Shown in pieces: positions 1 to 43,205 of a stretch of DNA of 43,205 nucleotides. Every line of letters starts with the position of its first letter. Position 1 is the first letter of the stretch. This DNA comes from a virus. Where the stretch lies: positions 1 through 43,205 of the IMG/VR virus record IMGVR_UViG_3300026078_000045. One strand, given 5' to 3'. The notes beneath the pieces were generated by a model. It searched no databases and was not told where the DNA came from. It saw only the letters and a list, made by a program, of their open reading frames with translations. The position numbers were made by a program, and so were the translations under genes.

Positions 1-7
1 CTCTCAT
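1..7 (-). CDS. First codons of prophage A early gene (partial)
   Basis: Only the ATG at 7-5 and four more bases are inside the window. They and the 88 bases upstream are identical to the start of the 142-residue prophage B gene at 41148-41576. This is therefore the prophage A counterpart, running off the left edge. Confidence 0.6.
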
Positions 8-126
8 CGTGACCAGTTCCTTTCGGTGCTTCTCGGTTCTCGATGGGTTCTCTGGTCCGGAGCCCGGCCTGTTCACGCAGGTGCGGGCTCGTTTGCTACG
101 CCGCTGTCGGCAGCGCGGCGGGGGTC
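1..126. repeat. 126-bp direct repeat, copy 1 (matches 41570-41695)
   Basis: Positions 1-126 are identical base for base to 41570-41695. The repeat covers the start codon of the early gene, its ribosome binding site, the intergenic stretch and the last codons of the small gene upstream of it. Identity stops at 127. It reaches the window edge on the left, so the true repeat may be longer. Confidence 0.97.
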
Positions 127-275
127 TGGTCGCGCATCGGCGCCAGGCGAGGGTTGATGATGAACGCGACGTGCTCGATCTGCTCGTCGCTCAGCGGCGG
201 CCAGTCGGCTGCGAGCTGCTGGCCAAGCTGGAAAATGCGGTCGAGTTCGCGCCGCTGGCGCTCCTCGGGGGTCAT
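96..275 (-). CDS. Small conserved early protein (prophage A, 59 aa)
   Basis: The 59-residue protein starts with ATG at 275, in an ATGA overlap with the stop of the Cro-like gene. It is homologous to the 55-residue protein at 41665-41832: both begin MTPxER, share DRIFQ, a PPL(S/T)(D/E) segment and a V(A)F(L/I)I segment, and end in the identical TPAALPTAA. Its function is unknown. Its fixed place behind the Cro-like gene in both prophages suggests an early accessory role. The last codons lie in the 126-bp repeat. Confidence 0.8.
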   Translation of the reverse strand: MTPEERQRRELDRIFQLGQQLAADWPPLSDEQIEHVAFIINPRLAPMRDQTPAALPTAA

Positions 276-502
276 GAGGCTCCCTGCTGAATCTTCTCCA
301 CAGGGACTTCAAGCACTTCGGCTATGCGCTTCTGGACCTCCAGGGAGGCACCACACTCGCCCTTGCAGATGCGCTTGAGATGCTGCCGCGTGACCCCGAC
401 CTGAGCCGCGAGCTGGGGAATCGACATCCGCCTGTCCCAGCGCAGATCTTCGATCTTTGCCCCATCCGGAGAGGGAGTGGTCGTTGGCTTCACAGGTTTC
501 AT
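272..502 (-). CDS. Cro-like XRE helix-turn-helix regulator (prophage A)
   Basis: The 76-residue protein has a helix-turn-helix in its middle (MSIPQLAAQVGVTRQHLKRI) followed by VQKRIAEVLEVPVEKI, a typical XRE tail helix. It is the first gene of the leftward early operon, divergent from the XRE repressor at 688, so it probably acts as the Cro-type early regulator. I chose ATG at 502 because an AAGGTG lies six bases upstream; TTG at 529 in the same frame is the alternative. It differs clearly from the prophage B counterpart at 41829-42032, fitting a different immunity type. Confidence 0.85.
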   Translation of the reverse strand: MKPVKPTTTPSPDGAKIEDLRWDRRMSIPQLAAQVGVTRQHLKRICKGECGASLEVQKRIAEVLEVPVEKIQQGAS

Positions 503-600
503 CCTGACACCTTTTGGAGTCTCACGCAAGGGGTGCTGAGGCCCCTAAGGGGGACCACCGTTTCAGGCTGAGGTGCCACGCCACGGGCGCGCGGAGCTTC

Positions 601-621
601 GGCGTGATGCACAATCACGCC
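601..621. promoter_or_regulatory. Candidate operator of prophage A switch
   Basis: A perfect inverted repeat, GGCGTGAT / ATCACGCC, has 8-bp arms and a 5-base spacer. It lies between the divergent Cro-like and repressor genes. Another inverted pair, CCAAAT / ATTTGG, lies at about 631-669, and a further CACGCC half-site lies near 575. The sequence is unrelated to the prophage B operator-like repeats. The role is inferred from position and symmetry. Confidence 0.5.
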
Positions 622-687
622 ATGTGTGCGCCAAATCTAGGCAAAGCGATTCACGGAGATTCCATTTGGTGTCACCATTCAGGCATG

Positions 688-1182
688 ATGACCCTTGTGA
701 ACCCCCACTACGAGCGGCTCATGCGGCTCATCGCTGAGGCAAGGAAGCGCGAGGGCCTGGAGCGGCAGATCGACATGGTCCGGGCCAGCGGCCTGAGCAA
801 ATCCACGATCAGCCGCCTCGAACAGGGCCAAGAGCTTGGCGAAGCCTCCCTTCGCGCCATCGCCAAGACGATCGGCTGGACTGGCGACAGCGCGGAGGAT
901 GTTCTAGCCGGCGGCGAACCAACCATCGCAGTGGCGGCCGAGCCCCAGAGCCAGGCCGAGCTGGAGCGCCGATATCAGCGCGGACAGGCGACCGACGCCG
1001 GACGCCCCATCGACGTCGTCGAAGACGCCCTATACAAGGTGTTCATGGCTGCCTCGCCCGGTACCCCGCTCGCCGAGTTCGATCGGGTGCGCCGCCAAGT
1101 CTTCGGCGTCCTGGCTGAGGCGGGCATCGACGTTGCCGAGAGGCATGACGAGACATCATCGGGCACTGATACGGATACGTGA
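688..1182 (+). CDS. XRE-family repressor (prophage A immunity)
   Basis: The protein has about 164 residues. The N-terminal helix-turn-helix contains MVRASGLSKSTISRLEQGQE followed by SLRAIAKTIGW. It shares with the prophage B repressor the segment GWT..SA..V.AGGEPT and a C-terminal region of similar size (SPGTPLAEFDRVR against APDTPLSEVQEIE). Likely role: binds operators between the divergent genes and maintains lysogeny. ATG at 685 or 688 are both possible; neither has a good Shine-Dalgarno sequence, so the message may be leaderless. A LexA-type box follows the stop codon. Confidence 0.85.
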   Translation: MTLVNPHYERLMRLIAEARKREGLERQIDMVRASGLSKSTISRLEQGQELGEASLRAIAKTIGWTGDSAEDVLAGGEPTIAVAAEPQSQAELERRYQRGQATDAGRPIDVVEDALYKVFMAASPGTPLAEFDRVRRQVFGVLAEAGIDVAERHDETSSGTDTDT

Positions 1183-1200
1183 GGAACCTGCGAGCATAGT

Positions 1201-1216
1201 TCGAACGCGTGTTCGC
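1201..1216 (+). promoter_or_regulatory. LexA (SOS) box, prophage A
   Basis: TCGAACGCGTGTTCGC matches the actinobacterial LexA consensus TCGAAC-N4-GTTCGA at 11 of 12 fixed positions. It lies 18 bp after the repressor stop and about 100 bp before the last rightward gene. The same position in prophage B (42704-42719) carries a similar box. It probably makes the downstream gene DNA-damage inducible. Confidence 0.75.
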
Positions 1217-1312
1217 ATCAGATGAGATTCAGGGCCTTGCGTAACCACTTGAACAGGAGAAATATGGATCGCCTACCCCTCGTACGGGCCGATCAATCGG
1301 GAGGGCTCTCAG

Positions 1313-1540
1313 GTGGCCATGGACTTACCCAAACCCCACTTCACCGTCGTCATCGATGACACGGTAGGTGAAATCGCCGCCCTTACGGTGGCCGAAGACG
1401 GAGAGATCACCTGCACGCTGCACTCCTCCGCCGCTGACGACGACTCCCCGGCCCGCTACAGCGGCCACACCGTCTTCAGCAAGGCAGTCGAAGTGGCGTT
1501 GAGCCGCTTCCAGGGTGCTACTGCCGACAGCCCCACATAG
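1313..1540 (+). CDS. Small protein behind a LexA box (prophage A, 75 aa)
   Basis: GTG at 1313 follows a GGGAGGG 8 bases upstream; ATG at 1319 is an alternative. The protein starts with a beta-rich pattern (FTVVIDDTVGEIAALTVAED) and ends with a helix. It is the last gene before the junction and matches, in place and general pattern, the 65-residue gene at 42820-43017 of prophage B. Sequence identity between the two is low. I do not recognise a family. The LexA box and position suggest a role in induction or excision, which is inference. Confidence 0.7.
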   Translation: MAMDLPKPHFTVVIDDTVGEIAALTVAEDGEITCTLHSSAADDDSPARYSGHTVFSKAVEVALSRFQGATADSPT

Positions 1541-1578
1541 CCCGCGCGGCGGCCGACGCGGCGCCCCGCCACCTGACG
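1541..1578. other. Prophage A / prophage B junction (attachment site region)
   Basis: This 38-base spacer lies between the convergent ends of the prophage A small gene and the prophage B integrase. It must contain the left attachment junction if the phages are integrated end to end. It shares the 7-mer CGCCACC (1567-1573) with the right junction (43051-43057), where that 7-mer sits at the centre of a dyad. Another shared 7-mer, GGCGGCC, shows that such matches arise by chance in GC-rich DNA. Confidence 0.4.
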
Positions 1579-2994
1579 TCAGTCGGCCGCCCCCGGCATC
1601 TCCACCGGCAGCACCCGCACCGAATCCGGATCGAACCCGGGCCCGTGACGAGTCACCCGCAGAATCTCCACGGTCACCGTCGCCCGCACAATCGCCCGCC
1701 GCCGATCAATCGGCAGATCATCCCACTGCTCCCGCGTCATATCCCGGCAGCCGGCCAGCACATGCACGCTGCTCCGCGACTCGATCCGCGCCCGCACCGA
1801 CTCGATCTGCTTATTCAGGTCCCGCAGGATCGCATCGAGCTCTGCATCGGTCATCGTGGCGCTCCGCGTGAACCGGGCCTGCGCCGCCTTGCGCTTCGCC
1901 TCCAACGCGGCCAGCTCCGCACCCGCGCCGTCATCAGCCTGCTGCACCTCCAGCGCCTTCCACAGCCGCGGATCGGCCAGACGCGTCAACACCGCGCCGA
2001 GCACATACGCATCCACGTGGAGCATGTTCCGGCAGACCTGCTCAGGGCACTGCGGATCGCTGCACCGGTAACTCGGCGCCCTACGCTTGCTGCTGTGATG
2101 CGCGCTCACCGTGCTCTTACACGCCCCGTGGAACGCGATGCCCGTCAGGAGATGCCTCGTCGCGGTGGAGTGGCCCGGCTTGGAGTACCGCTCGCCGATC
2201 GCGCCGAGCGTGGCCTGTAGTGCCTCCCACTGCTCCCGCTCGACCAGCCCCTTCCACCGGCCGACACCGACGACGACGCCCTTGTAAGTGGACAGGCCCG
2301 CGTGGCGCGGGTTCGTCAGCACATCCCTGACGGCGTTCGTCGTCCACTCGTTGCCGAGAGTGGTGGTGATCCCGCGCTCGTTCCAGTCGCGGACGATCGA
2401 GCGCATCGACTCGCCGGCCAGGATCCGGGCCGCGGCATCGCGGTACCGCTCAGCCTCTCCGGCGTGGATCTTGCCGCTGCGCTTGTACCCGAACGTGCGG
2501 ACGCGGTTCTTGCGCGCGATGCCCTTGGCTGCGCGGTCGGCGTGGGCATCGCGGGCCCGGCGGCTGATGTTGTCGGCCTCCGCGCAGGCGTTCGCCGCGT
2601 CGATGCGCAGAATCCGGCGGTCGTCGGCGGCGTCCAGGTTCCGGGTGCCGGACGGCGAGGCCAGGCGGATTCCGCGGCCGTCGGCGAGGTTCAGCAGCGT
2701 CTCCAGGTCCCAGGGCTGCCGGATCAGGCGGTCGCCGTGGTAGACGATGATGGCGTCGACGTCGCCGCGCTCGACCGCCTCCAGCATCGCGTCCCAGTCC
2801 TCGCGCTTACGGTCGCGGCGCCATGCCGACTTATTGTTGTCGCAGTAGACGTGCACGACCTCCCAGCCCAGCCGTTTGGCGAGCTGGCGGCACAGCTTCT
2901 CCTGGCGCTTCACCTTCACGACGTCGCCGTGCGTGGCCAGCGAGATCCGGCAGTAGATCACGGCCTTGACGGGGCGCCTAGACACGGTCCTCAT
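1579..2994 (-). CDS. Large serine recombinase (integrase) of prophage B
   Basis: The 471-residue protein joins attP and attB by serine recombination. The N-terminal resolvase domain has YCRIS with the predicted nucleophile Ser18, and the DRLIRQ arginine motif. A recombinase domain follows (FGY...GITTTLGNEWT..AVRDVLTNPRHAG), then a zinc-ribbon-like segment, a coiled coil (about 385-430) and a basic C-terminus. ATG at 2994 directly precedes the resolvase fold. Oddity: the first zinc-ribbon half has a single Cys (GACKST) where this family usually has CxxC, while the second half is Cys-rich. It converges on the last gene of prophage A. Confidence 0.93.
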   Translation of the reverse strand: MRTVSRRPVKAVIYCRISLATHGDVVKVKRQEKLCRQLAKRLGWEVVHVYCDNNKSAWRRDRKREDWDAMLEAVERGDVDAIIVYHGDRLIRQPWDLETLLNLADGRGIRLASPSGTRNLDAADDRRILRIDAANACAEADNISRRARDAHADRAAKGIARKNRVRTFGYKRSGKIHAGEAERYRDAAARILAGESMRSIVRDWNERGITTTLGNEWTTNAVRDVLTNPRHAGLSTYKGVVVGVGRWKGLVEREQWEALQATLGAIGERYSKPGHSTATRHLLTGIAFHGACKSTVSAHHSSKRRAPSYRCSDPQCPEQVCRNMLHVDAYVLGAVLTRLADPRLWKALEVQQADDGAGAELAALEAKRKAAQARFTRSATMTDAELDAILRDLNKQIESVRARIESRSSVHVLAGCRDMTREQWDDLPIDRRRAIVRATVTVEILRVTRHGPGFDPDSVRVLPVEMPGAAD

Positions 2995-3093
2995 GTGTGC
3001 ACCATAGCGGGCCACAACCAGATCGACCCCCGGAAAGTGCACACATAACCGCGTCCGCTGCGCCTCGGCCGCCCGCCGTCGTACCCTGACCCC

Positions 3094-3300
3094 ATGAGAC
3101 GCAGAGCACTGCACGAGGGCACTCGCGACGAAATCCTGGCCGAGCTCGACGACGCCGGTCTGAGCCGCACCCTGGGCGCGCTCGTCCACGGCGGCAGTCA
3201 GGAGAAAGCCGAAGCGATCGGTGAGGCGTGGCGGCAGATCCGCGACGGCGGGACATGGGTCGAACTCGAGTACAACGTGTACCGCGTCGTCGAAGGCTGA
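3094..3300 (+). CDS. Small protein divergent from the integrase (68 aa)
   Basis: It begins with ATG at 3094, 99 bases from the divergent integrase start, and has no clear Shine-Dalgarno. The protein is mostly helical and charged (RDEILAELDDAGLSRTLGAL) with a C-terminal WVELEYNVYRVVEG. No family is recognised. Small genes beside serine integrases sometimes encode the directionality factor for excision; that is one possibility here without direct evidence. Confidence 0.6.
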   Translation: MRRRALHEGTRDEILAELDDAGLSRTLGALVHGGSQEKAEAIGEAWRQIRDGGTWVELEYNVYRVVEG

Positions 3301-3445
3301 GCGGCCAACCAGCAGCGCGCGGATCCTCCCCGCGCGACCGGGAACCGGCGCGCCAGGCTTCCATCAGGGCCCTACTGGGAATACGGTGGGTGAGCCTGCC
3401 GCATCGGTGGGTGATCATAATTCCACAGACCACGAAGGGACCGTG

Positions 3446-3880
3446 ATGGTGCAAACCACACGGAGAAGGCCTTTCGGCTCCGGCGGAGTCGAGCCTTCTC
3501 TCACCGCCCAACCGCCGGGGCTCGTCCCCAGCGAACCACCCCGCGCCGGCTGCCCCATCAACCCGCGCCCCCGGAATCTCCCCGAGTACCAGGCCGCATG
3601 CCGCGCCGCACAAGGTGACGACGTCGCCGAACGCAAGGCCTGCGAGATCGTGCCCGGCGCCCACCTCTACCACGACGGCCGGTTCCTGGACGTCGTCGGC
3701 ATCGACCGGCTCGACCCGCACGGTGACGTCGAGCTCCGGCTCGCCAGCGACGACGGCCTGCACGTGGTCCGCGTCGTACCGACGAACACCGCCGTGTACG
3801 TCCTCGCCCCGACCCCCGACGCCATCCACGCGCCGGGCGCCGGGGCGCCTGAGAGTGAGTCTACGGCGGCGCGCCCATGA
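3446..3880 (+). CDS. Hypothetical protein, accessory region (144 aa)
   Basis: ATG at 3446 follows an AAGGGA. The N-terminal half is Pro-rich and probably disordered. The C-terminal half (about 75-125) has a beta-rich pattern around GAHLYHDGRFLDVVGIDRL and HVVRVVP..TAVYVLA. The stop overlaps the start of the next gene (ATGA), so the two form an operon. A TGATCATAAT stretch just upstream (3409-3418) could hold a promoter. Function unknown; it is in the part of the phage where lysogenic cargo genes usually sit. Confidence 0.6.
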   Translation: MVQTTRRRPFGSGGVEPSLTAQPPGLVPSEPPRAGCPINPRPRNLPEYQAACRAAQGDDVAERKACEIVPGAHLYHDGRFLDVVGIDRLDPHGDVELRLASDDGLHVVRVVPTNTAVYVLAPTPDAIHAPGAGAPESESTAARP

Positions 3881-4116
3881 CCCAGGAGTGGAGTCCGAAG
3901 GAACGCGCGGACCTGCTACGGCACGGCGTGGTACTCGACACCATCACAAAGCTCGAGCTGGCCGGCTACAGCACGCTTGCCCAGCTCGCCCAGCTCGACC
4001 GGCAGCAGCTAAAGGCCATCAGTGGCGAGCGGGGCGCGGTCGACGTCCGGCGCGCGCTCGGCCGGCTGATGGACATCGCGGCGGCGGACCCGGCTACCCG
4101 GCGGCGGGTGCCATAA
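3877..4116 (+). CDS. Small protein with a helix-hairpin-helix-like segment (79 aa)
   Basis: It overlaps the previous gene by ATGA. The middle reads LELAGYSTLAQLAQLDRQQL followed by KAISGERG, which resembles the DNA-binding helix-hairpin-helix of the RNA polymerase alpha C-terminal domain type (L..GY.TL..L..L....L..I.G). The family is not certain. A strong hairpin terminator follows at 4149. Confidence 0.65.
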   Translation: MTQEWSPKERADLLRHGVVLDTITKLELAGYSTLAQLAQLDRQQLKAISGERGAVDVRRALGRLMDIAAADPATRRRVP

Positions 4117-4148
4117 GCGACGGAGGCAACTGACCCGAACACGACCAC

Positions 4149-4176
4149 GACGCCCGGCCCGATGCGGCCGGGCGTC
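4149..4176. terminator. GC-rich hairpin between convergent genes
   Basis: GACGCCCGGCC and GGCCGGGCGTC form a perfect 11-bp stem with a 6-base loop. It lies between the rightward operon ending at 4116 and the leftward gene ending at 4188, so it can serve both. No T-run follows, as is common in actinomycetes. Confidence 0.75.
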
Positions 4177-4187
4177 GGCGTGTCCGG

Positions 4188-4364
4188 CTACAGCGATGCT
4201 TCGAACATCGCGACCGGCGCCTTCAACGTCTCCGCGGGCGGCACGATCCGGCGCAACGTACGATCCGCATGCTCCGACAGCGCGTCCAGCGGCACGGAGC
4301 GCACGTCAGCGACCTGCGTAGCGCTCCGGGCCATGCGGGGCACCGACTCCGGGTTCGGGAGCAT
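4188..4364 (-). CDS. FxSxx-COOH (FxsA)-like small peptide precursor, candidate
   Basis: The 58-residue protein starts at ATG 4364 with GGAGG seven bases upstream. Its second half, VADVRSVPLDALSEHADRTL then RRIVPPAETLKAPVAMFEASL-COOH in pattern, resembles the actinobacterial FxSxx-COOH precursors: a D(V/L)R..PL..L block, an L.RI.P helix and a P.A.F..S. end. FxsA peptides are thought to be modified by a radical SAM enzyme, FxsB. Oddity: the last five residues are FEASL, so Ser is in the fourth place and not the third. No maturase is encoded in the window. It could instead be an unrelated small orphan. Confidence 0.45.
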   Translation of the reverse strand: MLPNPESVPRMARSATQVADVRSVPLDALSEHADRTLRRIVPPAETLKAPVAMFEASL

Positions 4365-4517
4365 CACAGGCCTCCAGCAAGATCGGTGGGGCGCCCCGGA
4401 ACTGGAGGGGCACCTCAGGATACGGGGCGGGGCGCTCCGGGAAAGCCCCCAGCCGCTACCGATCAAGACGGGGCGGCGGTACGGTCAGGCCACTGAATCA
4501 GGCACCGAGGGGGGACG

Positions 4518-4997
4518 ATGGATCAGGACTACGACGTGCGACCCGCAGCCGCCCCGGCCACACGCCGCGGCTTCGGCCCCGGCATCCTCGGAGCCGTCGC
4601 CGCGGCTGCCCTGGCCATCGGCTTCGGCGCCGGCTGGCTCAGCCACACCACCAACAGCACCACCAGTAAGCCAAGCGGCGCAACAACCTCGGTCCACGGC
4701 ATGCTCCAGCTCAGAGACGGCAACTACAGCAGCGTCGGCAACACCTGCTCCGGCAACGGCGGCTACCAGGACATCTCCGGCGGTGTCGCCGTCACCATCG
4801 GCGACCAGACCGGCAAGACGCTCGCCGTGACCAGCCTCCAGCCCGGAGCGTTCGGCGGGGGCGGCTGCCAGTTCACGTTCGCCGCTCAGGTCCCGGCCGG
4901 CGCGACGCTCTACACCGTGACGATCAGCCACCGCGGGACGCAGACCTTCGGGCCGGCCGACGTGGTTGGTGGTTTCAACATGACGCTCGGCACCTAG
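4518..4997 (+). CDS. Exported or membrane-anchored hypothetical protein (159 aa)
   Basis: ATG at 4518 follows a GAGGGGGG. Residues about 20-45 form a hydrophobic segment (GILGAVAAAALAIGFGAGWL) that could be a signal anchor. A Ser/Thr-rich linker follows, then a beta-rich extracellular domain with two Cys (TCSGNGGY and GGCQFTF) that could pair. Actinomycetes have many small exported proteins of this C..NGGY.DI kind. Within a prophage this suggests a lysogenic-conversion gene. Its stop overlaps the stop of the convergent gene (CTAG, 4994-4997). Confidence 0.8.
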   Translation: MDQDYDVRPAAAPATRRGFGPGILGAVAAAALAIGFGAGWLSHTTNSTTSKPSGATTSVHGMLQLRDGNYSSVGNTCSGNGGYQDISGGVAVTIGDQTGKTLAVTSLQPGAFGGGGCQFTFAAQVPAGATLYTVTISHRGTQTFGPADVVGGFNMTLGT

Positions 4998-5437
4998 TCC
5001 GGGACCTTCTCCTCCAGCATCCGCAGCTGCACCCGCAGATCCCCGATCTCCGCGCGCTGCGCCTGGATCACTGCATCCCGCTCCGCCATCTCCCGCTGAT
5101 GATCCCGATCCAGCGCCGCACGCTCCGCGGCGACCTCCGCGCGGAACGCCGCGAAGTCCTCCTTCATCTGGATCAGCTCAGCCTGCGCTTCCCGTACCTC
5201 CCGATGCGCGGCCGACGCCTTCGCCTCCGCATAGTCCGCATCCGCGCGGGCACTCTCCACCGCATGCCGCGCCGCACCCTGGACGGTCTGCACCGCCTCT
5301 GCGGCGGCGTGCTGCAGCATCAGCTCGGCGTTCGCATCCGTCGACCGCCGCTCCGAACGGGCCTTCAGCATCGCCGGAAGCCCAGTGATCAGCGCGCCGA
5401 TCACGCTTCCCAGCGCAACCAGCAGCGCCTCGTTCAT
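4994..5437 (-). CDS. Membrane-anchored coiled-coil protein of the lysis cassette
   Basis: The 147-residue protein has an N-terminal membrane segment (residues 5-24, LLVALGSVIGALITGLPAML) and then a long Ala/Glu/Arg-rich coiled coil to the end. It is the last gene of the lysis cassette and overlaps the PAS gene by ATGA. The layout would suit a second holin-like or envelope-spanning lysis accessory protein, but no family is recognised. The stop codon lies in the CTAG that also ends the convergent gene. Confidence 0.75.
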   Translation of the reverse strand: MNEALLVALGSVIGALITGLPAMLKARSERRSTDANAELMLQHAAAEAVQTVQGAARHAVESARADADYAEAKASAAHREVREAQAELIQMKEDFAAFRAEVAAERAALDRDHQREMAERDAVIQAQRAEIGDLRVQLRMLEEKVPD

Positions 5438-5838
5438 GCCTCCTGGCCTCCAGGCTCAGCCGCCGTCCGGCGCACGGTCGCGATGGCGAAGTTCCCGTCG
5501 GGAGCTGTCAGCCACGCGAGGTTGATCTCGACTGGGATCAGGGATCCGTCCGCGTGGACCATCTCCAGCCGCATCCCGGCCCCCATCGGCCGGGTGTGCG
5601 GGTCCTGCATGTAGGAGCCGCGGTAGCGTTCGTGCTCTGACTGCAGCGGCGGCGGCACCAGATCCTCGATCGGCCGGTGCAGCAGGTCGGATTCGGTGTA
5701 GCCGGTCAGCAGCGACGCCCGCTCGTTCACCATCCGGATCCGGCCGGTCGCGTCGACCACGATCAGCGGATCGGGCATCCGTTGAAGCACGTCCGGAGCG
5801 AGCGTGAATTTCAGCCTGTTGTCCTCATACAAGGACAT
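5434..5838 (-). CDS. Stand-alone PAS-domain protein inside the lysis cassette
   Basis: The 134-residue protein starts at ATG 5838, overlapping the holin-like stop by one base (TGATG). Residues about 15-125 form one PAS domain: MPDPLIVVDATGRIRMVNER, LTGY...LL..PIEDLVPP, then HADGSLIPVEINL and a final ATVRR strand. PAS domains bind small ligands, haem or flavin, or mediate protein contacts. No kinase, cyclase or DNA-binding output domain is present. It sits in an unbroken overlap chain endolysin, holin-like, PAS, membrane coiled coil, so it is made with the lysis proteins. Its role is unknown; a modulator of lysis timing is an inference. Confidence 0.88.
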   Translation of the reverse strand: MSLYEDNRLKFTLAPDVLQRMPDPLIVVDATGRIRMVNERASLLTGYTESDLLHRPIEDLVPPPLQSEHERYRGSYMQDPHTRPMGAGMRLEMVHADGSLIPVEINLAWLTAPDGNFAIATVRRTAAEPGGQEA

Positions 5839-6074
5839 CAGGACGCACCGGGCGGTGTAGGCGGGTCTTCCGGCGCCGGGGCCGGGGCCGCGGACCCCGT
5901 CGGCAGCGGCGCGACCGGGAATGCCTGCCGGATACCGGCCTCGACCGCGCCCGGAAGCACGGTCCATATCGACCCCCAGCTGACCTGTCCGCCACGTGCC
6001 AGGAAGTCGGCGGCAAACGCCAGCGCGGTGAACCGGGCGAACCGCAGTAGCTGAGCCTTCAGGTGCGGGCTCAT
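5838..6074 (-). CDS. Holin-like small protein
   Basis: The 78-residue protein overlaps the endolysin stop (ATGA). It has two hydrophobic stretches (FTALAFAADFLARGG and WGSIWTVLPGAVEAGIRQAF) and a Pro/Ala-rich tail. The pattern and place directly after the endolysin resemble short actinophage holins with two membrane segments. The hydrophobicity is modest, so membrane insertion is not certain. Confidence 0.6.
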   Translation of the reverse strand: MSPHLKAQLLRFARFTALAFAADFLARGGQVSWGSIWTVLPGAVEAGIRQAFPVAPLPTGSAAPAPAPEDPPTPPGAS

Positions 6075-6403
6075 CGGTGCGTCGCCTCGATCAGGTAGGA
6101 CAGCGGCACGTTCTCGCTACCTGCGAGCCGCGTGATGCTGATCTTCTGCACGCCGGTCGGCAGCGGGCCGCCGAACGGGTTCACGCGGTCGCCAGCCGCC
6201 GGCACCAGGAAGTCCTGCGTGAAGTCGGTCCAACCCAACCCGTGGACGAAGGCGGCCACCCGGACGTGGGCGTCGCCGAAGTCAGAGCCCAGGGAGAACC
6301 ACACGTCCCCCCAGCCGGCCCGGCCGGCGTTCGCTGGCGGAGGGCACACCACCGTGGTGACCCCGGCGCCGGGCCTGATCTCTCCAGTGCTGAACGTGGG
6401 CAT
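6071..6403 (-). CDS. Candidate internal product: endolysin C-terminal domain alone (110 aa)
   Basis: In frame inside the endolysin, ATG at 6403 is preceded by GGAGGACGAC, a strong Shine-Dalgarno at ideal spacing. It falls exactly after the linker and before MPTFSTGEIRPGAG. Several known endolysins make a separate wall-binding subunit from such an internal start, giving a hetero-oligomeric enzyme. Here this is predicted from sequence only. Confidence 0.5.
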   Translation of the reverse strand: MPTFSTGEIRPGAGVTTVVCPPPANAGRAGWGDVWFSLGSDFGDAHVRVAAFVHGLGWTDFTQDFLVPAAGDRVNPFGGPLPTGVQKISITRLAGSENVPLSYLIEATHR

Positions 6404-7033
6404 GTCGTCCTCCGGATCTGTCGAGGAAATAGCTGGTGGCGCCGGGTTCGGCGCGGGTTCCGGGCTCGAGCTCCAGACGCCGAGGCCGGACAGGTTGATG
6501 ATCTCGTTCACGTCGACCTGGACGCCGCCCACGTAGCGCTGCTCGCCGGTCTGTCGGGCGACCGCGCGCGGATCCCACTGGCCGCCGGACCATGCGACGG
6601 TCTGCCACGCGGTGAACCCCGCGGCGTCGGCCGCCGTCACCACTCGCAGACCGGCGTAGTCCCCGACCTCGGCTTGACCGTCCACGCTCGCGGCGCCTCG
6701 CAGAAAATCTACGACGGCCGGGGTCTGACCCGCGGAGGCGTTGAAGTCGGCGCTGTAGAAGATCCGCGCCGTGCGCGGGGCGCCAAGTGCGGTGGCCTGC
6801 GCGCGAGCCGAGTGCGCGCAGGCCTGGCCCGCGCTGTAGCCGCCGAGCATGAAGTCGGCGGTCGTCTCGAAGTTCAGCACGATCGCGATGCCAGCGGCCA
6901 GCAGCTCCTGCGCCTCGCTGACGGTCAGATTCTTGGGCCAGCCCGGTACGGACAGGTAGCGGAAGACCACTGAGCAGCCCGCGGCCTTCAGCGCTGCCGG
7001 GGCGATGCGGTCGGTGTAGTCGAAGCCGATCAT
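6071..7033 (-). CDS. Endolysin with DUF1906 glycoside-hydrolase-like domain
   Basis: The 320-residue protein starts at ATG 7033 with GAGGA upstream. Residues 1-186 form a DUF1906 (Rv2525c-like) TIM-barrel domain: GFDYTDR, FRYLSVPG, IVLNFETTADFMLGGYSAGQ, SADFNAS, WQTVAWSGG and VDVNEI. It is expected to cut the cell-wall glycan at the end of infection. A Pro-rich linker (190-205) joins it to a beta-rich C-terminal domain (211-320), probably wall-binding. Codon 211 is an ATG preceded by GGAGG five bases upstream, so the C-terminal domain might also be made alone. Confidence 0.88.
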   Translation of the reverse strand: MIGFDYTDRIAPAALKAAGCSVVFRYLSVPGWPKNLTVSEAQELLAAGIAIVLNFETTADFMLGGYSAGQACAHSARAQATALGAPRTARIFYSADFNASAGQTPAVVDFLRGAASVDGQAEVGDYAGLRVVTAADAAGFTAWQTVAWSGGQWDPRAVARQTGEQRYVGGVQVDVNEIINLSGLGVWSSSPEPAPNPAPPAISSTDPEDDMPTFSTGEIRPGAGVTTVVCPPPANAGRAGWGDVWFSLGSDFGDAHVRVAAFVHGLGWTDFTQDFLVPAAGDRVNPFGGPLPTGVQKISITRLAGSENVPLSYLIEATHR

Positions 7034-7055
7034 GCGGGATCCTCACGATTCGTGA

Positions 7056-8465
7056 TCACGGCGCCCCCAGGGCTGTGATCCAGTAGCCGGCGAAAGCTGT
7101 GGAGGCGGCCGCGGGATCGAGAGCCGTCGGCACCGACGAGAGCCCGGACCAGAACACCGACGGCCTGAGACCCCGGATCGACGGCATCTGAAACGCGCCG
7201 TCGTCCGCGAGCGTCCCGACCGTTTTGGGGTTCGTCGACATCTGCGTCAGGATCCCCGGGCGGTAGTTGACGCCGCCGACCACCGATGCTGATGAGGTCA
7301 GGACCAGTTCGACGAACGTCCCCACGTTCGCGGCGTTCGTGAGCTGCGACGTGATGTCGGCGCTGGAGGCCAGTACGTTCCCCGCCACGTCCTGGATCAC
7401 TGCGTAACTGCCGCCGGTCGGGCCCGACCCGGCCGCCGTCAGCCAAAGCCCGATCCGGACAACCGACGTAGTAGCGGTGGCCATTCCCAGTGGGGAGATC
7501 AGATCCCCGGAGGACAGGCCGAGCCCGACCCGGTTGCACGCCTCGATCGGGAAGGGCTGCACCACCAGGCCCAGCTTCGACGCCGACGGGTCGCGCGGAA
7601 TCACCTTCCAGCCCATGCCGCTGGTCTGGGTGGAGTCCGCGACGAGCAGGTCGCCGTCCGGGCCGACGCCGAGCCGTGCGATGGTTCCGGGCGCCGTTGC
7701 GGCGAGGAGGTCTCCCTTGGCGGTGGCGGTGGACGACTGGACGGCGGTGGCGAAACGGCCGTCGTCTCCGGCGGCGACGGTCCCGGCCGCGGTGCCGACG
7801 GCCCGAGTGGCCGAGTTGCCCAGGCCCAGGTTGGTACGCGCGGCCACAGGGTCCGCGATGTCGGCCAGGTCGGCGGTGATGGCCAGCGCGCCGACCGTAG
7901 ACGCGGTCGCAACGACGTCGCCGGTGAGGCTGTTGAAGCTTGAGACGCCGCCGACCGCGCCGGCCGGGGTTCGCCAGATGCCGTCGCCGGCGAGGAACTT
8001 GGTGGTAATGCCGGGAGGTGCGGTGATCGTAACGCCGTCGTAGGTGAACACGCCGGCGACGGTCAGATTCCCGGCCAGCGCCAGGTTCACCGGTGCCGGG
8101 AACGCCGCGCCGCCGACCAGGGTGGTGACGAGGTCGCCGACCCACACCGGCACGGCCGGATTCCCCGCCACGACGACGATCCAGTAGGTGAACGACGCGC
8201 CAGCACCGCCCTCGGTGATGCGCCACGCCGTCGCCACTGTCCCGCCGGCCAGCCGGATCTGCGCGTTCGGCAGCAGCGCCTGCGTCCAGGTGCCGTCGGC
8301 ATTCACCGTGACCGGCAGCTGGCCGCCGACCTCGGTGAGGCCGACCGTGTCGAACCCGAGCACCGGCTCGTTGTTGTAGTCGACAAGGGTGACCGTCAGC
8401 GCCGACTGCGCAAGCGCCGAGGCGGCCGGGCTGAGCAGCTTGCCGTAGACGGTCATCGCAGCCAC
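7056..8465 (-). CDS. Tail fibre / receptor-binding-type protein (469 aa)
   Basis: It starts at GTG 8465 (ATG at 8456 possible). The protein is low in charged residues and rich in Gly, Ala, Thr and Val. It has a beta-rich N-terminal domain, a central region with VGGVSSFNSLTGDVVATAS and AARTNLGLGNSATR repeats of the kind seen in fibre shafts, and a compact C-terminal domain (about 295-469). It lies between the minor tail genes and the endolysin, the usual place for the host-recognition protein. Confidence 0.75.
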   Translation of the reverse strand: MAAMTVYGKLLSPAASALAQSALTVTLVDYNNEPVLGFDTVGLTEVGGQLPVTVNADGTWTQALLPNAQIRLAGGTVATAWRITEGGAGASFTYWIVVVAGNPAVPVWVGDLVTTLVGGAAFPAPVNLALAGNLTVAGVFTYDGVTITAPPGITTKFLAGDGIWRTPAGAVGGVSSFNSLTGDVVATASTVGALAITADLADIADPVAARTNLGLGNSATRAVGTAAGTVAAGDDGRFATAVQSSTATAKGDLLAATAPGTIARLGVGPDGDLLVADSTQTSGMGWKVIPRDPSASKLGLVVQPFPIEACNRVGLGLSSGDLISPLGMATATTSVVRIGLWLTAAGSGPTGGSYAVIQDVAGNVLASSADITSQLTNAANVGTFVELVLTSSASVVGGVNYRPGILTQMSTNPKTVGTLADDGAFQMPSIRGLRPSVFWSGLSSVPTALDPAAASTAFAGYWITALGAP

Positions 8466-8509
8466 GACACACCCCCAGCTCGAACATCAGTTCTAGTCAT
8501 CGTAGCTGC

Positions 8510-9232
8510 TCACTCCCCGTACAAGAACGCTGAGCCTGCGGAGAGGCTGCCGCTGTTCGCGAACAAGGTGATCGAGGTGACGGCCGAGTTCTGTAGCCAC
8601 ATGCCGCCGTAGGTGCCGGAATACGCGTTGGTAGATGAGTTGGCGGAATTGGAGTAGCCGGACGGGGCTTTGAAGTTGCTGCCGCCGTTGGCGTTGGGGA
8701 TCTCGAAAGCTCCGCTGCCGAGGTAGCCGGATGTACCACCCGCAGCGTTCAGGGTCCCGATGCGGATCCGGTCGGTCGTGCCGGCGCTTCCGGCGCTGGA
8801 GTCCGTCGTGACGTTGCTCTGGTTGAACTGCCACGTGTAGTGGGTGTTCGTGGTGTCGTTGTTGAGCTGCAGGCACATGTAGTCGGCGGTGCCGGCGTTG
8901 GTACTGCGACCGGTCCACACCACCCGCAGGTTGCTGAACACGCCGCCCGGAACCGTCAGCGGCATCGAGGCCGCGGTGCCGGTCAGCACCAGGCTGGCAA
9001 GCAGCTGCGGCGGATAGACCCACGCCGTGCCGTTCCAGTACGCCTCGAGGTCCGTGTCGACCTCGTAGATCCGCATCCCCGTCGTGGGATTCGACGGGTG
9101 GGTGGTCGAGGTGACCGCAACGGCGCCGGTAACTAGCTGGTTGATCTGATGCTCGAGGGACTCCACCTTCCGTAGCAACTCGGCCTGGTCGGATGCCCAC
9201 TTCTGTTCCCAGGGGGTCGGGTAGCCGGTCAC
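8510..9232 (-). CDS. Minor tail protein, fibre-like (240 aa)
   Basis: GTG at 9232 overlaps the previous stop (GTGA). A short coiled coil (WASDQAELLRKVESLEHQIN) leads into HPSNPTTGMRIYEVDTDLEAYWNGTAW, a motif often found in actinophage tail tips, and a Ser/Asn/Gly-rich beta domain of jelly-roll type. Probably a trimeric tail-tip or appendage protein. Confidence 0.75.
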   Translation of the reverse strand: MTGYPTPWEQKWASDQAELLRKVESLEHQINQLVTGAVAVTSTTHPSNPTTGMRIYEVDTDLEAYWNGTAWVYPPQLLASLVLTGTAASMPLTVPGGVFSNLRVVWTGRSTNAGTADYMCLQLNNDTTNTHYTWQFNQSNVTTDSSAGSAGTTDRIRIGTLNAAGGTSGYLGSGAFEIPNANGGSNFKAPSGYSNSANSSTNAYSGTYGGMWLQNSAVTSITLFANSGSLSAGSAFLYGE

Positions 9233-10371
9233 GTGGACACACCGCCTAGGAACAGCTCTGTGTACTCGGTCTGCTGTTCGCTCGCCGGGTGCACCGTCCA
9301 GCCGATGATCCTGGAATCCACAATCAAGCCTGGCGTGCCGCCCGGGCCGGCCGGGTGCAACGGCGACGTCGCAACGAGGGTGGCGTGATCGCCCAACTGG
9401 ATCTGCTGCACCGTCGGCGTCTGACCGCCGGCCAGGACTGCCTTACCGATCGTCGGGCTCTTCGCGACCTGGGCCAGCCGGGCATCAGCGACCGCGTCGA
9501 TCTGGGACTGCGCAGTGATGGGGTTGCCGCTGTAGGACACCGACGCCTCCAGCAGCGGGTAGCCGGCTGCCAAATCCGCACTGTCCAGGCCGTGCGTGGC
9601 CGTGTTCGACAGCCACGCCGCGCCACCACCGCCAGAGGCAGTTGCGAGCACGCTGTTGGCGCCAGTCGAGCCGGTCCGCGGCCACGCGTAGTCGATCAGG
9701 TTGCCCGGGTAAATCAGCTCCAGGTTGGTGGCGCTGTACGGACGACCCATGGTGGCCGCGATCCCGATCCGCAGCAGAATCCGCAGCGCGCTCGTCGGGG
9801 TAAAGCCGGCGTCGAAGGCGTACTCGACGCCGTACTGAGCGCAGACCTGGTTGACGGTGTCGAGCACCGTAGGCACGTTCGCGGCTGGGAACGTCGGCGC
9901 CGGGGATGGCACGATGCCGGTCGAACCAGACTGGTACACCAGCTGCGCGATGCTGGCGTTGGTCTTGCTGGTGCCGTAGAGAAACAGTATTTGGATGATG
10001 TCGTGCAGGTCGAAGCCAGTGAATCCCAGCTGGTCCTCACGGATCTGGCGGCGCAGGAACAGCGAACCGACCTCGTCGGCGAGGATTGGCAGCTGGTTGG
10101 AACGCACGGATGTGACCGGCCAGTCCCAGATAACGCCGACCCACACGGGCCAGTTGTCCTGGAGCACCCACAACAGGGTGCGGCGCGGCTCCAACGCGGC
10201 GAGCAGGTTCGACTGGGACGGGAGTGCGCCGAGGTCGAGTGAGCCGGACAGCCGGCCGGGCTGGCCGACGCCGCCGAGGTTGTGGCTGAAGCTGTCGACG
10301 TGCAGCGGGATCGTGTCGGCCCGGACCGCGCCGGTGATCACGTCGGTGGTCATGTACCGGTAGGTGGACAT
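9229..10371 (-). CDS. Minor tail protein, Gp37-like tail-hub family (380 aa)
   Basis: ATG at 10371 was chosen; the reading frame extends upstream but only as a shadow of the preceding gene. The N-terminus (DSFSHNLGGVGQPGRLSGSL, LLWVLQDNWPVWVGVIWDWP) resembles the siphovirus ReqiPepy6 Gp37-like family of tail proteins. The C-terminus (VDSRIIGWTVHP..EQQTEYTELFLGG) is typical of tail-hub proteins. It likely forms part of the tail tip. Confidence 0.75.
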   Translation of the reverse strand: MSTYRYMTTDVITGAVRADTIPLHVDSFSHNLGGVGQPGRLSGSLDLGALPSQSNLLAALEPRRTLLWVLQDNWPVWVGVIWDWPVTSVRSNQLPILADEVGSLFLRRQIREDQLGFTGFDLHDIIQILFLYGTSKTNASIAQLVYQSGSTGIVPSPAPTFPAANVPTVLDTVNQVCAQYGVEYAFDAGFTPTSALRILLRIGIAATMGRPYSATNLELIYPGNLIDYAWPRTGSTGANSVLATASGGGGAAWLSNTATHGLDSADLAAGYPLLEASVSYSGNPITAQSQIDAVADARLAQVAKSPTIGKAVLAGGQTPTVQQIQLGDHATLVATSPLHPAGPGGTPGLIVDSRIIGWTVHPASEQQTEYTELFLGGVST

Positions 10372-10373
10372 CG

Positions 10374-11474
10374 CTAGTTGAAGGCCGGCCCGACGCGCAG
10401 TGTCGAGTAGAACTGCGAAGGGCTGCCAGTAGGGATGAAGATCCGCACTGATTGGGTTGACGACGCTGCGTTCTGCAGTACCCAGGTGACGGTATGGGTC
10501 GCGGCCGACGGCGTGACGTATGCGGCGAAAATGCCCGCGCCACACCCCTCTGGGGTGCCGCCCGCGCTGGCCGCGGGCATCTGCCAGGAGAACCGACCGC
10601 TGTCGACGATGGTGCCGTCGAGCTTGATCTGGTGTTCTCCCCAGTCCCCCGCGTGGATCGTTGCCTGGTCGATACCGTAGCAGCCGATTTCGATTTTGAT
10701 CTCGGTAGCACCATCGGTGGTGATCGAGGCAGACAGGATGGTCGCCGACGCGCCGGGGGCGATGTTAGCCGTGGTGGCCGTGAGCGTTTGCTTGACGGGC
10801 GCGAACGCGCCGATCTTCGGTTGGGCTGCGTTGCCAGAGCCGTCAGAGGCCTTCAGCCGGCCGGTCGACAGGTCGTGCGCATACAACCCGGCCTGACCGC
10901 TGAGGCCGCCGGTGACGTTCGTCATCGGCACGATACCGCCGGTGGCGACGGAGTAAACGCGCTTGTCGGTGATGTTGCCCGCAGTGATCGAGGAGACGTT
11001 CGCGCCGACCGCGATCGTCGCCAGCAGGAGCGAGTTCGCCGGCAGCGTCGGCGCGACAGGAGATGCCGCCGGGGTACCCGTCTGCAACGTCACTACCGTC
11101 GTCGAACTGCTCGTGCCAACGTCCGTCACCTGCACAATGACGTTGTCGATGCGCGGGTTTGTCGGGTCCGACGTCGCAACAGTCAACGTCGACGTCGTGT
11201 CCAGACAGCACGTGTACATGCCCGCAGTCGCCGACGCCGTACCCTGCACCCACGCCACACCGGCGTTGACCGTGATGTTCATGCCGGAGGAGGCCTGAAC
11301 CAGCAGCGGGTTGCCAGTCCCGTACCGCACCCCGGGCCGCGCGGCGATGCCGGTCGACCCCGACGGCGATGCGCCGGTCAGGAAGGCGCCCCCCAGCTGC
11401 AACCGCAGATCCTGCGCGGCGACCTGTACGCCGTCAAGCCACGCGCCCGCGTGGGCGTTCACACCAAGCGGCAT
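10374..11474 (-). CDS. Minor tail protein (366 aa)
   Basis: The 366-residue beta-rich protein starts at ATG 11474. Its N-terminus, LQLGGAFLTGAS....GIAARPGVRYGTGNPLLV, resembles actinophage minor tail proteins. The middle has PRIDNVIVQVTD and LPANSLLLATIAV; the C-terminus forms a separate beta domain. Neighbours on both sides are tail proteins. Confidence 0.75.
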   Translation of the reverse strand: MPLGVNAHAGAWLDGVQVAAQDLRLQLGGAFLTGASPSGSTGIAARPGVRYGTGNPLLVQASSGMNITVNAGVAWVQGTASATAGMYTCCLDTTSTLTVATSDPTNPRIDNVIVQVTDVGTSSSTTVVTLQTGTPAASPVAPTLPANSLLLATIAVGANVSSITAGNITDKRVYSVATGGIVPMTNVTGGLSGQAGLYAHDLSTGRLKASDGSGNAAQPKIGAFAPVKQTLTATTANIAPGASATILSASITTDGATEIKIEIGCYGIDQATIHAGDWGEHQIKLDGTIVDSGRFSWQMPAASAGGTPEGCGAGIFAAYVTPSAATHTVTWVLQNAASSTQSVRIFIPTGSPSQFYSTLRVGPAFN

Positions 11475-11484
11475 TTCAGCCCTC

Positions 11485-12366
11485 CTATATCCACGCGTCG
11501 CGCCACGCGACGGTCATCTGCGATCCGGTCGCGCCTGTGCCGGTCACCTGGACCGTGGTCGTGCCGGGCGGCATCACCCACCACGAGCTAGTGGTGTCCG
11601 ACGGCCGATAGACGCCGTTCAGCAACGCCTGCCTGGCCGCAAAGTCGACGGCCAAAATGTCGGTCGCAGCGAGCGTCATACCGCTGAAGCTCACCACCTG
11701 GCCGGTGGTCTGATTCACCACAGCCGGGTTAGTGAGCGGCCCGGTGATGCTGACCACCGGGCGCGTCTCGAAGCTGCCTGCGTTCGTGCAGGCGACCGCC
11801 ATCGGCGGGGCGCCGGCCGGGAGTGTGAACGGGGGTGTCAGCGGAGGCGCCAGCCCGGCCGCGACGGAGGCCTGCGTCGCGGTCAGTTGATGCAAGACGG
11901 TGCTGTACTTGCGCGGGTCCGGCGCCACCAGCGGCACCGAGAACACCACATCCACCAGCGTCGAGTAGGTCTCGACGATCGGCCCGGAACGACGCACCTG
12001 CAGCTGGACCGGCACCGGCTCGTCCCACCGCAGCGTGGCCAAACTCGAGTCGCTACCGACCGGGATGGCCTGCTGCAGGTAGGCCCGAGCGACGTCCCGA
12101 AGCGCCTGCGACTGCGCGGTCGCCTGCACCAGCAGCGTGATGGTGCGCGGCCCGTACCACTGCGGGGGCGCCCAGGCGCCATGGTCGCCGGCGCGCTGCA
12201 CGACCTGGCCCGCGGTGGCGACGCCGTCCATGCCGGTCCAGGACCGTAGCAGCCACCAGGTGCCGTTGGCGTCGACCGCCCCGAACTCAAGATCGGTTGA
12301 CGGCCCGGCGCCGAGCGGAGGCGTGAAGGTGATGCCGCCGGTGAAGTATCCGAGGTCGGCCATCAT
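11485..12366 (-). CDS. Distal tail protein (Dit-like, 293 aa)
   Basis: It directly follows the tape measure, the standard place for the distal tail protein that joins tube and tip. The N-terminal half (WYGPRTITLLVQATAQSQAL, VQLQVRRSGPIVETYSTLVD) and C-terminal half (CTNAGSFETRPVVSITGP, WWVMPPGTTTVQVTG) show the two beta domains of this family. Two ATGs (12366 and 12363) overlap the tape measure stop. Confidence 0.85.
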   Translation of the reverse strand: MMADLGYFTGGITFTPPLGAGPSTDLEFGAVDANGTWWLLRSWTGMDGVATAGQVVQRAGDHGAWAPPQWYGPRTITLLVQATAQSQALRDVARAYLQQAIPVGSDSSLATLRWDEPVPVQLQVRRSGPIVETYSTLVDVVFSVPLVAPDPRKYSTVLHQLTATQASVAAGLAPPLTPPFTLPAGAPPMAVACTNAGSFETRPVVSITGPLTNPAVVNQTTGQVVSFSGMTLAATDILAVDFAARQALLNGVYRPSDTTSSWWVMPPGTTTVQVTGTGATGSQMTVAWRDAWI

Positions 12367-15300
12367 CGCCTCACCGCAAGTGCCAGGTCGCGCATCAGGA
12401 CCTGCTGTTGCTCGACGGTCGGGTATTGGGTGCCGTAGAAGTTGACCGTGACCGGCGCCGCGGACGGTGTCGGCGCCGCGGGCATCTGGCCGTTGCGCAG
12501 GGACTCCATGAACGGCACCCCGAAGCGGGCGACGGAGTCGGCAGGCATGATGAACTCTCCGTTGGAGACGCGCCGGACGATGCTGTCGGAGGTGCCGGTG
12601 CCCGGCCCGGTGATGAGTCCGCCGGCGGCGTTGCCTGGGATGAGGTGGTGCTGCCCAACCACGTGGTCGATGTTGTTCAAGGCGGCAGCCATCGCCTCCT
12701 GGTCGATCTGGAAGGCGACGCGCTGGTTGAGCGTGGTTAGTGCGGTTGGCGGGATTAAGCCGATTTTCTTGATGTAGTCGTCGATCTGGGTTTTGTTATA
12801 GCCGTACTTTTTGCCGGTCTCCTCGAGCTGATCGATCAGCCCCTGCATTTTGAAGCCGACGTCGCCGTCCACATCGCCGGAGTCCTTCAGCTTCTGCCCG
12901 TATTCGCGGATCTGGTCGGCGAGGTCAGAGAAGGCCTGCCGGTTCCGAAGTCCCGATTGGGTATTGCCGTCCAGGCTGGTCCCGTTGTCCTGCGCGGCTT
13001 TCGAGAGGTCGAGTAGTTGGAGGTGGAACCGGTCCAGGGCCTCGCTACTGTTCATCGTGTCCGACATGTACTTGTACTTGTCGGTCGTGTTATTGATCTT
13101 GTCGCCGAGGTTCTGGACCGCGTCGGCGCCGTCCTTCGTAGCCCGGTTCGTCTGAAGCTGGTCGGTCCCCGCCTTCTGGATCGCCGCCTGATACGCCGGC
13201 AAATCCTTGGTGACATCCACGATCTTGTTGCCGTGGACGTCGGTGGCGTCCGCCAGCTCTGAAACGATCTTCGCCGCGCGGTCACCGTTGCCCGACGAGA
13301 CCATCGCTGCCAGGCCAGCGTCGTAGTTCCGCATCTGGTCGGTAGTCAGCCCGATCTTCTTCGACAGCTCGATCAGACCGACACCGGTCTGGGCGATCGG
13401 ATCCTGGGCATTCGAGGTGTCCGCGCCAAGCCTGGTCATCTTCTGCGACAGCGTGTCCAATGTCGGGATCACGTTGTCGGTGTTGGACTCGGAGTTCAGC
13501 AGCGCGGTGGTGAAGCCGTCCACACTGGTCGACGCGTTGTGCGCGGCGTCCTGGGTGTGCTGGTACCACTGGGCCAGGGCAATGACGCCGGTGACGGCGG
13601 CGCCGACGATCGGGATCGCGTTGCCGACCTTCCCTGCGAACCCTTCGGCGCCGGCCTTCGCGCCGGCCTTCTCCGCTTCCTCCCCGGCGTTCTTCGCCGA
13701 CGTCTTGAACTTGTCCATGAGGCCGGTGACGGCCTTGGTCGCGCCCTGTGTGATCGACGTGACGGTGTTCCAGGCCTTCATCGCGGCAATGATCCCGAGG
13801 ATGCCCTCGGCGACCGTGGTCGCCTCTTGCTGGTTGTCGCCGAGGAACTTCGCCAGGTCCTTCAGCAGCGGGTCGACGATGCGCAGTCCGGTGGCCAGGT
13901 CGTCGGCGAGCATCGGGATGACCGGTTCGACTGCCTGGAACAGCTGGCCGACTACCTGGGCGACGTCGACAAGGTCGGTCGACAGCTGAGGCATGATCGG
14001 CAGCAGGTTGCCGACGATTTCGTCGGCCATCGTGACAAGCGTCGGCTCGAGATTGTCCAGGGCTGGTCCGAGGGCGCCCGCGACAGCGCCGGTGAGCATC
14101 CCGGCCGGGCCGAGCAGCCCGGCGACCGCGCGGAACAGCGCGCCGACGCCTTGGGCGGCGCCTGCCGAGTTGACGGTCAGCCCGGACAGGAAATCGGGCA
14201 AACCGGTTTCGATCAGCTGGTGGACGCCGAGCGCGACAGCGTTGATCAGCGGGGCGGCGCGGACGCCGTCGGTGACGATCGCGTTCAGCAGTGGCGGCAA
14301 CGCCGAGGTGAACTGACCGAAACCACCGGTGACAATCTGCTCGAACTGCATCGCAGACGCGTTGAACTGCGGGTTCGCAAACAGGTGGCCGAAGCCCAGC
14401 GCCATGTCCGACAGGGCGTGGCCTGTGTTCTGAATGCCGTCGCGCACCACCGGCAGCAGGTGGTTGCTGTCCTTCAGCATCTGGGTGAACCCGGGCAGCG
14501 TCGCCGTCTGGGCTTCCAGCGACAGCTCGTGCAGCTCGCTCTTCATGCCCAACGCCGTGGTCACGAAGTCCCGGCCGGCCTGCGACAGGTTCTTCATGTC
14601 CTGCGCGTAGGCGTTCGCGCCCGCCGAGCCGCCGGAGTTCGCGGCGGACGCGGCCAGCTGCTGCTGCTTGATGGTGTCAGTCAGGTTCTGCTCGGCCCGG
14701 GCGACGGACTTCGCCGAGTCCTCACGCTGCTGATCGGCCTGCCGCTGCGCATCGGCCAGGGACTGCCGGGCCTTCGCGACCTGCTCGTCAGATGCGGCCT
14801 GCTGGTCGGCGGCGGCCTGTTGAGCCTTCGCCAGGGCGGCGGCAGCGTCAGCCTGCTGCTGCTGGGCCTGGGTGACGCCGTGCTGCGCAGCCACGGTCGA
14901 CTCCGCAGCCAGCTGCGCGGCGTGCTCGGCCGCCAGCACCGTCGGCGCCTGGTCGACACCGGCTTTCGTCGCGGCGTTGGCCTTCTCAACCGCTTCCTTC
15001 TCACGCTGCTTCGCATCGGCCAGCTGCTGCACCGCAGTCCGGGCGGCCAGGTCAAGGGCGGCTTTCTGGTCGGCCGTGGTCGCGCCGTTCGCCTCCGCCA
15101 GCGCCAGCGCCTTCTGTGCGGCCGCCGAGTCCTGCGCGGCCTTCTCAGTGGCCAGGTGCGCGTCGGCTGCAGCGTTCTGCGAATCGACCAGCTGGTCGGC
15201 AGCCGCCGCGCGCGCGTTGATGGCGGCCTGCTGCGCCTGCACCTCGTTGTAGACGGCGTTCGTATAGGCCTGTTCGGCCTGCTGCCCGGCGTAGGCGGCG

Positions 15301-16235
15301 TCGACGACGTGCTGCTTCGCAGCGGCGATCTGCGCGGCCGAGTTCTGCGCGGCCGTGGCAGCGTTGCGCTCGGCGTCGACGACGCCCTGTTCAGCGTTCT
15401 GCACGCTCTCAGCCGACGACACCGCAGAGCGGGCTGCTTGCTCTCGCGCGTCAGAGACCTGCTGTTCGGCGCCGCGGATCGCGACCGCGTTGGAGTAGGC
15501 CGTCGCGGCCAGTTGCGCGCCGGACGGCCCGCCACCTCCTCCTGCGCCGGTGGCTGCGCCGGCGTCCTTCAGCGCCTTCGCCACCCCGAGCGCGGCACCA
15601 ATCAGCACACCGAGGCCGGCCGCGGCCCCGGCCGCCAGTCCAGGGATGGCGGCGAGGGTCGGCACGAGGGAGATGCCGGCGACGGCCTTCAGAGCCGTGG
15701 CGGTGCCACCGGCCGCACCGGACAAGGCGCCCCAGCCGCCGGTGGAGGATCCGGCGTCGCGACCGGCGTCGCGGGCGCTCTTCCCGGCGCCGGTAAGCTT
15801 CTGGCCGCTGCGGTCGGCCTTGGTGCCGAGGTCTTCAAGCCCGGCGGCGATCTTTTCTTCGTCGGAAGCGAACTGGCCAGACGCGTTGCGGATGTAGCCG
15901 TTGGCGTCCCGGAACAGGCCGTTGCCGAGCGCGCTGCCGATGCGGCCGCCGATCGCGTCAGCTTCGGTCTCCGCCTGCGAGCCGAGGGCGTCCAGCTCGG
16001 AGGTGATGCCGCCGCCGGTCTCGTCGACCTTGACGCGGATGTGGGTTTCGGCGTCGGCAGCGGCGGCTTCGGCACGGATCTTCTCGGCGAGGCCGTCCGC
16101 GTCGGGGGTGACCTTGACTTTCGCGGCAACGCCTTCGGCCGCCTCTTTGATCTTGGCGTCGAGTTGGGCGCGGAAGCCTTCGTCGGAGGCTTCGACCGCA
16201 ACGTAGGCGGTGGCTATGCGGAAGCCGTCAGACAC
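12363..16235 (-). CDS. Tape measure protein (1290 aa)
   Basis: This is the longest gene of the window. GTG at 16235 overlaps the tail chaperone end. The protein sets tail length. Residues about 230-560 are an Ala/Gln-rich coiled coil. Hydrophobic segments follow (AAVAGALGPALDNL, GIVAAVTGVIALAQW type) that may insert into the host membrane. A C-terminal GGLITGPGTGTSDSIVRRVSNGEFI repeat-like motif, commonly seen in tape measures, is present near the end. By the usual rule of about 1.5 angstrom per residue the tail would be near 190 nm. Confidence 0.95.
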   Translation of the reverse strand: MSDGFRIATAYVAVEASDEGFRAQLDAKIKEAAEGVAAKVKVTPDADGLAEKIRAEAAAADAETHIRVKVDETGGGITSELDALGSQAETEADAIGGRIGSALGNGLFRDANGYIRNASGQFASDEEKIAAGLEDLGTKADRSGQKLTGAGKSARDAGRDAGSSTGGWGALSGAAGGTATALKAVAGISLVPTLAAIPGLAAGAAAGLGVLIGAALGVAKALKDAGAATGAGGGGGPSGAQLAATAYSNAVAIRGAEQQVSDAREQAARSAVSSAESVQNAEQGVVDAERNAATAAQNSAAQIAAAKQHVVDAAYAGQQAEQAYTNAVYNEVQAQQAAINARAAAADQLVDSQNAAADAHLATEKAAQDSAAAQKALALAEANGATTADQKAALDLAARTAVQQLADAKQREKEAVEKANAATKAGVDQAPTVLAAEHAAQLAAESTVAAQHGVTQAQQQQADAAAALAKAQQAAADQQAASDEQVAKARQSLADAQRQADQQREDSAKSVARAEQNLTDTIKQQQLAASAANSGGSAGANAYAQDMKNLSQAGRDFVTTALGMKSELHELSLEAQTATLPGFTQMLKDSNHLLPVVRDGIQNTGHALSDMALGFGHLFANPQFNASAMQFEQIVTGGFGQFTSALPPLLNAIVTDGVRAAPLINAVALGVHQLIETGLPDFLSGLTVNSAGAAQGVGALFRAVAGLLGPAGMLTGAVAGALGPALDNLEPTLVTMADEIVGNLLPIMPQLSTDLVDVAQVVGQLFQAVEPVIPMLADDLATGLRIVDPLLKDLAKFLGDNQQEATTVAEGILGIIAAMKAWNTVTSITQGATKAVTGLMDKFKTSAKNAGEEAEKAGAKAGAEGFAGKVGNAIPIVGAAVTGVIALAQWYQHTQDAAHNASTSVDGFTTALLNSESNTDNVIPTLDTLSQKMTRLGADTSNAQDPIAQTGVGLIELSKKIGLTTDQMRNYDAGLAAMVSSGNGDRAAKIVSELADATDVHGNKIVDVTKDLPAYQAAIQKAGTDQLQTNRATKDGADAVQNLGDKINNTTDKYKYMSDTMNSSEALDRFHLQLLDLSKAAQDNGTSLDGNTQSGLRNRQAFSDLADQIREYGQKLKDSGDVDGDVGFKMQGLIDQLEETGKKYGYNKTQIDDYIKKIGLIPPTALTTLNQRVAFQIDQEAMAAALNNIDHVVGQHHLIPGNAAGGLITGPGTGTSDSIVRRVSNGEFIMPADSVARFGVPFMESLRNGQMPAAPTPSAAPVTVNFYGTQYPTVEQQQVLMRDLALAVRR

Positions 16236-16895
16236 CGTCGCCGCCGGTGGTGGCGAAGCTGAACAGGTCGGCGTGCGGGCCCAGGGCCGCAACCGCCGGG
16301 GTGATCGGTGTCGGCTCGGCTACGAGCGGTCGGTCGGGGACGGGCAGCAGAAGCGGGTCCGGCGCCGGTGTCGCTGATGCGGCCAGCGCGCGCGCTACGG
16401 CGCCGCCGTAGGCAGGCAGCAGCGACGCCAGGCGGCAGAACCGTGGCCCCGGCATCTCCTGCCACCTCTCTATCCGATGGAACCTCGACAGATCCGATTC
16501 GACCTCGTCAATCAGGTCGAAAACCCAGGCCGCTTCTAGTCTTTTGGGCCCCGCAGCGTCTCCACGCACCGCAGCTGCAAGGCGCGCAGGTGCTTGCGGC
16601 GCAGGCCGGGATAGTTACGCAGCGCCGCGGCACCGTCTTCGCCGAGCAGGTCGCCGAACATCCACCACATCGCGGCCTCAGGGCCCTGCTCACGCTCGAT
16701 GTCGATGTAGGTGTAGATCTTCCCGGCGGGCTGCTCGACCGGGATGTGGTACTGCACGCCGTGCAACTCGAACAGCAGGAACTTCTCGACGCTGTCGGGG
16801 TCGAGGGCGTCTTCGTCGAGGTCGATGAACGGCTGCTCCGGGGCAGCCGTCGGCGACGCTGCGACCTTGCGGGCGCGGACGGTCTTGGTGGGCAT
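16228..16895 (-). CDS. Tail assembly chaperone, -1 frameshift fusion (G-T type)
   Basis: The second frame (to 16228) has no good start of its own and begins inside the end of the first. A -1 slip on CCCAAAA at 16548-16542 would join residue K118 of the first protein to RLEAAWVFDLIDEVESD and give a 222-residue product. This matches the conserved frameshift of siphovirus chaperones located between tail tube and tape measure. Confidence 0.85.
16536..16895 (-). CDS. Tail assembly chaperone, short form (119 aa)
   Basis: ATG at 16895 with AAGGA upstream. The protein has an acidic N-terminal part (FIDLDEDALDPDSVEKFLLF) and a helical end. It helps the tape measure fold while the tail tube assembles. 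It ends with GPKD just after the slippery heptamer, so most ribosomes make this form and a minority the fusion. Confidence 0.88.
   Translation of the reverse strand: MPTKTVRARKVAASPTAAPEQPFIDLDEDALDPDSVEKFLLFELHGVQYHIPVEQPAGKIYTYIDIEREQGPEAAMWWMFGDLLGEDGAAALRNYPGLRRKHLRALQLRCVETLRGPKD
16542..16548 (-). other. Slippery heptamer CCCAAAA for -1 frameshift
   Basis: On the minus strand the codons read GGC CCA AAA GAC TAG in frame zero. C CCA AAA is a canonical X XXY YYZ slip site. After the slip the frame continues AGA CTA GAA GCG without a stop to 16228. Confidence 0.9.
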
Positions 16896-16965
16896 CGGGG
16901 TGTCCTTCCTCGTCGGCCGGCGCGGGCTGAGCGCGCAAGCCGGGCTGAAACGAGACGTGCGGGGA

Positions 16966-17556
16966 TCAGGCAGTCTGGTCGACCTGGTGGTACAGCTGCG
17001 TGCTGCCGGACACGTAGTAGGCCTGCCAAGTGCAGTCGTACATCGCGTTCTTGCCCTTACCGGACACCAGCTGGATCTTCGGCTTGGACAGGACCTTGCG
17101 GATGATGATCCGGCGGCGGGCCGGCAGACCTGTCGACAGCGTCGGCGCCCACGTGTCGAAGATCAGCGCGGAGTACGAGGGCTGTGTGGCGTTGGAGGCC
17201 CCGACCGGCTCCTGCACGCTGTAGGAACCGCTGACGGTGGTGGTGACCATGCCGTTCACGGCGTTGGCGAAGTTGGCGAGTGTGACCTCGCGCAACTGCG
17301 TCTTGATGGTGATCGACCGGTCCGTGGGACGGCCCCCGACCGGATCGATGATCTGGTCGACCTTGAGGTCATCGATGGTGACGTCGACTTCCATGGTGAC
17401 GTCGGCATCGGTGCCACCGACGCCGATCCACAAGCCTCCGGGCGGCCCAGCCGCCACGGTCGCGTTGGAGTCCAGCGGCTCGGTGGTGCCGAACGCCGCC
17501 ACGTACAGGTCCGCAGGGCCCTGTACCAGGTTGTATGGGGTGATCGTCATCGTCAT
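16966..17556 (-). CDS. Major tail protein (tail tube, 196 aa)
   Basis: The protein begins MTMTITPYNLVQGPADLYVA, has DADVTMEVDVTIDDLKVDQI and QLREVTLANFANAVNG, and ends in a beta domain. This is the common pattern of siphovirus tube proteins (a Gpv-type fold). It lies immediately before the tail chaperones in transcription order. Confidence 0.88.
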   Translation of the reverse strand: MTMTITPYNLVQGPADLYVAAFGTTEPLDSNATVAAGPPGGLWIGVGGTDADVTMEVDVTIDDLKVDQIIDPVGGRPTDRSITIKTQLREVTLANFANAVNGMVTTTVSGSYSVQEPVGASNATQPSYSALIFDTWAPTLSTGLPARRRIIIRKVLSKPKIQLVSGKGKNAMYDCTWQAYYVSGSTQLYHQVDQTA

Positions 17557-17559
17557 GGT

Positions 17560-17928
17560 CTAGAACACCCCCACCATGCGCAGGATGGCGACGGTGACCG
17601 TGGCCACCGACGACAGGTCGAAGTAGACGGAGCCCAGGCCGTCCTTCTGGTTGACGTCGGACGGGAACGGCCCAAAGAAAATCGGGTCGGTGTTCGACGT
17701 CGGCAGCGCCCCGGTGAGGGCCGTGACCCCCTGGCCCTCGATCGTGGTGCCGATGTTGATCGTGTAGTTGGAGGCGGTCGCGCCGTTGATGATCGCGACG
17801 ATCTCCTGGCCCGAGTTCGACCACTGGAAACCGGTGAACCCGGTCATCGCCTGGTAGGTGCCGCGCAGACCGGTCAGCCGGGTGAAGGGCTGAATGGTGT
17901 TCTGCGTCGAGAAGTTGTAGCGAGCCAT
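17560..17928 (-). CDS. Structural protein of the head-tail region (122 aa)
   Basis: ATG at 17928 overlaps the stop of the acidic protein (TGATG). The beta-rich, weakly charged sequence (GQEIVAIINGATASNYTINI, FFGPFPSDVNQKDGLGSVYF) looks like a virion component such as a decoration or tail-associated protein. It lies between the connector genes and the tail tube. Family not recognised. Confidence 0.65.
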   Translation of the reverse strand: MARYNFSTQNTIQPFTRLTGLRGTYQAMTGFTGFQWSNSGQEIVAIINGATASNYTINIGTTIEGQGVTALTGALPTSNTDPIFFGPFPSDVNQKDGLGSVYFDLSSVATVTVAILRMVGVF

Positions 17929-18254
17929 CAGCTCAGCCCTTCTTGGGTTTCTTCATCGGGACTTTCTTGAGGTTCGGGTTCGCCCGCTTCGCTGCCGGGC
18001 TTGCTTTCCGCGTCGACGATGCGAGGATCCGGCGTGCCGCGTCGGGGCTTACGCCCTCCTTGCGGGCGATCTTCGCTGCTGCCTTCTGGAATCCCGGATG
18101 CGGTGTCTTCGCCGCCTTCTTCGGTGTCGCCATCGGTGTTCACCTCCTCTGGCGCGTCGGCGGCGAGCAGGCCCATGCGGGCCATCGCCGCGGCCTCCTC
18201 GTCCGGGACCTCGACCTCTTCCCAGGGTCGGAACACGGTGCGGATCTTGGGCAT
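17928..18254 (-). CDS. Acidic phage protein with conserved N-terminus (108 aa)
   Basis: ATG at 18254 overlaps the previous stop (TGATG). It begins MPKIRTVFRPWEEVEVPDEE, a pattern I recognise from actinophage head-tail regions. From residue about 40 it is an acidic, Pro/Gly-rich low-complexity tail. This tail overlaps, in another frame, the basic 66-residue gene at 17933-18133 along its whole length. Confidence 0.75.
   Translation of the reverse strand: MPKIRTVFRPWEEVEVPDEEAAAMARMGLLAADAPEEVNTDGDTEEGGEDTASGIPEGSSEDRPQGGRKPRRGTPDPRIVDAESKPGSEAGEPEPQESPDEETQEGLS
17933..18133 (-). CDS. Basic small protein nested in another gene (66 aa)
   Basis: It lies wholly inside the acidic 108-residue gene in a different frame. 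It starts at ATG 18133 behind GAGGAGGTG, the strongest ribosome site of the region. The protein is Lys/Arg-rich (KIARKEGVSPDAARRILASS, TRKASPAAKRANPNLKKVP) and matches a recurring actinophage small-protein pattern, KIA+KEG....A..ILA..TRKASP.AK. Nucleic-acid binding is plausible. Two real frames over 201 bp would be dual coding. Confidence 0.8.
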   Translation of the reverse strand: MATPKKAAKTPHPGFQKAAAKIARKEGVSPDAARRILASSTRKASPAAKRANPNLKKVPMKKPKKG

Positions 18255-18760
18255 CACAGGCTCCCTGTCACCCAGTCGAGCTGGAGGTCGAACTGAAACC
18301 GGGCATAGCCAGCAATGTCCGCCGGGACACGGCGGGGCTCGGTGAGCATCAGCGCGGACATGACGGCCGCGCCGGCGTAGCCGGGCACTGCCATGGCGAC
18401 GTGCCGCCCTATGCCGCGGTCCAGGACGTAGACGGCGTACCGAATCTGCTCGGCCAGCTGCGCCGCTTTCCCCCACGGCGGCCGCGGCGACACGTTGATC
18501 GGCTGGCCAATGCCGGCGCAGGTAGCGTTCACGGCCCAGCAGTTCACCGACAGCGCCGGTTCGGCCAGCGGCACGTGCGAGCCCGGGGTGCCGCCGACAA
18601 CGCCGACCGTGACGAAACCGGCCGCGATCCAGTCCGGCAGCGGCCCGGTCGGACCGATCCGTGGCAGCGTGGTGCCGACCATGCCCGTGTTCCAGCCCGA
18701 GATCTGCGCGAGCCACGCGCACGCGACCAGCTCGCTGTTGGGCAGCAGCAGGGTGGTCAT
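18254..18760 (-). CDS. Head-tail connector / tail terminator-like protein (168 aa)
   Basis: The protein is hydrophobic and beta-rich (ELVACAWLAQISGWNTGMVG) and ends FQFDLQLDWVTGSL. Its ATG at 18760 overlaps the gp10-like connector stop (ATGA). The place between that connector and the tail tube is where the tail terminator (stopper of tube growth) normally lies. Confidence 0.65.
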   Translation of the reverse strand: MTTLLLPNSELVACAWLAQISGWNTGMVGTTLPRIGPTGPLPDWIAAGFVTVGVVGGTPGSHVPLAEPALSVNCWAVNATCAGIGQPINVSPRPPWGKAAQLAEQIRYAVYVLDRGIGRHVAMAVPGYAGAAVMSALMLTEPRRVPADIAGYARFQFDLQLDWVTGSL

Positions 18761-19149
18761 GCGGACCGCCTGCGGTACAGCGCCGGCCGAAGGTACGGCT
18801 GTTCGGGGGTGTTGCCCTGGCGTTCGAAGGCTGCGACCGGGTGGCCGTTGCGGGTGTGGGCGGCGACTTGCTCCAGGCCGTGGAAGCCCATCTCGACCGC
18901 GGCCGCGTAGTCGACCCGGCCTTCCTCGTCCGGGAACGAGCCGACGATCAGCGTCGGCAGCTGGCCGGCCTCGCCGAGGACGGTGTGGTCGAGTGAGCCG
19001 GACAGTCGGCCGGTCAGGACCGGGCAGCCGCGGACTGCATCTGCGGTGACGTCGGGGCCAAGCCGGGTGTCGAAGAACTCGCCGGTGGCGCGGGCGAGGA
19101 ATGCGCGGATCTCGGCATCGGGTGCCAGCTCTACGCGCACGTCAGCCAT
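18757..19149 (-). CDS. HK97 gp10-like head-tail connector (130 aa)
   Basis: The protein has CPVLTGRLSGSLDH, VGSFPDEEGRVDYAAAVEMG and a C-terminal PYLRPAL. This tox-like P..TG.L..S......Y....E.G......PFL.PAL pattern is the signature of HK97 gp10-like neck proteins. It is the first gene after a 150-base gap. Confidence 0.85.
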   Translation of the reverse strand: MADVRVELAPDAEIRAFLARATGEFFDTRLGPDVTADAVRGCPVLTGRLSGSLDHTVLGEAGQLPTLIVGSFPDEEGRVDYAAAVEMGFHGLEQVAAHTRNGHPVAAFERQGNTPEQPYLRPALYRRRSA

Positions 19150-19299
19150 TCCTCGCCGCCCTCTACGGATCGGTGTTCCGGGTGGCTCCGACCCGCCGTT
19201 TACGGGCGGGGGCTGACGAAGCTGCGATCAGGATAGCGCCTTGTCGAACTAGTGTGCGAGCATCCGCGCCGGGCCCGGGCCGCGGCGCGGACGCGGCTC
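19150..19299. other. Intergenic gap with a small hairpin at 19192-19210
   Basis: This is the longest gap inside the head-tail gene chain. It holds CCCGCC / GGCGGG, a 6-bp stem with a 7-base loop, which could slow or stop leftward transcription. No promoter motif is obvious. No gene is seen in it. Confidence 0.3.
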
Positions 19300-19635
19300 T
19301 CAGCTCGCGGTCGGCGCGGGCGGTTCCTCGACGACGTCGGCCGGGACTGACTCGTCGGCGGACGCCGGCGGGTGGGCGGCCATGCCGGTCGGGGCGTCCG
19401 CCGGGGCAGCGGGCGGCTCATTCGGCTGGACCGCACCCGGGTCTGCAGGCGGCGCGGCGTTGCCGAGGACGTGGTTGATGAGGTGCGCCTCGACCTCGAG
19501 GACGTGCGCGTACACCTCGGCGGTGAGCTTGCTCGCCAGCGCGCGGGCCGCGTCCGGGTTAACCTCGTCCTTCAGCGTGTGCCACGCCTCGTCGATCTTC
19601 TCGCCGATCGCGGCCTTGATCTCGTCCAGTGTCAT
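19300..19635 (-). CDS. Hypothetical protein of the head region (111 aa)
   Basis: It overlaps the minor head protein stop by ATGA. The N-terminal two thirds are helical (LDEIKAAIGEKIDEAWHTL, LASKLTAEVYAHVLEVEAHL), the rest is Pro/Ala-rich and flexible. No family recognised. Confidence 0.7.
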   Translation of the reverse strand: MTLDEIKAAIGEKIDEAWHTLKDEVNPDAARALASKLTAEVYAHVLEVEAHLINHVLGNAAPPADPGAVQPNEPPAAPADAPTGMAAHPPASADESVPADVVEEPPAPTAS

Positions 19636-20690
19636 GCTGCTGTGCTCCTACTACTCGGGTGCCAGTGCGGCACGTCTCGGGTGGGGAATCGGCCACGCTC
19701 CACCGCGTGAGCGGCGTAGGCGCGGACGCTTTTCGGCATGTCGGCAGAGCCGGCGGCCAGTAGCTTGCGGGCCGCGGCGATCCGGATCGTGTGCGACTCC
19801 GACGGCCGGGAGAAGCCGCGCAGGATGCTGCGTTTCGCCTCGTGCATCAGCGACGCCGGGAGATCCGGCTGGCCGGCGGCCGCGCCGAGCCAGACGACGA
19901 TCTGGCAGCGGCAGTGCGGATGCCGCGGCGGGCACAGCAGCGGCTGACCGGGCGGCCACGGCGCTGGCGGCCGGTGCGGCCCGAACGTGGTGAACTCGTC
20001 GAAGCCGTCGCCGACGCGCGGGTCCGCGGTGTGGCCGGCCAGCGCCAGGCACACGACACAGGCGTCCCTCTCGGAGATCCACAGCAGTTCGGCGCCAAGC
20101 CGGGCGGCAGTCGCCCGGACCGAGGTGGCGGCGGCACGGTTCACGGCCCAGCCAGCAGCCAGCGTGAGCGACGCAGGGGCCCGGTCGGCGATCGCCAGAG
20201 CCTGTTCGACGTCTGCCACGTCCTGGGCGCCGGACAGGGCCTGTACGGCGGTGCGAAGGTGCGCGGCCGCGGTCGTCGGCGCGGTGCGGGTGACGGCGGC
20301 GACGGCCGGGTCGAGGCGGGGCGTGATGGTTTCGGCGATGCCGGCCTGGGCGGCGGCGTTGGCCGCGCCGGTGGCGGCCGCGGTCTCGGCGGCCTGGCGA
20401 AGCACCGCGGCGACCGCCGGACGGTCGAGCAGCCCGGCGGTGTCGCGCAGCTGCTGCCCGGTCCACGCCTTCAGGTCCCGGACCGCGGTCTCGCGTCCGA
20501 GCACCGTACCGAGCTGCTGGCGTCCGGTCAGCTGAGACCGGATCTGGGCGAGAGCGAGACGAAGCGGCCACGAGGCGGCATCAGCCGCGGCGAGCTCGGC
20601 GAGGATGAGCGCGGCGGCCTGCGCGTCAGACAGGGCCCGCAGATCAGGCTGCTGCTGTGCAGGTGCCGGCTCGAGGGTGGTGACGGTCAT
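19632..20690 (-). CDS. Minor head protein, MuF/SPP1 gp7-like (352 aa)
   Basis: ATG at 20690; longer upstream frame is a shadow. The first 200 residues are Ala-rich helices. The C-terminal part has the MuF-type metal-binding pattern ERDACVVCLALAGHT ... PPRHPHCRCQIVVW, with CxxC and HxHCRC. Such proteins sit at the portal and may be injected with DNA. It is unusually far from the portal gene (seven genes downstream), since MuF genes usually follow the portal directly. Confidence 0.82.
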   Translation of the reverse strand: MTVTTLEPAPAQQQPDLRALSDAQAAALILAELAAADAASWPLRLALAQIRSQLTGRQQLGTVLGRETAVRDLKAWTGQQLRDTAGLLDRPAVAAVLRQAAETAAATGAANAAAQAGIAETITPRLDPAVAAVTRTAPTTAAAHLRTAVQALSGAQDVADVEQALAIADRAPASLTLAAGWAVNRAAATSVRATAARLGAELLWISERDACVVCLALAGHTADPRVGDGFDEFTTFGPHRPPAPWPPGQPLLCPPRHPHCRCQIVVWLGAAAGQPDLPASLMHEAKRSILRGFSRPSESHTIRIAAARKLLAAGSADMPKSVRAYAAHAVERGRFPTRDVPHWHPSSRSTAA

Positions 20691-21022
20691 GCGCCAACCG
20701 CCGACAGGGTCGCAACGATCCCGGCCGAGAACCCGTACGACGTGCCGGTGTTGATCGCGGTCACGTAGTAGGTGGCGCCGGTGGCGGTGTCGGTGATGCG
20801 GTCGTCGTCGCGGACGTCGGTGCCACGCGGCAGCACACACGTCAGGGTGGTGACCTGCCGGGGTGTGCCGGTCGCCGGGTCCTGCGAGGTTCGCGAGGTC
20901 GAAGCGAGCGCGGCCGGCACCGCGACGGCGTGCGGGGCGCTGTTCACGTCGGTCGGGTCGCCGTAGGCGTCGACGCCGGTGGCGCGGGCGATGTCGACGA
21001 AGGTGGTCGGCGGCAGCTGCAC
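20687..21022 (-). CDS. Head closure-like connector (111 aa)
   Basis: The small beta-barrel-like protein (PTTFVDIARATGVDAYGDPT, CVLPRGTDVRDDDRITDTAT, YYVTAINT) resembles siphovirus head-closure proteins: V.R...TD.YG...., then a DRI.D..TG..Y.V..I motif. It overlaps the MuF start (ATGA). Confidence 0.75.
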   Translation of the reverse strand: MQLPPTTFVDIARATGVDAYGDPTDVNSAPHAVAVPAALASTSRTSQDPATGTPRQVTTLTCVLPRGTDVRDDDRITDTATGATYYVTAINTGTSYGFSAGIVATLSAVGA

Positions 21023-21026
21023 GGCG

Positions 21027-21158
21027 CTACCTGCGCTTGCGCGGCTTGGGCTTCGGGCTCTTGGTGAAGCCGCGGTGCGTGCCCCGGTTCACGCCGGGCA
21101 ACTGCGACGGTTCGGCGACGTTGTCGACAGCTCCGAAGAAGGGCCAGTAGACAGGCAT
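21027..21158 (-). CDS. Very short basic protein (43 aa)
   Basis: ATG at 21158 has AAGGAG seven bases upstream. The protein reads MPVYWPFFGAVDNVAEPSQL and ends in a basic tail with KPKPRKRR. The good ribosome site and the exact fit between two connector genes support it as real. Function unknown. Confidence 0.7.
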   Translation of the reverse strand: MPVYWPFFGAVDNVAEPSQLPGVNRGTHRGFTKSPKPKPRKRR

Positions 21159-21168
21159 CGGGCTCTCC

Positions 21169-21567
21169 TTACCAGTTCGTCATCGCAGCGACGCCGACGG
21201 CGCCGGCCAGGTGCAGGATCTTCAGGGCTTCCGGGCCGAGCGGTGGGAGTGCCAGCGCCGCGGTGCCGGCCGCGCGGTGAATCGAGATGCCGCCGATGCT
21301 GGTGGCGTCGTTGCGGGAGGCGGCGCCGGTGTCGTCGGCGAGCTCCAGCCGGAAAGCGACCTGCGCGCACGTGGCGTCCTTGAACGTCTGAATGTCGGTG
21401 GCGTTGGTCGGCATGCCGTTGGCGTCGACCGGATACACCGCGCCGATCAGGGCACGGTCGACGTCCTCCGAGGCGCGGGTCAGAAGCCACGTGACCCGCT
21501 CCGCTGGCGTGATCTGGTCGCCGGACCACGTGACGTAGTCGGCGACGGCGGCGTAGACCCGGGCCAC
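21169..21567 (-). CDS. Head-tail connector, gp6-like adaptor (132 aa)
   Basis: GTG at 21567. The protein begins ARVYAAVADYVTWSGDQITP and has LTRASEDVDRALIGAVYPVD, then a helical segment with CAQVAFRLELADDTGAAS and IGGISIHRA. This matches phage adaptor proteins that bind below the portal. Confidence 0.82.
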   Translation of the reverse strand: MARVYAAVADYVTWSGDQITPAERVTWLLTRASEDVDRALIGAVYPVDANGMPTNATDIQTFKDATCAQVAFRLELADDTGAASRNDATSIGGISIHRAAGTAALALPPLGPEALKILHLAGAVGVAAMTNW

Positions 21568-21570
21568 GGC

Positions 21571-21936
21571 TCACGCCTTCTTGGTACGGCTGCTGGTCGG
21601 CTTCGGTGTGTGCTTGGCGCAGTGGTCGGTGTAGAAGCCGTCGGCGTCCTTCGCAGCGGTCTCGCCGCACTCCTCGCACGGAAACATCGCCGGGTCTTCG
21701 CCGGAGTCCGCGGCGCCGTCCTCGTCAGCCTCGAGGACGGCGACCGCGGAGTTCGTGGGCGTGCCGGCCGGACCGGCGACACGCTTCAGGTTCCCGTTCT
21801 TGATCTGCGGAAGGATCTGCTTCGGCAGCGGCAGCCCAAAACCGAACATCCCGCCGGTCTGCACGTTCTCGTACCAGACCTCGATACCGAGATCCGGCGT
21901 GTCGTCGACAACGGTGGTGGCTTCGGTTTCGGACAT
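21571..21936 (-). CDS. Head-region protein with C-terminal zinc-type motif (121 aa)
   Basis: The N-terminal part (IEVWYENVQTGGMFGFGLPL) is followed by an acidic linker and a CEECGETAAKDADGFYTDHCAKH segment, giving CxxC and CxxxH pairs likely to bind zinc. Family not recognised by name. It lies between capsid and connector genes. Confidence 0.7.
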   Translation of the reverse strand: MSETEATTVVDDTPDLGIEVWYENVQTGGMFGFGLPLPKQILPQIKNGNLKRVAGPAGTPTNSAVAVLEADEDGAADSGEDPAMFPCEECGETAAKDADGFYTDHCAKHTPKPTSSRTKKA

Positions 21937-21963
21937 GGGGCTGCTCCTTGTCGAGTGGTTGGG

Positions 21964-22443
21964 TCAGCCGCGCGGACCGGCCGGCGCCCACGGCGACACG
22001 AGCACCCAGAAGGTGGTGACGCCGAGGGTGCCGGAGAAGTTCAGCAGCAGCGAGCCGTCGGGCTGGCTGAAGCGGTTCGAGGTCAGCGGGCCGATGTAGT
22101 AGTTGCCGACAGTGTTGACGTTCAGGGTGACATCGCCCTGGTTGGACAGCGGGAACGGCGAGTGCTGCTTTCCGACGTCGGTTTGGGGCTGGGTGGCCTT
22201 GACGACGATCGAGAAGCCGGTGCCGGCGGTGGTGGTCGCGACGACGAGGTCGATGCGCTCCATGACGAAGCCGGCCTGCCCGAAGTTCAGCCCGGAGATG
22301 CTGCCGGCGAACAGCGACTGCGGGATCGACAGGCCAGCGGAGACGTCGCCGGCCTGGATGCTGTAGGCGGTCGCCGCCGACACCATGCCGTTGATGCTCT
22401 TGCGGGCGACGTTCGAGCTGGTAAGCGGAGTAGTGGGTGCCAT
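21964..22443 (-). CDS. Candidate capsid decoration protein (159 aa)
   Basis: The beta-rich, uncharged protein (VMERIDLVVATTTAGTGFSI, GDVTLNVNTVGNYYIGPLTS) lies 12 bases after the major capsid gene. Size, composition and place suggest a virion surface or decoration protein, without a recognised family. Confidence 0.65.
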   Translation of the reverse strand: MAPTTPLTSSNVARKSINGMVSAATAYSIQAGDVSAGLSIPQSLFAGSISGLNFGQAGFVMERIDLVVATTTAGTGFSIVVKATQPQTDVGKQHSPFPLSNQGDVTLNVNTVGNYYIGPLTSNRFSQPDGSLLLNFSGTLGVTTFWVLVSPWAPAGPRG

Positions 22444-22455
22444 GGTCGTCGCTCC

Positions 22456-23343
22456 TCAGATTCCGGCCGGGCGGGTGACGTAGGCGATCGCCAACGCTTC
22501 CGGGCGCACGACCTTGCCGCCGTAGACGTGCAGGGCGCGGACGGCGTCGGCGAACGTGGTCTGGAGTCGGAGCGCCTCGGTCTTGACGATCTGGTTCGCG
22601 CGGGTGATCGCGGCCGGGTGGCCGGCCTGCACGATCCAGTTCGACCCGCTGTAGTTGACGGTGTTGTTCGACTTCAGCACCTTGAAGCGGCCGACGTTGC
22701 CGACCCAGCCGTTGGCCATCACCAGTGGCGGCCCGCCGGCGGCGTTCGGGAAGTTGATGAACGCGCCGGTCTGTTCCAGCAGACCGATCTGCCAGGGCGA
22801 CAGGATGACGTAGCGGCTGCCGTCGTCGGGAACGTCGGCCTCGTCGAGCTTGACGCCGAGCGGCAGGATCACCTGCGTGTAGAAGTCGGCGGGGTTGGTC
22901 GTGCTGTAGACGCCGGGCGTCTTTGGGGAGCCGCTGGAGCCGACGGCGTTGGTCGGGGAGGCGCCGGTGTAGAGGCCGGCAATGAACTGGTCAGTGGCGT
23001 CGGCGGTCTTGTAGGCGCCGCGGCCCTGCATGAACGTCAGCATGTTGCCGGCGGCCTGGGCGGCGTCGACGTCGTCGACCTTGACGGCAAAGTACTTGGC
23101 CTGGTCGATCAGCAGCGTCTGGCCGGAGTCCTGCGGCGACTCGTAGTTGATCGTGCCGTTCGGGCTGTAGTCGGAGATGGTCGGGTCGGCGATCGAGGTG
23201 ATGTTGACGGAGTCGCCGGCACCGGTGATCTCGCCTTCGTAGTCGCTGTTGCAGACCATGTCGGAGGCGAAGACGAACTTCTTCTCCAGGCTGCCGAGCA
23301 GGACCTTCGACCAGAATGTCGGTTTGAAGTGTGTGACAGACAC
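22456..23343 (-). CDS. Major capsid protein (295 aa)
   Basis: GTG at 23343. It begins SVTHFKPTFWSKVLLGSLEK and has the typical DTVNI-like segment (GAGDSVNITSIADPTISDYS), ITYE-like INYESPQDSGQTLLIDQAKY, FAVKVDDVDAAQA, VILSPWQIGLLEQ and a C-terminal ADAVRALHVYGGKVVRPEAL. These are hallmarks of the HK97 / P22-type coat fold used by many actinophages. The preceding gene in transcription is the scaffold. Confidence 0.93.
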   Translation of the reverse strand: MSVTHFKPTFWSKVLLGSLEKKFVFASDMVCNSDYEGEITGAGDSVNITSIADPTISDYSPNGTINYESPQDSGQTLLIDQAKYFAVKVDDVDAAQAAGNMLTFMQGRGAYKTADATDQFIAGLYTGASPTNAVGSSGSPKTPGVYSTTNPADFYTQVILPLGVKLDEADVPDDGSRYVILSPWQIGLLEQTGAFINFPNAAGGPPLVMANGWVGNVGRFKVLKSNNTVNYSGSNWIVQAGHPAAITRANQIVKTEALRLQTTFADAVRALHVYGGKVVRPEALAIAYVTRPAGI

Positions 23344-23395
23344 GGCGTGTCCCTTTCAAAGGAGGATGCCGTGTCGGCTGGTCGTGCCCCGCTGC

Positions 23396-23411
23396 GGTGC
23401 CGTGTCGGCGA
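23396..23411. repeat. Intergenic 16-bp repeat upstream of the capsid gene
   Basis: GGTGCCGTGTCGGCGA here is identical to 25931-25946 upstream of the portal gene. A shorter copy, ATGCCGTGTCGGC, lies at 23366-23378. Both intergenic regions share further pieces (CGTGCCC and GTGCGGT). It may be a binding or processing site for late transcripts, or a recombination leftover. Confidence 0.55.
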
Positions 23412-23444
23412 CGCGCGGTGCGGTGGTGCTGCCGAGCTGTGGGC

Positions 23445-24128
23445 TCAGCTGTTCAGGTAGTTCGTCAGCAGCCCGTCGCCGACGGCCTTCTCGAGCTGCG
23501 CCGGAGTGGCGCGGTCGACGTCGGCCTGGGTCCACTGGCGCTGTCCGCCGGGGGCGCCGTTGAACTCGCCGACGGTGGAGGCCTGCCGCTGCGGAGCCGG
23601 CGGCTGCTGGCTGGTGTTCGCGCCCTGGCTGGCCGTGTCGGCGGTGAGGGCGTAGCGCGGGTTCGCGGTCACCGCTGCCTTGACGGCTTCGGTGACCGCG
23701 GTGGCGTCGTTCGGGTCGACGCCGTCGAGGGAGGACAGGAACTGGCGCGAGTCGAGCAGCGCGTCGCCGTCGGCCCCATTCCGGCCGGCGGCCCGCAGCA
23801 CGGCCAGCTCGACCGCGCGGGCGCGAGTCTCGGCCTGGGCCTGCTGCAGCTGCGCGGTGATGGCGTTGACGTCGGGTGTCTTGCTGCTGCCGGCGTCGAC
23901 GCCGAGCGCGGCGAGGACCTTGTCGAGCGCTTCCTGGCGCTGTGCTGCGGTCTGGCCGGCGTCAGCGTTCTCCTTGGCCTGCTTCTCATGCTTGCGCGAC
24001 AGGCCCTTCCACTTCTCGGCGTCGGCGAGCGTCGCCTCGTACAGGGCCTTGTAGTCGGGCGTGCCGGTGCCGCCGTCGGTTCCGGTGCCCGTGTCGGTTC
24101 CGGTGCCTTCGGTGGCGGTCTCGGTCAT
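23445..24128 (-). CDS. Scaffolding protein (227 aa)
   Basis: It has a Thr/Gly/Asp-rich N-terminus, then a long charged helix (YKALYEATLADAEKWKGLSR, KHEKQAKENADAG, LQQAQAETRARAVELAVLRA) and a flexible Gln/Pro-rich end with PAQLEKAV. Composition and the position between portal and coat genes are those of phage scaffold proteins that guide capsid assembly. Confidence 0.85.
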   Translation of the reverse strand: MTETATEGTGTDTGTGTDGGTGTPDYKALYEATLADAEKWKGLSRKHEKQAKENADAGQTAAQRQEALDKVLAALGVDAGSSKTPDVNAITAQLQQAQAETRARAVELAVLRAAGRNGADGDALLDSRQFLSSLDGVDPNDATAVTEAVKAAVTANPRYALTADTASQGANTSQQPPAPQRQASTVGEFNGAPGGQRQWTQADVDRATPAQLEKAVGDGLLTNYLNS

Positions 24129-24196
24129 CCTGGCTCCTGCGCTGGTCGGCTGATCCCTCGCGGATCAGTGTCGCACAAACGTTCGACAAGGTCACG

Positions 24197-25903
24197 TCAG
24201 ACGCGGATCCCTTCCGAGCGGCCCGCGTTCTCCACCAGGTCCGGGTCGTTCGGGGTGACGACGGTGCCGCTGATGTCCTCGACCTGCTGGCCGAGGGTTT
24301 CGGTGCTGCCCATCGGCGGGGCGAGGCTGATGCGGGCGCGGCCGAACAGATCCAAGCCGGCTTCGCCCTTGATGGCGCCGACTTCCTCGGCGACCTGGTC
24401 GGGGGTCCAGTCGGGGTGGACCATGGCGACGAGGGTTTCGAGGCTGGCGGCTTGGGCGTTGTGGAGGGTGAGCGCGGTCTGCGCGAGCTCGGCGGTGGAG
24501 GGCAGCACGGCGTCGGGGAACGTGACGTCGGGCCGAATCGGCGTGATCTTCGCGCGGTAGTAGGCGGCGTCCATGCACATCAGGGTGTAGACGATCTCTG
24601 CAACGCGCGGCCGCCGATAGTTGATCTTCTTGCTGCGGGTCAGCAGCGTCCTGCGCTCGCGCGACTCGACCTCGGTCGCGGTCATCGCCGTGTTGCCGGT
24701 CTCGCCGAACGTCTGCTCCGAGTAGCCGGCCCGCGTGACCGCCTCGCCGATCAGCTGGTTCGCGGTCTCCAGGTGCTCCTGCCATCGGATTGCGAACTGG
24801 TTCGCGGTGATCTGGGAGTTGTCCGCGGCGCCGGCGAGCATCTTCATCGGCACGAACGCCTCACGGTCCAGGTCCAGGACGGCGCCCTTGCCGGGTCCGA
24901 GGTTGTCCAGGTACGTGTCCGGCACGATCAGGCGAAGCCGCGCGAGCCGGATCTCCTTGACCCACAGCGAGTAGGTCTCGTCCAGGGCGTCCATGATGCC
25001 CTCGATGCCGGCGTAGTCGGACCGGCCGAGGTAGGCGGCCTCGGGGATGTCGCGCCAGAGCCGGTTGGGCCGCATGTTCGGGATGTAGACGACGGTGTTG
25101 GCGTCCGGCGGCAGGTCGGGCAGGTTCAGGACGCCGTCGACGGTGAGTTCGTCCAGGGCCACCGTGGCGTCGAACGCGGACAGGGGCGCGGCGGTGCCGA
25201 GCTGCTTCTGGTCGCCGTCGTAGACCTCGTGGATGATCAGGTTGTTCTGGAGGTCGTGGGTTTCCAGGTGCCGGATCACCTGGGAGCCGCTGTCGTGGAT
25301 GACGCGCCAGAACGTGACGCGCGTGAGCTTGCCGCGGGTGAACGTGGGCACCGCGGCATCGGGGTGGACGATGTCCAGCCATGCCCGGTCGGACAGGGAC
25401 GTGTCGTAGTTGGCGCGCAGGAACACGCCACTAAGCGCGGCGCAGATCTCCTCGGACTCCAGCAGCGTCGCGTGGGTGTCGTCGTCGACGAGGTCTGCGA
25501 GCCACTTCGCGGTGGCCTGGTCGTTTATCTCCGGCGGCAGCGCGAGCTCGGGCCGCTTGGCGTACAGCAGGTCGGCGGACATCGCCGAGATGTCGCCGGC
25601 GAGCGGCACGTGCAACTTCGAACGTTTCTCGCCAGCGGGGAGCCGGGCGCCCCAGAACGTGCGCTGCACCGAGCCGAGCAGGCCGGATCGGGTGCGGCCG
25701 GCGTAGCCGGTGGGGAGTGCGGACTCGCCGCTGGTGGCGAAGAAGCTCCGGCCGGTCTGGGAGTTCTCGGCGACGTTGTAGTACGTCCAGTACAGGATGT
25801 TCGGGTCGCCGGAGAACCACGCGGACCAGTACCGCATGCTGGCGAGCATGGGGCCGAGGAACGGCGGCGGCCATTCCTGCTGGGGGTTGTTGTAGAGCGC
25901 CAC
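24197..25903 (-). CDS. Portal protein (568 aa)
   Basis: GTG at 25903. Portal-type features include WTYYNVAENSQTG, VPLAGDISAMSADLLYAKRP, WRVIHDSGSQVIRHLETHD, the helical stem region RWQEHLETANQLIGEAVTRA, and GETGNTAMTATEVESRERRT, a motif seen in actinophage portals. It forms the dodecameric DNA gate of the head. The 16-bp repeat lies just upstream. Confidence 0.92.
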   Translation of the reverse strand: MALYNNPQQEWPPPFLGPMLASMRYWSAWFSGDPNILYWTYYNVAENSQTGRSFFATSGESALPTGYAGRTRSGLLGSVQRTFWGARLPAGEKRSKLHVPLAGDISAMSADLLYAKRPELALPPEINDQATAKWLADLVDDDTHATLLESEEICAALSGVFLRANYDTSLSDRAWLDIVHPDAAVPTFTRGKLTRVTFWRVIHDSGSQVIRHLETHDLQNNLIIHEVYDGDQKQLGTAAPLSAFDATVALDELTVDGVLNLPDLPPDANTVVYIPNMRPNRLWRDIPEAAYLGRSDYAGIEGIMDALDETYSLWVKEIRLARLRLIVPDTYLDNLGPGKGAVLDLDREAFVPMKMLAGAADNSQITANQFAIRWQEHLETANQLIGEAVTRAGYSEQTFGETGNTAMTATEVESRERRTLLTRSKKINYRRPRVAEIVYTLMCMDAAYYRAKITPIRPDVTFPDAVLPSTAELAQTALTLHNAQAASLETLVAMVHPDWTPDQVAEEVGAIKGEAGLDLFGRARISLAPPMGSTETLGQQVEDISGTVVTPNDPDLVENAGRSEGIRV

Positions 25904-25930
25904 GTCGGCACGGCTCCTGTGTCAGGGGTG

Positions 25931-25946
25931 GGTGCCGTGTCGGCGA
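25931..25946. repeat. Intergenic 16-bp repeat upstream of the portal gene
   Basis: It is identical to 23396-23411. It lies in the 75-base gap between the portal start and the preceding small gene. A partial copy (CCCGTGTCGGG) follows within 10 bases. Confidence 0.55.
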
Positions 25947-25978
25947 GGCGTGCCCGTGTCGGGCCGGTGGTGCGGTCG

Positions 25979-26170
25979 TCAGAGCTGGTCGCGGTTGATG
26001 ACTTCGGTGCGCGGCACAACGACGGCCAGCAGCTTCGGGCCGATCGGCTCGTTCGACCACGCGTAAGTCATCTCGTGGTCACCAGCGTGGCCAGGCGGGA
26101 GTTCGCATTCGAACGTCGTCTGCCAGTCGATGTCGGTCGTGGCGCCGCACAGCTGCTGCTCGTCGTCCAC
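25979..26170 (-). CDS. Small zinc-binding-type protein (63 aa)
   Basis: GTG at 26170. LCGATTDIDWQTTFECELPP is followed by GHAGDHE, giving the C....C.LP.GH.G.H pattern of a small zinc-binding module frequent in actinophages. Function unknown. Confidence 0.75.
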   Translation of the reverse strand: MDDEQQLCGATTDIDWQTTFECELPPGHAGDHEMTYAWSNEPIGPKLLAVVVPRTEVINRDQL

Positions 26171-26171
26171 G

Positions 26172-26576
26172 TCAGTCCGCCCATGCCGGGTTGTAGTCGG
26201 TGTGGGCGGAGTAAGGCGCGGCCAGCTCGGTCAGCACGCCTTCGAGCGCGCGAACTCTGACGGCAGCGATCGTCATCTGGTCTTGGCCAACGGCGAAGGA
26301 GTCGGCGGCCGCGGCTGCCTGGAGGCGGTCGTAGTCGGCGGCGAACCTGCTGTAGATCGCGATGACTCCTCGGACTGCTTCCACCTCGGCCAGCACGCGC
26401 GCGGGGTCGTGGCTGCGCAGGTACAGCGGCACGATTCCGTACCGCCATCCCGGCTCGTGAGCTTCGCCTAGGACACCCATAAGCGCGTCGAACTGATCCC
26501 CGACCGCGTGTTGAACGTGGCGCGCCAGCTGCTCGCGTTCGTCCAGCCGCGCGGTCAGGAAGGCGACGATGTCCAT
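26172..26576 (-). CDS. DUF6221 family protein (134 aa)
   Basis: It begins MDIVAFLTARLDEREQLAR and contains RSHDPARVLAEVEAVRGVIA, the hallmark of DUF6221, a family common in actinomycetes and their phages. Role unknown. TGATG overlap with the preceding gene. Confidence 0.82.
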   Translation of the reverse strand: MDIVAFLTARLDEREQLARHVQHAVGDQFDALMGVLGEAHEPGWRYGIVPLYLRSHDPARVLAEVEAVRGVIAIYSRFAADYDRLQAAAAADSFAVGQDQMTIAAVRVRALEGVLTELAAPYSAHTDYNPAWAD

Positions 26577-26854
26577 CAGCCGAAGGTACCGCCCGGGACC
26601 TGCCCGGGCTGTGCGATCAGCAGCGGCTGCGGGCCGACCTTCAGCTCGTGCCGGATGTCGCACAGCAGCATGCCCTGGACCATGACGGTACCGGGGAGCG
26701 GCTCGAGCGGTTCGCGGCCGAGGGCGACGGCCTGCTTGGCGTCGATGACGCAGCCGGTGCAGGGCAGCGCCTGGATGTCCGGCTGCACGACCACGGTCGG
26801 CCGGGCTTCGGGTGCGGGCGCGGACAGCTTCGCGATCAGGTCATCGGCGCTCAC
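26576..26854 (-). CDS. Hypothetical protein (92 aa)
   Basis: GTG at 26854 in a GTGA overlap. It contains ALPCTGCVIDAKQAVALGRE and MVQGMLLCDIRHELKVGPQP. A CxxC and a later CDIRH could bind metal. No family recognised. Confidence 0.7.
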   Translation of the reverse strand: MSADDLIAKLSAPAPEARPTVVVQPDIQALPCTGCVIDAKQAVALGREPLEPLPGTVMVQGMLLCDIRHELKVGPQPLLIAQPGQVPGGTFG

Positions 26855-27069
26855 GAGGTGGCCGCCGCTCGGGCCGCGGCGATCAGGCGGTGCGCCGGGA
26901 CAACAGCGGCCGGCACGTCGCCGTCCATGAAGCGCACGTAGTTGTCCTCGGCCACGATGTCGTCGCAGGTGATTGCGAGCGGCTGGCCGATGCCGTCGAT
27001 CTGGACGGCGTAGTTGACCCGCTGCTTGGCGACGGGGCTGATCTCGTCGTTAGAACTCATGTTCGACAT
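26851..27069 (-). CDS. Hypothetical protein after the terminase (72 aa)
   Basis: ATG at 27069 lies one base after the terminase stop; ATG at 27060 is an alternative. Neither has a clear Shine-Dalgarno, so translation is probably coupled. The sequence (VNYAVQIDGIGQPLAITCDD, YVRFMDGDVPAAVVPAHRLI) suggests a small beta domain. Function unknown. Confidence 0.65.
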   Translation of the reverse strand: MSNMSSNDEISPVAKQRVNYAVQIDGIGQPLAITCDDIVAEDNYVRFMDGDVPAAVVPAHRLIAAARAAATS

Positions 27070-27070
27070 G

Positions 27071-28327
27071 CTACGCGGCGAGAGCGAACAGGTCGATTGC
27101 GTGGGACCAGTCGGCGCGGGTGGTGTGCAGGGCGTACCGCAGCGCGTCGGGGCCGTGGTCGGCAACCTTCAGCGGCTTGTCTTCGCCGATCAGCTGAGCT
27201 TTCGGATCCCAGGAGTAGCCGGACATCTCGTCGATCAGGGCCTTGCAGGCCTTCGAGATCCGAAGCCGGTCGTTGCCGAGGACGTTCGACACGGTCCTGA
27301 TCCCGTCCAGGACGTCGTTGTCGGCCGGCCACGACGGCGTGCCGTCCTGGTGCAGCTGCACCCGGAACGAGGCCGCTGACGGGTCGACGACGACGTACCG
27401 CGGGGCGACGCCGCGGAACTCTGTGCGCGGGATCCGGGCGGTCGCCAGGAAGCGCCTGAAGGCCTCGGAGTAGGCCTTGTCGGTGAGCTGCCGCTGAGCC
27501 TTCGCCGACTCGTACCGGTATTCGGCGGTGACGTACAGGCGTTTGTCGGCGGCGCGGCCGACAAGGACGGCGTGGAACGGGTTGGAGGTGCCGTAGTCCA
27601 CGCCAGTGACGATCCAGTCGAGGATCGGCGGGATTCGCGCGGGTGCGACGAGGTGTTGTTCGTGGTCGAACATGTCGTAGATGGCGCCTTCGGCGGCGAC
27701 CCACTTGCCGAGGATGAATCGCTGGTACCACAGGCCGACGTAGCTGCGTTTGAGGTGGGCGACGTAGTCGGGTTCGAGGAACGGGTTGTCGTCGAGGGTG
27801 AAGTGCCAGCTGCGGACGCTGGGGTTGTTGCCGGTGAGCCATTCGGTGCGCAGCCAGTGCGCCGGCGAGTCCGGGTTTGTCGTCGCGAAGATCTTCGCGC
27901 CGGGTGTGGATTGCCGCGCCACCAGCTGGTTCCAGAAGTCGCGCGGCAGCACCGTGGCCTCGTCGACGTACGCGCCGGCACCCGTGAGCCCGCGGACTTT
28001 CGGCTCGGCCTTAGCGTCGTTGGCGCCGATGACGTGGATTTCGCGGCCCAGGATCGATCCGGTCGGGGCGCCGGCGGTGTAGGTGACCGAGCGGGCGACG
28101 GTGGCGCCGACAATGCCGGGGTCCATCAGCGGCGCGAACACGTTGCGGTAGGCCGAGTGCGTGGTCTTGCCGATGACGGCGAGTTCGCCGCGGCGCGGCG
28201 CGGTCTTGACGTAGGCGAGCCACCGCATCAGCGAACTGATCGTCTTGCCGGACCGGACCGCGCCTTCCCAGATGTTGATCCTGGCGTCGGACTCGCAGTA
28301 GGCGGTGATCTGCTTCGGCGAGAGCAC
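27071..28327 (-). CDS. Terminase large subunit (418 aa)
   Basis: GTG at 28327 overlaps the small subunit stop. The ATPase domain has Walker A GAVRSGKT (residues about 22-29) and Walker B AYVDEAT. The RNase H-like nuclease domain has GVDYGTSNPFHAVLV, VVDPSA and DHGPDALRYAL with the metal-binding Asp residues. It packages DNA into the head through the portal. It is of the PBSX/Terminase_6 type. Confidence 0.95.
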   Translation of the reverse strand: MLSPKQITAYCESDARINIWEGAVRSGKTISSLMRWLAYVKTAPRRGELAVIGKTTHSAYRNVFAPLMDPGIVGATVARSVTYTAGAPTGSILGREIHVIGANDAKAEPKVRGLTGAGAYVDEATVLPRDFWNQLVARQSTPGAKIFATTNPDSPAHWLRTEWLTGNNPSVRSWHFTLDDNPFLEPDYVAHLKRSYVGLWYQRFILGKWVAAEGAIYDMFDHEQHLVAPARIPPILDWIVTGVDYGTSNPFHAVLVGRAADKRLYVTAEYRYESAKAQRQLTDKAYSEAFRRFLATARIPRTEFRGVAPRYVVVDPSAASFRVQLHQDGTPSWPADNDVLDGIRTVSNVLGNDRLRISKACKALIDEMSGYSWDPKAQLIGEDKPLKVADHGPDALRYALHTTRADWSHAIDLFALAA

Positions 28328-28839
28328 TACGCGTCCGGCTCAGGTTGCTGCTGCTCGGCGTAGGCGCGGCGCACCGCGACGTCGAACGCGAGCACGATCT
28401 CGCCGGCGTCGTCGTGGTTGTCGCGGGAGCGGTAGTCGGCCAGGCGCAGCTCGGCACCGGACGCTGCTGTGGCGGCGCGCATCAGGTCGGCGAGGTCGCG
28501 GGCCGGCGGCCGCGTGGTTTTCCACCGCTGCACCTTGCCCTCGGATCCGGCCGGCTGCGCATGCTCGTACTCGGCGGCCATACGCTGCTGGATCTCGTCG
28601 ACCAGCTCCAGGTACCGCTGCTGCTGCGCGGCCCGGCGTGCCGCAAAGTCCACCTTCTGCGCGGCCACGGCGGCCGCTGTGCGCGTCCGGTCCCAGGACA
28701 GGCCTGCTTTCATCGCGGCCCGCCGAACGCTCGTCAGCGGCCGCCCCAGCGCCTTCGCGGTGGCGTTCAGCGACAGACCGGCGGCGTGATGCTGCCGAAT
28801 CTGCTCAACCTCCTCGGCGGTAATCGGCCTGCCTGCCAT
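28327..28839 (-). CDS. Terminase small subunit (170 aa)
   Basis: The N-terminal helix-turn-helix (ITAEEVEQIRQHHAAGLSLN, ATAKALGRPLTSVRRAAMKA) should recognise the packaging site. A basic helical region and an acidic tail follow. It directly precedes the large subunit, with a one-base overlap, and is the first gene of the late block. Confidence 0.85.
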   Translation of the reverse strand: MAGRPITAEEVEQIRQHHAAGLSLNATAKALGRPLTSVRRAAMKAGLSWDRTRTAAAVAAQKVDFAARRAAQQQRYLELVDEIQQRMAAEYEHAQPAGSEGKVQRWKTTRPPARDLADLMRAATAASGAELRLADYRSRDNHDDAGEIVLAFDVAVRRAYAEQQQPEPDA

Positions 28840-28907
28840 CGGACCTCGCGCGCGTGTCGGGTTTGGTATGTGCCGCGTGCTGATCGTCTCAGACGTGCGC
28901 GTTGTAG

Positions 28908-28923
28908 TCGAACATTCGTGCGA
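28908..28923 (-). promoter_or_regulatory. LexA-box-like site upstream of the terminase genes
   Basis: TCGAACATTCGTGCGA differs from TCGAAC-N4-GTTCGA at one fixed position. It lies about 70-85 bases upstream of the small terminase start. It could put late transcription under SOS control, or be chance in GC-rich DNA. Confidence 0.4.
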
Positions 28924-29036
28924 GTCGTCACCGTTAAAACGATCATGCCGCTTCGGCTCACTACGTGGCGGGATGCTCTATCCGGGCGCCGTCGCAGAAC
29001 CTTGGCCGGAAGCACGGCGGTGTCCGCCTACGTGGT

Positions 29037-29069
29037 GAAGCCCCGGCAGCCGATCGCTGCCGGGGCTTC
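29037..29069. terminator. Strong hairpin terminator at the end of the early block
   Basis: GAAGCCCCGGCAGC and GCTGCCGGGGCTTC form a perfect 14-bp stem with a 5-base loop, about 75 bases after the last early gene (stop at 29143) in the leftward direction. This is the strongest terminator seen in the window. Confidence 0.85.
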
Positions 29070-29142
29070 GTCGGGGCGTCCCTTCCCCTTCTTGCCGCTG
29101 ACCAGTCGGAGGTCCATGTCCTGACACCACCAGCGGCAAGTC

Positions 29143-29529
29143 TTAGTGTTGCGCGGCCGTTTGTGCTTGGCAGTAGCAGCGGCTGTAGATGTAGGCGCAG
29201 GTGCAGCCGTTCATCTCGATGCGTTGTTGTCGCGCGCGCTCGGTGGCTTGCTTGGTGATCGCCTCGGTGTGTTCGCGGCTGGGCCGGACGCGGGGTGCGA
29301 CGATGGCTTTGGTCAGCTGCTGCGCAAACTCCTCAGCTTCGGCTTCTGTGGGCTCGCGTAGTTCGAAGTGGCTGTTGGCAGGCGGTGTGGCTGGCAGCGG
29401 GAACACGCAGCCGCCTTGGCCAATTGGCGCGAGCGGCATGTCGCCGGTGCCCGGGCCGGCTATGTAGCCGCCGGTGGCGTACTTCGGCTTGCGCTTAATC
29501 AGGCTGCGGAGCCAGTCGGTGCCGTTCAT
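29143..29529 (-). CDS. Hypothetical protein with Cys-rich end (128 aa)
   Basis: It is the last gene of the leftward early block. KYATGGYIAGPGTGDMPLAP resembles glycine-rich linkers of phage structural proteins. The C-terminus has CTCAYIYSRCYC, four Cys in 12 residues, possibly metal binding. Function unknown. Confidence 0.75.
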   Translation of the reverse strand: MNGTDWLRSLIKRKPKYATGGYIAGPGTGDMPLAPIGQGGCVFPLPATPPANSHFELREPTEAEAEEFAQQLTKAIVAPRVRPSREHTEAITKQATERARQQRIEMNGCTCAYIYSRCYCQAQTAAQH

Positions 29530-29690
29530 TGCTCCTCCGTGGGCTCGTGTTCGGGTTGTTCGCGGGTGGGGATGCCGAGGCTGTTGACGAGTTGTTCGAT
29601 GGCGTCGACGAGTCCGTGTACAACGGGGATGCCGGCGTTGACGGGAATGACGCCGTCGTCGCGCACGACGAGCACGCCGGGCTCAGCCAC
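29526..29690 (-). CDS. Small acidic protein (54 aa)
   Basis: GTG at 29690 overlaps the previous stop, and its stop overlaps the next start (ATGA). Sequence: VRDDGVIPVNAGIPVVHGLV then a helix and an acidic tail. No family recognised. Confidence 0.65.
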   Translation of the reverse strand: MAEPGVLVVRDDGVIPVNAGIPVVHGLVDAIEQLVNSLGIPTREQPEHEPTEEQ

Positions 29691-30399
29691 GTCGCACCTC
29701 GGTTTCGTCTTCGAAGGGTTCGAGCAGGTCCCAGGCCGCTTCGTAGTCCTCGCGGGCGTAGGCCTGGGCGTAGTCTGCGAGACGGTCGCGTCGTAGCCAT
29801 CCGCGTTGTTCGGCGATGAAGCCGTCGTCGTCCCATTGGCCGCTGCCGGGGACCATGGAGCTGGTGCCGTTGCGGTCGGCGCGGTCGAGGCGTGAGCGGG
29901 GGAAGCCGTAGTTGAGGGCTTCGGCGCGGGTCCAGATGCCGGTGGGTGCTTCGACGTTGTTGGACCAGCCGATGTACAGGTCACGGTCGGGGGCTGCTTT
30001 GACGAGGATGCAGCGCAGCAGGGGGTTGTGGCTGGCGTGGGCTTCGGCAAGTTCGTCGCGGAGTCGGTCGGCCTCGCCGACCTTCGCGGCGAGTTCCGCC
30101 ATGGCTGCGTCGGCCTTTGCACGGGCCTCGTCGCGTTCTGCGACCGCCTGCTGGAGGTCGCCCACGCTGCACTGGTCCAGCGCGACGATGTAGCTGTCCT
30201 CCAGGCTGCGCCGTCGCTCCACCTCGCGCAGCAGCTTGCGCACGACGAACCGCGAGTAGCTGGGCAGCTCTCCGTCCTCGACGCTGGCGTTCAGCCCGGC
30301 CAGCTGCTCATCCGTGACGGGTTCGTCGTCGTACCAGCTGCCGGCGACGCCGAGTGGGAGTCGGGCGCGGCTCGGGGGCGCCGTGGTGTCGTCGCTCAT
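29683..30399 (-). CDS. Hypothetical coiled-coil protein (238 aa)
   Basis: ATG at 30399 in ATGA overlap with the PadR-like gene. An acidic N-terminus is followed by a coiled coil (about 90-125: AVAERDEARAKADAAMAELA) and a C-terminal domain with DLYIGWSNNVEAPTGIWTRA. Function unknown. Confidence 0.75.
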   Translation of the reverse strand: MSDDTTAPPSRARLPLGVAGSWYDDEPVTDEQLAGLNASVEDGELPSYSRFVVRKLLREVERRRSLEDSYIVALDQCSVGDLQQAVAERDEARAKADAAMAELAAKVGEADRLRDELAEAHASHNPLLRCILVKAAPDRDLYIGWSNNVEAPTGIWTRAEALNYGFPRSRLDRADRNGTSSMVPGSGQWDDDGFIAEQRGWLRRDRLADYAQAYAREDYEAAWDLLEPFEDETEVRRG

Positions 30400-30776
30400 T
30401 GTTCCTCCGGTCGGATCTGGTCGGCGGCCGCATGGAGGCCGCGGCGGAGGCGTTCCTCCATGACGGCGACGTCGAGCATGTGGGCGGCGCGTTCGTCGTC
30501 GGTGGGCAGCCGGTAGAGGCGGCGGCGGGGCCACGGTCCGGGCAGCCATTCGCCGACGATGCGGCGGTCGCTCTCGAGGGCGGCGAGGTCGGGGTAGATG
30601 GTGCCGGCGGGGCGGCGTAGCCGCTTGCCCAGGTCGAGGGCGGGGGTTGGTCCGTGTTCGGTGAGGGCGCCGAGGATGGCGTAGCGGCGGCGTTCAGCTC
30701 GGCGGCCGGCGACCCGTCGGCGCGTGACGGGCGGCGCGTCTTCGGTCTCGTCGTGGTCGATGGGCTCGAAGGTCAC
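30396..30776 (-). CDS. PadR-like winged-helix regulator (126 aa)
   Basis: GTG at 30776. After a charged N-terminus the core reads RYAILGALTEHGPTPALDLG, then RPAGTIYPDLAALES and RRLYRLPTDDE. This is a PadR-type winged helix (AIL..L...G.....L........TIYP.L..LE). It may regulate phage or host genes; its target is not evident. Confidence 0.75.
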   Translation of the reverse strand: MTFEPIDHDETEDAPPVTRRRVAGRRAERRRYAILGALTEHGPTPALDLGKRLRRPAGTIYPDLAALESDRRIVGEWLPGPWPRRRLYRLPTDDERAAHMLDVAVMEERLRRGLHAAADQIRPEEQ

Positions 30777-31114
30777 TGGTCGCTCGCCTTCCCGTCCGCG
30801 TCGGCGGCGCGTTCGGGCTGCTGCGGGGCGGCGCCGACGGTCTCGCCGTCTGCGGTGTCAAAGAGCGGGACTTCGCGATAGGGGTAGCCCCGGAACCAGC
30901 GGCGACCGCAGGTATCGCACTTGAGGTGCTCCTCGGTGCCGATCCAGTACTCGGTGACTCCCTTGCCGTCGCAGCGGGTGCACAGGCCAGCGGCGATACA
31001 TTCGCGGATGTAGTCGCTGGCCGGGGTGTAGGGCTCGTCGGAGAGGACCTTGCCGTTGAGGGTCACCACGGCTCGGCCGCCGCCGAGCGTCAGGACCGTT
31101 CGATGCCCGCTCAT
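30773..31114 (-). CDS. Protein with zinc-ribbon motif (113 aa)
   Basis: ATG at 31114, ATGA overlaps both sides. It contains CIAAGLCTRCDGKG and, later, LKCDTCGRRWFRGYPYREVP, giving two CxxC pairs as in a DnaJ-type or rubredoxin-like zinc ribbon. Function unknown. Confidence 0.72.
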   Translation of the reverse strand: MSGHRTVLTLGGGRAVVTLNGKVLSDEPYTPASDYIRECIAAGLCTRCDGKGVTEYWIGTEEHLKCDTCGRRWFRGYPYREVPLFDTADGETVGAAPQQPERAADADGKASDQ

Positions 31115-31569
31115 ATGCCGCTCGTCTCGGCCAACGCGGCGATTCGGTCGGCGAAGCGGGCGATCAGCGCGTCGGTCTCGGCCCAGCCTCGGCCGCCCTG
31201 GCTGTAGGCCGTCCGCAGCTCCGCCACCACCCGCGTGTCCGCCTCGCGTTCGGCCTCCAGTTCCGCGACCCGCGCGGCGAGGGCGTCGCGCTCGGCCTGA
31301 AGCGCGTCGGCGGCATCGTGCTCGCGTCTCCACTCGCGCACCGCCGAGTCACGCGCGCTGTCAAGGTGCGCAACCCGCTTCGCTAGGGCGTCGCGCTCGG
31401 CCAGGACGGCGCGCAGCTGCGGCTCGGTCAGGCGCACTGTGCGGTGGTCATCCCTCGCAATGAGCAGGGTGCCGTTGCGTGCCTCGTGGACGTAGGCGTG
31501 GGGGTCGCGCCAGGCGTCCGCGAACCGCTGGACCGCCTCGGCCGCCCCGTCCTGCTGCTCGCCGCTCAC
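31111..31569 (-). CDS. Hypothetical coiled-coil protein (152 aa)
   Basis: GTG at 31569 in a GTGA overlap. The second half is a long coiled coil (LQAERDALAARVAELEAERE). The first half has LIARDDHRTVRLTEPQLRAV. No family recognised. Confidence 0.7.
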   Translation of the reverse strand: MSGEQQDGAAEAVQRFADAWRDPHAYVHEARNGTLLIARDDHRTVRLTEPQLRAVLAERDALAKRVAHLDSARDSAVREWRREHDAADALQAERDALAARVAELEAEREADTRVVAELRTAYSQGGRGWAETDALIARFADRIAALAETSGI

Positions 31570-32204
31570 CGTGCGCCCCGATGCCCGCCGACGGCCTCGA
31601 TGCCGCCCTCGACGTGCAGCATGTGCGTCATCTTGTCGATGCGGTCGTACTTCGCATCGGTGGTGTGCCCGTCCCACTCGGCGTCGGTGCCGAACCGCAC
31701 GCCGGGGAACAGGTCCATGTCGTTCGGCGAGATGTGCCACGACGCCTGTCCGGTGGGCAGCTGCACGTAGATGATCGGCCAGTCGGCGTAGTCAGGGTCC
31801 GGGTTCTCGCGGAACTCGGCCGGGTAGACGGCGGCGAGCAGCGCGACGAGGTGGGCGCGCTCGCGGTAGGCGGCGGTCGTCGTGGCGCGGGCTTCGGCCA
31901 GCTCCTTGCGCTGCTGGTCGCGCTCGTCCAGCAGCGCCGGGATGACGTACAGCGAGTCCACCCAGACTGAGGCGATGTGCTCGTGCCAGGTCTCGATCAG
32001 CGGGTACGCCTCGCAGCAGTCCAGGACGTCCCACTGCGACTCGCGGTCTTCAGCGGGGTGATCGGGCGACGTGCAGCGCGGCAGGATCCCGCAGGCGGAC
32101 TCGGCATCGGTCATGACGGTGCGGTAGGCACCGTGGCCGTTGATGAACGCGATCTTCTCGCGGAGCTGTTCGGCTTCGCGGTCGCTGATGGTCTTCTCGC
32201 TCAT
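31566..32204 (-). CDS. Conserved actinophage protein with WDGHTT motif (212 aa)
   Basis: The C-terminal part has YVQLPTGQASWHISPNDMDL, then EWDGHTTDAKYDRI. This WHI...D..LF and WDGHTT.EKY.RI combination recurs in phages and actinomycetes without a known role. The middle is a helical linker. Confidence 0.78.
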   Translation of the reverse strand: MSEKTISDREAEQLREKIAFINGHGAYRTVMTDAESACGILPRCTSPDHPAEDRESQWDVLDCCEAYPLIETWHEHIASVWVDSLYVIPALLDERDQQRKELAEARATTTAAYRERAHLVALLAAVYPAEFRENPDPDYADWPIIYVQLPTGQASWHISPNDMDLFPGVRFGTDAEWDGHTTDAKYDRIDKMTHMLHVEGGIEAVGGHRGAR

Positions 32205-32434
32205 GTTCTATCTCCAGTTCTGTCGGTCTCCGCGTCCTGCGCGGGCAGGTGCGGGGGTCGGGCCTCGTTGTTCGGTGCCACCAGGTGCCACGCGCCGCCG
32301 CACTCTGGCGCCTCGCACTGCACCGGCGTGGGCCGCAGCTCCGGGTTCGACTCCTGCCCCCAGGCGTAGCGGCGTGCGTAGCGCTCGGTGCGGAAGCGCT
32401 TGCCGCCGGGGCAGCGCGGCGGGGGCGGGGTCAT
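32201..32434 (-). CDS. Small zinc-finger-like protein (77 aa)
   Basis: ATG at 32434. PRCPGGKRFRTERYARRYAW followed by CEAPECGGAWHLV suggests a C...C.C...H zinc module of a kind common in actinophage early genes. Function unknown. Confidence 0.72.
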   Translation of the reverse strand: MTPPPPRCPGGKRFRTERYARRYAWGQESNPELRPTPVQCEAPECGGAWHLVAPNNEARPPHLPAQDAETDRTGDRT

Positions 32435-32862
32435 GCGCGCCTCGATTCGCCGAGGTTGACCACCTGGATCCCGGCGGCGGCGGCCTTGCGCATGCAGTCG
32501 CGGGTGCCAGCCGACTTGCCGATCGGGAACGCCAGGCACAGATCAGCACCGGCGGCGACCATCTCGGCGTTGCGGTAGGTCCCGGCGGCCGGGCAGTAGT
32601 CGCCGCCGCCGGGACGGTAGCGCCGGTGATCCGGCTTGCAGGCCGGGCGGCACGGGCCGCTCCAGTCCGCTGGCCAGCGTTCGATGGTGATGTGCGGCCA
32701 GGCCGAGGAGGCGACCAGCTCGCCGAGCTGGTCGGCGCCGCGGGCATCGCCATGTACGACGGTGACCGGGCCGGGGTGTTCGGCGATGGCGCGGGCGAGT
32801 GCGGCTTTGACGGTGGCGATGTCGGTCCAGCGCCGAGAGCCGGTGATCAGGATGCGGGTCAT
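32431..32862 (-). CDS. SLOG-fold protein, YspA/DUF2493-like (143 aa)
   Basis: ATG at 32862. ILITGSRRWTD, VVHGDARGADQLGELVASS, RNAEMVAAGADLCLAFPIGK and AAAAGIQVV follow the DUF2493 (YspA) SLOG pattern: a nucleotide-binding Rossmann-like fold with G(S)R and GDA.GAD motifs. SLOG proteins are thought to bind nucleotide signals or cleave nucleotides. A Cys/His insert (CRPACKPDHRRYRPGGGDYC) sits in the middle. Confidence 0.85.
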   Translation of the reverse strand: MTRILITGSRRWTDIATVKAALARAIAEHPGPVTVVHGDARGADQLGELVASSAWPHITIERWPADWSGPCRPACKPDHRRYRPGGGDYCPAAGTYRNAEMVAAGADLCLAFPIGKSAGTRDCMRKAAAAGIQVVNLGESRRA

Positions 32863-33095
32863 GCCGGGCTCCAGTGGCAGATCGGGCACCGGCCGCCGAC
32901 GAGCTCGGTGCCGAGGTGCGGGTCTTCGGGCGCCTGGCACTTCGGTTTGGCCTCGGCCGCCTGCTGCTTGCCGGCGCGGGCGACGGCGGCGCAGATCTCG
33001 TCGGCCTGCTGCTCGATGCCGCCGGGGCGGGACAGGATGCCGATGACGGCCTGGCGCAGGTCGGCGGCAGCGTGGCTAGTGCGGGGCATGGTCAT
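32859..33095 (-). CDS. Small early protein with C-terminal Cys motif (78 aa)
   Basis: ATG at 33095 overlaps the replication gene stop. It is helical with a C-terminal CQAPEDPHLGTELVGGRCPI then CHW. This may be a short zinc ribbon. Function unknown. Confidence 0.68.
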   Translation of the reverse strand: MTMPRTSHAAADLRQAVIGILSRPGGIEQQADEICAAVARAGKQQAAEAKPKCQAPEDPHLGTELVGGRCPICHWSPA

Positions 33096-33874
33096 GCCTC
33101 CTGCGGGTCGGGTTGTAGCTCCAGCGGCGGCCCGAGCCACGTGGACTTGCCGTTGTGCATGCCGCGGTTCGCAGCGAGCTGGGCACGTACCGCGTCTCGG
33201 CTCGGCGGCCGGCGGTCAAGGTCCTCATCAACGTCGGCGGCGACGAGATCGGAGGCGCAGCCGCGGCAGGGCAGTTCGAGTTGGTGGGTCGCGCAGACGA
33301 CTCGACCACTCGTGAGGGTGTGCGTGGGGGTTGGTACGGGCGGCGCAGCGCCACCGCGCAGCGGTGCGCCGCCCGTACCCTCTTCTCGAAGAGAAGAGCG
33401 GGTACGGGGTTCAAGCAAACGCGAAGCACCCTGCTTCGGTTTTGCTTCGGTTTTGCTTCGAGGCCCTGTTGACCTGCTACGACGAGTCTCGCCGGACTTG
33501 CGTCCGCCCTCTGCGCCAGCCTTTTTACGCTCCTCGCGCGTCTGAAGCACTTTGCTTCGCGAAGGCTGGTATTCGAGGTAGTCGTGGATCACCCAGCCGT
33601 CGATGCCGGGCGCTCCGGCCGCGACGCACTGTTCCGAATCGCACTCCTCGTCGCCGAGATGCCAGAGTCGGCGAATCACGAGTTCGGCCGCGAAGCGAGT
33701 CGGCGTTCGCACGCGCGCTGACACGTCCTCGAGATCCCCTACTGGCACCACACCGTCTGTGAGGTTGCGGGCGCACCAGAAGATCGCCGAGACGTGCAGG
33801 CGGAATGCAGCATCCGACAGGCCTGCAAGCTTCCTGTGAATCGGGAACTGGTCATCAAAGCGGACCCAGGGCAT
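33092..33874 (-). CDS. Replication organiser protein (260 aa)
   Basis: ATG at 33874. The N-terminal winged-helix domain (MPWVRFDDQFPIHRKLAGLS, FRLHVSAIFWCARNLTDG, VIRRLWHLGDE, GWVIHDYLEYQPS) is the form used by phage replisome organisers. A basic, low-complexity linker follows and a C-terminal part with CATHQLELPCRGCASDL. No helicase, primase or polymerase is encoded nearby, so it would recruit host enzymes. Its gene carries the iteron-like repeats 33421-33558. Confidence 0.8.
   Translation of the reverse strand: MPWVRFDDQFPIHRKLAGLSDAAFRLHVSAIFWCARNLTDGVVPVGDLEDVSARVRTPTRFAAELVIRRLWHLGDEECDSEQCVAAGAPGIDGWVIHDYLEYQPSRSKVLQTREERKKAGAEGGRKSGETRRSRSTGPRSKTEAKPKQGASRLLEPRTRSSLREEGTGGAPLRGGAAPPVPTPTHTLTSGRVVCATHQLELPCRGCASDLVAADVDEDLDRRPPSRDAVRAQLAANRGMHNGKSTWLGPPLELQPDPQEA
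33421..33558. repeat. Iteron-like repeats inside the replication gene (candidate origin)
   Basis: The 11-bp unit TGCTTCGGTTT occurs twice in tandem with a third partial copy (33432-33460). The palindrome GAAGCA-N3-TGCTTC occurs at 33423-33437 and again at 33544-33558. The stretch is lower in GC than its surroundings. A replication origin made of iterons inside the initiator gene is known from phage lambda O. The role here is inferred. Confidence 0.5.
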
Positions 33875-34392
33875 CAGACACGCGCTCCCTTGGAGCTGTT
33901 GCAGCTCCGGCAGAGCACGCGCAGGTTCGAGTAGGTATCCGGGCCGCCGAGCGACCACGGGCGGATGTGGTCGAGCGTCAGATCCTCGGTCGCGCCACAC
34001 AGAACGCAGGCGTGCCCGTCGCGTTCCATGACGGCGTCACGCAAGTGTGCGGGAATGGGGTCGCGGCGGTAGACCGGACGGAATCGGTACAGCGGTTTGA
34101 ACGGAATCGGCACGGGGACCATCTGCCAGCCGCCCTCCACCGGCTTCCACATGCCGGCTGCGACGAGCCGCATCACGTACTGATCCCACTCGGCGTCGCC
34201 GTACTTGGCGGCTATGGACTCCGGCACGTGGCCGGGCTGCTCGCTGCGGGCGCTCCAGCACCCGCAGAGCATGAAGAGGCCGAAAGCAGCAGTCCCGGCT
34301 TTGCCGACCGGCCAGCAGTGGTGCGCATCCGAGCTGATCTCAAAGTCGATCCGCACGGGTACGCGAGCCGGTGGTGACTCCTGGTCCGTCAC
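33874..34392 (-). CDS. HNH nuclease with winged-helix-like N-terminus (172 aa)
   Basis: GTG at 34392 with GGAG upstream. The C-terminal HNH domain reads RDGHACVLCGATEDLTLDHI, RPWSLGG, NLRVLCRSCNSSKG, with CxxC, DH, N and CxxC present. The N-terminal half (GLFMLCGCWSARSEQPGHVP, YVMRLVAAGMWKPVEGGWQM) resembles the replication-organiser winged helix of the next gene. It overlaps that gene by TGATG. An origin-linked nuclease is one possibility. Confidence 0.85.
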   Translation of the reverse strand: MTDQESPPARVPVRIDFEISSDAHHCWPVGKAGTAAFGLFMLCGCWSARSEQPGHVPESIAAKYGDAEWDQYVMRLVAAGMWKPVEGGWQMVPVPIPFKPLYRFRPVYRRDPIPAHLRDAVMERDGHACVLCGATEDLTLDHIRPWSLGGPDTYSNLRVLCRSCNSSKGARV

Positions 34393-34449
34393 GTACTCCG
34401 CCTTCCTGTTCGTGTGCTGATGTGGCTGGTGGTGCGTGGTGCTGGACTC

Positions 34450-34479
34450 ATCTTAACGAAGTTCTTGAAGTTCCTGTAA
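34450..34479 (-). promoter_or_regulatory. Leftward promoter for the replication block
   Basis: On the minus strand TTACAG and TAAGAT are separated by 18 bases, close to sigma70-type elements. The start would fall about 50 bases before GTG 34392. The spacer holds a direct repeat, GAAGTTC twice (34458-34464 and 34467-34473), which could bind a regulator. The region is visibly AT-richer than its surroundings. Confidence 0.5.
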
Positions 34480-34536
34480 TGCACTATTTTCTTGTGGAGC
34501 AAGACGTGAGAAGTTAGGATGTAGCGCAAGTCTGCG

Positions 34537-34542
34537 TACAAT
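34537..34542 (+). promoter_or_regulatory. Rightward -10 element, leaderless start
   Basis: TACAAT ends seven bases before GTG 34549, which places the transcription start on or next to the start codon. No Shine-Dalgarno precedes the gene, so a leaderless message is likely. Confidence 0.5.
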
Positions 34543-34548
34543 CCCCAC

Positions 34549-34800
34549 GTGACCATGGAGCCCAAAGTGACCGTGACCGAGTACGCCACCGGCGACGTCT
34601 ACAAGGTGCTGGGCCAGATCAGCGAGGGCATCCGCCAGTCGCGCCCGGAGCTCGGCGAGTTGCCGATGACGGACATCACGCACCGGAACAAACCGGTGAT
34701 GACGATCGTCCCGGCGTGGGTCGGTGAGTACGTCAAGGCGCACGCGGCCGAGCTGCTGGAGCAGCACGAGGCGGAGCAGCGCCGTACCAGCGCGGACTGA
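34549..34800 (+). CDS. Phd/YefM antitoxin-like protein (83 aa), orphan
   Basis: It is the only rightward gene in the early region of B. TDITHRNKPVMTIVPAWVGE resembles the Phd/YefM core (I.RNGKPVAVLVP), preceded by a helical part (YKVLGQISEGIRQSRPELGE). Phd proteins bind DNA and neutralise a partner toxin. No toxin follows: the next gene is convergent and unrelated. It might be a solitary regulator, or counter a host toxin. GTG at 34549 or ATG at 34555. Confidence 0.6.
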   Translation: MTMEPKVTVTEYATGDVYKVLGQISEGIRQSRPELGELPMTDITHRNKPVMTIVPAWVGEYVKAHAAELLEQHEAEQRRTSAD

Positions 34801-34817
34801 CACGACGCTGCCCACCG

Positions 34818-34985
34818 CTACCGCCCGCCCTGCTGCACCAGGCGCCGCAGCGTCGGATGCGCAACCAGCCGCCCGCCATACACCGGCGCCAGCTGCCCGC
34901 ACACCGCGCACCGGCCGACGTGGTAGCCCGCCACGCGGTAGTCGGCGGCGGTCGGGCACGTTCGCGGCCTGGACGGGGCGGCCAT
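34818..34985 (-). CDS. Small zinc-finger-like protein (55 aa)
   Basis: ATG at 34985 overlaps the Lsr2-like gene stop (TGATG). CPTAADYRVAGYHVGRCAVC then GQLAPVYGGRLVAHP gives C...C..C and a His, a recurring small actinobacterial module. Last gene of this early sub-block, convergent with the Phd-like gene. Confidence 0.68.
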   Translation of the reverse strand: MAAPSRPRTCPTAADYRVAGYHVGRCAVCGQLAPVYGGRLVAHPTLRRLVQQGGR

Positions 34986-35536
34986 CACGCCTCAGCCCCG
35001 CCCCACACGTCCCCGGTGGCGTCGCAGTACGCGTTCAGCAGCCACGCCTGCACCACCCCCCGCGCATGCACCGGCCACCCCTGCGCCCGGCCCCACTCCC
35101 GCACCCGGCGGCGGTAGGACGCCCCCGCATCGCCGAGCGGCTCCGGGTACCGGTAGCGGCTCCCGGGCTTGGCCCGCAGTACCGCCACCGGCTCGTTCGC
35201 CTTGCGCCAGCTCTCAACATTCGCCTTGCTGGCGGCGGCCAGGCACGGCTCGCACGCCTGCTCGCGACGCCGCTTGTGCCGCTGGTACGCAGCTTCGGTG
35301 CCGTGCGGTTGCAGCCCGGTCTCATCGCCCGGGGCGCGGCCCTTGAACCCGGCCGGGCCCTTGACGCGCGGCTCGCCGAACAGCGCCGCGTGCAGCAGCT
35401 GCCGGTCGTCCTCGTCGCGGGCGTGGCGGTTGATGCACAGGCCCGCGTACGTCTTCTCGGCGGCGCTGTTCTCGCGCGGGCCGAGGTCGTCGCCGAGCAG
35501 CTGGGCCATGGTCGTGCCGGTGCCGCGGGCGTTCAC
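34985..35536 (-). CDS. Protein with Lsr2-like DNA-binding tail (183 aa)
   Basis: GTG or ATG near 35536. The C-terminal segment VREWGRAQGWPVHARGVVQA then WLLNAY matches the Lsr2 DNA-binding helices (REWAR.NG..VS.RGR.P..V..AY). The middle holds HGTEAAYQRHKRRREQACEP then C, a GT..AY.RH...E..C..C module common in actinophages. Lsr2 silences foreign DNA in actinomycetes. A phage copy could compete with or imitate host Lsr2. The N-terminal part is not recognised. Confidence 0.72.
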   Translation of the reverse strand: MNARGTGTTMAQLLGDDLGPRENSAAEKTYAGLCINRHARDEDDRQLLHAALFGEPRVKGPAGFKGRAPGDETGLQPHGTEAAYQRHKRRREQACEPCLAAASKANVESWRKANEPVAVLRAKPGSRYRYPEPLGDAGASYRRRVREWGRAQGWPVHARGVVQAWLLNAYCDATGDVWGGAEA

Positions 35537-35817
35537 GATGCCACCGCCTCAGCCGGCGCGGCCTCGATCCGCCAGCCGCCGTCGCAGCCGACCACCAACT
35601 GGCGGCCCGGCAGCAGGAACTCCGGGTTCTCCGGCGGCTCCCCGCGCCGCACGCAGCACACCACGGGCGTGCCGTCGTCGTCCCACACGTAGACCCGGGC
35701 GTCCCAGTACTCCAGGACGCGGGCGGCGGCTTTGGCGGTCGCGTAGGCGTCGCTGGTGCAGGGAATGACGGTGGGGTCCGGGCGGGAGGTGCCGCCGCTG
35801 AAACGCCAGCCGGGCAT
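35533..35817 (-). CDS. Hypothetical protein (94 aa)
   Basis: ATG at 35817. A small mixed alpha/beta protein (ATAKAAARVLEYWDARVYVW, DDDGTPVVCCVRRGEPPENP). TGATG and GTGA-type overlaps on both sides. No family recognised. Confidence 0.7.
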   Translation of the reverse strand: MPGWRFSGGTSRPDPTVIPCTSDAYATAKAAARVLEYWDARVYVWDDDGTPVVCCVRRGEPPENPEFLLPGRQLVVGCDGGWRIEAAPAEAVAS

Positions 35818-36266
35818 CAGAAGGCCGCCGTCTCGGTGGTCTCGCCGCACAGTCCGGCGACGTACTCGCGCAGATCGTCGAGGCTGTTGTCCGCCTCGAA
35901 CAGGACGTCGGCGGCGCAGGCAAACAACCCGTTATCCTCCGGGTCGGGAAGCGCCCTGCCTCTGAGGCCAAGTAGCGTCTCGGCCGCGTCGCGGACCGTC
36001 ATGCGGGTACCGCTCCAGCAGTCGTCTGGGTTGACGATGGCGCTCATGCCCGCCCTCGCCAGGGCGCGGCTCAGGTTGTCGATCTCCACCGTCGGCTCGT
36101 TGAGCTGAGTGGCGATAATCGGTACCTCCGACAGCATCAGCGCCCATCCGGCGAAGCAGTAGGAGGTGCCGCAGTCGGTCTTGGTGACCCAGCGTTCCTG
36201 GTCCCACTCGTTGGGGTGGGTCTCGATGTGCTGGAGTGTGCGCTTCAGCAGGTCGGTGTTCGTCAT
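35817..36266 (-). CDS. Conserved phage protein with CFAGWA motif (149 aa)
   Basis: ATG at 36266. HPNEWDQERWVTKTDCGTSY then CFAGWALML is a pattern seen in many actinophages (H...WDQ..W.....C.T..CFAGW), often followed by a helical domain with A..LLG. Role unknown. It is preceded by a structured leader of about 240 bases. Confidence 0.75.
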   Translation of the reverse strand: MTNTDLLKRTLQHIETHPNEWDQERWVTKTDCGTSYCFAGWALMLSEVPIIATQLNEPTVEIDNLSRALARAGMSAIVNPDDCWSGTRMTVRDAAETLLGLRGRALPDPEDNGLFACAADVLFEADNSLDDLREYVAGLCGETTETAAF

Positions 36267-36298
36267 ATCGGTGTCCTTCGTCGTGTTCACGTCTGGTT

Positions 36299-36463
36299 GG
36301 CCGCCCGCGTTCCGCCCCACGCAACGCGGGCGGCCGGTGCCGGGCGTTGCGCGCTTCCCCAGCACGCGCCCGGCGGTCAGTTGGTCTAGGGCCCGGCAGC
36401 CGTTTCCAGGCGACTGCCGGGCGGCTGGAGCACCGCCGTCAGGGGGTTACGGGCCGCTCCAGC
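36299..36463 (-). other. Structured leader with three stem-loops
   Basis: Three perfect inverted repeats lie in the non-coding leader before the gene at 36266. They are 36299-36311 with 36323-36335 (13-bp stem), 36391-36399 with 36414-36422 (9 bp), and 36424-36431 with 36456-36463 (8 bp). They could terminate or attenuate the leftward transcript after the methyltransferase, or form a small RNA. No known riboswitch is recognised. Confidence 0.5.
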
Positions 36464-36511
36464 AGCCGGTGCGGGGTCCCGAGAGTCACCAACGGGGCGC
36501 ACCGGCGGTCT

Positions 36512-36817
36512 CTACGGGCGCGGCGCTCTCGCGAGCTTCTCCGCGCCCTTCAGGCACTCCTCGCACTCCGCCATCAGCTCCGCGTCCGGCAGCGCCACAG
36601 CCTGAGCGAGCGGCGTCAGCGGCCTGCGAGGCGCCAGGATCAGGCGGGTCTCGCGCCGGTTGTGCCAGCCGCCGTGACGGCGCGGACAGCGGCCCTGCGT
36701 CCGGGAGTGGGTGGCGCCGCAGCCGCCGGTGCACTCGCACTGCGAGCCGGCGCGGTCGACGACGACGCGGGACCACGACGCCGGGGCGCCGAGGGGGATG
36801 GTGGGAGGCTGGGACAT
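36512..36817 (-). CDS. Candidate internal product: Cys/His-rich tail alone (101 aa)
   Basis: ATG at 36817, in frame in the methyltransferase, is preceded by GAGGAG six bases upstream. The protein would be MSQPPTIPLGAPASWSRVVV followed by the CECTGGCG...C..R zinc-type motif. The site lies right at the border of the methyltransferase domain. It may be a fusion of two formerly separate genes that kept its start. Confidence 0.5.
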   Translation of the reverse strand: MSQPPTIPLGAPASWSRVVVDRAGSQCECTGGCGATHSRTQGRCPRRHGGWHNRRETRLILAPRRPLTPLAQAVALPDAELMAECEECLKGAEKLARAPRP

Positions 36818-37552
36818 GGGGATCTCCTCGAAGAGGGGGACGGCAGTGAGGGCTTCGAGGGGCGCCGCGGCGCTTCCCGTCAGGTGGGCCATCAGGTGGC
36901 GTCCGGCGTACTCCGCGTAGGCCGGCGGGATCGCCTCCCGCAGTGCGAAGTGATCGTCGGTCCAGTCGATGCCCTTCGCCTCCTGCATCTCGGCGACCGT
37001 GGCCTTGCCGCCGCCCTTGCCGTAGGCCTGGACGTAGGGCCCGTCGCGCCACACCCCGTGCCGCCAGCCCCGCACGTAGCCGCGGTGCCTGACGTGCTTC
37101 GGCTGCGGGGGCGTCCAGCCGCCACACTCGAATACGCGGTGCTGGATGACGCTGACGCCTTCGGTCTTGAACATCTCGTTGCACAGCACCAGGTCCCGGC
37201 GTAGGGCCGCCGCGGGCACGTTCTCGATGACCCAGGACAGCCCGCTGGCGATGAACGCCTCGCGGATCGGCGGGATCAGGTCTGGGTGGGTGCGCCCGGT
37301 CGCCGCGTTGCGGGCGGCGTTCGTGCCGAGCGTCGGTGCGGACTTGTTCTGGCACGGCGGGCTGGCGTGGCCTGCGTCGAACTCGTGGCCGTGCAGCTTG
37401 AGGAACTCCACGGCGTCGGCCTGGTGGAACTCGAAGGGATAGTTCGGCCGGGGCTCGATGTCCACGCCGACGACTTCGAAGCCGGCGCGGTGGTAGCCCA
37501 TGGCGGCCCCGCCGTCGTAGCAGCACAGGTCGAGCAGGCGCGGCCGGGTCAC
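36512..37552 (-). CDS. Cytosine-C5 DNA methyltransferase with Cys/His-rich tail (346 aa)
   Basis: GTG at 37552 in a GTGA overlap. Motif I is LLDLCCYDGGAAMGYHRAGF, motif IV holds the catalytic Cys (ASPPCQNKS), motif VI is WVIENVP. No specificity endonuclease accompanies it, so it is an orphan enzyme that may protect phage DNA from host restriction. After residue about 245 an unrelated tail follows with CECTGGCGATHSRTQGRCPR and later CEECLKG, a zinc-type domain common as a separate protein in actinophages. An in-frame start at 36817 may make this tail alone. Confidence 0.85.
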   Translation of the reverse strand: MTRPRLLDLCCYDGGAAMGYHRAGFEVVGVDIEPRPNYPFEFHQADAVEFLKLHGHEFDAGHASPPCQNKSAPTLGTNAARNAATGRTHPDLIPPIREAFIASGLSWVIENVPAAALRRDLVLCNEMFKTEGVSVIQHRVFECGGWTPPQPKHVRHRGYVRGWRHGVWRDGPYVQAYGKGGGKATVAEMQEAKGIDWTDDHFALREAIPPAYAEYAGRHLMAHLTGSAAAPLEALTAVPLFEEIPMSQPPTIPLGAPASWSRVVVDRAGSQCECTGGCGATHSRTQGRCPRRHGGWHNRRETRLILAPRRPLTPLAQAVALPDAELMAECEECLKGAEKLARAPRP

Positions 37553-38007
37553 GATCGGCCCCCGACCCCGGCCGCCGTCCGGAACCAGTCGTCCCACGGC
37601 GCCGTGTGGACGACCTCCAGCACCACGGTGTCGTCCAGCCGCGGCAGCAGCACCGTCGGCGACGGCTGGGCGGTGTGCTCGACGTAGGCCCGCTCCTCGG
37701 CGTGCGCGCGCTGCCGCATCGCCGCGATCGTGGCCCGCGACAACGGCGGCCGGTGCGTCTCGACGTACCGGCGCCGGACGTAGGCGCCGCGGCCGGCGTG
37801 CCAGCCGGTCGAGCAGGCCGCCGAGACCGCCAGGCACAGCGTGAGGAACGCGGCGTAGGCCAGGGCGACCGCTCCGATGAGCGTCGGCGCGTTGCCGCGG
37901 TCGCGGAAGGCTGCGACGCCGACCGCGGCTGCGTCGGCGGCCAGCAGCGTGGCGACGGCGGCGTGGGTGGCGGCGCGACGCCAGGTGCGGTGCGGGTGGC
38001 GGGTCAT
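37549..38007 (-). CDS. Membrane protein (152 aa)
   Basis: ATG at 38007. Two hydrophobic helices (about 12-33, AAVATLLAADAAAVGVAAF; and 42-64, TLIGAVALAYAAFLTLCLAV) are followed by a charged cytoplasmic-type part. Function unknown; an early membrane protein could act in superinfection exclusion. Confidence 0.7.
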   Translation of the reverse strand: MTRHPHRTWRRAATHAAVATLLAADAAAVGVAAFRDRGNAPTLIGAVALAYAAFLTLCLAVSAACSTGWHAGRGAYVRRRYVETHRPPLSRATIAAMRQRAHAEERAYVEHTAQPSPTVLLPRLDDTVVLEVVHTAPWDDWFRTAAGVGGRS

Positions 38008-38363
38008 GATGCGACCTCCCATTCGGCTTGGGCCGCAGCCTCCAGCGCGGCAATGACCTGCTCGGCGGTGCGGTCGGGGTGGTCGTTCCAGTCCGGGATG
38101 GTCCACATGGCGTCGTCGCCAGCGGTACCCAGGCCCAGGAAGCGGGCCAGGGTCTTGACGACAGGAAGCACCTGGCGGACCTCCCGGTTGGTCGGCAGCT
38201 CGGGCGTTCCGCAGACTGCGATCGCCAGCGCGCCCCAGGTGCAGACCGGGCACTCTGCCGCCCGCTTACCGGCCAGCAAGCGGAACATCGAACCTTTGTA
38301 GAAGCCGTTCCGCCGGATCACGTTGGCGGCCTCTTCAAAAACGGCCGCTGTCTCGGCGCTCAT
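38004..38363 (-). CDS. DUF6197-like protein (119 aa)
   Basis: ATG at 38363. It has CPVCTWGALAIAVCG and ends MWTIPDWNDHPDRTAEQVIA then a helix. The WND...RT..EVI..L..A ending is typical for DUF6197, frequent in actinophages. Role unknown. ATGA overlaps on both sides. Confidence 0.78.
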   Translation of the reverse strand: MSAETAAVFEEAANVIRRNGFYKGSMFRLLAGKRAAECPVCTWGALAIAVCGTPELPTNREVRQVLPVVKTLARFLGLGTAGDDAMWTIPDWNDHPDRTAEQVIAALEAAAQAEWEVAS

Positions 38364-39640
38364 GCTGCTGCCTTTCCTGCTGTAGCCAGCTCGCTTTCGC
38401 GGGCCAGACTGATGTCCTGGAGCTTCGACACCTCGGCCTGCGTCAGGTTCCCGGCCTCGTGCTCGGTCCACACGCGCTCGGACACGTCGGCCAGCTCGTC
38501 GGACGTCGCCGAGGCCTGCATGGCGGCGGTCAGCCGGTCCATCAGCAGCGTGTTGTCCATCAGCGGCGCGTACAGCTCGGCGATCAGCCGGTCGGCTTCT
38601 TCGGCGGTCAGGTCCTTCATCGCGCCGATCTGGCGTTCGAGCTTGCCGCCGCACCAGGCGAGCAGCGCGGCCCGGCCTTCGATGCCGATCCCGGCCAGCG
38701 CCTGCTTCAGCGTCGTCAGCTGGCTGCCGGACGCGTAGGTCGGCGGCACGTCCGGCGTGATCTCCGCTTCGGACGCCTGCCGCTCGGCTCGGGTCTTTGC
38801 CTTCTGCTCCTCGCGCAGCGTCGCCACCACGAGGTCGGCCTCCTCGGGCGTCAGCTCGGTCGGGCCGGCCAGCTCGCGTCCGACGATCTGCTGCACTGCC
38901 GCAAGCATCTCCACCGGGTCGGTTAGGCCGCGCACTGCGCGCAGGCCGCCGCCGACCGCCGCCCGCTGTTCCATGCTGGCCCTGGGGTCCTCGACAACCT
39001 CGACAACCTCGGCGTCCTCTGCGGTAGCGCCGAGGCCCGGATCGATGGTGTGGAAGACCGCCGGCGCTGGCGTCTGCCACTCGTCCTGGGGGATCGCGCC
39101 GCGCTGGGCCGTGCGCAGCTCCACCGGGTTGCCGTCGGCGTCGGTCTCGGCGCCGAGCTCTTCCGGGGTGTAGTGCAGCCCGAACAGGATCTCCTCGCAG
39201 GCGTCCCGGGCCACCTGAGTGATCGCGCGGGACTTGAGCATCGAGGCCGGGTAGTTCTTCCAGACCGGCTTGCCGGTCAGTCCCGCCGTCCTGGCGTCCT
39301 CGATGGTGAACGTCACCGAGAACGTGTACTCGGGGTCGTCCGCCCGAATGATTTGCGCGGTCGCGGAGAAGGCGTCGCCGGTGACGCGCAACTTGTGGCC
39401 GGCGCGGCGGACCAGTCCGGAGATGAGCGCGGCTGAGGCGGACGGCTTGCCCTCGATGACGTGGACGCCGGTGATGGCAGCCATCGGGGTAATGCCGAGG
39501 GTCTCGCCGTACTCGATGGCCCACAGGATGTTCGCGGGCTTGTCGCGGTACTGGGCGGGCAGCAGCACGGCGTTACACAGCCGGTCGGCGTAGTCGATCT
39601 TTTCGGGCAGACTCGCGGCCCGGATAGCGATCTCGGTCAT
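38360..39640 (-). CDS. RecT-family single-strand annealing protein (426 aa)
   Basis: ATG at 39640 behind GGAAGGAG. Residues about 10-175 form the RecT core: YADRLCNAVLLPAQYRDKPA, YGETLGITPMAAITGVHVIE, GKPSASAALISGLVRRAGH, WKNYPASMLKSRAITQVARD. RecT anneals single strands in phage recombination. It is longer than usual (about 270-350): a C-terminal extension has LTTLKQALAGIGIEGRAALL then more helices. No partner exonuclease or SSB gene was found next to it. Confidence 0.9.
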   Translation of the reverse strand: MTEIAIRAASLPEKIDYADRLCNAVLLPAQYRDKPANILWAIEYGETLGITPMAAITGVHVIEGKPSASAALISGLVRRAGHKLRVTGDAFSATAQIIRADDPEYTFSVTFTIEDARTAGLTGKPVWKNYPASMLKSRAITQVARDACEEILFGLHYTPEELGAETDADGNPVELRTAQRGAIPQDEWQTPAPAVFHTIDPGLGATAEDAEVVEVVEDPRASMEQRAAVGGGLRAVRGLTDPVEMLAAVQQIVGRELAGPTELTPEEADLVVATLREEQKAKTRAERQASEAEITPDVPPTYASGSQLTTLKQALAGIGIEGRAALLAWCGGKLERQIGAMKDLTAEEADRLIAELYAPLMDNTLLMDRLTAAMQASATSDELADVSERVWTEHEAGNLTQAEVSKLQDISLARESELATAGKAAA

Positions 39641-40014
39641 CGCGTGCTCCTTCCGATCTCGTGCAGCGCTCCGGACGCGGTCCGGTCCAGCAGCCGCCCG
39701 ACCGCGCAGGCGTCGACCAGCGACAGCCGGATCGCGCCCGGCAGCTCGGCCTCCAGCGCCTCCCAGGCGTCGGCGACGTCGACCTCGCGGTCCGGGCGGG
39801 TGTCGTCGTCGGCGGCCTTCAGGTTCCCGACCGCGATGACGTAGTCGGACCAGGCGGTCGCGCGCTCGTCGCCGTCGTGGATGGAGTCGGCCAGCAGCTC
39901 GACGACGTGGCGGACCAGATCGGCCAGGGCGGGCCCGGTCGCTTCGACCATGGGGCGGCAGTACAGTCCGGGCCTGAGATCCACCACCTGGGCGGCCCAT
40001 TCGGTGTCAGCCAT
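39637..40014 (-). CDS. Hypothetical protein next to recT (125 aa)
   Basis: It overlaps recT by ATGA. Helical and acidic: LADLVRHVVELLADSIHDGD, ERATAWSDYVIAVGNLKAAD. No family recognised; too short for a RecE or YqaJ exonuclease and lacking their motifs. Confidence 0.7.
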   Translation of the reverse strand: MADTEWAAQVVDLRPGLYCRPMVEATGPALADLVRHVVELLADSIHDGDERATAWSDYVIAVGNLKAADDDTRPDREVDVADAWEALEAELPGAIRLSLVDACAVGRLLDRTASGALHEIGRSTR

Positions 40015-40213
40015 AGCGGGCCTCCAACTCGGTCAGCAGCCCGTCGGTGACGGCCCGGTGCAGCAGCTCGCAGGCGCGGGCGGTGTCGGTGTGGGTGGTG
40101 ATCAGCGCGTCCGCGTAGGGGGCGGTGGCCTTCACGTGCTTGGCCAGCTCCAGCTGCGCGGTGCGCTGGACGCCCAGTGCCATCAGGACGTGCTCGGTTG
40201 GGGGCATGGCCAT
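40007..40213 (-). CDS. Small helical protein (68 aa)
   Basis: ATG at 40213. EHVLMALGVQRTAQLELAKH, VTDGLLTELEARYG. Overlaps its neighbours on both sides. Unknown function. Confidence 0.62.
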   Translation of the reverse strand: MAMPPTEHVLMALGVQRTAQLELAKHVKATAPYADALITTHTDTARACELLHRAVTDGLLTELEARYG

Positions 40214-40323
40214 CACCGCCCCGCCTTCCGCACGAGCATCGCCAGCAGCCCGGCGAGCGCGGCCCACGTGGCCACGACGACGCCGCAGGTACGGCCGGCC
40301 GGGTGGCGGTAGGGGTCGCTCAT
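40213..40323 (-). CDS. Very small membrane protein (36 aa)
   Basis: ATG at 40323 with GGAG seven bases upstream; stop overlaps the next ATG (TGATG). A single membrane helix, CGVVVATWAALAGLLAMLV, is followed by a positive end (RKAGR). Small early membrane proteins of this kind may block superinfection; no direct evidence here. Confidence 0.6.
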   Translation of the reverse strand: MSDPYRHPAGRTCGVVVATWAALAGLLAMLVRKAGR

Positions 40324-40343
40324 GTGCTGTCTCCGATCCATGG

Positions 40344-40607
40344 CTACGCCTCCACATCGAGCAGTCGCGAGGTGTAGACCACAGCGCGCGACATGCGTGC
40401 GGCCACCTCTGCCGGATGATCGCCGTAGGCGTAGGCCAGGTCGGCCAGGCACAGCGTGATGTCGCCGCCGTGCGCGTCGAGCACCGAGCCGATCGCGGCC
40501 ACCACAGCGTCGTCGGTCATGACCGGCGGCACATCGGGGGCCAGGGCCAGCAGCTCGGCTGCCACCTTCGGGGACATCGCGACGTCGCGGATCGTCAGGG
40601 AGTTCAT
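40344..40607 (-). CDS. Hypothetical protein (87 aa)
   Basis: ATG at 40607 in ATGA overlap. Helical: MSPKVAAELLALAPDVPPVM, LCLADLAYAYGDHPAEVAAR. No family recognised. Confidence 0.65.
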   Translation of the reverse strand: MNSLTIRDVAMSPKVAAELLALAPDVPPVMTDDAVVAAIGSVLDAHGGDITLCLADLAYAYGDHPAEVAARMSRAVVYTSRLLDVEA

Positions 40608-40795
40608 CGCGACGCCACCGATCCGCAATCGACGTGCGCGTACAGGTCGTAGTCGTCGCCGCTGAACACGAGCTCGAGGTCCTGGCCGGGCCTGAAGTCG
40701 GCGCCGCACTTGGCGCAGGCTTCGCCCTCCAGCTGCTCGATGGTGTAGTCGCCGGTCGCTACGGAGTAAGCAAGGGCGGACGTCACGGCGGCCAT
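40604..40795 (-). CDS. Small zinc-binding-type protein (63 aa)
   Basis: ATG at 40795. CAKCGADFRPGQDLELVF then AHVDCGS gives a CxxC...HxxC module as in small zinc knuckles. It lies within the early operon. Function unknown. Confidence 0.68.
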   Translation of the reverse strand: MAAVTSALAYSVATGDYTIEQLEGEACAKCGADFRPGQDLELVFSGDDYDLYAHVDCGSVASR

Positions 40796-41151
40796 CAGTG
40801 GACCCCGCCTTCGGGCAGGTCTGGCATCACGTCGTAGTCGCTGCCCTCAACCGGCTCGCCGAAGACGGCGCGCATGTCCTGGATGGTCAGCCCCTCGTCG
40901 ACCGCTGCCTCGCTTTCGGCCTCGGCGTCGGCGACGCCGGCCAGCAGTCGCTGCTGCGCGTCGTCGTGCAGCTGCTCGAGCAGGCCGGCGTCGATGGCGT
41001 CCATCAGCAGCGCCAGCGAGTAGGCGTGGTCCTCGGCGATTAGGGTCATCGCCGGGTACGGCTGGGTGCGGTAGAACTGCGCGCGGCCCTGCGCGCTGTT
41101 GCGGGCGTCGGCGAGCACGCTCAGGATGTGGTGGCGGTCCGGACTGCTCAC
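40795..41151 (-). CDS. Hypothetical acidic early protein (118 aa)
   Basis: GTG at 41151 overlaps the previous stop. Helical: ILSVLADARNSAQGRAQFYR, AYSLALLMDAIDAGLLEQLH. Acidic C-terminus with SDYDVMPDLPEGG. No family recognised. Confidence 0.65.
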   Translation of the reverse strand: MSSPDRHHILSVLADARNSAQGRAQFYRTQPYPAMTLIAEDHAYSLALLMDAIDAGLLEQLHDDAQQRLLAGVADAEAESEAAVDEGLTIQDMRAVFGEPVEGSDYDVMPDLPEGGVH

Positions 41152-41576
41152 TTCGCCACCTCGGCCTTCACCGTCGCGAGCGGCGCCAGGGCGGCGAGCA
41201 GCACGCGCTCGGCGTTGACGTGCCCGCACAGCGCCCCGCGGTCGTCGTCGATCTCGGCGGCGAAGTCGGCCAGCTCCGCGAACAGCGGCTGCGTCAGCAT
41301 GCAGACCGCCACGGCGTGACTGCGCTCCAGCCCGACCTGCTCGGCGGCGATGCGGACGCGCAGGCGGTTGAGCTGGGCGTCGACGCTTTCCCAGTCGGAC
41401 GCGAGCCGCGCGGACCAGTCGGTCAGCGTCAGCGGCGCGGCCGGCGTCGGCGCGACCGGGCGGCGCATGCCGAGCGCGGTCCACGAGGTGTCGGCGGCGC
41501 GCAGGTCGCGCAGTACCGCGGCGGCACGGGTGTGGCCGGGCGGAAGCGGCGGAGGGGCGATGGTTGGTACTCTCAT
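41148..41576 (-). CDS. Hypothetical early protein (142 aa), start inside the repeat
   Basis: ATG at 41576; AAGGA lies about 10 bases upstream. Helical: DWSARLASDWESVDAQLNRL, VAVCMLTQPLFAELADFAAE. Function unknown. The first codons and leader are identical to those at the left window edge, so prophage A has a counterpart. Confidence 0.68.
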   Translation of the reverse strand: MRVPTIAPPPLPPGHTRAAAVLRDLRAADTSWTALGMRRPVAPTPAAPLTLTDWSARLASDWESVDAQLNRLRVRIAAEQVGLERSHAVAVCMLTQPLFAELADFAAEIDDDRGALCGHVNAERVLLAALAPLATVKAEVAK

Positions 41577-41695
41577 CGTGACCAGTTCCTTTCGGTGCTT
41601 CTCGGTTCTCGATGGGTTCTCTGGTCCGGAGCCCGGCCTGTTCACGCAGGTGCGGGCTCGTTTGCTACGCCGCTGTCGGCAGCGCGGCGGGGGTC
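41570..41695. repeat. 126-bp direct repeat, copy 2 (matches 1-126)
   Basis: It is identical to 1-126. Right of 41695 the two copies diverge inside the small gene, with only protein-level similarity beyond. This marks the border of the exchanged immunity cassette. Confidence 0.97.
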
Positions 41696-41832
41696 GCGTC
41701 GAATGCGGGCGCGATCAGGAAGGCGCAGCGTTCGACCTGTCGTTCGGTAAGTGGCGGCATCTTGGCCGCGTTGTCCCAACCGGCCTGGAAGATGCGGTCG
41801 CGTTCGTTCCGCTTGCGCTCCGTTGGGGTCAT
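41665..41832 (-). CDS. Small conserved early protein (prophage B, 55 aa)
   Basis: ATG at 41832 overlaps the Cro-like stop (ATGA). Counterpart of the 59-residue gene at 96-275, with MTPTERKRNERDRIFQAG at the start and the same TPAALPTAA end. Unknown function. Confidence 0.8.
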   Translation of the reverse strand: MTPTERKRNERDRIFQAGWDNAAKMPPLTERQVERCAFLIAPAFDATPAALPTAA

Positions 41833-42032
41833 GCCGCATCCCGCGTGATCGCCTCGACGGGAACGGCCAGCGCCTCGGCGATCCGGATGATCGTTTCGTC
41901 CGTCGCTCCGCGCTGCCCGCGCTCCAAACGCGAGAGGTAGGTGCGGTGGACTTTCGCCGAGTCGGCGAGTCCCCGGATGCCTATTCGATGCGCCACCCGT
42001 AGAGCTCGGATGGCTGATCCGTTGGCCTGCAT
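41829..42032 (-). CDS. Cro-like XRE helix-turn-helix regulator (prophage B)
   Basis: The 67-residue protein starts with ATG at 42032. IRALRVAHRIGIRGLADSAK then VHRTYLSRLERGQRGATDE is a clear XRE helix-turn-helix. It heads the leftward early operon and faces the divergent repressor at 42207. Its start codon abuts the first operator-like repeat (42034-42059), so it should be blocked in the lysogen. Confidence 0.88.
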   Translation of the reverse strand: MQANGSAIRALRVAHRIGIRGLADSAKVHRTYLSRLERGQRGATDETIIRIAEALAVPVEAITRDAA

Positions 42033-42033
42033 G

Positions 42034-42133
42034 AGGCAACCATAGGGTATTGGTTGCCTAACCACAACCCTTAGGGGTATCGAGCGGGCAACCATTGGGC
42101 AACAAACGCTAGACAACCATTCCTGCTGTCTAG
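42034..42133. promoter_or_regulatory. Operator region of the prophage B switch
   Basis: AGGCAACCA and TGGTTGCCT form a perfect 9-bp inverted repeat with an 8-base spacer (42034-42059). Further half-sites follow: GGCAACC at 42087, GGGCAAC at 42097, GACAACC at 42112. CTAGACA / TGTCTAG (42109-42133) is another dyad. A GGGTTGCC half-site also lies near 42177. These are probable sites for the divergent XRE proteins and differ from those of prophage A. Confidence 0.65.
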
Positions 42134-42206
42134 TTTTAGCCAAGGGGAGGTCAAATAGCCCGCACGCGTTGCAAAGGGTTGCCCCTCATGGGGCATCATG
42201 TGGCAC

Positions 42207-42707
42207 ATGAGTGAGGAATGGGATCGCCTGGCACGGGCTCTTTTTGAGCGCCGCACTGCGCTTGGCCTAAGCAGGCAGCGCGTGGCCGATGCTGCGGGCG
42301 TCTCGCTCGGCAGCGTCAAGAACCTTGAACAGCGGGGGAACGACTACAAACGCACACCATCCACCCTGGCCCCTATTGCGGAGGTCCTCGGCTGGACGCG
42401 GGAGAGCGCACGGAACGTGCGAGCCGGCGGCGAGCCCACCCTCGAACCAGGAGCGGCACAGCCCCCAGCCACCACCCGCTATGAGATCGAGGACCCTCCG
42501 GCCGATGCGCCCGAGGGCGTCGGGATGATCGTGCGGAACACGGTCATTGCGGTGGTTGGAGTCCTTGCGCCGGACACCCCGCTAAGCGAGGTCCAGGAGA
42601 TCGAGGCAAGAGCCCTCGAAGCCGTACTCCAGCGTGGCGGAAGGCCACTTCAGAGGCATCGCGAGGCATTTAAGGACACTGAAGCGGTTGACCGCCCGGC
42701 CGAGTGA
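42207..42707 (+). CDS. XRE-family repressor (prophage B immunity)
   Basis: 166 residues from ATG 42207 (ATG 42198 possible). The helix-turn-helix is FERRTALGLSRQRVADAAGV then SLGSVKNLEQRG. GWTRESARNVRAGGEPT matches the prophage A repressor, while the recognition helix differs. It should maintain lysogeny by binding the 42034-42133 sites. The C-terminal part (NTVIAVVGVLAPDTPLSEVQ) probably serves dimerisation. No LexA-type protease motif is apparent, so RecA-driven self-cleavage is not expected. Confidence 0.88.
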   Translation: MSEEWDRLARALFERRTALGLSRQRVADAAGVSLGSVKNLEQRGNDYKRTPSTLAPIAEVLGWTRESARNVRAGGEPTLEPGAAQPPATTRYEIEDPPADAPEGVGMIVRNTVIAVVGVLAPDTPLSEVQEIEARALEAVLQRGGRPLQRHREAFKDTEAVDRPAE

Positions 42708-42719
42708 ACGTTTGTTCGA
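42704..42719 (+). promoter_or_regulatory. LexA (SOS) box-like site, prophage B
   Basis: GTGAACGTTTGTTCGA matches TCGAAC-N4-GTTCGA at 10 of 12 fixed positions. It overlaps the repressor stop codon (42705-42707) and lies about 100 bp before the last rightward gene, as in prophage A. Confidence 0.6.
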
Positions 42720-42819
42720 ATCGAATGATGTAGAACCTCTAGCGCCACAGGAAACAACGTGGCAACGTGGTTCCTCCACCCCGTTGAGCGCGGGTTTCGG
42801 GTACGGGAGGGGCACGTGT

Positions 42820-43017
42820 ATGGACAGTGAACAGCCTGTGTTAGACGTCGAACTCATCGTGACGGACCTGCACGGTCCACACGCGTTCGGCATCGACACC
42901 GAGGACGGGCGCCACTTCCTGGTCGTCGACAAGACGGTCCCTAGAAACATCCAGTACGCAAGAGACGCAGCCTTCTGCGCCTACGAGAAGCTGGCCATTG
43001 AGCCGGCAGCAACCTGA
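42820..43017 (+). CDS. Small protein behind a LexA-like box (prophage B, 65 aa)
   Basis: ATG at 42820 behind GGGAGGGG. The protein has two likely beta strands (LDVELIVTDLHGPHAFGI, RHFLVVDKTV) and a C-terminal helix (IQYARDAAFCAYEKLAI). It corresponds in place to the 75-residue gene of prophage A. An antirepressor or excision factor is conceivable because it would be induced by DNA damage next to the attachment site; no family is recognised. Confidence 0.72.
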   Translation: MDSEQPVLDVELIVTDLHGPHAFGIDTEDGRHFLVVDKTVPRNIQYARDAAFCAYEKLAIEPAAT

Positions 43018-43034
43018 TCACAGCTTCACCCCGA

Positions 43035-43073
43035 GGCCGCCACAGACGCTCGCCACCGGCGTCGCGGGCGGCC
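43035..43073. other. Two-shell dyad at the prophage B / C junction (attachment site or terminator)
   Basis: In the spacer 43018-43082, GGCCGCC / GGCGGCC (43035-43041, 43067-43073) and GACGC / GCGTC (43045-43049, 43059-43063) share one centre at 43054. The centre is CGCCACC (43051-43057), which also occurs at 1567-1573 in the left junction. Large serine integrases use imperfect dyads of this size. The same symmetry would also make a bidirectional terminator between the convergent genes. Confidence 0.45.
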
Positions 43074-43205
43074 CCAAGCATGTCAGGCGTCGAGTACCTC
43101 GACAGACTTCACATCGAACGACGGGCCCTTCGCCGACGGGAACAGCTTCACCGTCACCAGCTCCCGAACCACCGACCGGCGGCGCCCCAGTGCCAGGCCG
43201 TCCCA
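43054..43205. mobile_element. Left end of prophage C (partial)
   Basis: It is defined only by the integrase C-terminus and the junction spacer. Whether C is a separate phage, or the other half of prophage A interrupted by B, cannot be told from this window. Confidence 0.55.
43083..43205 (-). CDS. C-terminal end of another serine integrase (prophage C, partial)
   Basis: Minus strand reading from the right edge gives 40 residues and a TGA at 43085-43083. WDGLALGRRRSVVRELVTVK aligns with WDDLPIDRRRAIVRATVTVE near the end of the prophage B integrase, and SFDVKSVEVL with GFDPDSVRVL. It is therefore a homologous but distinct integrase that runs out of the window. It has the same orientation and the same place relative to a repressor module as the prophage B gene has to prophage A. 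Confidence 0.85.
   Translation of the reverse strand, partial: WDGLALGRRRSVVRELVTVKLFPSAKGPSFDVKSVEVLDA

Follow-up and report, generated by a model that had tools for sequence, protein, structure and literature searches.

Predicted heme PAS sensors and sensing in phage lysis

The timing of phage lysis is mostly attributed to an internal clock, and the case in which sensing has been studied is lysis inhibition of the T4 type. Sensing in the control of T4 lysis is already known: the antiholins RI and RIII act on the holin T, a condition is sensed and the lysis machinery is affected through a membrane protein (PMC11413866). We liken to this arrangement a stand-alone PAS gene located in the lysis cluster of a soil virus. 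The likeness is one of function, and RI differs from the PAS protein in that it senses superinfection in the periplasm, is not a PAS protein and has no heme.

Heme PAS sensors are also known, as are PAS proteins annotated in some viruses. The closest solved protein to the phage PAS domains described here is FG214 of Fimbriimonas ginsengisoli, a heme-PAS one-component switch (PDB 10jx, PMC13060918; E-value of 7.5e-28, Z of 16.3) that has in common with them its proximal His and the Met that serves it as an alternative distal ligand. Unlike them, it carries a DNA-binding HTH as a fusion. The oxygen sensors FixL and DosP/EcDos likewise resemble them in the heme-PAS fold and axial His, whereas they are fused to a kinase or a phosphodiesterase. 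Giant and jumbo viruses encode PAS proteins too, but these are mostly multi-domain and kinase-like or larger, with low similarity to ours; the PAS protein of Sinorhizobium phage Phosso has 434 amino acid residues, and no lysis gene is annotated next to it. We found no paper in the open-access literature on PAS domains in phage lysis cassettes or on phage-encoded heme PAS. Relative to the literature searched, the combination of a stand-alone, predicted heme-type PAS gene with a gene for a membrane coiled-coil protein in the lysis clusters of unrelated phages thus appears to be new.

A PAS gene within an overlapping gene chain of a lysis cluster

The window, by which we mean the whole stretch of DNA analyzed (43,205 nucleotides), is a 43-kb virus contig from a soil metagenome (IMG/VR record IMGVR_UViG_3300026078_000045). 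Its PAS ORF lies within the cell-bursting gene cluster, on the minus strand between positions 5434 and 5838, where the plus strand is interrupted by a stop, and has a clear coding signal (position-specific GC of 0.69/0.45/0.86). Read leftwards, four genes of the minus strand form a chain of overlaps: a 320-residue endolysin (6071–7033), a 78-residue protein (5838–6074), the 134-residue PAS protein and a 147-residue membrane coiled-coil protein (4994–5437). The endolysin, an Rv2525c/DUF1906 glycoside-hydrolase-like protein akin to actinophage lysins (PF08924, E-value of 8.9e-20; phrog_13480, lysis, E-value of 9.2e-22), overlaps the 78-residue gene by 4 nt (ATGA, 6071–6074), which in turn overlaps the PAS gene by 1 nt (TGATG, at 5838). 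The PAS gene overlaps the 147-residue gene by 4 nt (ATGA, 5434–5437); the start of the latter lies within the PAS stop and is preceded by GGAGG. An earlier note on this DNA, made from its letters and open reading frames, was therefore right to place the PAS gene within a lysis cassette, and the overlap-coupled chain that it described is real.

The same note regarded the two neighbors of the PAS protein as a holin-like protein and a membrane coiled-coil protein, of which the second description holds and the first is weak. The 147-residue protein has one N-terminal transmembrane (TM) segment (hydropathy of 2.07), its heptad score points to a long coiled coil, and its AF2 model is a single continuous helix from residue 2 to 144 (pLDDT of 92). 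By contrast, the holin-like label of the 78-residue protein, which has a Pro-rich tail, is not established because its hydrophobic helix is only weak (best 19-residue hydropathy of 1.08), and Pfam, PHROG and NCBIfam gave no match. When viral contigs were scanned with single sequences, those of the PAS, 78-residue and 147-residue proteins, solely one contig was recovered, which is identical in the stretch that was compared and thus gives no independent evidence. A convergent gene on the plus strand (4518–4997) overlaps the end of the 147-residue gene and encodes a 159-residue protein with one N-terminal TM segment and no family match.

Elsewhere in the window we identified genes for a serine integrase, a capsid, a tape measure, a RecT-type protein and a portal protein, the nearest relatives of the latter being portals of Streptomyces and other actinobacterial phages. 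An ORF at 36512–38053 has matches to two families, one of phage DNA methyltransferases and, in its C-terminal part, one of HNH endonucleases. Two features fit the main rival to a role in lysis: an integrase is present, and the PAS gene flanks the lysis genes on the side of this integrase, where cargo is usually found. According to this explanation, the PAS gene is a moron, and the late region is merely where such genes land; its product would heterodimerize with a PAS kinase or cyclic-nucleotide enzyme of the host, or compete for it, thereby altering host oxygen or redox signaling. PAS domains readily pair with one another, and the closest cellular relatives of the phage proteins are PAS domains from multi-domain signaling proteins, both of which speak for a moron of this kind. 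Nevertheless, the gene seems non-autonomous, since it overlaps both of its neighbors and a scan for sites resembling promoters or terminators, weak for such a GC-rich organism, gave none around it. Together with the conserved gene order described below, this leads us to regard host-modulating cargo as less likely than a role in lysis.

A predicted heme-binding PAS domain

That the 134-residue protein is essentially one PAS domain, as first noted from the sequence, was confirmed by matches to PF00989 (residues 17–123, E-value of 4.4e-13, 49.7 bits for a cut-off of 22.6) and TIGR00229 (E-value of 1.7e-15, 57.2 bits for a cut-off of 22.9). In its AF2 model (pLDDT of 79.5, about 90 in the core), the order of strands and helices is that of the PAS fold, and the model superimposes on FixL and FG214 with an rmsd of 1.8–1.9 over 110–112 residues. 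Among NCBIfam models, the generic S-box domain ranked first, followed by those of FixL (37.6 bits) and DosP (22.5 bits), both below their whole-protein cut-offs of 850 and 857, respectively. PADLOC returned no match for the PAS protein and only weak coiled-coil matches for the partner proteins, and hence does not support a role in anti-phage defense.

Comparison with solved proteins narrows the likely ligand to heme, because the nearest matches in the PDB, by sequence and by structure, are heme PAS domains. A profile built from 14 phage PAS proteins ranked 14 heme-PAS sequences before all others, with E-values of 7.5e-28 for FG214, 4e-21 for DosP and 1e-19 for FixL, the heme group, including EcDos, extending down to 6e-17. 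The first match beyond this group, 9qq6, reached 1.3e-8 and covered only the N-terminal half of the domain. Foldseek and VIA-align likewise returned FixL, FG214 and EcDos as top matches to the model (Z of 16.3–15.4). His69 aligns with the proximal heme ligands His200 of FixL and His156 of FG214, and this axial His is invariant across all phage PAS proteins. The near-invariant Met85 aligns with Met172 of FG214, an alternative distal ligand that ligates the heme in a dithionite-soaked crystal (PMC13060918). On the other hand, Gly88 occupies the position of His175, the preferred distal ligand of FG214, and Met89 replaces the distal Arg220 of FixL, or Arg97 of DosP. The residue numbers of FixL and DosP (for the latter the axial His77 and distal Met95/Arg97) follow the alignments and what is established for these proteins. 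Based on these comparisons, the PAS domain of the window probably binds heme, although Gly88 and Met89 may entail a different ligand chemistry or even the loss of heme.

Many PAS domains function without a cofactor. One could thus envision the protein as a cofactor-free, stable adaptor or chaperone of the membrane coiled-coil protein, for instance one that prevents a holin, an antiholin or a spanin from oligomerizing, with purely structural roles for the His and Met residues. Consistent with this view, the His is kept throughout the cellular RPMGAGLEL subfamily, close to which FG214 is the only solved heme protein known (PMC13060918). The invariance of the axial His among the phage proteins and the fact that the nearest solved proteins all bind heme make such a cofactor-free role improbable in our opinion.

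Output without a fused effector

In the cellular relatives, the last strand of the PAS domain leads into a D-I-T or D-V-S/T motif and then into a linker helix connected to an effector. The window protein stops right after its PAS domain and has no fused effector domain. More generally, 13 of the 14 phage PAS proteins lack D-I-T and carry R-K/R or R-L instead, ending soon after; the exception is the PAS protein of a jumbo phage, which continues into a C-terminal helix and retains D-L-T. Judging from these termini, the phage PAS domains seem to be adapted to functioning with no effector attached, and their output would therefore likely go through protein–protein contact. For such a contact, the co-translated membrane coiled-coil protein readily suggests itself. 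A PAS protein of 227 residues with two extra N-terminal TM helices, hence located at the membrane itself (L016, 4737–5420), fits a membrane role.

The PAS gene and its putative membrane partner in unrelated phages

Using profiles built from the window PAS protein and its cellular relatives, together with the partner scan described below, we searched 2.9 million viral contigs and detected PAS proteins of this type in about 12 further ones (L012–L015, L016, L022, L023/L024, L025, L028/L029, L042 and the 333-kb jumbo-phage contig L017). These proteins are stand-alone domains, most of about 124–153 residues. In all non-jumbo contigs that reach far enough, a gene for a short membrane coiled-coil protein comes next after the PAS gene, overlapping it or within about 10 nt. 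This arrangement was observed in the window, L012–L015, L016, L022, L042, L023/L024, L025 and L028; in L023 (4956–5796) and L024 (1567–2411), two PAS genes in tandem precede the membrane partner. The TM segment of the partner is N-terminal in the window, L025 and L028 and C-terminal in the rest, which are mutually homologous, the one in L023 scoring 1.54, slightly below the threshold of 1.6. A separate search for the partner protein, independent of the PAS profiles, gave six matches, all with a PAS gene upstream, including L042, which the PAS scans had missed. No related phage lacking the PAS gene with otherwise unchanged neighbors was found in this small sample. A scan of 85,000 bacterial genomes for the partner protein produced a single match, without a PAS gene nearby, which we judged spurious. 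No match to the PAS proteins of the window, L012 or L016 was found in 50,697 cultured phage records, and scanning viral contigs with the central block of the PAS domain yielded nothing further.

Location in the lysis cluster, as for an antiholin, is seen in the overlap chain with the endolysin in the window and in the endolysins encoded near most relatives: within 5 kb of the PAS gene we detected a GH24 (L016), an Amidase_2 (L022), an M15 (L042) and GH19 enzymes (L012, L014 and L023). No recognized endolysin was found near the PAS gene in L013, L025 or L028, and in L028 the PAS pair adjoins portal and gp7-like genes. Lysis is thus not the context of the PAS pair everywhere, and the proximity of head genes in L028 would suit a moron. 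The portal protein of L028 (426–3311) bears an intein/LAGLIDADG insertion apparently missing from the sister contig L029, and the gene that follows it (3176–4663) encodes a 2H-phosphoesterase domain with a weak match to anti-CBASS Acb1. In L017 (3587–4423), the PAS stands alone, with a predicted helix after it; it is apparently embedded in tRNA-like antisense sequence, and no membrane partner gene adjoins it.

When about 20 kb surrounding each PAS gene were compared all against all, most pairs of phages had only the PAS, or the PAS and its partner, in common; between the window and each of the other contigs, nothing but the PAS was shared. The TerL family PF03354 had no match in the PAS contigs and so provided no measure of relatedness. 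The recurrence of the membrane coiled-coil gene directly after the PAS gene, in an arrangement kept by otherwise unrelated phages, argues against host-modulating cargo. About 17% of small genes in these phage regions encode TM coiled-coil proteins by a crude calling, and the partners represent about four independent families rather than seven, since four partner groups are homologous. A repeated neighbor of this type is unlikely by chance (0.165^4, about 7e-4), a value that serves only as a guide given the enrichment of lysis regions in such genes.

The dN/dS ratios were approximately 0.10 for L012–L015, 0.02 for both PAS genes of L023/L024 and 0.26 for L022/L042. Since these values indicate purifying selection, which is strong on both tandem copies of L023/L024, the PAS gene in the relatives is a maintained gene and not debris. 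The window PAS itself sits on a long branch (1.64), with a Streptomyces PAS of about 42% identity as its closest relative, as might result if a host domain had been captured by accident and did nothing for the phage. Such an accident is already disfavored by the repeated occurrence of the gene in unrelated phages, by the purifying selection on the relatives and by the retention of active-site-like residues, and we deem it highly improbable. In the PAS tree, 12 of the 14 phage proteins group together with modest support (85/83); given the long branches, the tree gives no firm answer as to whether PAS domains were captured once or several times.

A possible heme-based control of lysis

The earlier note proposed that the PAS protein could gate lysis through its two membrane neighbors. 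A sensor-type PAS domain, its translational coupling within the lysis cluster and the recurrent pairing with a membrane coiled-coil protein agree with this proposal, whereas the holin-like label of the other neighbor is weak. Contact between the PAS protein and the membrane coiled-coil protein is plausible because the pairing recurs in unrelated phages.

Our preferred interpretation is that the protein would be a small cytoplasmic heme-b PAS sensor with His69 as the proximal and possibly Met85 as a distal ligand, and that it would be produced late in infection by co-transcription with the lysis genes. Having neither effector nor D-I-T linker, it would act only by binding another protein, most likely the membrane-anchored coiled-coil protein that is co-translated with it from the gene directly downstream. 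The signal would be a shift in the redox state of the heme or the ligation of a gas (O2, NO or CO), which could alter the surface or dimer state of the PAS domain and, through it, the coiled-coil partner, which would then promote or restrain the lysis machinery. Lysis would thereby be tuned to host respiration or oxygen. Taken as a whole, this chain, in which heme-based sensing of redox state or gases would bring lysis forward or hold it back by an action on the membrane coiled-coil protein or by way of it, remains tentative, with a probability of roughly 0.4. The broader view that unrelated phages carry a two-gene module, composed of a heme PAS protein and a membrane coiled-coil protein, that times lysis by oxygen, NO or redox is possible but somewhat doubtful.

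If this interpretation is true, a lysis switch gated by gas or redox state would constitute a phage decision system undescribed so far, as far as our searches show. It would also represent a minimal two-protein heme-PAS signaling system devoid of a kinase or DNA-binding domain. With such a heme sensor encoded in the lysis operon, the end of the infection would be coupled to host respiration or oxygen, which is a natural variable in soil.
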